A DNA stretch of 34,553 nt, from the NCBI GenBank assembly GCA_903841185.1, contig CAIMIV010000045.1, positions 1 through 34,553 on the forward strand, written 5' to 3'. Numbering within the stretch: the stretch's first letter is position 1; the number at the start of each line of letters is the position of its first letter. Below, piece after piece: positions 1-34,553 of the stretch. This DNA is from an uncultured bacterium (GTDB lineage: Bacteria; Patescibacteriota; Minisyncoccia; Moranbacterales; UBA2206). Both the position numbers and the translations under genes were made by a program. The notes below the pieces were generated by a model. That model saw only the letters and a program-made list of their open reading frames with translations, did not search any database and was not told where the DNA came from.

Positions 1-1527
1 AGTATCACGCATTGTTTGATAGGCTGCTGCATTGGCTGGATCGGTCATGTCAAAAGTATTATTATCAATCAATTGCTGGATAGCCGCTGCTCTTTCAAAT
101 CTATTGCCAGTATCTCTAAGATTTTCAAGAGTATCGGTGCCCGCATTGTCCATGCCATGCCTTTCGGCAGCAGCTTTTATATGTTTTGTTTGCTCTGCAT
201 TGTCTCCTCCAAAGAATCTACCAACTGCATTTTCAGATCCGACGCCGGCTATGATGGCGGCTCTTTCCGCTGTTCTGTCTGAACCGGTAAATCCACTCTT
301 TTGGAAGTTCGCCCATCTTTGTCTCATGCCATCCGGTATGCCAGTCTTATTGAATCCCCAGGAGGCCAATGGTCGCAATCCGCCAAGATTTCTGGCGAAT
401 GTTCCGCCATATCTCCTGGCTCTTCCCATGACAGCTCCCGCCCCGTCAATGCCCTTGATAGCCATCGCTATACCCATCCAGAGAACTATAATGGGTATAG
501 CAAAGCTTGCCATGCCAGCAATAACTGGAGTAATTGTATCTATTTTTGAAAGGGATGTTGCATTTGTGGCTTCCATTAGCTTGATGGATATAAATAAGAC
601 GAGAGCTATGATTGGTCCAGCTACGGCATATTTAAAAAGATGATTCCACCATCCGCCATCCTTTCCGACAATAGTGCCCACAAAACCAATAGGGGAAAAA
701 ATGATTATTATAGCTAATGCCATGGTTCTTATTATGAGTATGACTGCTAATGCTAATATGGTTAATGCTAAAATGAAAACAAATATTATAGATGCAATTA
801 ATTGTGTTATGGATGTGCTTGGCGGTGTTACAATAGCACTTAACGATCCAAACGCAGGGCCTGTTGTAAATATTTTTCCTCCATCTTTAGCATATTCACC
901 GAGTTCACTTCCTAAAATGGTATACATTAATGAATTAGTAATATCAATGATAAATCTAGTGATGGGAAAGCTAAAGTTTACAAGCAACGCCATAATAACT
1001 AACCACATTAGGATACTTTTGTAATTATATTTGCTATATTGAAAAACTGTAGCAAATGCAGAAAAAAGCAGAATCAAAATAAAGCCTATGTTGCACAGAT
1101 CTCGTATAATTCCCCATGTGCTTACAATGGCGTTATTAGTGAGGATAGTCTTAAGTGTGTCTGCATCAATAGCCCATCCAAACAATAAAATAGCTAAATT
1201 TAATATCCATCCAACAAATTCTAATACGTATTGTAAAAAGCCTGATATAGCAGCTCCCGCTTGACTGGCAACGGAGGTTGAATTCAAAACATTCCCCTGT
1301 GTTCCATCATATTGATAATATCCTTCTGACTTGCAAATATTTTTGCATTCTGTTTTTGATGATGCTTCAGTGGTTCTTGATGGATTATATTTAAAAAATC
1401 CATCATGACTATAGCAAATACACTCAGCAGCAAAAACACCACTTGTGTTGAAAAACAAAAAACCTGCCGAGATGAAGACCATCGCGAGGAGGAAGGAATA
1501 GATTGAATTGTGGCGTTTTATTTTCAA
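1..1527 (-). CDS. VirB6/TrbL-like polytopic membrane protein of a type IV secretion-like system (3' end outside window)
   Basis: An open minus-strand frame runs from about 1527 past the left edge, so the C-terminus is missing. I prefer the TTG at 1525-1527: it adds a basic n-region (MKIKRHN) to a hydrophobic core and an A-x-A-like cleavage site ending in VFA-AE. The next in-frame ATG (1480-1482) would cut the signal peptide. A Cys-containing segment follows (CICYSHDG, then CKNICKSEG), then at least five hydrophobic segments including ones around LNLAILLFGWAI, FILILLFSAFATV and LAVILIIRTMALAIIIIF. The distal part is hydrophilic and Gly/Arg-rich (ARRYGGTFARNLGG). This layout matches VirB6/TrbL-type inner-membrane channel proteins of CPR conjugation-like loci. 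The two upstream secreted-protein genes on the same strand support a surface or secretion operon. The family call is by topology and context, not by a catalytic motif. Confidence 0.72.
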   Translation of the reverse strand, partial: MKIKRHNSIYSFLLAMVFISAGFLFFNTSGVFAAECICYSHDGFFKYNPSRTTEASSKTECKNICKSEGYYQYDGTQGNVLNSTSVASQAGAAISGFLQYVLEFVGWILNLAILLFGWAIDADTLKTILTNNAIVSTWGIIRDLCNIGFILILLFSAFATVFQYSKYNYKSILMWLVIMALLVNFSFPITRFIIDITNSLMYTILGSELGEYAKDGGKIFTTGPAFGSLSAIVTPPSTSITQLIASIIFVFILALTILALAVILIIRTMALAIIIIFSPIGFVGTIVGKDGGWWNHLFKYAVAGPIIALVLFISIKLMEATNATSLSKIDTITPVIAGMASFAIPIIVLWMGIAMAIKGIDGAGAVMGRARRYGGTFARNLGGLRPLASWGFNKTGIPDGMRQRWANFQKSGFTGSDRTAERAAIIAGVGSENAVGRFFGGDNAEQTKHIKAAAERHGMDNAGTDTLENLRDTGNRFERAAAIQQLIDNNTFDMTDPANAAAYQTMRDT

Positions 1528-1594
1528 ATTTTTAGAATATGCGGCGGGATATTAATAAAAAAATAGGGTCTTTTTGAAAGGTCGTGGGATGCAG

Positions 1595-2701
1595 TTATTG
1601 TTGAAAAGTGGAGCCGGTATCGGGATTGTTCCAAGTACTGCTCGAGCCAGAAGCACTTGATCCAGAGTTGAATGTGGAACCGGTGTCAGGATCGGTATAG
1701 GTGGATGGTTTGCTGCCGGAGTCATAGGTGGAACCGGTGTCGGGATTTTTCCACGGTTCTGCTGTGCCTCCCCCGGAGTTGTAGGCCTGGCCGGTGTCCG
1801 GGTTGGTCCAGCTGCTGCTGTTGGAACTGTTGGTGCTGGCTGTTTGGCTGCTGCTCTTGGCGTTGCCGATGCCATTTTGCATGGTTTGCATAATGAGCTG
1901 TTGCACGATGCTGGTGATGACTTCCGCCGGATCGGTGGCGCCCGCCAAGACTTTATTGCCCACGTCCAGGGCGTTGGCCATAGTGGTTTCAATCAGCGCT
2001 CCCGGAGTGATAATTTGATCGCCTTGTTTGACACTTTTGTAGCCTCGTCCGGCCAGCGCTTCGGCTTTGGCAATTTCTTGTTCACGAGTGAGTTTTTCTT
2101 GATATTTTTGTTGCACATAGAGATCATAGGCCCACGGATTGTTGATGCCGGAGAGATAGGAATTGAAATTGTCCATGTTGCCATTGGCGAAAAGATTGTC
2201 TCCGGGGTTGCCGACATAAGTGGGTTTCATCATCGTGGTTCGAGCGGAGATGTTGTTTTTGGCCATACTGGCAAGTTGAGACATATAGCCCGCTCCGCCA
2301 CTGGCTGGAGAGGAAAGACTGATGCCTTCCGTGGAATAGTTGCTGGAGCTTTGCCCGCCGGTAGTTTGGCTGATATAGTCATTGATATAGAGATCAGCTT
2401 TCTGACGCGGTTCATTGTAGAGAAAATCATTATAGTTGCTGATGATTTTGCTGGTCTGGGGACCATTGCCGGAAACAAACCCACTGATAGATTTGTTGAG
2501 GGCTTGGATGGCGGCTTGCTTCAAAGCTCCCACAATGATGCCGTTGATCATGATGCGGATTTTGTCCAACATGGTTTTGATATAGACAGATGGGATGGCC
2601 ATCCAAGCATCCGCCGGCTTAGCTTGAATAGGAGAAAAAGCCAAGCTAATGGAAAGAAAGATGATGAGGATAATTGTAGAAAAGGTGGATCTTGAGCGCA
2701 T
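1595..2701 (-). CDS. secreted protein with four C-terminal PDTG repeats, secretion-cluster associated
   Basis: 368 residues. The N-terminus has a clear signal peptide: RSR, a hydrophobic core (IILIIFLSISLAF), then QAKPADAW near residues 27-34. A mostly helical domain without cysteines follows (residues about 35-290; for example NEPRQKADLYINDYISQTTGG). The last 75 residues contain four copies of a short motif, roughly W-x-N/D-P-D-T-G-x-x-Y/F-x-S-G, separated by Ser/Gly-rich linkers; the final copy ends the protein. The gene starts 12 bases after the preceding gene stops and is followed by the VirB6-like gene, so the three are probably one transcript. I do not recognise a named family. A surface-exposed or pilus-accessory role is inferred only from export and location. 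Confidence 0.75.
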   Translation of the reverse strand: MRSRSTFSTIILIIFLSISLAFSPIQAKPADAWMAIPSVYIKTMLDKIRIMINGIIVGALKQAAIQALNKSISGFVSGNGPQTSKIISNYNDFLYNEPRQKADLYINDYISQTTGGQSSSNYSTEGISLSSPASGGAGYMSQLASMAKNNISARTTMMKPTYVGNPGDNLFANGNMDNFNSYLSGINNPWAYDLYVQQKYQEKLTREQEIAKAEALAGRGYKSVKQGDQIITPGALIETTMANALDVGNKVLAGATDPAEVITSIVQQLIMQTMQNGIGNAKSSSQTASTNSSNSSSWTNPDTGQAYNSGGGTAEPWKNPDTGSTYDSGSKPSTYTDPDTGSTFNSGSSASGSSSTWNNPDTGSTFQQ

Positions 2702-2713
2702 AAAAAATTTAGT

Positions 2714-3760
2714 TTATTTCTTTATTTCTTCCAGAAAGCCGGTGGGAACAGTCAGTCCATAACTGTTGAGCTTGTTTTGCAAATTAGTGTCTAGTGTCAG
2801 GTCATAGGCGCTGAATTTTGTTTCCACTTCACTGGAAAAATCAGACATCGTCGCGGTGAGGTTTTGCAATTTGGAATAGTTGGCCAGATCTGCCAGAGGG
2901 TCATCGGCTACGGGATTGATAGTGTCTTTCAATTGAGAAGAGAGCTTGAGCAATTGCAAGCCTTTAGTGTGAATGTCGGCCATTTCTTCCGGCACCTCAA
3001 CGTCTTTGATTTGCGCCAGGGTTTTTTCTTCCAAGGAGCCCAAATTGGTCAATGAAGAGGCATCTTGGTTGGTGAGCGCGGTGGTGATTTGCGTCGTGAG
3101 TGTGGAACCAACTTTCGTCATGTCATCATTAGAATTGATGGGTTCGGGGGAATTGGAGAGCATGACATAGGAAACACCCGCGATATAGTCGCTAAAATCC
3201 GCTTTCTTTTTTTCAGCTTGTTTTTCGGTGGAAAGCTTGCCATAGTCCTGTTTTTTGATCTTGATTTCTTTCGGGTCAACAGCTGGCAGGTCTCCCACTG
3301 CTGATTCTTGGGCCAAAGAGTCGCTGACCATGCTCTTGACTTCATCAACAGAAACATCCTTAGCTGTCCCATCTACAGGGTTGAGAGCGGCGGTTATTTT
3401 TTGCGTAACTTCTTGGGTAAGATTTCTTTTATTGGGATCCGCCTTTGTTTGGGTGGCAGGTGCATTTTCATCGGGAATGAGCTTGTCTCCGGGGGAGTGT
3501 TTTAAGGGGTTGTAGCCACTTTTCACTTCGGCTCCATCGGAATAGCCATCCCCATCCGTGTCCGCATTGTAGGGATCGGTGCCATAGGCTTTTTCCTCTT
3601 CGTCGGACAAGCCGTCTTGATCGCTGTCGAGGAAAATATTTTTAGTCGTCACTGATTTATCCTCCGCATAGGTATAGAACGAAAAACTGCTTGCGACAAG
3701 CGCAGATAAAACCAGAAGAGACAATTGAATATTTTTTATTTTCACCCGTTTTTGCAGCAT
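2714..3760 (-). CDS. secreted protein with thrombospondin type 3-like calcium-binding repeats
   Basis: 348 residues. A basic start (MLQKRVKIKN) and hydrophobic core (SLLVLSALVASSFSFYTYA) form a signal peptide ending near residue 32. Two adjacent Asp-rich loops follow (LDSDQDGLSDEEE and DADTDGDGYSDGAE, about residues 44-80). They are linked by the YGTDPYN/SGYNPLK spacing typical of thrombospondin type 3-like calcium-binding repeats. The remaining 260 residues are Lys/Asp/Gln-rich, look helical, and lack cysteine. It is the first gene of the three-gene minus-strand cluster, downstream of an extended -10 promoter at 3841. TSP3-like loops are common in CPR surface proteins. The specific role is unknown; adhesion or scaffolding of the secretion apparatus is a guess. 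Confidence 0.78.
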   Translation of the reverse strand: MLQKRVKIKNIQLSLLVLSALVASSFSFYTYAEDKSVTTKNIFLDSDQDGLSDEEEKAYGTDPYNADTDGDGYSDGAEVKSGYNPLKHSPGDKLIPDENAPATQTKADPNKRNLTQEVTQKITAALNPVDGTAKDVSVDEVKSMVSDSLAQESAVGDLPAVDPKEIKIKKQDYGKLSTEKQAEKKKADFSDYIAGVSYVMLSNSPEPINSNDDMTKVGSTLTTQITTALTNQDASSLTNLGSLEEKTLAQIKDVEVPEEMADIHTKGLQLLKLSSQLKDTINPVADDPLADLANYSKLQNLTATMSDFSSEVETKFSAYDLTLDTNLQNKLNSYGLTVPTGFLEEIKK

Positions 3761-3840
3761 TGTTGAACGCTTATGGAGAAGCAGTTAACAAAAAAAGAAT
3801 TAATTAAAATTATTTTTATAACTAAATGAAGCTTAATAAA

Positions 3841-3849
3841 ATTATAGCA
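3841..3849 (-). promoter_or_regulatory. extended -10 promoter for the secretion/surface cluster
   Basis: On the minus strand this reads TGCTATAAT, a consensus extended -10. No good -35 lies at 17 bases, which fits the extended -10 class. The predicted start near 3834 would give a leader of about 74 bases before the ATG at 3760. The rest of 3761-3978 is AT-rich and holds the divergent promoter of the UbiA gene. Confidence 0.55.
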
Positions 3850-3942
3850 CAAATCAAAAAAGAAAACTACAAATCTATCTGTTGATATTATACTATAGAA
3901 ATAAAAAAAAGAAAAATAAAACTAACAAATAAAACTAGCTAG

Positions 3943-3971
3943 TTGTGAAATTTTTCGGAGACTGGTATTAT
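3943..3971 (+). promoter_or_regulatory. promoter giving a probably leaderless UbiA-family mRNA
   Basis: TTGTGA (3943-3948), a 17-base spacer and TATTAT (3966-3971), with TGG directly before the -10. Only seven bases separate the -10 from the ATG at 3979, so transcription should start at or within a base or two of the start codon. The AGGGAG in this gap is too close to the ATG to work as a normal ribosome binding site. Confidence 0.6.
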
Positions 3972-3978
3972 AGGGAGT

Positions 3979-5640
3979 ATGAAAGAGCTAAAAAATAAGC
4001 TTCAATTGTTGCGCCAGGTTTTTTCCGGCATCTTTTCGCAAGAAACGAGTCCTCTTTCACTGTGTCTGAGTTTTTTGAGCATCATCGTGCTGCGGGTGTT
4101 TGAAGAGAAGTTTCTGGCTTTTTCCACTTCTCCTTGGGAGGATATTTGGATAGAGTTTATGCACAATCTTTTTTTCTTCAGTATCACCCTTCTGCTAATT
4201 GGCTTGATTTTGAGTTGGTTTCTCCGAAAAAAACCAGCAGAGATTGTTCCTTGGCTAACCTGGGCAAGTCTTTTGATTCTTTTGCCCCCGCTGTTTGATA
4301 TGGCCAAGACGGGAGGGAATGTTTTTTGGAGTTTCTATTTACTGAATGATATTCGTAGTCTGGGATGGCAATTTGTGACTATTTTTGGGCATCTGCCCTC
4401 CGGTATTATGTATTTTGGCAGCAAAATCACCTTTTTGCTAGCGGTTTTTCTAGTAGCGGCAGTTATTTATGGGCAAACAAAAAATCGCTGGAAAGCTTTT
4501 TTTGGAGCCCTAGCGACATACACGATGCTATTTTTTATGGGGAGTTTCCCTTCTTGGTTTGTGATGGTTAGTTATCTCTTGCAAGGAAAAAGCCTTGGGG
4601 AAGTGAATGCCGTCAAAGTATTCCAATTTTTTGGTTCACCGGCTCCTATCTGGGCTTTGACTGGGGCGACTTTCAAATATGCCTTTGCCTATCAACTAGG
4701 GTTTGTTTTTTATCTGTTGCTAGTTTTTTTGGTCGGCTGGGTGTTTTTTCTCAATAATCGAAAAAAATTCTGGGCGGTGGTCAAAAATGCGCGCTTCCCA
4801 CAGCTGGTCTATCATATGGGACTGCTTGGTGTTGGTCTAGGTTTGGGTTGGTGGATCTATCCTCATAATTGGCATGTTAATTTATTTTCTCTGTTGGCTG
4901 TCGGGATTATTGCTGTTAGCGTGGTGCTGGCCTGGCTGGCTTCCGTGGTAGTGAATGATTTGTATGATTATCGAATCGATCTTATCTCCAATTCCTATCG
5001 CCCTTTGCAGCAAAAGATCTTTACCGTGGAGGAATATCGCCAATCGGGTATCATTTTATTTATCCTATCCCTCATTGGCGGGTTGACCATTAATATGACT
5101 TGCACCGCTATCTTGCTAGTCTATCAGTTGCTAGCTTGGTTTTATTCGGCTCCGCCCTATCGGCTAAAAAAGTTTCCCCTGATAGCGACTTTTTTTAGCG
5201 CCCTAGCTTCCATGGTAGTCCTTTTTTTAGGGTTTATTCTGTTCTCAGGCGCAGAAAACCTGCATCTTTTTCCTTGGCGCATCAGCTTCATGCTGCTTGT
5301 CGGTCTCACGCTTTCTTTGCCCATCAAGGATTTTCGCGATATAGATGGGGATAAGAGTGATGGCGTGTTGACCATCCCGGTTCTTTTGGGGCAGGACCTT
5401 GGTCGCCTGGTGGTCGGAGGAGGAATTTTTGTTTCTTTTGTGCTTAGCGTCTTTTTCTTAAATGAAATGAGGCTTTTTTGGTGGGCAATCCTTTGTGGCG
5501 GGACTGCTTTTTGGTTGATGAATTCTCCGGATTGGAGAAAAAAGATTCAAGACAAAGATTTAGTATGGTGGATTTTGGGAGTGGCAATCATCTATACTTT
5601 GATTCTGGGGAATGTTCTATTTAATGGCGGCGTCAAATAG
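3979..5640 (+). CDS. UbiA-superfamily prenyltransferase with an extra N-terminal membrane domain
   Basis: 553 residues with many hydrophobic segments. The C-terminal part (about 300-553) carries the two Asp-rich motifs of UbiA-type aromatic or polyprenyl prenyltransferases: NDLYDYRID at 326-334 and KDFRDIDGDKSDG at 450-462. It therefore probably transfers a prenyl chain from a polyprenyl diphosphate to an acceptor in the membrane. Ordinary UbiA proteins have about 290-320 residues, so the first 270 residues are additional. They hold roughly six hydrophobic segments and no motif I recognise. The acceptor is unknown, as no quinone, heme or arabinan genes are nearby. The gene converges with rsmA and overlaps its 3' end by 24 bases. 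Confidence 0.8.
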   Translation: MKELKNKLQLLRQVFSGIFSQETSPLSLCLSFLSIIVLRVFEEKFLAFSTSPWEDIWIEFMHNLFFFSITLLLIGLILSWFLRKKPAEIVPWLTWASLLILLPPLFDMAKTGGNVFWSFYLLNDIRSLGWQFVTIFGHLPSGIMYFGSKITFLLAVFLVAAVIYGQTKNRWKAFFGALATYTMLFFMGSFPSWFVMVSYLLQGKSLGEVNAVKVFQFFGSPAPIWALTGATFKYAFAYQLGFVFYLLLVFLVGWVFFLNNRKKFWAVVKNARFPQLVYHMGLLGVGLGLGWWIYPHNWHVNLFSLLAVGIIAVSVVLAWLASVVVNDLYDYRIDLISNSYRPLQQKIFTVEEYRQSGIILFILSLIGGLTINMTCTAILLVYQLLAWFYSAPPYRLKKFPLIATFFSALASMVVLFLGFILFSGAENLHLFPWRISFMLLVGLTLSLPIKDFRDIDGDKSDGVLTIPVLLGQDLGRLVVGGGIFVSFVLSVFFLNEMRLFWWAILCGGTAFWLMNSPDWRKKIQDKDLVWWILGVAIIYTLILGNVLFNGGVK

Positions 5641-6429
5641 CGCGGTTAGTTTTTCCCAATCGGCGATGGTAAGTTCTTGAGCGCGAGTGTGGATATCAAA
5701 TGAGGCGGAGAGGAGGATTTTTTCCACCACTTCTTTTTTTATTTGCAAGCTGGTAGCGAGATTGTTGAGCAGCGTTTTTCTTTTGGCAGAAAAGCCGGCC
5801 TTCACCAGGCGAAAGAATTTTTTATCCTCAATTTTATTAAATTTTCTTTGCGGAGTGATTTTGATGACTGCGCTGTCTACTTTGGGCACGGGAGAAAAAG
5901 AGGTTTTATCCACCAGAAAAAGAATTTCCGTGGCGGCATAATAACCCACTGAAACCGCCAGGATGCTCATTTGCCCCCGGGGTGCCACAATCCTCTCGGC
6001 TACTTCTTTTTGAATCATCAAAATCATTTCTTGCGGTTGTGCTGCTTGTTCCAAGAAAAGGCGGATAATGGGAGAGGTAATATAATAAGGAATGTTGGCG
6101 ATTACCTGATAATCAATGGCCGTAGAGACGCCCCGACGGGGCGTCTCTACGGTTTTCAATAATTCGGGTAAATTTATTTGCAAAATATCCCCCTGCACAA
6201 TTTCGACATTGGAAACATCGGCAAATTTATTTTTCAATGGTTCAATGAGTCGGTCATCAAGTTCAATCGCCACTACTTTCTTCCCCAGGGCGGCTAGTTT
6301 TTCCGTTAAAACACCTTCTCCTGGGCCGATTTCCAACACAAAATCAGCCTTGGCAACGTCAGTAGCTTGGATGATTTTTTCAAGCACAGCAGGGTCTTTC
6401 AAAAAGTTTTGGCCTAATTTTGTGGGCAT
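5617..6429 (-). CDS. rsmA: 16S rRNA dimethyladenosine transferase RsmA (KsgA)
   Basis: 270 residues, the normal length for RsmA, which dimethylates two adjacent adenosines in the 3'-terminal helix 45 of 16S rRNA using SAM. Visible motifs are the N-terminal GQNFL, SAM motif I EIGPGEG (33-39), the acidic residues IELDD (55-59), QGD near 79-81, and the catalytic NIPY (112-115; usually NLPY) followed by YITSPI. The C-terminal domain is typical (FFRLVKAGFSAKRKTLLNNL). Residues 93-103 are encoded by a 33-base palindrome and look like an in-frame insertion just before the strand leading to NIPY. The start at 6429 gives the family N-terminus. Confidence 0.95.
   Translation of the reverse strand: MPTKLGQNFLKDPAVLEKIIQATDVAKADFVLEIGPGEGVLTEKLAALGKKVVAIELDDRLIEPLKNKFADVSNVEIVQGDILQINLPELLKTVETPRRGVSTAIDYQVIANIPYYITSPIIRLFLEQAAQPQEMILMIQKEVAERIVAPRGQMSILAVSVGYYAATEILFLVDKTSFSPVPKVDSAVIKITPQRKFNKIEDKKFFRLVKAGFSAKRKTLLNNLATSLQIKKEVVEKILLSASFDIHTRAQELTIADWEKLTALFDAAIK
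6120..6152. repeat. 33-bp perfect palindrome of the GTAGAGACG family inside rsmA
   Basis: Two 16-base arms (CCGTAGAGACGCCCCG and its complement) flank a single central base. The length is a multiple of three, so rsmA stays open and gains about eleven residues (TVETPRRGVST). The GTAGAGA...TCTCTAC ends recur in palindromes at 11199 and 16109. Confidence 0.9.
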
Positions 6430-6469
6430 AGATATTTAATTTATAATTTAAAATTTGTAATTTAAAATT

Positions 6470-7441
6470 TTAGTTCAGTATCGGCTCTACCTTGACGCCA
6501 ATTACTCCCGCTCCGATAGAAGCTATTTGAGTAAAAGCTACTCTATCCAAATCAATAATGCGCCCCTTTCCTTGTGGGCCATAATCGTTGATTTGAACGA
6601 CTACTGATTTTCCAGTGGCGGTGTTGGTGACTTTAGCAAAAGAGCCCCTAGGAATGGAGGTGCTGGCTGCGAATAATCCCCCTTGGAAAGAATACCAAGT
6701 ACCCTGTCCGCTAGCTGATTTGCCGAGTTTCATATAGGTGCCTTTGGTAATAATAGCATCTATGGGTGTTTGGGTGATATTTTTTTCTAGCACAACGCGC
6801 GAGATCTCTTTGTTATTTTTGTAGGTAATTTTGTATTTTACTTCACGGATGCCAGTTTTCCCGGGCTGCTCAATTTTTTCTTCACGCCAGCCCAATTTGG
6901 CATCTTCTTTGTGAAGGGTTTTATAAGGAATGTCTTCTGCAATAACCTTTTCTTCTACATTAATACGCGTGACCACTAGGATGTCGCCACTGCCAAAGTG
7001 TGCATAGAGCGGTTGGGAAACCACGTCCAGTCTACCGAGAGCAATTTCGTTTTCTTGCAAAGCGCCAGCCACAGTTTTGGCCGTAGAGTTAGTTTTAAAG
7101 GTTTTTCCATCAACTCTGAGTTCAATGGGGATGGCGCGTTGAATGATGATGCGACTGCCTGTATACAATAAGGCGCTTTTTTCTGGCAGCAGATTATCAA
7201 CATCCCCTAGCAGGATATGATTTTCTTGTAAAAAATCTCCCACTGTGGCAGCTTGGGTGGTGGTAGTGAAAAAAAAGTCATTGTCGGCGAGTGTAATGTC
7301 TTTGGTGGTTTGGGAAAAATCCAATGTTTTTTGGGAAGAAAAGAACCATTGTTCCGGAAAAAAATGACGACCCATAAAAAAAAGAGCCAACAGGAAGAGG
7401 CTTAGGGAAAATAATCGCCAGACACTTCTTTTTCTCTTCAT
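6470..7441 (-). CDS. membrane-anchored cell-wall protein: DUF348 repeats, G5 domain, RlpA-like double-psi beta-barrel
   Basis: 323 residues from the ATG at 7441. A basic start (MKRKRSVWRL) precedes one membrane or signal segment (SLSLFLLALFFMG). Two DUF348-type segments follow (ITLADNDFFFTTTTQAATVG and PIELRVDGKTFKTNSTAKTVA). Next is a G5-like region (EEKVIAEDIPYKT to TYKNNKEISRVVLEKN). The C-terminus is an RlpA-like barrel starting at GTWYSFQGGLFAAST and containing VQINDYGPQGKGRIIDLDRVAF. The order resembles YabE/Rpf-related wall proteins, which bind or cleave peptidoglycan. A longer frame reaches 7483, but a good promoter (TTGATA-17-TAAAAT) ends eight bases before 7441 and fixes the start there. 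Confidence 0.88.
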   Translation of the reverse strand: MKRKRSVWRLFSLSLFLLALFFMGRHFFPEQWFFSSQKTLDFSQTTKDITLADNDFFFTTTTQAATVGDFLQENHILLGDVDNLLPEKSALLYTGSRIIIQRAIPIELRVDGKTFKTNSTAKTVAGALQENEIALGRLDVVSQPLYAHFGSGDILVVTRINVEEKVIAEDIPYKTLHKEDAKLGWREEKIEQPGKTGIREVKYKITYKNNKEISRVVLEKNITQTPIDAIITKGTYMKLGKSASGQGTWYSFQGGLFAASTSIPRGSFAKVTNTATGKSVVVQINDYGPQGKGRIIDLDRVAFTQIASIGAGVIGVKVEPILN

Positions 7442-7448
7442 AAAGGCC

Positions 7449-7477
7449 ATTTTAGCATAGATGGTGAGAAATATCAA
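7449..7477 (-). promoter_or_regulatory. promoter of the RlpA/G5 protein gene, leaderless geometry
   Basis: On the minus strand: TTGATA (7472-7477), 17 bases, TAAAAT (7449-7454) with TGC before the -10. Seven bases (GGCCTTT) then separate it from the ATG at 7441. This decides the start codon and predicts a leaderless mRNA. Confidence 0.65.
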
Positions 7478-7490
7478 ATGCAAATCCAGG

Positions 7491-9017
7491 TTATTCCGTT
7501 TTGAAGCGATATTGAATCGCTTCTGCGATGTGAGAGGGTTCTATTTCGGAAAGCTCAGCTAGATCAGCAATGGTGCGCGCCACCTTGATGATGCGATAAT
7601 AAGCTCGCGCACTGAGATGGAGATTGGTCACAGCGGTTTTCATTAGTTCAATGCAAGGTTGGCTGAGTCGGCAAAAGTTTTTTATTTCTCGGCCACCCAT
7701 TTCACTGTTGGTGATAATGGGAGAATTTCCAAAGCGCTTCGTTTGAATGGCGCGGGCTTTTTCTACTCTTTGACGAATAGCGCTCGAGCTTTCGGAAATA
7801 GAATCATCGGCTAATTTCTCAAACTTGACCCGAGGCACTTCGACATGCAAATCAATGCGATCCAAAATGGGACCAGAAATTTTCCGTTGGTAGCGGATGA
7901 TTTGGGATGGATTGCAAGAGCAGGCTTTTTCCGGGTCAGTGGCATTGCCACAAGGACAAGGATTCATGGCAGCTACCAGAGTGAATCGGGCGGGAAATTC
8001 CAATGTTCCTTGGGCGCGTGAAACAGTGATGATGCCATCTTCTAAAGGTTGACGCAGATTTTCCAACACATTGCGTGAGAATTCCGGAAATTCATCCAGA
8101 AAAAGCACGCCTCGATGACTCAAACTGATTTCTCCGGGCTTGGGATAGGTTCCGCCACCTACCAGCGAAACGGCGCTGGCGCTGTGATGCGGGGAACGAA
8201 ATTGTCTTTTGGTGACCAGTGGCATGGTAGCGGGCAGTTGGCCGGAAACAGAAAAAATCTTAGTGATTTCCAAGGCTTCAGTAATGGTTAGTTTGGGCAG
8301 AATCGACGGCATAGTTTTAGCTAAGAGGGTTTTGCCGGACCCTGGCGGGCCATTTAAAATCACGTTGTGTCCTCCAGCCGCTGCAATTTCCAAGGCTCGC
8401 TTGGCATGTTCTTGTCCTTTGACCAGGGACATCTCACACAAATGATTTTCGTGAACAAAAAGACTATCTAGATTGAGTGGCGGGAAAGGCGTCAGCTTTT
8501 TTTGTCCGACCAGATGAGCGATGAGTTCAGTGAGATTGCTGATGGCATAGATATCCAAGCCCTCAATCACTGAAGCTTCCGGTGCGTTGTCTTTGGGCAC
8601 ATAGATTTCCTTCAATCCGATTTTTTTGGCCATAAGAGCCATCGGCAACACTCCTTTGACTGGTCTCACAATGCCATCTAAAGAAAGTTCCCCGAGAAAA
8701 AGTTTATGAGTGTGGTCAAATCGAATTTGTTTAGTGGCCAAGAGAAATCCCAAAGCAATCGGCAAGTCATATACCGGCCCTTCTTTTTTTAGATCAGCCG
8801 GAGCCAGATTGACCGTGATGCGACCGCATTGATGCGGGGGCTTGAATTTGCTGTTTCGAATAGCTGCTGCCACTCGGTCGCGGGATTCTTTGACGGCAGC
8901 ATCAGGCAGTCCGACAATATTAAATTGATGTAGCCCGGCGGAAACGGCGTCCACTTCAATTTCGATGAGTTCACTTTGCAAACCAATGGTGGCTGTAGAG
9001 AGAATTTTGGAAGACAT
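7491..9017 (-). CDS. comM: YifB/ComM-family Mg-chelatase-like AAA+ ATPase
   Basis: 508 residues from the ATG at 9017, whose product begins MSSKILSTATIGLQ like other family members; an upstream Met at 9041 adds an unlikely AT-repeat-encoded tail. The N-terminal half is the Lon-protease-like ChlI domain (VNLAPADLKKEGPVYDLPIALG). The AAA+ domain follows, with Walker A GPPGSGKT, Walker B LFLDEFPEF, and the PCPCGN...CSC segment usual in YifB proteins. The C-terminal Mg-chelatase domain contains LSARAYYRIIKVARTIADL. In naturally transformable bacteria ComM is a hexameric branch-migration helicase that helps integrate incoming DNA. Its role here is inferred from the family. Confidence 0.93.
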   Translation of the reverse strand: MSSKILSTATIGLQSELIEIEVDAVSAGLHQFNIVGLPDAAVKESRDRVAAAIRNSKFKPPHQCGRITVNLAPADLKKEGPVYDLPIALGFLLATKQIRFDHTHKLFLGELSLDGIVRPVKGVLPMALMAKKIGLKEIYVPKDNAPEASVIEGLDIYAISNLTELIAHLVGQKKLTPFPPLNLDSLFVHENHLCEMSLVKGQEHAKRALEIAAAGGHNVILNGPPGSGKTLLAKTMPSILPKLTITEALEITKIFSVSGQLPATMPLVTKRQFRSPHHSASAVSLVGGGTYPKPGEISLSHRGVLFLDEFPEFSRNVLENLRQPLEDGIITVSRAQGTLEFPARFTLVAAMNPCPCGNATDPEKACSCNPSQIIRYQRKISGPILDRIDLHVEVPRVKFEKLADDSISESSSAIRQRVEKARAIQTKRFGNSPIITNSEMGGREIKNFCRLSQPCIELMKTAVTNLHLSARAYYRIIKVARTIADLAELSEIEPSHIAEAIQYRFKTE

Positions 9018-9142
9018 GGAATTGGAATTTTTAATTCCCAATTTTTAATTTTATAAATAATGTCTTAATTTCTAAATGTTTAAAAATTTAAGACATTAAG
9101 ATTTGATTATAAAATTATAAAAGTATAAAATTAAAAATTTGT
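9018..9142. other. AT-rich spacer with an inverted repeat between lspA and comM
   Basis: Very AT-rich. AATGTCTTAA (9059-9068) and TTAAGACATT (9088-9097) form a perfect 10-bp inverted repeat around a 19-base loop. It might act as a weak terminator for lspA or belong to the AT-rich repeats also seen near 6440 and 15650. No gene is visible. Confidence 0.5.
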
Positions 9143-9610
9143 TTAATGTTTATTTTTAAGAAGAACGGATACTAGTATTATAGCACCAAAAAAAATAAAC
9201 ACATCAGCGAGATTGAAAACAGGCCAAATTTTTAGATTGATAAAATCGATTACGCAACCGAAAACAAGCCTATCTAGGGCATTAGAAAGCGCTCCGCTGA
9301 GAATCAGGGTTATGCCAAACAAAGTTAATTTTTCTTTGTTCGTGAAGTTTTTTTTAAATGTTGATGTATAATTTCCAAAGTCTAAATAACTCTTTGAATT
9401 TTCAGGGTCAGGTTTGTTGGTGATTTGGATAGTGTATTTTAAGTATAGAAATAATAAAAACGTAATTAGTATTGTCCATAATAACCAAAATAAAAAAACA
9501 GGCAGGGCTATCCCAAAAGAAATGTGCGGATTGCAAATATAAAATCCGCCCCAAAAGCGGATTAAATATTTAGACAGTTGGTCAAAAAAAATCAGTACTA
9601 AGAAAAACAT
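9143..9610 (-). CDS. lspA: lipoprotein signal peptidase (signal peptidase II)
   Basis: 155 residues, close to the family length. Signal peptidase II removes signal peptides from diacylglyceryl-modified prolipoproteins within the membrane. Recognisable motifs are the N-terminal [10 protein letters not shown], the GALSNALDR motif, and VIDFINL...FNLADVFIF. The last two carry the two catalytic aspartates (NALDR and NLAD). Hydrophobic segments lie near residues 1-10, 38-57, 95-112 and 135-150. The middle is longer and more charged than usual ([21 protein letters not shown]). The ATG directly adjoins a 170-bp imperfect palindrome, so there is no room for a normal promoter or leader of its own. Confidence 0.93.
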
Positions 9611-9780
9611 ACTCAGGCTCTGTTATGAAATAAGTTGTGCAAGTTTGTGCTCAGATTTGCATCAGATTTGTTTAAAAAAATTTGAAAATGTATCCGGGAT
9701 ACTTTGATGATTTTTTTAAACAAAGATGTCGTGAAGATGAGTGCGAAATTGTATGAGTTATTTTGTAACAGAACCTTAGT
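9611..9780. repeat. 170-bp imperfect palindromic element (MITE-like) between the DksA-like gene and lspA
   Basis: The two ends are inverted copies (ACTCAGGCTCTGTTAT and ACTAAGGTTCTGTTAC). Homology continues inward through GTTTAAAAAAAT on both arms to a centre around GTATCCGGGATAC. The left end touches the lspA start codon, and the right end includes the stop codon of the zinc-finger gene. It resembles the 160-bp element at 21129 in size and centre. No transposase is encoded. Confidence 0.75.
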
Positions 9781-10132
9781 TGCAAGTTATGCAAGTTTTG
9801 GCTGACGGATTGGCCTTTAGTCTTTCAATGGCGATTTCTTGGTGGCATTTTTCGCACACGCCATAACTTCCCGTTTCAATTTTGGCCAGGGCGGCAATAA
9901 TATCTTGCAATTTCTTTTCCAAGGTTAGCTCCACTGGCAGGTTGTCGGCATATTCCTCTACTTCAGTGGTGTTGTCTTCGCGATCATTGCCAATTTCTTC
10001 AAAGGTCGGCTCATAGTCGCCTTTTTTAGCGTCAATAGGTTTGGCGATACGATTAAGGTCTTCCTCTAATTCAATTTTTTCGTCTAGCAAGGCTTTTTTT
10101 ATGTCAGCTAGAATATTTGGATCGATAGTCAT
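9776..10132 (-). CDS. DksA/TraR-family C4 zinc-finger protein
   Basis: 118 residues. The N-terminal half is an acidic coiled-coil-like helix pair (DIKKALLDEKIELEEDLNRIA). The C-terminus has a four-cysteine zinc finger, YGVCEKCHQEIAIERLKA...KTCITCN. The GxYGxCxxCGxxIxxxRLxAxPxAxxCxxC pattern is that of the DksA/TraR/YteA family. DksA itself binds RNA polymerase and adjusts the stringent response. Shorter paralogues of this type are widespread and their targets are often unknown, so I give no gene symbol. The stop codon lies inside the palindromic element at 9611-9780. Confidence 0.85.
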   Translation of the reverse strand: MTIDPNILADIKKALLDEKIELEEDLNRIAKPIDAKKGDYEPTFEEIGNDREDNTTEVEEYADNLPVELTLEKKLQDIIAALAKIETGSYGVCEKCHQEIAIERLKANPSAKTCITCN

Positions 10133-10272
10133 AATATTTTTAATTTAGTTTATTTAAGGCAAGCATATACCTAGTTTATCAAAAAAAGGAGAAGGTGTCC
10201 ATAAAATTCAAAGTGTTTATGAAAAATAATTAATCCTAAAGATATTACATTCAGACCGGCTAATAATTGCAC

Positions 10273-10668
10273 CTAGGATAAATAAATATTGGGCAGATGT
10301 TTTATTTTAGCTCGGCGGGTTTCCCAGTTGAGCCAAACAGAAATGGCATCAAAACGATGCGGGGCGTCTTCCCAGTGCCGCTGGCGCAGAAAGATGGCGG
10401 CAATCTTGGCTAATTTGCGTAACTTCTGATAATTGATGTTTTCCTCCGGCAAAGTCTGATTGTAGCTTGTATAATCCCTAGTTTTCACCTCCACGAAAAC
10501 AATTTCTTTTTCTTGGGTGTCGCGGGCAATGATGTCAATTTCCCCTACTCTGCGGCCGGAATTGTTTTTAAAATTCATGGCCAAAATCTCATACCCTTTA
10601 TTTTGGAGAAAATTAGCCGCCACCTGCTCACCTGTTTGCCCAGTTGTAGCGGTATTAATATTTGCCAT
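10273..10668 (-). CDS. yraN: YraN family (UPF0102) endonuclease-like protein
   Basis: 131 residues from the ATG at 10668; the frame extends to 10728, but a TGCTATAAT promoter element at 10700-10708 makes the nearer start correct, with AGGA upstream. The fold is a restriction-endonuclease-like one. Visible motifs are TGQTGEQVAANFLQNKGYEIL, then GEIDIIA and IVFVEVKTR, giving the E...D...ExK residues of the family, and RFDAISV near the C-terminus. Its exact substrate is not established in bacteria. It stands alone between a DksA-like gene and the large gene-free region. Confidence 0.9.
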   Translation of the reverse strand: MANINTATTGQTGEQVAANFLQNKGYEILAMNFKNNSGRRVGEIDIIARDTQEKEIVFVEVKTRDYTSYNQTLPEENINYQKLRKLAKIAAIFLRQRHWEDAPHRFDAISVWLNWETRRAKIKHLPNIYLS

Positions 10669-10699
10669 AGAAATTTGTCCTAAGTGTATAATTAATCCT

Positions 10700-10708
10700 A
10701 TTATAGCA
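10700..10708 (-). promoter_or_regulatory. extended -10 promoter of yraN
   Basis: The minus strand reads TGCTATAAT. The -35 is poor. The predicted start near 10693 gives a leader of about 25 bases with AGGA at a suitable distance from the ATG at 10668. Confidence 0.5.
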
Positions 10709-10740
10709 TTTTGAAAACAAAAAAACACCCATGTATAAGG

Positions 10741-10749
10741 TGTGGATAA
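10741..10749 (-). promoter_or_regulatory. perfect DnaA-box sequence (TTATCCACA on minus)
   Basis: TGTGGATAA on the plus strand equals the DnaA-box consensus on minus. A near match (AGTGTATAA) lies at 10683-10691. A single 9-mer is weak evidence for DnaA binding. Confidence 0.4.
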
Positions 10750-10799
10750 GATAAGATGTAATATGGGAACCTAGGGTGCCAATAGGTATGTCAAAAATA

Positions 10800-11284
10800 A
10801 AAATAATGGACAACGTAGAAGCACCCGTAGGTGTTTCGTCGATATGTACGCGTTGGCCTTTCTTGTACTCTTTGGTTTGGGTGAGAAACCATTGTAGTCA
10901 CGAAGGACTAGCGTGTAATGATATTACTAACATACGACATTTTTTGATATTCTTCTGACTTTATTGAATATCTATGACTCTCGGTACCGTTCTCTGGCAT
11001 TTCGCCTTTGATCATCGGCAACTACTTGCAGGAGCCTTTTTTATAATGGCTGCTGGAAGTAGTTACCGACTCGTTTTAAAGAACATTTTTTTATTTTTTG
11101 TTTTTATTTTAATAAAAAATTTTTGGTTTTGGTTTTTTTAGGGTCCTCCGGTCAGAAAACGGAGGCGGCTTCGAGATGTTACTCGAAACACTTGAACAGT
11201 AGAGAGGTTTCAATCGCAAATAGGGGGAAATTGCGATTGAAACTCCTCTACCGTTACTGAAGTTTAGTTTTCAAAGATCACTGT
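10800..11284 (-). ncRNA. candidate structured non-coding RNA of about 480 nt, family unassigned
   Basis: A near-consensus promoter (TTGACT-17-TATAAT, preceded by TGC) points into a gene-free stretch. The predicted RNA starts near 11284 and soon contains a boxA-like GATCTTTGAAAACT. A 21-bp-arm hairpin follows (11199-11251), then smaller hairpins (TTCGAG/CTCGAA and CCTCCG/CGGAGG). Next come an A-rich tract, a second boxA-like TGTTCTTTAAAACG, and a long hairpin (arms TCGGTAACTACTT and AAGTAGTTGCCGA). Later hairpins are TAGTC/GACTA and GGTTT/AAACC. A hairpin plus T-rich tail (ATTATTTTTATTTTT) near 10785-10830 could end it. I looked for tmRNA, RNase P, SRP, 6S and 5S signatures and found none. Alternatively it is a very long yraN leader. 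Confidence 0.5.
11199..11251. repeat. 53-bp palindrome with GTAGAGA/TCTCTAC-type ends
   Basis: Arms of about 21 bases (GTAGAGAGGTTTCAATCGCAA and a near-perfect complement) flank an 11-base G-rich centre. The GTAGAGA end matches the palindromes at 6122 and 16109, but the stem is longer and different. It lies inside the candidate RNA and would form its main 5' hairpin. Confidence 0.8.
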
Positions 11285-11290
11285 AAACTT

Positions 11291-11319
11291 ATTATAGCAA
11301 AAATTAGCGCTTGAGTCAA
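11291..11319 (-). promoter_or_regulatory. very strong sigma70-type promoter of the candidate RNA
   Basis: Minus strand: TTGACT (11314-11319), 17-base spacer, TATAAT (11291-11296), with TGC before the -10. It is among the best promoters in the window, comparable to stable-RNA promoters. Confidence 0.8.
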
Positions 11320-11478
11320 TTATAAGAAAGGGCTATATCAAAAACACTAGGTAAATAGGGGATAAAAAGATAGGTGTTTGGTTTGCAACAAAAAAGAAGT
11401 GCGAAGCGGGTTTTTTTAAAAGAAACTTCTTTTAAAAAAGAAGTTTCTTTTAAGGTAAATAATGGGCTATCCCACAAG

Positions 11479-11487
11479 TTATCCACA
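11479..11487 (+). promoter_or_regulatory. perfect DnaA-box sequence (TTATCCACA)
   Basis: Consensus 9-mer on the plus strand, opposite in orientation to the one at 10741. The two bracket the gene-free region. Function is not demonstrated. Confidence 0.4.
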
Positions 11488-11528
11488 GCTTATACTAAGA
11501 ACTTTAAAAAATAGCTCGGCGGGGTTGT

Positions 11529-12599
11529 TTATTGCAGGCTTAATTTGTCCAGGAGAGTTTCTACGGTCATCTTAGTAGTACCCAATAAGAAATTGTTCCC
11601 TTGCAAAGCATAGTCAATGGAAAGTTTTTGCGGAGAGATGAGATTTTGGTATCGAACAGCATTGCCTTTATATTGATTAGTCTGAAAAGGAGTTGTCGGA
11701 GGAGTGGCTTCAGTATAGGGCAGGAGGGTGGCTAGCGCTGCGTGCAAAGAACTTTCTTCTTGGGAAAGTTGATTTTTTAGCAAGGATGGGTCAGTTGTTT
11801 TTAAATGCAAGGCGAGACCGGCATTGCCATTATCATTAAAGAAAAAAAGGCGGAAATCTTTTTCCAGCAAAGTCATGGTTTTTGCAGACAATGTGATGTT
11901 GGCCATTTTGGCAAAGTCAACAAATTCAATGGGATTATTGCTTTGATCAACTACGCTAAATTCAATCGGTGTTTTCAGCCCGGAATCGATAACATCTTGG
12001 GCACTTTTTTCTAGCGCTTTTTTGACCATGCCAGCATCAACCGTTGCTGTGTTAAGAGAGAGGTAATTAGGTTTGTCGGCGCTAATTGTTGTTGTCGTTG
12101 CGGAGGGTTTATCTTCGCTTGGTTTGTTGTCGCCTGGATTAGCAGATATTTCTTCAGGGGTGGTTTTTCGGGTAGTAATAAAATAATAGGTGCCCGCTCC
12201 CACAAAAATGGTAATTAATAGGATAATGACAACAGGTATGAAATTGGAGCTGGTTGAAGAAGTTGGCGTGGGGATAGAATTCAACTTGGGCTGAATAGCT
12301 TTATTGACTTGCGAATAGTCGGGATTAGATTTGATTTTTGGTTCATCTGCGAAAGGGGTTTTTTCTGTGGGATTGAGAAAGGGGCTGCTTTTTTGGCTGG
12401 CAGTTAATTCGGACAAATTTATTTTAGCCACTGGTTTTTCAGGATAGGGCACGCCTTTTATGACAGGGTTCTCCATTTCCTGAAGATCTTTAGCCATGGT
12501 GTGGATAGGAATATTTTCAATGGGGTAATCTTTTTCTTGACTGAGGTCTTGATGGCCGACATTATTTTCATCAATGATGGTGTTTTGTTTTGTAAACAT
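11529..12599 (-). CDS. single-pass membrane protein of unknown function
   Basis: 356 residues. The first 120 residues are hydrophilic and Pro/Lys-rich without a signal peptide (MFTKQNTIIDENN...). One membrane segment follows (NFIPVVIILLITIFVGAGTYYFI, about 118-140), then a Thr/Ser/Pro-rich linker (TTRKTTPEEISANPGDNKP). The outer domain is about 180 residues (KPNYLSLNTATVDAGMVKKALE to the C-terminus). The topology should be N-in/C-out. I recognise no catalytic motif. Proteins of this shape are frequent in CPR genomes, often as lone hypothetical genes. It lies downstream of pnp but behind a clear terminator, so it is probably a separate unit; a weak TTGTCT-18-TATATT promoter overlaps that terminator. 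Confidence 0.75.
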   Translation of the reverse strand: MFTKQNTIIDENNVGHQDLSQEKDYPIENIPIHTMAKDLQEMENPVIKGVPYPEKPVAKINLSELTASQKSSPFLNPTEKTPFADEPKIKSNPDYSQVNKAIQPKLNSIPTPTSSTSSNFIPVVIILLITIFVGAGTYYFITTRKTTPEEISANPGDNKPSEDKPSATTTTISADKPNYLSLNTATVDAGMVKKALEKSAQDVIDSGLKTPIEFSVVDQSNNPIEFVDFAKMANITLSAKTMTLLEKDFRLFFFNDNGNAGLALHLKTTDPSLLKNQLSQEESSLHAALATLLPYTEATPPTTPFQTNQYKGNAVRYQNLISPQKLSIDYALQGNNFLLGTTKMTVETLLDKLSLQ

Positions 12600-12648
12600 A
12601 ATTTTGTTTTTTAATTTTTTTCAAAAAAGTTTTAATATAATTGGCTAT

Positions 12649-12682
12649 AAAAAATAGAGACAATTTTACTTGTCTCTATTTT
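12649..12682 (-). terminator. intrinsic terminator of pnp
   Basis: Minus-strand stem AAAATAGAGACAA / TTGTCTCTATTTT with a short loop, followed by a T run. It sits 22 bases after the pnp stop codon. Confidence 0.8.
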
Positions 12683-12703
12683 ACAACAAAATTTTCTTTT
12701 TGG

Positions 12704-14815
12704 CTACTCGGATTTTTTAGCAGCGGCTTTCATAGATAGATTAATTCTTCCTTGTGCATCAATCTCTTTGACTTTCACAGGAACAATGTCTCCGACTGAG
12801 ACCACGTCTTCTACTTTTTCCACTCGCGCATCAGCTAGTTCAGAAATATGAATCAAGCCTTCTTGTCCGGGCAAAATTTCAGCAAAGGCGCCGAAGGTCA
12901 TAATCTTAGTTACTTTGGCTTGGAAGAGCTCGCCAGCCTTAACTTCGTGGGTCAAATTGTCGATCCATTCCTGAGCCTTTTTTGCGGCCTGCGCATCGGG
13001 AGATGTGATGAACACTGAACCATCATCTTCAATATCAATTTGCACGCCAGTTTCATCAATAATAGCGTTAATAATTTTTCCACCACTGCCGATAACATTT
13101 CTAATCTTATCAGGGTTGATATGCATGATAATAATACGTGGAGCATATTGGCTCATCTCAGCGCGTGGAGTCGGAATCGTAGCGATAATTTTTTCCATAA
13201 TTTCTAAGCGATTGACGCGAGATTGTTCCAGCACAGCTTCGAGCATTTCCAGGGTCACACCTTGCACCTTCACATCCATTTGCAAAGCCGTGATTCCCTC
13301 AGTGGTTCCGGCGGCTTTGAAATCCATATCCCCATAATGATCTTCCATGCCTTGGATATCAGTCAAAACTTTAAATCTTCCATCCGTACCGACGATGATG
13401 CCCATAGCAATGCCAGAAACCGGTCGGATAATCGGCACACCAGCGTCCATCAAAGACAAGGTGGAGCCGCAAGTAGACGCCATAGAAGAGGACCCATTAG
13501 ATTCCAACACTTCGGAAACTAGAAGGATGGTGTAAGGAAAAATCTCTTTCGCCGGCAATACTGGAATTAAGGCTTTTTCTGCGAGGGCGCCGTGACCAAT
13601 TTCTCTTCGACCGGGACCGCGCATCGGACGCACTTCGCCGACGGAATAGGGTGGGAAGTTGTAATGATGGATATAGCGTTTCTTCATGTCCACTTCCATG
13701 GTGTCGATGATTTGTTCGTCTCCGGGTGAGCCCAAAGTTGTTACAGTCAAGGCTTGTGTTTCACCACGGGTGAAAAGTCCGGTGCCATGAGTGCGAGGCA
13801 AAATACCCACTTGGCAATCAATTTGACGGATTTGATTCAGTTTACGACCATCCGGGCGTTGCTCTTTGTCGAGAATATTTTGATGCACGATTTCATCGGA
13901 GGCTTCCTCAAAAACTTGTTCCGCGATTTCTTTTAGTTTATCAATACCTTCCGTGAAATTAGCTGAGATATACTCATTAATTTTTCCCTTGATAGCTTTG
14001 GTCTTTTCTTCGATAACCATCTTGCTGGTATCATACAGGGCTTCGGCTAAATTTTCCGCTAGTAATAGTTCTTTTACTTTCGCTTCGAACTCTGGCGTAC
14101 CTTGCAAAAGGATGGCGGCAGTTTTTTCTTTCCCCACTTCTTTGGCAATGTCTTCGATAAAAGTAGCAATTTTGGTAATGGCTTCTTGCCCGAAAGCGAA
14201 AGCTTTGGCAATTTGTTCTTCCGGCACTTCTTTGGCGCCAGCTTCCAACATATTAATCTTATCCTTCGTTCCGGAAATAACCAGATCCAACTTGCTGTCA
14301 GCCAGTTCACCATTAACCGGGTTGAGAATGAATTCCCCGTTCTCTGCTTGGGCTACACGCACAGCGGCGACAGGTCCATTCCAGGGAATGTTGGAGATGG
14401 CCAGCGCTGCAGAAGCGGCGATGACAGAAATTGTATCTGGTTCATTTTCGCCGTCAATCGACAAAACAGTCACAATCACTTGTACTTCGTTTCGCATTCG
14501 AGAATTGAAAAGTGGACGCACGGTACGGTCGATTACGCGACCAGTCAGCACAGCGTCATCTGATGGACGACCTTCTCGTTTAATAAATCTGGAACCTTTG
14601 ATTTTGCCGGCGGCATAATATCTTTCCTCGAAATCTACCATCAAGGGGAAATATCCCCCGAATTTGGAAAGACTGTTGCTCATCGTGGCGGCCGCCAACA
14701 CGACTGTGTCACCATAACGCACAGTTACCGAACCGCTCGCCTGCTTGGCTAGCAGTCCGGTTGCGATTTCTAGCTCGCGCCCTCCAATTTGGAGAGTCCA
14801 TTTTTTTTGTGCCAT
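12704..14815 (-). CDS. pnp: polyribonucleotide nucleotidyltransferase (PNPase)
   Basis: 703 residues, full family length. PNPase degrades RNA 3' to 5' with phosphate, as a trimer. Order: first RNase PH domain (GGYFPLMVDFEERYYAAGKIKGSRF), an all-alpha linker, second RNase PH domain (DGRKLNQIRQIDCQVGILPRTHGTGLFTRGETQAL, then VMDAGVP-like SLMDAGVPI), a KH domain with GSGGKIINAIIDETG, and a C-terminal S1 domain (GAFAEILPGQEGLIHISELAD). It follows rpsO and a NYN gene, the usual rpsO-pnp neighbourhood with one insertion. Its promoter at 14933-14961 gives a structured leader of about 110 bases. In other bacteria PNPase represses itself through such a leader; this is only a possibility here. Confidence 0.97.
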   Translation of the reverse strand: MAQKKWTLQIGGRELEIATGLLAKQASGSVTVRYGDTVVLAAATMSNSLSKFGGYFPLMVDFEERYYAAGKIKGSRFIKREGRPSDDAVLTGRVIDRTVRPLFNSRMRNEVQVIVTVLSIDGENEPDTISVIAASAALAISNIPWNGPVAAVRVAQAENGEFILNPVNGELADSKLDLVISGTKDKINMLEAGAKEVPEEQIAKAFAFGQEAITKIATFIEDIAKEVGKEKTAAILLQGTPEFEAKVKELLLAENLAEALYDTSKMVIEEKTKAIKGKINEYISANFTEGIDKLKEIAEQVFEEASDEIVHQNILDKEQRPDGRKLNQIRQIDCQVGILPRTHGTGLFTRGETQALTVTTLGSPGDEQIIDTMEVDMKKRYIHHYNFPPYSVGEVRPMRGPGRREIGHGALAEKALIPVLPAKEIFPYTILLVSEVLESNGSSSMASTCGSTLSLMDAGVPIIRPVSGIAMGIIVGTDGRFKVLTDIQGMEDHYGDMDFKAAGTTEGITALQMDVKVQGVTLEMLEAVLEQSRVNRLEIMEKIIATIPTPRAEMSQYAPRIIIMHINPDKIRNVIGSGGKIINAIIDETGVQIDIEDDGSVFITSPDAQAAKKAQEWIDNLTHEVKAGELFQAKVTKIMTFGAFAEILPGQEGLIHISELADARVEKVEDVVSVGDIVPVKVKEIDAQGRINLSMKAAAKKSE

Positions 14816-14926
14816 AAGAAACGTTCAGCCTTGCTAATAACGTTATAAACACGATAGTGGGCTCAAACTTTGAAGCCAGTATTGTGCCTGTTACGCATTA
14901 ACTAAGGCAATCTTAAATTATTAACT
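14816..14926 (-). promoter_or_regulatory. structured 5' leader of pnp
   Basis: About 110 untranslated bases between the predicted start and the ATG. It can fold GGCTTCAAA/TTTGAGCC and AACGTT...AACGTT hairpins. This is consistent with post-transcriptional control of pnp, which is known in enterobacteria, but no specific element is recognised. Confidence 0.4.
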
Positions 14927-14932
14927 GGGTGT

Positions 14933-14961
14933 ATGATAGCTTATTTAGACGGCTTTGTCAA
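14933..14961 (-). promoter_or_regulatory. promoter of pnp
   Basis: Minus strand: TTGACA (14956-14961), exactly 17 bases, TATCAT (14933-14938). The -35 lies at the edge of the inverted-repeat element at 14960-15058. Confidence 0.75.
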
Positions 14962-15058
14962 AACCCCGCACTAACTTTGCATTAGCGCCATAAGGCGCCA
15001 AAAATGAACATTTATTTATGAAAGTGATTTTTTTAAAGGCAAAGTTAGTACGGGGAAA
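14960..15058. repeat. about 100-bp element with 17-bp terminal inverted repeats upstream of pnp
   Basis: CCCCGCACTAACTTTGC (14964-14980) and the inverted CCCCGTACTAACTTTGC (15039-15055) differ at one base; flanking AAAA/TTTT extend the pairing. The inside holds a small GGCGCC-type hairpin and AT-rich sequence. It may be a non-autonomous mobile element, and its outer edge supplies the pnp -35 box. Confidence 0.65.
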
Positions 15059-15086
15059 ACAAAAACCCGCCGAAGCGGATTTTTGT
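15058..15086 (-). terminator. intrinsic terminator of the NYN-domain gene
   Basis: Minus-strand AAAATCCGC TTCG GCGGGTTTTTG: a short GC stem with a stable TTCG tetraloop and a T tail. A-rich flanks make it partly bidirectional. Confidence 0.8.
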
Positions 15087-15110
15087 AAAGTTTTTGTATT
15101 TGGATACTCG

Positions 15111-15608
15111 TTAGATTAAAAACTTCTTCTTATTGGCGCTGATATTGGTGAAGCCATCCACTTCTTCCACGAGTTTGGCGCTAGTGGATTCCAGAAAAGC
15201 CATCACTTCCACGCGACAACCGGTGGTGCTCTGGATGTAGTTAACTAGTGGAATATAATCGCCGTCGCCAGACATCAGAATGATGACGTCCAGACTTTTG
15301 GACATCTTGATGGCGTCCACGGTGATTCCCACGTCCCAATCGCCTTTCTTGGCTCCGCCGGGAAAAATTTGCAAGTCCTTGGTTTTCACTTCAAAGCCTT
15401 GTTTTTCCAGGGCTTCGAAGAATTTCTCCTCCTGGCCCTCCAGGGTTTTGATGCCATAGGCCACGGCGCGAATAAGCTTGCGGTCACCCACCCCGTCTTT
15501 CAGGAGGGCGCCAAAATTAGTTTTCTTTTTGTGCAGGACTTTGGCGGAGTAGTAGAGATTTTGGATGTCTACCAGCACGCCGACTCGCTGTTCTTTGAAA
15601 ATGCCCAT
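15111..15608 (-). CDS. NYN-domain (PIN-like, LabA/DUF88) putative ribonuclease
   Basis: 165 residues forming a single NYN domain, a PIN-fold metal-dependent nuclease family. The conserved acidic residues are visible: VGVLVDIQNLYYSA (Asp near residue 14), KKGDWDVGITVDAIKM in the middle, and IILMSGDGDYIPLV. The product fits the LabA/DUF88 group that cuts RNA. It sits between rpsO and pnp on the same strand, each with its own terminator. A role in RNA turnover beside PNPase is plausible but inferred from the neighbourhood only. Confidence 0.85.
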   Translation of the reverse strand: MGIFKEQRVGVLVDIQNLYYSAKVLHKKKTNFGALLKDGVGDRKLIRAVAYGIKTLEGQEEKFFEALEKQGFEVKTKDLQIFPGGAKKGDWDVGITVDAIKMSKSLDVIILMSGDGDYIPLVNYIQSTTGCRVEVMAFLESTSAKLVEEVDGFTNISANKKKFLI

Positions 15609-15674
15609 AATATTTTTTTAAATTGTTTTTAAGTCCTAAATTACAAATTTGAAATCAATTTTTAATTTAAAATT

Positions 15675-15699
15675 AAAAACGGGCATTCCACCCGTTTTT
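15675..15699 (-). terminator. intrinsic terminator of rpsO
   Basis: Minus strand AAAAACGGG TGGAATG CCCGTTTTT, seven bases after the rpsO stop codon. The A/T symmetry makes it usable in both directions. Confidence 0.85.
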
Positions 15700-15705
15700 A
15701 AATAG

Positions 15706-15975
15706 TTATCCCTTGATGCCAAGTTTTTTGATGACATCCTTGTAAGCCTTTTCGTTAACTTTTTGTAAATAAAGCATTAGTCTTTTTCTTTTGGAAATCA
15801 TCTTCAACAGTCCTCTTCTGGAATGGAAGTCTTTCGCGTTCTTCTTCAGATGAGCGGTCAGCTTCTTAATCTTTTCGGTAAAAAGGGCAATTTGGTATTC
15901 TGGAGAACCAGTATCCTTTTCATGTCTTTTTACGTCTTCGGTTACGCCTTCTTTCTGCTTGTGAGTGAGTGCCAT
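15706..15975 (-). CDS. rpsO: 30S ribosomal protein S15
   Basis: 89 residues, the standard length. S15 is a primary binder of 16S rRNA at the helix 20-22 junction and bridges to the large subunit. The family signature is intact: DTGSPEYQIALFTEKIKKLTAHLK, HSRRGLLKMISKRKRLMLYL and the C-terminal Y..VIKKLGIKG. It has its own promoter and a leader of about 100 bases with small hairpins, which could serve the autoregulation known for S15. The start ATG at 15975 gives the expected MALTHKQK. Confidence 0.97.
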   Translation of the reverse strand: MALTHKQKEGVTEDVKRHEKDTGSPEYQIALFTEKIKKLTAHLKKNAKDFHSRRGLLKMISKRKRLMLYLQKVNEKAYKDVIKKLGIKG

Positions 15976-16079
15976 AGTGTTTTTCGGCTAAACATGAGTT
16001 AGGCTATGCCTTCGCCCCGGGATTCGAAGAATCGTGCGAGGACAACTGATGTCTGCTAATCATTTATTATTACTTTTGT

Positions 16080-16108
16080 ATTTTAGCACAGACAAAAGGT
16101 TTTGTCCA
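16080..16108 (-). promoter_or_regulatory. promoter of rpsO
   Basis: Minus strand: TGGACA (16103-16108), 17 bases, TAAAAT (16080-16085) with TGC before it. The leader to 15975 is about 97 bases and can form GATTC/GAATC and GGC/GCC hairpins. Confidence 0.7.
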
Positions 16109-16136
16109 GTAGAGACGCATTGCAATGCGTCTCTAC
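16109..16136. repeat. 28-bp perfect palindrome of the GTAGAGACGC family
   Basis: GTAGAGACGCATTG followed by its exact complement, between the divergent rpsO and uvrD promoters. It shares ten end bases with the palindrome in rsmA (6122) and the GTAGAGA end with 11199. Confidence 0.9.
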
Positions 16137-16168
16137 AACAATTTTGATTCGTAGATTCGAATTGGTTA

Positions 16169-16177
16169 TGTTAGAAT
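16169..16177 (+). promoter_or_regulatory. extended -10 of uvrD/pcrA, leaderless geometry
   Basis: TGTTAGAAT followed by seven bases and then the ATG at 16185. The -35 is poor, as is usual for extended -10 promoters. The expected transcript starts at the ATG. Confidence 0.5.
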
Positions 16178-16184
16178 AGGTAAT

Positions 16185-18389
16185 ATGGAAAATATATTAG
16201 AACAATTAAACCCCTCCCAAAAACAAGCTGTAGAAACTATTGCCGGGCCGGTGCTGGTGATTGCGGGTGCTGGCTCAGGCAAGACCAAGGCACTGACGCA
16301 CCGCGTGGCCTATTTGATCCGCGAGAAAAAAGTGTCTCCCCACAACATTCTGGCCGTCACCTTCACCAACAAAGCGGCGCAGGAGATGAAAGAACGCACC
16401 TTGGGACTGCTCGGAGGAGACAAGAGTCAGTTGCCACTGATCGGGACGTTTCATTCCATTTGCGTGCGGATTCTGCGCTCGGAGATTGAAAAAATAGACT
16501 ACCAAAAAAGCTTCAATATTTTCGACACCCAGGATCAGGAAATGCTAATGAAGAAAGTGATGAAAGAATTGGCTATCAACACCGATCAATTCAAGCCTAA
16601 GGCCATTTTGGGAACCATCTCCAAAGCCAAGAATGAACTCAAGGACGCGACGGATTTTGCGGCTCAAGTAACGGGCTATTATGAAGAGATGGTGGCCAAG
16701 ATATACACAGCTTATCAGAAGAGATTGCAAGAGCAGGGCGCCCTAGATTTTGATGACATCATCATGCTGACCGTGAAAATATTCAGAGGTATTCCGCAGG
16801 TGCTGGAAAAATATCAAAACTTGTTTCGCTACATCATGGTAGATGAATATCAGGATACCAATCATGCGCAATATAGTTTGGTGCGCATGCTGGCGGAAAA
16901 ATGGGGCAACATTTGCGTCGTCGGGGACGATTGGCAGGGCATCTATTCTTGGCGGGGCGCTAATATCCAAAATATTCTAGATTTCGAGAAGGATTACCCG
17001 GCGGCTAAGACGGTGAAGCTGGAACAAAACTATCGTTCCACGCAAAATATTTTGGACGCGGCCTATGGCGTGATTTCTAAAAACATTAATCGCAAAGATA
17101 AAAAGATTTGGACGGAAAACAAGGGTGGTCAGTTAATTAGTTTATATGAGGCTGCCAATGAAAGAGATGAGGCTAATTTTGTGGTAGCGGAAATTATTAA
17201 GCACAAGGAGGAGTCTCAAGCTAATCTAAATGATTTTGTGGTTTTATACCGAACTAATGCGCAATCTCGGATTGTTGAAGAGGCAATGCTCCGCAATTCT
17301 TTGCCTTATCGAATTATTGGCGGTTTAAAATTCTATCAAAGAAAAGAAGTAAAAGATGTCATTGCCTATTTGCGCCTGGCTCAGAATTTTAATGACGGGG
17401 TGGCTTTAGAGCGAGTGATTAACGAGCCGCGCCGAGGGGTAGGAGACAAAACATTGGCGGAATGGCTACGAATGAGTCAATTAAACGGTCTAAATCCTAT
17501 AGCAACGGGCTTGAATTTCAAATTTCGAATTCCGAATACTGAGACCAAATCAAATTTCGAATTTCAAAAACTAAAAATTGATTCAAACTTCAAAATTCAA
17601 ACTTTAAAATTAGATGCGATAGTTGCGTTTTGTGAGTTTGTTGTGAAGACAAAGGAAAAGACTGAAAAAATGACCGTGGCTAGATTAATCGAGTTGGTGT
17701 TTGCGGAAAGCGGGTATGAAAAATCCTTATTAGATGGCACGGATGAAGGGCGGGCGCGCTATGACAATGTGCGAGAACTGCAGACGGTGGCTAAAAAGTA
17801 TGATGACTATCCGGGAGAAGAGGGCTTGAGTTTGTTTCTGGAAGAGGTGGCCTTGATTGCCGATACGGATAATATTAATCAATCCACAGAGTCGGTGCAT
17901 TTGATGACGCTGCACAGTGCCAAAGGATTGGAGTTTAAAACCGTGTTTATTATCGGCTTGGAGGAAGGAATTTTTCCGCATTCAAGAAGCGTCATGGACA
18001 GCAACGAAATGGAGGAGGAACGCAGGCTGATGTATGTGGGCATTACCCGGGCAAAAGAAAAAGTGTATTTGCTCTACACTAAGGAGCGGCATATCTTCGG
18101 CTCCTTGCAAATAAATTCTCCGTCGAGATTTATGCGGGATATCCCGGAACATCTATTGGAGGATTTCCCTGCTAATCAGAACGCAACTTCCTTTCCAAGG
18201 GCGAAGAATATACCTGTAGGAGGTCAGGTGGTGCGCAACACGGATTATTCGGATGGGGATAGGGTAGAGCACCCGGTTTTTGGTGCCGGGCTGATTATTG
18301 CGTCGCAGGGTGATATTTTGACCATCGCTTTCTCTAAAGCAGGACTTAAAAAACTCTCGGCTTCGATCGCGCCTTTGGAAAAGATATAA
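16185..18389 (+). CDS. pcrA: UvrD/PcrA-type superfamily 1A DNA helicase
   Basis: 734 residues, the usual size. This 3' to 5' helicase acts in repair and in clearing replication forks. Motifs are in order: Q motif LNPSQKQAVE, Walker A GAGSGKT, Ia TFTNKAAQEM, II VDEYQDTN, III VVGDDWQGIYSWRGA, IV LEQNYRST, V HSAKGLEFKTVFIIGLEEGIFPH, VI EERRLMYVGITRAKE. A Tudor-like C-terminal segment follows (GDRVEHPVFGAGLII). Residues about 443-476 are Asn/Lys/Phe-rich, encoded by an AT-rich repeat, and absent from ordinary PcrA, apparently an in-frame insertion in subdomain 2B. UvrD, Rep and PcrA are hard to separate by eye. Confidence 0.93.
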   Translation: MENILEQLNPSQKQAVETIAGPVLVIAGAGSGKTKALTHRVAYLIREKKVSPHNILAVTFTNKAAQEMKERTLGLLGGDKSQLPLIGTFHSICVRILRSEIEKIDYQKSFNIFDTQDQEMLMKKVMKELAINTDQFKPKAILGTISKAKNELKDATDFAAQVTGYYEEMVAKIYTAYQKRLQEQGALDFDDIIMLTVKIFRGIPQVLEKYQNLFRYIMVDEYQDTNHAQYSLVRMLAEKWGNICVVGDDWQGIYSWRGANIQNILDFEKDYPAAKTVKLEQNYRSTQNILDAAYGVISKNINRKDKKIWTENKGGQLISLYEAANERDEANFVVAEIIKHKEESQANLNDFVVLYRTNAQSRIVEEAMLRNSLPYRIIGGLKFYQRKEVKDVIAYLRLAQNFNDGVALERVINEPRRGVGDKTLAEWLRMSQLNGLNPIATGLNFKFRIPNTETKSNFEFQKLKIDSNFKIQTLKLDAIVAFCEFVVKTKEKTEKMTVARLIELVFAESGYEKSLLDGTDEGRARYDNVRELQTVAKKYDDYPGEEGLSLFLEEVALIADTDNINQSTESVHLMTLHSAKGLEFKTVFIIGLEEGIFPHSRSVMDSNEMEEERRLMYVGITRAKEKVYLLYTKERHIFGSLQINSPSRFMRDIPEHLLEDFPANQNATSFPRAKNIPVGGQVVRNTDYSDGDRVEHPVFGAGLIIASQGDILTIAFSKAGLKKLSASIAPLEKI
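17513..17611. repeat. about 100-bp AT-rich repeat-like insertion inside the helicase gene
   Basis: Repeated AATTTC, TTCAAA and TTCGAATT words resemble intergenic AT-rich stretches near 6440 and 15650 rather than the surrounding coding DNA. The frame stays open and encodes NFKFRIPN...NFKIQTLKL. Confidence 0.65.
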
Positions 18390-18430
18390 ATACCCTAGCA
18401 GGATACCAAGTGTCCAGTGTGTATCAAAAA

Positions 18431-18453
18431 TGCTAGACACTCGGTGTCCAGCA
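18431..18453. other. hairpin downstream of the helicase gene
   Basis: TGCTAGACAC TCG GTGTCCAGCA folds with one mismatch, followed by a short ATTTAT tail. A possible first terminator before the stronger one at 18476. Confidence 0.5.
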
Positions 18454-18475
18454 TTTATCCAAGAAACACTAAAAT

Positions 18476-18509
18476 AAAAAACCTAGCGGACGAACTGCTA
18501 GGTTTTTTT
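18476..18509. terminator. bidirectional terminator between the helicase and LysM-CHAP genes
   Basis: AAAAAACCTAGC, a nine-base loop, GCTAGGTTTTTTT. It serves both convergent genes. Confidence 0.85.
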
Positions 18510-18524
18510 ATGGAAAAAGATTTT

Positions 18525-19565
18525 CTAATTGCTATAAATAAAACCTTTAATAACTCGACTGCCGGCAACAATAGTACGCGTAGATTTTTTGGCAAAGCCT
18601 TTATAATTCATTTCCGAGACAGTAAACTCATTGCCGCGCACACTTTCTACGACAGCAACGTGACCCCACCAGGATTCTGAAGAGACCATGATGGAGCCAG
18701 CCTTAGGGGTTTTCCCAGTGGCGTAACCCATGGATTTGGCATTGTATAGCCAGGCTCCGGCATTACCTGACCAAGGAATATTTTTTCTTTGGGCGACGTA
18801 CCATGTGCAATATCCATAAGGGAAGGCATGACCATTACCGCTGGCAGCACCAACCTTTTTCCCGGATACTTCAAATGATTCATATGGTCGAGCAGCGATG
18901 GCCGGCGCACCAGCGTTGGCAGAAGGATTGCTGGCAGGGGCAGGGGCAATAATTTCTTTTTGTCCATCCGGAATGATAATTTCTTGACCATCCTTCAATT
19001 CTCCGTTAGCCGGTAAGTCATTGAAAGCAATAATCTTTTCCTTATTAGCTTTATATTTATTTGCAACAGAATCGATAGTATCATTTTTCTGCACGGTATA
19101 GGACAGGCCGGAAGCCGGCAGGATAAAGATCTTGTCTCCAGGCATAATAGCATCGATATTATCAATTTCATTCGCCCAAAGAATAGTATTGACTGAAATG
19201 TGGAAATTCAAAGCAATAGCGTTCACAGTGTCGCCAGTCTGCACTTCGTAAATTTGTACCCCACCATCTTCTTGAGGATCTTTTTTGACGGGGCTAGTTC
19301 CGGCAACTAACGCTTGGCCTTGCATAGTGACCAAGGAGACCTCTTCGTCTTCTATTTTGATGCTGGGGTCAGGTGACGTGCTGGCTTGCGCTACGGGAGC
19401 CAGAGCTAGCCCTAGCTGCTTGTCTGTCTCTAGAAAGAGTTTTTTTGCTAAAGGATTCTCATAATTATCACCAGAGGAACCTAAATAGCCGAAAAGAAAA
19501 CCACTGGACTCCTTGCCAGCAGAGATGTTAGTAGCGGAAACAAGAAAAGCGCTGGAGATAACCAC
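18525..19565 (-). CDS. secreted LysM (two repeats) and CHAP-domain peptidoglycan hydrolase
   Basis: 346 residues from the GTG at 19565, the only usual start codon in the intact frame. Two LysM repeats follow a hydrophobic leader: YEVQTGDTVNAIALNFHISVNTILWANEI with PGDKIFILP, and YTVQKNDTIDSVANKYKANKEKIIAFNDL with DGQEIIIPDG. A CHAP domain ends the protein, with the Cys nucleophile in YGYCTWYVAQ and His in WWGHVAVVESV. It probably cuts wall peptide bonds. The frame is open 69 codons further upstream and encodes a basic stretch ending KERRTIKLLHLFRSYSALIVV, a natural n-region for the hydrophobic core. An ATG at 19794-19796 is in frame behind a good promoter, but a TAA at 19773-19775 separates them. 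The true start is therefore uncertain. Confidence 0.85.
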   Translation of the reverse strand: MVISSAFLVSATNISAGKESSGFLFGYLGSSGDNYENPLAKKLFLETDKQLGLALAPVAQASTSPDPSIKIEDEEVSLVTMQGQALVAGTSPVKKDPQEDGGVQIYEVQTGDTVNAIALNFHISVNTILWANEIDNIDAIMPGDKIFILPASGLSYTVQKNDTIDSVANKYKANKEKIIAFNDLPANGELKDGQEIIIPDGQKEIIAPAPASNPSANAGAPAIAARPYESFEVSGKKVGAASGNGHAFPYGYCTWYVAQRKNIPWSGNAGAWLYNAKSMGYATGKTPKAGSIMVSSESWWGHVAVVESVRGNEFTVSEMNYKGFAKKSTRTIVAGSRVIKGFIYSN

Positions 19566-19796
19566 AATGAGAGCAGAATAGCTCCTGAATAAATGCAGTA
19601 ATTTGATGGTTCGGCGTTCCTTGATAAAGGTGATAATATTCTTTTGTCCAAGATGGATCTGTCTGAGTAAATCTTTTAGGTTTTCACGGCCTAATAAACC
19701 TTGCGATAATGAAATAATCAGTTTACTAATAAGAGTAGTCTTTCTTTTTGGTTGTGGTCTTAGACAGAGTGTTTATAAAACGCTCTTGATCATCAT
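19566..19796 (-). other. possible 5' extension of the LysM-CHAP gene interrupted by a TAA at its eighth codon
   Basis: The sequence reads ATG ATG ATC AAG AGC GTT TTA TAA and then runs in frame, without further stops, for 69 codons into the GTG start at 19565. The skipped part encodes a basic, helical segment (LGRENLKDLLRQIHLGQKN, then KERRTIKLLHLFRSYSA) resembling a membrane-protein N-terminus. It may be a nonsense mutation, a short leader peptide (MMIKSVL) with re-initiation, or use of a rare start codon. Confidence 0.5.
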
Positions 19797-19824
19797 TCCA
19801 GAACCCTAATTTTTATTAATGATA

Positions 19825-19853
19825 AGTATAGCCAAGATGGCGGGTCTTGTCAA
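19825..19853 (-). promoter_or_regulatory. promoter of the LysM-CHAP gene
   Basis: Minus strand: TTGACA (19848-19853), 17 bases, TATACT (19825-19830). Transcription near 19818 would put AGGGTTCTGGA just before the ATG at 19796, not before the GTG at 19565. Confidence 0.75.
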
Positions 19854-20009
19854 ACACAAATAAGGACTAAATTTGGCAAATTGAAAACCGGTTTATTTTA
19901 GCTGAAAAAGAGATGTGAGGAGGTGGAAGCGGAAAAAAGTGTATTTTTTCTCCTAATTGGATTATGATAAGAGTAGGTCTAAAAAAAATAAACAAAGCAG
20001 CGGTTAATT

Positions 20010-20960
20010 ATGAATATCAAGGCATATAAAAATCAATTCCTGGAATATTTAGAGATAGAAAGGGGGCGCTCCAGAAAAACAATTGAAAATTATAACCATT
20101 ATCTGGAGGTTTTTTTGAAGTGGGCGGCTATCGCCGAAGCGAGTCAAATTACGGGTGATTTACTGCGAGGTTTTAGAATATATCTGAATAGGGTGGAAAA
20201 TGAAAAAGGAGAAACGTTGAAGAAAGTGACGCAAAATTATTACATCATTGCTATCCGAAGCTTCCTTAAATATTTGGCCAAAATTGATGTCGTCAGTTTG
20301 CAAGCGGAAAAAGTGGAGATCGGTAAAGTTCCGGATCGAGAGGTAGATTTTCTGGAGGCGGAAGAAGTGGACAGGATCTTGGCAGCGGCAGTGGGGAGTA
20401 GTTTTAAGGTGTTGCGTGATCGGGCGATTCTGGAATTGTTATTTTCTGCTGGCCTGCGGGTTTCCGAGTTGACCAATATCAATAGGGATCGAGTGGATTT
20501 GGGAAAACAGGAATTTAGCGTGCGAGGCAAGGGAGACAAAATTCGGGTTGTCTTTGTTTCCGATGAAGCCAAAAAATATCTGCAAAAATATTTGGTCCTG
20601 CGCACAGACATCGATCCGGCTTTGTTTGTCCGGGATGCCAGAGCGTTAAAAAAATTTGAAAGCAAAAAGAGGACCTCAAAGAAAGAGGATGATATGGATG
20701 ATTTGAGACTTACGCCTCGCAGTGTGCAACGGATCGTCAAATATTATGCGGCCAAAGCTGGCATCATCAAGGATGTCCACCCACACACTTTGCGCCATTC
20801 TTTCGCGACAGACTTACTGATGAACGGTGCCGACATCCGCAGTGTGCAAGAGATGCTCGGTCATGCCTCCATCACCACTACTCAGGTTTATACTCACATC
20901 ACCAACAAAAAATTGAAAGAAATCCATTCCGCTTTTCATGGGAGGCGGAGAAAGAAATAA
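20010..20960 (+). CDS. XerC/XerD-family tyrosine recombinase
   Basis: 316 residues. The N-terminal SAM-like core-binding domain reads RGRSRKTIENYNHYLEVFLKWA. The catalytic domain shows the full tyrosine-recombinase set: Arg in SAGLRVSELTNI, Lys in VRGKGDKIRVV, HTLRHSFAT (His-x-x-Arg), GH in LGHASITTTQVYTHIT, with the nucleophilic Tyr in VYTH. Xer enzymes resolve chromosome dimers at dif. An insert of about 20 residues (KKFESKKRTSKKEDDMDD) precedes the HTLRH motif. No integrase-type partner genes are nearby, so a housekeeping Xer role is more likely than a phage integrase. XerC and XerD cannot be separated here. Confidence 0.9.
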   Translation: MNIKAYKNQFLEYLEIERGRSRKTIENYNHYLEVFLKWAAIAEASQITGDLLRGFRIYLNRVENEKGETLKKVTQNYYIIAIRSFLKYLAKIDVVSLQAEKVEIGKVPDREVDFLEAEEVDRILAAAVGSSFKVLRDRAILELLFSAGLRVSELTNINRDRVDLGKQEFSVRGKGDKIRVVFVSDEAKKYLQKYLVLRTDIDPALFVRDARALKKFESKKRTSKKEDDMDDLRLTPRSVQRIVKYYAAKAGIIKDVHPHTLRHSFATDLLMNGADIRSVQEMLGHASITTTQVYTHITNKKLKEIHSAFHGRRRKK

Positions 20961-20965
20961 GCTGT

Positions 20966-20994
20966 TTGACGAGTGGGGTATTTTTCAGTAAGAT
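20966..20994 (+). promoter_or_regulatory. promoter of tRNA-Val
   Basis: TTGACG (20966-20971), 17 bases, TAAGAT (20989-20994). Transcription near 21001 leaves a 5' leader of about 19 bases. Confidence 0.7.
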
Positions 20995-21019
20995 TAGGAA
21001 AGTTGTTTATAAAAAATAT

Positions 21020-21093
21020 GGTCGCTTAGCTCAGCTGGTTAGAGTATCACATTGACATTGTGGGGGTCGGTGGTTCGAGTCCACTAGCGACCA
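21020..21093 (+). tRNA. tRNA-Val(GAC)
   Basis: Acceptor GGTCGCT pairs with AGCGACC. The D arm is GCTC..GAGT, the anticodon stem TCACA/TGTGG, and the loop TTGACAT places GAC at 34-36. The T arm GGTGG/CCACT encloses TTCGAGT. The gene is followed by ACAAA, so CCA is not encoded. Confidence 0.93.
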
Positions 21094-21104
21094 CAAATTA
21101 TAAA

Positions 21105-21128
21105 TAGACCTGTTGCGTAACAGGTCTA
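21105..21128. other. 10-bp-stem hairpin after tRNA-Val
   Basis: TAGACCTGTT GCGT AACAGGTCTA, directly abutting the palindromic element at 21129. There is no T run, so it is only a possible terminator. Confidence 0.55.
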
Positions 21129-21288
21129 AGAGCCTGTTCATAATCTCCATTTCGTTGCGAGAGATTGAAATTTAGAGTGAAAATTGTGAAAAATGAGGAG
21201 GAATATCTGGATATTTCGACGAGTTTTGAACAATTTGCAGCCGTAATTTCAATTTCGCAGCAGAATATGGAGGTTACGAACAGGCTCT
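21129..21288. repeat. 160-bp imperfect palindromic element (MITE-like) between two tRNA genes
   Basis: Inverted ends AGAGCCTGTTCATAATCTCC and AGAGCCTGTTCGTAACCTCC, with pairing that continues to a centre at ATATCTGGATAT. It encodes nothing and ends five bases before tRNA-Ile2. Its size and centre resemble the element at 9611-9780. Confidence 0.8.
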
Positions 21289-21293
21289 AGCAA

Positions 21294-21366
21294 GGGCCCG
21301 TAGCTCAGCGGTAGTAGCAGGCGACTCATAATCGCTTGGTCGCTGGTTCGAATCCAGCCGGGCCCA
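21294..21366 (+). tRNA. tRNA-Ile2(CAT), the lysidine-modified isoleucine tRNA
   Basis: Acceptor GGGCCCG/CGGGCCC, anticodon stem GGCGA/TCGCT, loop CTCATAA with CAT at 34-36. The segment from the anticodon stem through the T arm (GGCGACTCATAATCGCTT, then GGTCGCTGGTTCGAA) matches the E. coli ileX tRNA that I know, and not an initiator tRNA, since G1-C72 is paired. It is therefore the substrate of TilS, encoded at 23470-24465. One D-stem pair is mismatched. No CCA is encoded. Confidence 0.88.
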
Positions 21367-21371
21367 CTGCA

Positions 21372-21412
21372 AGCCAAACTAAAAACCCCTTCAAGGGGTT
21401 TTTAGTTTGGCT
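21372..21412. terminator. strong bidirectional terminator between tRNA-Ile2 and ftsH
   Basis: AGCCAAACTAAAAACCCC and its complement around a TTCAA-type loop: a stem of about 19 bp with internal A/T runs acting in both directions. Confidence 0.88.
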
Positions 21413-21424
21413 ATTTCGTGGCTA

Positions 21425-23383
21425 TTAAGCACCAGCTACGGGATTGGGTACAGTTTCTTTTTCTTCTCTTCCTTTTTCAGATTCGTCCGAGGTAGGAGTG
21501 TTTTCTTTCGTGGGCTCAATATCGACCGGTTGATCAAGGTCAGGCTTGATGGGAGTGGAAACTTTTTTCTGAATGCCCATAATCGCATTGAATTCTTCTT
21601 GCTCCATGGTTTCTTTCTCGATCAGTTTAGTCACTAATTGCTCCATAACCGCTTTTTTCTCTAGGATGATCTTCTCGGCAACGACATAGGCATCAGCGAT
21701 GAATTTGGAGACTTGTTTGTCAATATCTTCGGCGGTTTTTTCGGAATAATTCTTTTCTTCATGCATTTCCTTGCCCAGGAATACCATTTCTTGCTTATGG
21801 CCAAAAGTGCGGGGCCCCAGTTCGCTCATACCATAACGGGTGACTAGGTTACGAGCCATATTAGTAGCTCTTTCGAGATCGTTAGATGCTCCGGTAGTCA
21901 CGTCGCCAAAGCGGATTTTTTCACTGACATATCCCCCAAGCAAAACAGACAGCTCATCAATGAAATAATTACGAGAAAGTAGACGCTTGTCCTTGGCGGG
22001 AGCGCTCAAAGTATATCCTCCGGCATGCCCTCGCGAAATAATAGAAATCTTTTGCACCGGATCAGTATTGGTTAGGGTGGCTCCTACGAGAGCATGACCC
22101 GCTTCATGATAGGCGATAATACTTTTTTCTTCTTCATCAATTACACGACTTCGGCGCTCAGGCCCCAGGATGACTTTTTCAATCGATTCAGTGAGTTCGG
22201 TCATGAAAATCTGCTTCTTCCCTCTCCGGGCAGAAAAAATCGCCGCTTCATTGAGGAGGTTCGCTAGATCGGCTCCCGAAAAACCCGAGGTGCGCTCGGC
22301 AATCACTCGCAGGTCAATATCTTTGGCTAGGGGTTTATTTTTGGCGTGTATTTTGAGGATCTCTACGCGTTCTTCAATATCCGGCAAATCCATGGTTACG
22401 CGTCGGTCAAAGCGTCCTGGGCGAAGCAGAGCTGGATCAAGCACATCTGGTCGGTTAGTGGCGGCAATCACAATTACATTAGTATTAGTATCAAAACCAT
22501 CCATTTCTACTAGGATTTGATTGAGGGTTTGCTCGCGTTCATCATGGCCACCACCCAGGCCGGCTCCACGATGACGTCCAACGGCATCAATTTCATCAAT
22601 AAAAACAATCGCGGGGGAGCTTTTTTTGGCCTGCTTGAATAGGTCGCGCACGCGAGAAGCCCCTACGCCCACAAACATTTCCACGAATTCACTTCCGGAA
22701 ATATTGAAAAAAGGTGCATTGGCCTCGCCGGCTACCGCTTTGGCAATCAGCGTCTTCCCTGTTCCCGGAGGTCCCAAAAGGAGCACGCCCTTAGGAATTT
22801 TGGCTCCCAGTTTGAGAAATTTATTGGGACTTTTCAAAAATTCGACTATTTCTGACAATTCTTCTTTAGCTTCTTTGGATCCAGCTACATCTTTAAAAGT
22901 GGTGCGAAATCGCTTATCTTTAGGGTCAATTACTCTCGCTCGCGAGGCTCCAAAAGAAAGCGCTTGATTGTTTCCTTTTTGCGCTTGTTTGAGCATAAAC
23001 CAGATAAACCCGGCAATCAGCAGGAATGGCAAAAGGAAGGGCAAGACGGTTCCGAGCCAAAAAGAGGAAGAAGCATTGCTTTTAATATTAATATTCACTT
23101 CTGCTAATTTTTCCGGATTAACACCGTAATTTTTTAATGAATCTGTTAGGCCAGCCTCTCTTTCCTTCACGGAGGTTTCTTTTTTGCCATCCTTCATGGA
23201 AATAAGCAAGCTATCCTCATCCACCACGATCTCCTTGATAGACGCGGCATTGATTTGGGAGACGAGGTCGCTGAGAGAAATCTCCGTCGGCTTTTCTTTT
23301 GGTCCGCTATATAACACAAAAAGACCAAGAATAAGCAAGATAGTCAGTGCAACTAAGCCAATATTTTTACTTAAATTTTTCAT
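21425..23383 (-). CDS. ftsH: ATP-dependent zinc metalloprotease FtsH
   Basis: 652 residues. FtsH is a hexameric inner-membrane AAA+ protease that degrades misplaced and regulatory proteins. A first membrane segment lies at about 8-26, a periplasmic loop follows, and a second segment ([23 protein letters not shown]) is near 107-130. The AAA domain has Walker A GPPGTGKT, Walker B IVFIDEID, and the second region of homology [20 protein letters not shown]. The zinc site is HEAGH, with the third ligand Asp expected in the ASNDLERAT region. The tail is acidic and rich in Lys/Glu/Pro. All key residues appear intact. It lies 86 bases downstream of tilS on the same strand, as in many bacteria. Confidence 0.97.
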
Positions 23384-23469
23384 ATTTTTTTATGGAGAAT
23401 TACAAAATTTACAACTGCTGGGTTGCCCAAGAGCAGTATAAAGCAGGAATTCAATTTTAAAATAAATTT

Positions 23470-24465
23470 TTATATTTTACTAATAGTTACTGTATCATTC
23501 TTTCTGATGATTTTCAACCCTTCCAATGAAATAATCTGATTTTTGCCTTTGGTGCTGCGGATTATCTTTAATAATTCTTCGATATGAGCGGCATGAAGAT
23601 TCTTTTTATCCAGCTTTTTTCTGGCAATAAAATTTCGCAGCACTCTTTTTTGCATTGCCGGATGCAATTCGTTAATCTTCTTGATAGACAGACTGTCTTT
23701 TTCCGGCAAATATTTTTCCGCCGCACTTTCTAAAAAAGCCTCATCTTCGCTAATTGATAAGGTGGCATTAAATAAAGTTTTCTTAATGTTGGGATTATAG
23801 TCGGCCTCGAGTAAGGGAATCAACTGCTGGCGGATTTTGTTGCGGTAGAAATCTAGGGTGAAATTGGTCTTATCCACACGATATCCGAGTTTTTTTTGAT
23901 TTAAATAACTTAGAATTTCGCTGTGGGGCGTGGCCAGAAGGGGTCGAATAAGACGCCCTGATTTGAATTGCATGGCGCCAAGACCCTTTAGGCCGGAACC
24001 GCGCAGCATGCGCATCAGAAAGGTTTCTGCTTGGTCATCGAGATTGTGGGCTACGGCAATCAAGTCGAATTTATGGGCGCTTCTAATTTTTTCAAAAAAA
24101 GCATACCGCACGTCGCGTAATTCATTTTCCGAAGGAATTTTCCCAATTCCCTTCTCCTGAGTTAAGGAGAATGTGGCGCAAGGCGCCGGATGAGGTTGAA
24201 CATTGAGAACCAAAATTTCTAAGCCGTACTTACTAGCCAATTCTCTCACAAACTTTTCATCAGTCTCACTCTCTGCTCCCCGTAAACCATAGTTAACGTG
24301 GGCAATAATCAGCTCCAGGTCATAGGTTTTTTTTAGTTGGGAAAAAATAGCCAAAAGACAAGTTGAATCAGCTCCGCCGGAAACGCCCAGCACGATTTTG
24401 GACTGCTTCCCCCACAACTGGTGTTGGTGGGAGACATTTTGAAATTGTTTAGCGAGATTTTTCAT
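23470..24465 (-). CDS. tilS: tRNA(Ile)-lysidine synthase TilS
   Basis: 331 residues. TilS attaches lysine to C34 of tRNA-Ile2(CAU) so that it reads AUA. The N-terminal PP-loop ATPase motif is SGGADSTCLL, followed by IAHVNYGLRGAESETDE and AHNLDDQAETFLMRMLRGSGLKGLGAM. The middle contains RPLL..., NKIRQQLIPLLE and the linker helices. The C-terminal substrate domain is short compared with E. coli TilS, as in many compact genomes. It overlaps the upstream kinase gene by 17 bases, so the two are translationally linked. Its tRNA substrate is encoded at 21294. Confidence 0.95.
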   Translation of the reverse strand: MKNLAKQFQNVSHQHQLWGKQSKIVLGVSGGADSTCLLAIFSQLKKTYDLELIIAHVNYGLRGAESETDEKFVRELASKYGLEILVLNVQPHPAPCATFSLTQEKGIGKIPSENELRDVRYAFFEKIRSAHKFDLIAVAHNLDDQAETFLMRMLRGSGLKGLGAMQFKSGRLIRPLLATPHSEILSYLNQKKLGYRVDKTNFTLDFYRNKIRQQLIPLLEADYNPNIKKTLFNATLSISEDEAFLESAAEKYLPEKDSLSIKKINELHPAMQKRVLRNFIARKKLDKKNLHAAHIEELLKIIRSTKGKNQIISLEGLKIIRKNDTVTISKI

Positions 24466-25027
24466 GAATAAAAGTCATAATGCTTTCAAAAACTTCAGTG
24501 ATAGTTAGATGCGTGGTGTCGAGGACGAGATCATAGTTGTTCACGTCGTCCTGGTTAATACCGTACAGAGAAAAATACCGTTCACTATCTTCTTTTCTTC
24601 TCTGCAAGATGCTACTTTCAATATTGGAAACAGTAGTGAGGTTAACGTCTTCATTGCCGCGGTTATTTTTTTCCTCCAGCCCTTTAAAAATTCTTTCCGC
24701 GGCGACTTTAGCGTCTACTTTTAAATAAATTTTTATGGATTGCGGGATGAAATGCCACGCCGTGCGACCTTCTATAACAAAACTGACTTCTTTAGTCGGG
24801 AGAGAGGCGACATAAGCATCGATTTCCTTGTCGAAGCTGGGGTCATTGTCACAAATTTTCCTGAATTCCTGCAGAGTCAAACCTCGTTCCTTTGCCATAT
24901 CCCGGAAAATTTGACCCATATAGAAGCGAGGTATTTGTAATTTTTCGGCCAGCAACGTGGCGATGGTGCTTTTGCCTGACCCTTCCTGCCCGTTGAAGGA
25001 GATGATGATTTGATTGGATTTTTGCAT
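24449..25027 (-). CDS. cytidylate kinase-like nucleoside monophosphate kinase (archaeal-type)
   Basis: 192 residues. The Walker A loop is FNGQEGSGKST, followed by LQIPRFYMGQIFRDMAKERG, a substrate-binding segment VSFVIEGRTAWHF, and the lid region RRKEDSERYFSLYGINQDDVNNYDLVLDT. This arrangement resembles the shorter archaeal-type CMP kinases rather than the 225-residue bacterial Cmk. It would phosphorylate CMP or dCMP. Specificity cannot be settled by eye, and a related AAA_17/AAA_18 kinase is possible. It starts a transcript with tilS from the promoter at 25054-25082. Confidence 0.8.
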   Translation of the reverse strand: MQKSNQIIISFNGQEGSGKSTIATLLAEKLQIPRFYMGQIFRDMAKERGLTLQEFRKICDNDPSFDKEIDAYVASLPTKEVSFVIEGRTAWHFIPQSIKIYLKVDAKVAAERIFKGLEEKNNRGNEDVNLTTVSNIESSILQRRKEDSERYFSLYGINQDDVNNYDLVLDTTHLTITEVFESIMTFIHEKSR

Positions 25028-25053
25028 AATTTTATATAACTTAATATTAGATG

Positions 25054-25082
25054 AGTATACTATAATTAGCGGGAGAAATCAA
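25054..25082 (-). promoter_or_regulatory. promoter of the kinase-tilS transcript
   Basis: Minus strand: TTGATT (25077-25082), 17 bases, TATACT (25054-25059). The leader to the ATG at 25027 is about 20 bases and has no obvious ribosome binding site. Confidence 0.65.
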
Positions 25083-25091
25083 GGAAATAGC

Positions 25092-25125
25092 AAAAAGCCC
25101 TGACACCATGGTCAGGGCTTTTTTT
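25092..25125. terminator. intrinsic terminator of rpsA, bidirectional
   Basis: AAAAAGCCCTGAC acc/atg GTCAGGGCTTTTTTT, 25 bases after the rpsA stop codon on the minus strand. Confidence 0.88.
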
Positions 25126-25149
25126 GGAAACATAAACTAATTCATTAGA

Positions 25150-26403
25150 TTATTTCTTTTCCTCTACAACTTCAGTCTTCGCTGTTTCTTTGACTGGGGC
25201 ACTTTTTTTAGTTTTTTTATCCACTAAAACTAGTCCCATACGATGATCTTTGGCTTCGATAGAAAGGATTTTCCAATCATATTCTTGGCCGGTAGTGATA
25301 ACCTCATCAATGTTCTTACCTGGGAACATTTCTGACATTTCACTAACGTGAGCCAATCCATGGATGTCGCGGTCTAGATAAACAAAGGCTCCAAAAGGAT
25401 TGATGCGATTGACTATTCCCTTCACTGTGTCGCCGATGTGGTATTTTTCTTCTACAATACTCCATGGATCTTTCTGTAGAGCCCGGATAGAAAGAGAAAT
25501 CTTATCGTTATCAATGCCAATAATTTTGGCTTGTACTTTATCCCCTACTTTTGTGATATCTCGCGGGTTTTCAATCAGTTGCCAAGCCAGTTCGGAAATA
25601 TGAACTAGTCCTTCTAGTTTATCTTCTTCAGTCGGCTTATCTTTTTCCGGATTAGGTTGAAAGAATTTCACGAAAGCACCGAAGTCTACGACTCCGCTGA
25701 TTTCTCCCTCTACGACGTCTCCGACCTTGAGGTTAGAAATAGTTTCCTTATCCTTTTCACTTTGGGCAGCTTTTTCACTGACAATCAGCTTTTCAGAAGC
25801 TCTGTCTGCATCCAAAATCCGCACCTCCAACTCTTGATTCACTAGTCGCTTAAGTAGGGTGAGAATTTTGTTCTTATCGCCATCATCCACGCGCGGATAA
25901 TTTTTACTAGCCAGCTGAGACACCGGCAAGAAACCGGAAATGCCATTTACTTCAATAAGCAGCCCTCCCTTGTTGGCGCTAAGCACTTTAGTGCTAATCT
26001 TTTCTTGCGTATCACGCTTGCTTTCGATATCCTCCCAAGCTTTTTCATAGGAAGCTTCTCGCACAGAAAGTTCGATATAGCCATCTTCATTTTCCAAATC
26101 GATAATGGTAGCGGAAACGAGATCGCCTTCTTTCAGTTTTCCTGATCCCATGCCATCCTTAATTTCTCTTCCCAGGACAATTCCAGTGCCGAAAGGATCG
26201 ATATCTAGGTAGATGGCATTAGAAGACACCTCAATCACTCTTCCTTCTACCACTTCATTGATTTTCGGGAAGGATAATTCGCTGCTTTGCAGCAGCTCTT
26301 CCATTGGAGACATCTCCACGTCATCTGCAATGACGGACTGATTAGTCTTGGAAACGTCTATTTTGTCCACCTCAGTGGCCAATTTGTCCAAAATATTGGG
26401 CAT
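25150..26403 (-). CDS. rpsA: 30S ribosomal protein S1-like protein with four S1 domains
   Basis: 417 residues from the ATG at 26403 (MPNILDKLATEV). The open frame reaches 26580, but the first 59 codons would fall in a predicted leader and look non-coding. Four S1 (OB-fold) repeats are visible, beginning near GRVIEVSSNAIYLDI, TKVLSANKGGLLIEV, GEISGVVDFGAFVKF and GIVNRINPFGAFVYL; each is followed by segments such as GLVHISELAW or GLAHVSEMSE. S1 binds mRNA single strands and helps 30S loading, which matters where Shine-Dalgarno sequences are weak. Four domains is short of the six in E. coli but usual in many Gram-positive and CPR lineages. The C-terminal tail is Lys/Glu-rich. Confidence 0.9.
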   Translation of the reverse strand: MPNILDKLATEVDKIDVSKTNQSVIADDVEMSPMEELLQSSELSFPKINEVVEGRVIEVSSNAIYLDIDPFGTGIVLGREIKDGMGSGKLKEGDLVSATIIDLENEDGYIELSVREASYEKAWEDIESKRDTQEKISTKVLSANKGGLLIEVNGISGFLPVSQLASKNYPRVDDGDKNKILTLLKRLVNQELEVRILDADRASEKLIVSEKAAQSEKDKETISNLKVGDVVEGEISGVVDFGAFVKFFQPNPEKDKPTEEDKLEGLVHISELAWQLIENPRDITKVGDKVQAKIIGIDNDKISLSIRALQKDPWSIVEEKYHIGDTVKGIVNRINPFGAFVYLDRDIHGLAHVSEMSEMFPGKNIDEVITTGQEYDWKILSIEAKDHRMGLVLVDKKTKKSAPVKETAKTEVVEEKK

Positions 26404-26602
26404 AATGTTTAATAGTGTTTTGCGATAACATCCAATCGCATTAAATATTAAGGGATGTTGTTTGTTTTTTTGAGGGATAAAACAAAAAAAATCCTTTGGC
26501 ATAAGGAAATTACTAAGAACTCTTCTCAAAGAGATTGGCGCTTTTTGCCCCAGAGGGCAAGCAGGCATCTCTATATTCAATTGTCTTAATAATTAACTCT
26601 AA
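26404..26602 (-). promoter_or_regulatory. about 200-nt leader of rpsA
   Basis: Between the predicted start and the ATG. It contains a TTGCCC/GGGCAA hairpin, an A/T-rich middle, and a TGCGAT/ATCGCA hairpin close to the start codon. S1 autoregulates through its leader in E. coli; a similar role here is conjecture. Confidence 0.4.
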
Positions 26603-26606
26603 ATGC

Positions 26607-26635
26607 AGTATAGCGCAGATGACTTAATTTGGCAA
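26607..26635 (-). promoter_or_regulatory. promoter of rpsA
   Basis: Minus strand: TTGCCA (26630-26635), 17 bases, TATACT (26607-26612). It implies that 26404-26580 is leader and not coding. Confidence 0.65.
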
Positions 26636-26654
26636 GGCCAAATCGCCGGATTTC

Positions 26655-26683
26655 TCGACAGCCTAATCTGGGTATGCTAAAAT
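26655..26683 (+). promoter_or_regulatory. promoter of the MBL-fold gene
   Basis: TCGACA (26655-26660), 17 bases, TAAAAT (26678-26683) preceded by TGC. The leader of about 23 bases carries AAAAGAGA before the ATG at 26713. It is divergent from the rpsA promoter. Confidence 0.65.
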
Positions 26684-26712
26684 AGCTATGTAACAATAAA
26701 AGAAAAGAGATT

Positions 26713-27372
26713 ATGAATATTCAATATTATGGACATTCTTGTTTTAAGATAACCACCAAGCCCGCTGGGAGGGGCCAGGAAGACGTAAATGCTTTCATTG
26801 ACCCTTTTGATAAGTCCATCGGTCTTCGTCCACCACAAGGGCAAGCAGACATCGTCCTGGTCACACATGATCATCCGGACCATAACAATGTGGAAGCGCT
26901 CAAGGGAAACCCGGTGGTGGTTAATATCCCCGGAGAATATTCCATTAAAGGCATCAACATTGTCGGCATCCCCTCTTATCATGATGCTAACTTAGGACAA
27001 GACCGAGGAAAAAATAATATTTATCTAATAGAGACGGAGGATATCCGCATTTGTCACTTGGGTGACTTGGGAACAGACTTAACGGAAAAGCAGTTGGATG
27101 AGATTGACGGTGTGGATATTTTGATGATTCCGATTGGAGGAGGTTATACTATTGATGCGAAAAAAGCCATCGAAATAATAAAAAAACTGGAGCCGAAAAT
27201 CATCATCCCAATGCATTATAAGATGAATGGAACGACAGTTGATATCGCGGATGAAAAAGAATTCTGTAGCGAGATAGGAAATTGTACTGCCACAAAAACC
27301 TTTAAATTAAACATCAAGAAGAAAGATTTGGAAGAAAAACGCATGGAGGTTATAGTTATGTCAATAGATTAA
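26713..27372 (+). CDS. metallo-beta-lactamase-fold hydrolase (UlaG/YtnP-like)
   Basis: 219 residues. It begins with MNIQYYGHSCFKI as in UlaG-like proteins. The metal motif is THDHPDHNN (HxHxDH). Further ligands are the His in PSYHDA, the Asp in HLGDLG, and the His in PMHYKMNG. The family includes L-ascorbate-6-phosphate lactonase and many metal-dependent hydrolases of unknown substrate. No sugar-utilisation genes are nearby, so the substrate is unknown. It is followed after seven bases by a small membrane protein gene and then gyrA. Confidence 0.85.
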   Translation: MNIQYYGHSCFKITTKPAGRGQEDVNAFIDPFDKSIGLRPPQGQADIVLVTHDHPDHNNVEALKGNPVVVNIPGEYSIKGINIVGIPSYHDANLGQDRGKNNIYLIETEDIRICHLGDLGTDLTEKQLDEIDGVDILMIPIGGGYTIDAKKAIEIIKKLEPKIIIPMHYKMNGTTVDIADEKEFCSEIGNCTATKTFKLNIKKKDLEEKRMEVIVMSID

Positions 27373-27379
27373 TAATTAT

Positions 27380-27739
27380 ATGGGTTTAGCTGAAAAAATA
27401 GAAGCTATCAAAAAAGAACCTGAGCATATCCGATTGCGATATGTCTGGTTTTCGGTATTTATTTCTATGTTTTTCATTATCATCCTGTGGGTTTTTTCCC
27501 TGCAGGTGGGCAACACTAATAAATCAGAGGACATCAAGCAAATCGTGAACCTCGATGGCTTAGGGGCGGAAATCGAACAACAGAAAAATACCATGCAACA
27601 AACCGTAAAAGATATTCAAGATAGTAGCGCTAGCGTTGGAGCAACCATGAATAGTGGTGCAGAAGAAACAGTCACCAATAAGGCAACAGAAAAAGCCCCT
27701 GTGGGGAATAGTAATTCTGCTTCTTTTCCGACACAATAG
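27380..27739 (+). CDS. small single-pass membrane protein of unknown function
   Basis: 119 residues: a cytosolic stretch of about 20 (MGLAEKIEAIKKEPEHIRLRY), one membrane helix (VWFSVFISMFFIIILWVFSL), then an outer Gln/Thr/Ser-rich tail with a short predicted coiled coil (GAEIEQQKNTMQQTVKDIQD). There is no known domain. It is probably co-transcribed with the MBL-fold gene seven bases upstream. Proteins of this design are common in CPR genomes. Confidence 0.7.
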   Translation: MGLAEKIEAIKKEPEHIRLRYVWFSVFISMFFIIILWVFSLQVGNTNKSEDIKQIVNLDGLGAEIEQQKNTMQQTVKDIQDSSASVGATMNSGAEETVTNKATEKAPVGNSNSASFPTQ

Positions 27740-27808
27740 AACCAGAAGCGAGAGGCTGTTAAAATTAAAAATGAAAGATAATTTATTTAAATAATAAAAA
27801 GTTTTTGC

Positions 27809-27837
27809 TTGTTCATTATATTGAGGTTAAATATAAT
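27809..27837 (+). promoter_or_regulatory. promoter of gyrA
   Basis: TTGTTC (27809-27814), 17 bases, TATAAT (27832-27837). The -10 overlaps the upstream ATG at 27836, so translation must begin at the later ATG (27863), which has AAGGAAC in front. Confidence 0.65.
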
Positions 27838-27862
27838 GCAGAGGAAAAATGAAGGAACGGCT

Positions 27863-30295
27863 ATGGAAATTGGAAACATACAAACCAGAGAGATTACTAA
27901 GGAAATGTCCCAGTCTTATTTGGATTATGCTATGAGCGTCATCGTCTCTCGAGCCTTGCCGGACGTGCGCGATGGTTTGAAGCCGGTGCACAGAAGAATC
28001 TTGTATTCCATGTGGAATACGGGTCTACGCTCCACGGCGAAATTTCGAAAATCAGCTACAGTGGTTGGAGAGGTGTTAGGAAAGTTTCATCCGCATGGTG
28101 ACGTCGCCGTGTATGATTCGATGGTGCGTATGGCGCAGGATTTTTCTTTGCGTTATCCGATGGTGCGAGGTCAAGGAAATTTTGGTTCGATGGATGGCGA
28201 CTCGCCGGCGGCTTATCGTTATACGGAAGCCAAACTGTCCGCTATGGCGGAAGAGATGTTGATTGATATTGATAAAAATACGGTTAATTTCGTGCCGAAC
28301 TTTGATGGACAGCACCATGAACCGACCGTTTTGCCTGCCAACTTGCCCCAACTTTTATTGAATGGCAGTATGGGAATCGCCGTGGGTATGGCTACCAATG
28401 TTCCCCCGCATAATCTAGGCGAATTGATTGATGCCATCTCCCATCTCATTGATAATCCGAAAGCGACTATCGAAGATTTGGCGAAATTTGTCAAAGGGCC
28501 AGACTTCCCGACTGGAGGAATTATCTATAACAAAGCTGATATTGTGGAGGCGTATCGAACAGGTAGAGGAAAAATTTTGACTCGCGCCAAAGCGGATATT
28601 TGTGAAACCAAGGCTGGCGCGTTCCAGATTGTGATTACCGAGATGACCTACGCCACCAACAAAGCGGCCATGATTGAGAAGATGGCTGATCTGGTGCATG
28701 AAGGCAAGATTGTGGGCATCAAGGATATCCGAGATGAATCCGATAAGGATGGTGTGCGCTTGGTGATTGATCTGAAAAAAGATGCCTATCCGCAAAAGGT
28801 TTTGAACAAGCTCTATTCTCTGACGGATTTGCAAAAAAATTTCGGCGTCAATATGCTAGCCTTGGTGGATGGTATTGAGCCGACCGTCCTCAATCTCAAA
28901 GCTATTCTGGAATATTACATTGTGCATAGAAAAATTGTCATAACCCGCAAAACGCAATTTGAACTAGATAGAGCCAAAGACAGAGCGCATATTTTGGAAG
29001 GATTAAAAAAAGCGCTAGATCACATTGATGAAATTATCGAGACTATCAAAAAATCACAAACCAGAGAGTTGGCCCACGTGAATTTGATGAAAAAATTCAA
29101 ATTTTCCGATCGGCAAACTACTGCCATTTTGGAAATGCGTTTGCAAACTCTAGCCGGTCTGGAGCGAAAAAAGATTGAAGATGAATTAAAAGAAAAATTA
29201 GCGCTCATCAAGGAATTGGAGGCAATTCTCAAAAGTGAAAAGAAGATTTTGGATATCGTGAGAAACGAACTGTTGCGTGTGAAGGAAAAATTTGGCGATG
29301 AGCGAAGAACGAAAGTGATTAATTCCGGCGTAGGTGAATTCAAGCAAGAAGATCTTGTACCTAATGAAGAAGCGATCATTACTATCACGGAGCATGGTTA
29401 CATCAAGCGGATGGATCCGACGGTATATAAAGTGCAGAAGCGCGGAGGTAAAGGTGTTATCGGCGCCGTCACCAAGGAGGAAGATGGTATAAAGAAAGTG
29501 CTGGCTGTAATGACTCATGATGACCTGCTGTTCTTCACGGATTCAGGAAAAGTTTTCCAAACCAAGGCCTATGAAATTCCAACCTCTTCTCGTATCGCTA
29601 AGGGACAATCAGTGATTAATTTCCTACAACTTTCTCAGGAAGAAACGGTGACTGCGATTGTGCCGTTTGTAAAAGAAGATAAATTCAAATATCTTTTGAT
29701 GACCACCGAGCTTGGTACAGTAAAGAAAACGCCAATGGAAGATTTCGCTAACGTTAGACGCAGTGGCTTGATTGCAATAAATTTGGTTACGGGTGACACC
29801 CTGAAATGGGTCGAAGCCACCACAGGAGAGGATGAAATCATTATCACTACTTCCAAGGGTCAAGCCATTCGCTTCAAGGAGGCTGATGTGCGAGCCATGG
29901 GACGCAGTGCGACAGGTGTACGAGGTATCAAGTTGCGTAAAGATGACAGTGTGGTGGGTATGGATGCCGTTTTCAAAAATCAAAAAGGCAATCAACTGAT
30001 GATTATTACAGAAAACGGATATGGCAAGCGGTCTGATCTGAAAGCTTACAAGATTCAAAAGCGCGGCGGCTCTGGAATAAAGACTGCCAACGTCACCAGC
30101 AAGACTGGCAACGTGGTGGGAGCTAATATTGTAAATATGGATCAAATGGAGGAGGATCTCATCTTGAGTTCCGTCAAGGGTCAGATTATCAGAATTCCAT
30201 TGAAGAGTGTTCCTACTCTCGGCCGAGCGACGCAAGGAGTGCGAGTGATGAAGCCTCAGTCGGGTGACAAGGTGGCGGCGACGACGGTCTTGTAA
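27863..30295 (+). CDS. gyrA: DNA gyrase subunit A
   Basis: 810 residues from the ATG at 27863; an earlier in-frame ATG (27836) overlaps the promoter -10. GyrA cuts and rejoins DNA in the type II topoisomerase that introduces negative supercoils. The N-terminus is typical ([41 protein letters not shown]). The QRT-determining region and active-site Tyr lie in [19 protein letters not shown]...[15 protein letters not shown] coiled-coil tower and a C-terminal beta-pinwheel follow. The GyrA box QKRGGKG, which distinguishes GyrA from ParC, is present. A parS-like cluster follows downstream. Confidence 0.96.
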
Positions 30296-30313
30296 AAAAA
30301 GGCAATGTAAAAT

Positions 30314-30346
30314 AAAAAAAGACGAGCGCGAAGCCCGTCTTTTTTT
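30314..30346 (+). terminator. intrinsic terminator of gyrA
   Basis: AAAAAAAGACG AGCGCGAAGCC CGTCTTTTTTT, 18 bases after the stop codon. Confidence 0.85.
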
Positions 30347-30674
30347 GTGTCATTTTGAGCCCATGGATACAGGGTTTTAGAAGCGGGAAAAAGGCCACCT
30401 CTGAAAATGCCGCAGGAGCCGAAATTATCAAACTTACCTACGCTGATAGCTTTAAAAAATAGGCATTACAGAAAAGAATTGCTAAAAAAACATCCCAGGT
30501 CGTTTTTATCGATAGTTGGTGGATGCATGCACAAATTGAAGTCAAGAATTCGAGGCTCTAAATGAAGCTGTGCCGAATGCAAACCGAAAAAGAAAAACTT
30601 AGTTGAATTATAACATAAATACATTGCAATGTCAACTCAAGGTGTGGGTCAGCTAATCATCCAGGCTGGAAAAT

Positions 30675-30690
30675 TGTTCCACGTGAAACA
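30675..30690. promoter_or_regulatory. parS-like site 1
   Basis: TGTTCCACGTGAAACA; one base off the cluster consensus and closest to the Bacillus-type parS. Confidence 0.85.
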
Positions 30691-30724
30691 TTATCTGCGG
30701 TTGCAACTAGTATCTTCCAAATAT

Positions 30725-30740
30725 TGTTCCACGTGGAACA
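30725..30740. promoter_or_regulatory. parS-like site 2
   Basis: Exact TGTTCCACGTGGAACA, flanked by symmetric ATAT...ATAT. Confidence 0.88.
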
Positions 30741-30831
30741 ATATTTCACCATGCTTGTTAATCCCTCTTCCCTGCTTTCCAGCTAAAAAAGGATGTCTAT
30801 ATAGATATTTTACAAGCCATTTTCTTGTAAA

Positions 30832-30847
30832 TGTTCCACGTGGAACA
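30832..30847. promoter_or_regulatory. parS-like site 3
   Basis: Exact TGTTCCACGTGGAACA, with AAA/TTT flanks extending the palindrome. Confidence 0.88.
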
Positions 30848-30966
30848 TTTGTAATAAATAGTCTTTTCTCTGATAATTTGAAAGATAATAAAAAGGGCTT
30901 ATTCTTAGGGATAAAAATTTAATAAGTTTATGGCAGTTAGGGATAGTAGGATTTTTTAAGGGAAAT

Positions 30967-30982
30967 TGTTCCACGTAGAACA
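30967..30982. promoter_or_regulatory. parS-like site 4
   Basis: TGTTCCACGTAGAACA; one base breaks the symmetry of the right half. Confidence 0.78.
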
Positions 30983-31027
30983 ATTTGCAATATATTAGAT
31001 AAAGTTGCTTTAAAGAATGCACATCCA

Positions 31028-31043
31028 TGTTCCACGTGGAACA
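31028..31043. promoter_or_regulatory. parS-like site 5
   Basis: Exact TGTTCCACGTGGAACA inside a 26-bp perfect palindrome (flanks ATCCA and TGGAT). Confidence 0.88.
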
Positions 31044-31165
31044 TGGATTTTGATGAATAGCAAAATAACCGCAATAAAACTGAATCGGCTTGATTTAAGA
31101 AATAATAACGGCAATCAGGGATAGGAAGATCATTATTTAGAAAGTTGATTTTTAACTGGCGTGAT

Positions 31166-31181
31166 TGTTCCACGTGGAACA
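31166..31181. promoter_or_regulatory. parS-like site 6
   Basis: Exact TGTTCCACGTGGAACA. Confidence 0.88.
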
Positions 31182-31340
31182 TATTATCAATGGGAATAAC
31201 TAGTGCTGCCGCTGGTGGGGCTAGAAGTTTTTTTAAGAACTTTATTTCAGCCAAAAAAAGTCTAAATACTATTGTGTTAGAAATTGCCAGATTGTGAATA
31301 AGATTAAATCAATGATCGGTTAGGGTGAATTTTGGAAAAA

Positions 31341-31356
31341 TGTTCCACGTGGAACA
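31341..31356. promoter_or_regulatory. parS-like site 7
   Basis: Exact TGTTCCACGTGGAACA with AAAAA/TTTTT-like flanks. Confidence 0.88.
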
Positions 31357-31403
31357 TTTTTTGCGCGCAGATGATATAGGGGAGCAGGTTATTTCTGAGT
31401 AAT

Positions 31404-31419
31404 TGTTCCACGTGGAACA
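31404..31419. promoter_or_regulatory. parS-like site 8
   Basis: Exact TGTTCCACGTGGAACA with AAT/ATT flanks; last site before the promoter at 31468. Confidence 0.88.
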
Positions 31420-31467
31420 ATTCTGTTGATAGTGAAAAACTAGGAGGATAGAAGTAGGCTCTGTTGA

Positions 31468-31496
31468 TTGACAAATCATATCTTTTGTTGTATAAT
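31468..31496 (+). promoter_or_regulatory. perfect-consensus sigma70 promoter with no gene directly downstream
   Basis: TTGACA (31468-31473), exactly 17 bases, TATAAT (31491-31496). The first downstream gene is tRNA-Ala at 31640, which has its own promoter. The intervening DNA can form several small hairpins. Confidence 0.75.
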
Positions 31497-31502
31497 TCAG
31501 AT

Positions 31503-31590
31503 AGTCTTGGGACGATTTTCTTGACTGGCAAAAAACTTTGCAAAATGGCTTAAATTAGCCTTAATTAAGGACTAGTTATCATTTAGGATC
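31503..31590 (+). ncRNA. possible short RNA from the consensus promoter
   Basis: The predicted transcript can fold GCAAA/TTTGC, GGCT/AGCC and CCTTAATTAAGG. No terminator with a clear T run is seen, so it may instead be a leader of the tRNA-Ala transcript. Confidence 0.3.
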
Positions 31591-31600
31591 TTATTGTGGA

Positions 31601-31628
31601 TTGACTAAGCTGACAGAGCTGGTATGAT
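31601..31628 (+). promoter_or_regulatory. promoter of tRNA-Ala
   Basis: TTGACT (31601-31606), 16 bases, TATGAT (31623-31628), ending 11 bases before the tRNA. Confidence 0.65.
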
Positions 31629-31639
31629 TCATATGTTGC

Positions 31640-31712
31640 GGGCCATTAGCTCACTTGGTAGAGCGCTTCCATGGCATGGAAGAGGCAATCGGTTCGATTC
31701 CGATATGGTCCA
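31640..31712 (+). tRNA. tRNA-Ala(GGC)
   Basis: Acceptor GGGCCAT/ATGGTCC (one G-T pair), D arm GCTC/GAGC, anticodon stem CTTCC/GGAAG, loop ATGGCAT with GGC at 34-36, T arm ATCGG/CCGAT around TTCGATT. The A73 is followed by CCG, so no CCA is encoded. Confidence 0.92.
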
Positions 31713-31735
31713 CCGTTGGTATTCACATTCAGTCC

Positions 31736-31764
31736 TTGAACTTTTTTGTTTTTTCCATTATGAT
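31736..31764 (+). promoter_or_regulatory. promoter of the HTH/homing-endonuclease-like gene, leaderless geometry
   Basis: TTGAAC (31736-31741), 17 bases, TATGAT (31759-31764), then six bases and the ATG at 31771. Confidence 0.65.
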
Positions 31765-31770
31765 TAAGGC

Positions 31771-32409
31771 ATGAGAGGAAAACCAGTTACACAAAGTGAA
31801 ATACAAAAAATAGCGCAAATGAGGCGAACCGGACACAGTTTGCTAGAAATTGGTAATGTTTTAAATCGAAGAGTTTCCACGGTGCATAGATTTGCAAAGA
31901 ATATCATTGTGTCTCCTGAATATGTTAAAGCCCTGAAGCAGAAACAAGGCGGAAGTATTAAGAGAGCTGATGCGCTTTGGAAAAAATCGGAACTCAATGC
32001 GAAAGAACTATTGAAAAAAGTTGGGAAAAGAGATAAGCTTTTTATATTAGCCGCTATTTATTGGGGCGAAGGAACAAAAAAAGAATTTAATCTTATCAAT
32101 AGCGATCCAGCTTTAATACAAGTTTCACTCTCATGCTTGAGGGAGATAGGTATCAGCGAAAGAGATCTGCGTGTTTCCATTCGGATATATGAAGGTATTA
32201 ATGTTGATGAAGCAAAAAAATATTGGGCAGAAATATGTAAAATAAAGGCGGCAGATATTTTAGGTGTTGATATTTTGCGGGGCAAGAAGCAGGGTAAGCT
32301 TCAGTATGGCATGTGTCGGATAAGAGTGACAAAAAGTGGGGACTCTTTCAAACTTATCATGAGTATGATAGAGTTTATTAAGTCTCAAATAATAAAAAAG
32401 CTCTCATAG
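31771..32409 (+). CDS. HTH protein with a LAGLIDADG-like (homing endonuclease-type) domain
   Basis: 212 residues. The N-terminus is a resolvase-type helix-turn-helix (VTQSEIQKIAQMRRTGHSLLEIGNVLNRRVSTVHRF). After a basic linker, the C-terminal part has KLFILAAIYWGEGTKKEFNLINSDPALIQVSLSCLREI. This LAxxYWGEG...INSDPxLI pattern resembles single LAGLIDADG homing-endonuclease folds, with the acidic residue in GEG. The product may therefore be a homing nuclease or a derived regulator. It sits between two tRNA genes. Its last codons and TAG stop fall in the first ten bases of tRNA-Arg, so the ORF uses the tRNA 5' end. The mRNA appears leaderless. Confidence 0.65.
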   Translation: MRGKPVTQSEIQKIAQMRRTGHSLLEIGNVLNRRVSTVHRFAKNIIVSPEYVKALKQKQGGSIKRADALWKKSELNAKELLKKVGKRDKLFILAAIYWGEGTKKEFNLINSDPALIQVSLSCLREIGISERDLRVSIRIYEGINVDEAKKYWAEICKIKAADILGVDILRGKKQGKLQYGMCRIRVTKSGDSFKLIMSMIEFIKSQIIKKLS

Positions 32410-32471
32410 TTCAACGGATAGAACAAGGGACTCCTAAGCCTTAGATTCAAGTTCGATTCTTGATGAGAGCA
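32400..32471 (+). tRNA. tRNA-Arg(CCT)
   Basis: Acceptor GCTCTCA/TGAGAGC, D arm GTTC/GAAC, loop CTCCTAA with CCT at 34-36, T arm CAAG/CTTG-type around TTCGATT. The last anticodon-stem pair next to the loop (A-G) is mismatched. The first ten bases overlap the 3' end of the HTH gene. No CCA is encoded. Confidence 0.82.
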
Positions 32472-32485
32472 CAATTGGAACGAGT

Positions 32486-33943
32486 ATGATAAAAAAAATC
32501 CCATCTCAAATCACCGAGGTTTTGCGGACAATCGAAAAAGCGGGCTTCGAAGCCTATGTCGTGGGCGGGTGCGTACGTGATTTGTTGATGCAACGTACTC
32601 CGCGGGACTGGGACGTGACGACCAATGCCAAGCCGGAGCAGGTGCAAAGTCTTTTTCCGGAGAGTTTTTATGAAAATGACTTCGGCACCGTAGGCGTGAA
32701 AGTGGCGCGGTTTAGTCCGGGGGATTTTGAATATGACGTGGTGGAAGTGACGACGTTTCGGGTAGAATCAAAATATTCGGACAAGCGCCGTCCGGACGCA
32801 GTGCGGTTTGCGGACACCTTGGCAGAGGATTTGAGTCGGCGCGATTTCACCATCAACGCGCTGGCTCTGAAAATCGCAAATTCGGATTACGAAATCATTG
32901 ATCTCTATGCCGGGCAAAAGGATTTGCAAAATAAAATAATCCGTACGGTGGGCAATCCTGTAGAGCGTTTCGACGAAGACGCCTTACGCATGATGCGGGC
33001 CATTCGTTTTCACAGCGAGCTGGGTTTTCAAATTGAGCCGGCCACCTATGCGGCGATTGTGAATTTGAAAGAGAATATGCAGCACATTTCCCAGGAGAGG
33101 ATCAAGGACGAACTGGTGAAAATAATTCTTTCAGATGACCCGGCCGGGGGAATCGACATGTTGCACGAGACAGGTCTTCTGGCATATGTCATCCCTGAGC
33201 TTGAAACGGGCGTAGGAGTGGCGCAAAGCCATCATCACATATATACGGTCTATAAACACTGTTTGTTGGCCCTGAAGCATTGTCCGTCGCCAAAACTAGA
33301 GGTGCGCCTGGCTTCGCTGTTCCATGATATCGCCAAGCCGCAAGCCAAACGGGGGCAAGGTGAGGAAGCCACGTTCTACAACCATGATTATCTGGGAGCC
33401 AAAGTAACAGAAACCATCATGCGTCGATTGCGTTTTTCCAAGGAGGTCACGGAAAAGGTGCGCATGCTGGTGGAAAACCATATGTTCTATTATAACCCGG
33501 AAGAAGTGGGGGAAAGTTCGGTACGCCGCTTGATTCAGAAAGTGGGACTGGAAAATATGCAAGACTTGATTGATGTGCGGGTGGCGGATCGGCTGGGGTC
33601 GGGCGTGCCTAAAGCGAAGCCCTATAAATTGCGGCATCTGGAATATATGGTTGAGAAGCTTTCGCACGACGCGGTGTCTGTGAAAATGCTGAGAATCAAC
33701 GGTTCGGATTTGATCGGGGAACTGGGTTTTCAGCCGGGACCGAAAATCGGCGCCATTCTGGATGTGCTATTGTCTGAGGTGATTGAACATTCCGCTAAGA
33801 ATGAAAAAGGATTTTTATTGACTCGCGCCAAAGAATTGGAGCAAGAAGATTTGCAAAAACTGCGAGAGATGGCTAAAATGAAAATAGAGGAGAAAAAAGA
33901 AGAAGATGATAAAGAAATCCGGGACAAATATTGGGTGAAGTAA
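32486..33943 (+). CDS. cca: CCA-adding enzyme / tRNA nucleotidyltransferase with HD domain
   Basis: 485 residues. The class II nucleotidyltransferase core shows YVVGGCVRDLLMQRTPRDWDVTTNA with the catalytic carboxylates in DWD, then VEVTTFRVESKYSDKRRPD and the template motif EDLSRRDFTINALAL, followed by VGNPVERFDEDALRMMRAIRF. An HD domain is in the C-terminal half (LFHDIAKPQAKRG...FYNHDYLGA). A short charged tail follows (MKIEEKKEEDDKEIRDKYWVK). It adds or repairs the 3'-CCA of tRNAs, which is needed here because none of the five intact tRNA genes encodes CCA. It lies between tRNA-Arg and tRNA-Leu and is probably co-transcribed with them. Confidence 0.95.
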   Translation: MIKKIPSQITEVLRTIEKAGFEAYVVGGCVRDLLMQRTPRDWDVTTNAKPEQVQSLFPESFYENDFGTVGVKVARFSPGDFEYDVVEVTTFRVESKYSDKRRPDAVRFADTLAEDLSRRDFTINALALKIANSDYEIIDLYAGQKDLQNKIIRTVGNPVERFDEDALRMMRAIRFHSELGFQIEPATYAAIVNLKENMQHISQERIKDELVKIILSDDPAGGIDMLHETGLLAYVIPELETGVGVAQSHHHIYTVYKHCLLALKHCPSPKLEVRLASLFHDIAKPQAKRGQGEEATFYNHDYLGAKVTETIMRRLRFSKEVTEKVRMLVENHMFYYNPEEVGESSVRRLIQKVGLENMQDLIDVRVADRLGSGVPKAKPYKLRHLEYMVEKLSHDAVSVKMLRINGSDLIGELGFQPGPKIGAILDVLLSEVIEHSAKNEKGFLLTRAKELEQEDLQKLREMAKMKIEEKKEEDDKEIRDKYWVK

Positions 33944-33952
33944 ATTGTTATT

Positions 33953-34036
33953 GCCTTGGTGGTGAAATTGGTATACACGCATGCTTCAGGTGCATGTAAT
34001 AGAAATGTTGTGGGAGTTCGAGTCTCCCCCAAGGCA
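33953..34036 (+). tRNA. tRNA-Leu(CAG)
   Basis: Acceptor GCCTTGG/CCAAGGC, class II variable arm (AATAGAAATGTTG), anticodon stem CATGC/GCATG, loop TTCAGGT with CAG at 34-36, T arm GGGAG/CTCCC around TTCGAGT. It begins nine bases after the cca stop. No CCA is encoded. Confidence 0.9.
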
Positions 34037-34042
34037 CATATA

Positions 34043-34146
34043 AAAAAGATGGTGAAATTCCTGCCTGCCGGCAGGCAGGGGTATACACGCATGCTTCAGG
34101 TGCATGTGGCAGTAATGCCGTGAGAGTTCGAGTCTCTCTATCCCCA
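34043..34146 (+). pseudogene. tRNA-Leu(CAG) pseudogene interrupted by a palindrome in its D-loop
   Basis: From the D arm to the 3' end it parallels the intact tRNA-Leu: TGGTGAAATT, then GGTATACACGCATGC, the CAG loop, and a T arm with TTCGAGT. A 20-bp palindrome splits the D-loop. The 5' acceptor strand (AAAAAGA) cannot pair with the 3' strand (TATCCCC), so it should not fold as a functional tRNA. Confidence 0.75.
34060..34079. repeat. CCTGCCTGCCGGCAGGCAGG palindrome
   Basis: A 20-bp perfect palindrome within the D-loop of the degenerate tRNA-Leu. A word of this kind is often seen dispersed in Parcubacteria genomes; this is from memory and is the only copy in the window. Confidence 0.8.
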
Positions 34147-34151
34147 CAAAT

Positions 34152-34214
34152 TGGTGCTGGGCAAGGGTGCAATGTGGCAGTAATGTCGTGAGAGTTCGAG
34201 TCTCTCCGCGCCCA
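34152..34214 (+). pseudogene. tRNA-Leu 3'-half fragment 1
   Basis: After GGTGCTGGGCAAGGGTGCA it carries the variable arm and T arm of the second type (GTGGCAGTAATGTCG, TTCGAGT), ending CGCGCCCA. No anticodon loop or 5' half is present. Confidence 0.65.
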
Positions 34215-34230
34215 CAAAATATAGCAGGAT

Positions 34231-34291
34231 AGTGCGGGACAAGGGTGCATGTAATAGAAATGTTGTGGGAGTTCGAGTCTCCCCCAAGGCA
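34231..34291 (+). pseudogene. tRNA-Leu 3'-half fragment 2
   Basis: After AGTGCGGGACAAGGGTGCA it is identical to the 3' half of the intact tRNA-Leu, from GTGCATG through CCAAGGCA. The 5' half is missing. Confidence 0.7.
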
Positions 34292-34305
34292 CAATTCAAA
34301 AATAT

Positions 34306-34337
34306 AAAAAACAAGAATTCAGGTCTCTTGTTTTTTT
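34306..34337 (+). terminator. intrinsic terminator after the tRNA-Leu array
   Basis: AAAAAACAAGA, a nine-base loop, TCTTGTTTTTTT. Confidence 0.8.
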
Positions 34338-34341
34338 GTTT

Positions 34342-34371
34342 ATCATTTATTCACGACCGTGAATAAATGAT
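34342..34371. repeat. 30-bp near-perfect inverted repeat
   Basis: ATCATTTATTCACG and its exact complement around a two-base centre, just before a probable insertion sequence. A possible operator or recombination site; otherwise unexplained. Confidence 0.7.
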
Positions 34372-34491
34372 TAGTATATAAATGGTTTCATAATAATGCA
34401 GTTGCTAGAAAATAAGGCTTAATAGAAAATATGTAAGGATAAAAATGTCGATTTGGAGTATAATAGAAGGCATAATCGTAAATCATCTATT

Positions 34492-34553
34492 ATGCTGAAT
34501 AAAAAAAGTGTCCAAAGTGCGGAAAACTGCAGGCAGTAAAGAACGGAATATTC
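34492..34553 (+). mobile_element. start of a zinc-ribbon transposase-like gene, cut by the window edge
   Basis: The frame from 34503 encodes KKCPKCGKLQAVKNGIF, the Cys-pair start typical of IS1/IS1595-type transposases. It has no start codon of its own. The ATG at 34492 enters this frame only by slipping one base on a run of seven A. A TATAAT-like box lies about 30 bases upstream. Only about 17 residues are visible, so the family is uncertain. Confidence 0.4.

Follow-up and report, generated by a model that had tools for sequence, protein, structure and literature searches.

The window comprises positions 1 to 34,553 (forward strand) of contig CAIMIV010000045.1 (assembly GCA_903841185.1), from an uncultured bacterium of the order Moranbacterales. 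The features described here lie on its minus strand unless stated otherwise. A gene for a protein of 356 amino acids (11529..12599) matches no Pfam family and has one likely membrane span; it is a conserved neighbour of the locus, and in relatives it comes after pnp. Downstream lie yraN (UPF0102; 10273..10728 as the open reading frame was listed, with a likely start at 10668) and a dksA/traR-type gene (9776..10132). The space between the 356-residue gene and yraN holds a promoter (11291..11319), with a -35 element TTGACT (11319-11314), 17 bp of spacing and an extended -10 element TGC-TATAAT (11299-11291), and an intrinsic terminator of the form ACACC...GGUGU-UUUUUU (10719..10743), which many relatives have in the same position and form. 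With the start placed about 7 nt past the -10 element, these positions predict a transcript of ~565 nt (10719..11284); the median length of its homologues, by the same rule for start and end, is 512 nt. An earlier note on this DNA, made from the letters, had proposed such a promoter pointing into about 480 bases free of reading frames. The promoter was confirmed, matching 11 of 12 consensus bases in addition to its extended -10, and the same type with a spacing of exactly 17 bp precedes 65 of 66 homologues. An RNA gene is indeed there, and it is longer than claimed, running from ~11284 to ~10719. We found no sense open reading frame of at least 60 amino acids inside the RNA, and the longest short frames of the homologues vary in position and length, which agrees with the proposed absence of coding.

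The RNA folds with a minimum energy of -159.4 kcal/mol (z = -10.2 against dinucleotide shuffles). Its 5' domain consists of hairpin P1, with a lower and an upper stem (11197..11253; 98% of cells paired, 12 of 21 pairs with compensatory change), hairpin P2 (11165..11191; compensatory change in 8 of 8 pairs) and hairpin P3 (11145..11165), whose loop UUCUGAC (11157-11151) is the first half of a kissing loop; every pair of P2 and P3 varies. An A-rich linker of the AAAACAAAAACAAAAA type and a U-tract/A-tract hairpin follow (11087..11139). Both are kept in the homologues that were read, and the arms of the hairpin covary as judged by eye. Beyond them are an extra hairpin that only part of the family has (11014..11070), a small GGC...GCC hairpin seen in the sequence (10996..11006), and hairpin P5 (10946..10972), whose loop GUCAGAA (10959-10953) is the second half of the kissing loop. 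The 3' domain (10838..10938) pairs GUCGUAUGU (10938-10930) with ACAUAUCGAC (10847-10838) around the hairpin GGUUU-CUCACCC-AAACC (10890-10874).

To describe the family we used three covariance models: R1 covers the 5' domain, R2 the 3' domain and R3 P1 alone. In the 5' domain 98.1% of cells are paired and 24 of 33 pairs show compensatory changes, and in the 3' domain of relatives the values are 91.4% and 22 of 23, with slid controls below 50%; both alignments were fitted to their own models, which favours structure, a minor worry given how large the effect is and how far the slid controls fall. The window's own clade has diverged in the 3' domain and gets no score from R2; the helix was placed there by anchors. 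The structured RNA with at least five hairpins that had been read from the window is thus well founded: more than five are present, and the strong covariation among homologues is the more telling evidence.

The P3 and P5 loops are exact complements. At least 6 contiguous Watson-Crick pairs join them in 48 of 61 copies, through at least seven loop-pair versions that include UCUAAC/GUUAGA, UCUGAG/CUCAGA, UCUAAG/CUUAGA, UCUUAGC/GCUAAGA, UCUGGC/GCCAGA and UCUGAU/AUCAGA, and where one loop is absent the other is absent too. A further contact involves the 3' strand of P1 (11194..11206), which is common to P1 and to a long-range helix with a 3' copy, AGAGAACGGUACCGAGAG (10978..10995), that resembles the 5' strand of P1. 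Over 45 distinct strands, cognate partners in this helix scored 25.3 and swapped ones 18.4; by 16 clusters, a grouping that takes out relatedness only partly, the scores were 25.7 and 18.4. None of 2000 permutations reached as high, and a same-sense control showed nothing. Judging by these pairings, both helices of the P1 3' strand appear to be selected. Since that strand has two possible partners, each supported by covariation, it is reasonably probable that the RNA adopts two mutually exclusive folds.

The loop of P1, UUCCCCCUAU, hardly varies; this C-loop, as it is called hereafter, is kept even on stems of unrelated sequence. In the window it reads UUUCCCCCUAU (11220..11230), invariant among the aligned sequences of the order and kept in other classes, and in two distant loci (L189, L204) the stem has changed completely while the C-loop persists. 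Ribosomal RNA was considered as its target and yielded no partner. For 16S rRNA no conserved complement was found, AGGGGGA being absent from the 16S of the order; the 23S segment AUAGGGG(G/C) is a partial and unspecific match that gives 7-8 pairs only and ignores the loop variants. Counts of complement words in two large contigs likewise showed no enrichment. A short hairpin bearing this loop (GGTCAATTCCCCCTATTTGACC) also precedes a terminator in a different genome of the class (L205, ~1510-1575), where the C-loop may be used on its own.

Patescibacteria are tiny parasitic or symbiotic bacteria with small genomes, and they make up a large, mostly uncultured share of bacterial diversity. A DNA search gave a match in 37 of 37 genomes, the window's own included, and a pattern scan of named genomes yielded 66 loci, whose labels were with few exceptions Ca. 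Moranbacteria, Moraniibacteriota, Parcubacteria group or unnamed bacterium. The RNA was also seen on contigs labelled Saccharibacteria (GW2011_GWC2_48_9) and Micavibrio (L092 and L096), which are probably wrong labels or binning errors. R1 was positive in 118 of 131 genomes of the order (Ca. Moranbacteria), and in 95 of the 105 of good quality; in a class-wide sample it found 36 of 38 genomes of the order as against 0 of 346 others, and R2 recovered one of the two that were missed. There is one locus per genome, nearly all second matches being the same hairpin read on the opposite strand.

Across the phylum sample, R1 gave three matches outside the class (genomes G498, G491 and G566), each of which has a promoter, a UUCCCCCURU loop on a long hairpin and, downstream, both dksA and a segment that is the complement of the P1 3' strand. 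Such a segment is weak evidence alone at L189, where 17% of shuffles equal it. The P1 stem of G566 is wholly different in sequence, with the loop retained. R3 found these three again together with a fourth genome, G606, which has a weak score (E = 0.001) but the same loop on a different stem and dksA nearby. The R3 match L204 is likely a real homologue, in which the long-range helix was not found, and L199 stops at a contig edge; five weak R3 matches in the phylum (L201, L202, L203, L206 and L207) resemble chance matches or coding sequence and were set aside. R2 had no match outside the order. Detection outside the order is therefore patchy, and the RNA may either be rare there or have diverged too far for the models. 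Conservation in relatives, on which the earlier note had made its proposal depend, was nonetheless found across the entire order and beyond.

Two boxA-like motifs had also been proposed, and the two fared differently. The first, GATCTTTGAAAACT (11266..11279), scores 12.6 with a matrix built solely from 18 boxA sites in rRNA leaders of the order. The 66 leaders of the RNA average 11.9 with this matrix, compared with -0.8 after single-base shuffling, and 85% of them exceed a score of 6, compared with 6% of shuffles; boxA is unclear in the remaining 15% and in the distant homologue L187. This motif therefore matches the lineage's own rRNA-leader boxA above chance. The second, TGTTCTTTAAAACG (11072..11085), has a conserved GUUCUUU half. 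As AGAGAAC at 10995-10989 is the complement of that half, the motif is not necessarily a boxA and may simply be a helix arm. Because the rRNA-leader matrix fits its leaders, the RNA begins like an rRNA leader, and we consider it likely that the first boxA is used in transcription. In E. coli, boxA alone is enough to recruit antitermination factors (PMC10250234).

With its own promoter and terminator, near-universality in the order, strong covariation and a near-unchanging C-rich loop, the locus is almost certainly a stand-alone new RNA gene. As an overall explanation we lean towards a trans-acting structured RNA that is transcribed like rRNA and whose C-loop meets a partner; for trans action through the C-loop in particular, the sequences leave the chances about evenly balanced. 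A long untranslated RNA needs antitermination against Rho. Transcription would be strong, the rRNA-type boxA making use of the NusB/S10 antitermination complex of rRNA. P1 would form first during synthesis, and the later 3' copy could then capture its 3' strand, so that P2, P3 and the A-rich linker would be enclosed, with the P3-P5 kissing loop as a lock. The finished RNA would present the C-loop to a trans partner, either protein or RNA, and would serve as a scaffold or regulator in trans and not as the leader of the next gene.

A leader is nevertheless what the neighbourhood might suggest. The homologues lie nearly always between the gene following pnp and yraN-dksA-lspA (at a few loci one neighbour gene was not recovered), and on the same strand as the genes downstream. 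At least three homologues of other classes are likewise upstream of dksA, which is thus retained there too. The RNA could then be a long attenuator or a riboswitch-like 5' region, its exclusive helices and its terminator together controlling yraN-dksA-lspA, and the presence of two exclusive pairings and of a terminator at the RNA's end would suit such a role. However, the exclusive helices (11206-11194 and 10995-10978) do not overlap the terminator hairpin (10743-10719), -10-like TATAAT elements are frequent between the terminator and yraN, and some homologues have no yraN or have it replaced. A length of 375-600 nt with tertiary contacts would also be unusual for a leader. We regard control of yraN/dksA in cis as unlikely, since the helices miss the terminator and there are often promoter-like elements after it, although some cis role is conceivable given how constantly the RNA sits upstream of dksA.

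The same pairings could be read as contacts between molecules. In an RNA-only homo-oligomer of the OLE/ROOL/GOLLD sort, for which there is precedent (PMC12286853), the kissing loop and the P1 strand exchange would be intermolecular. The RNA is large and pseudoknotted, with an A-rich linker and a strand-swap geometry, which speaks for such an assembly, but the pairing data fit inter- and intramolecular contacts alike and there is no sequence relation to OLE, ROOL or GOLLD. We think such an assembly improbable, and it would be compatible with a trans-acting RNA. OLE, ROOL and GOLLD are also long stand-alone RNAs with extensive folding, pseudoknots and poorly understood function. The window RNA has no Rfam relation to them either, and it differs in being chromosomal and near-universal in its order, with a fixed neighbourhood, an rRNA-type boxA and the C-loop hairpin. 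In type the large ornate RNAs (PMC12286853) come nearest to it, with no sign that it is a member.

The likeness to rRNA operon leaders goes beyond the position of boxA (the site of NusB/S10 antitermination) soon after the promoter. About half of the order's rRNA leaders contain a boxA-like GAACYTTRAMAA by a strict pattern, and most have a hairpin, AATYRCAATTTWTTGYGRTT, before 16S whose stem sequence is that of P1. This pre-16S hairpin (L099-L132) is often followed by AGTCC. The RNA might accordingly be a decoy for the rRNA machinery, titrating NusB/S10 or a maturation factor with its boxA and its pre-16S-type hairpin. But in the distant carriers G491 and G498 the rRNA leaders have boxA and lack the hairpin, while the RNA keeps the stem, and elsewhere (L189, L204) the stem has changed wholly and the loop has stayed. 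We consider a decoy rather doubtful. A hairpin common to the RNA and rRNA leaders as a general feature was rejected, as it is missing from the distant carriers' rRNA leaders. The RNA gene, moreover, precedes no rRNA, and its C-loop and downstream parts are unlike rRNA.

Upstream of the RNA gene is a perfect DnaA box (11479-11487, plus strand; consensus CTGTGGATAACTTGT), ~150-170 bp from the -35 element and followed by an AT-rich palindrome, e.g. AAAAGTAAATTACTTTT. Such a box was present upstream of the RNA at 49 of 67 loci, with orientations of 48 to 1, and the density of boxes was 0.75 per kb near the RNA compared with 0.09 elsewhere. A second perfect box (10741-10749, minus strand) overlaps the start of the terminator in the window only, among the loci examined. 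A link between the RNA gene and DnaA is possible. The GC-skew minimum is 24-33 kb from the RNA gene on the two contigs concerned (contig C1 of G030 and of G498), so in these genomes the gene is probably near the replication origin. That the locus is a DNA element, for example the origin, in place of an RNA gene is suggested by the fixed place of the box at most loci and by the nearby skew minimum, and is very unlikely given that the minimum lies elsewhere, that the covariation is of the RNA type and comes with promoter and terminator, and that the RNA is retained in clades without the box.

Searches of Rfam 15 at gathering cut-offs gave no match for the window RNA or for 12 homologous loci, and a relaxed threshold gave the window RNA chance-level matches only; a known RNA was what the earlier note had named as the result that would speak against its proposal. 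6S RNA (RF00013) had no match at the window RNA, and ARAGORN found no tmRNA in the region. tmRNA has tRNA-like ends and a tag frame and RNase P RNA has a conserved P4 core, and each usually occurs once in a genome. The lack of tmRNA and RNase P signatures held up, both being encoded elsewhere in relatives: tmRNA was above cut-off elsewhere in 18 of 20 genomes, and RNase P RNA was located elsewhere in 19 of 20, the window's own included. Two genomes, G000 and G004, have no tmRNA above the Rfam cut-off though near relatives have one, perhaps owing to assembly gaps. A divergent form of a known housekeeping RNA (tmRNA, RNase P, SRP or 6S), to which length and ubiquity might point, is scarcely credible and already largely refuted by those separate copies and by the want of an Rfam match.

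No match in Rfam, strong covariation and presence throughout the order together give good support to the suggestion that this is a new, unassigned structured RNA. We found no literature on structured RNA in Moranbacteria or Patescibacteria, in a search whose coverage left most preprints outside, and in our view this large structured RNA represents a new class, of which an unpublished description is possible. It resembles raiA (ModT) RNA and others whose role is obscure in being conserved, structured and stand-alone, and differs from them by phylum and by its lack of an Rfam match. It may share with CsrB- and 6S-type RNAs a trans role via exposed loops, but it has a single C-rich loop and not the GGA repeats of CsrB, and neither the long bubble hairpin of 6S nor an Rfam match.

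Returning to a trans-acting RNA, we offer a more speculative and rather unlikely extension. The class may predate the split of several Patescibacteria classes and be made with the rRNA antitermination machinery; strand exchange would convert it to a locked, perhaps multimeric, particle, and its one almost invariant C-loop would intervene in a central process, for instance the making of ribosomes or, together with DksA, the control of RNA polymerase. The covariation-supported model, the fixed locus and the conserved loop make the RNA directly testable, and a new covariance model would allow others to annotate it. Near-universal as it is in reduced genomes, an RNA of ~500 nt likely matters to the cell.
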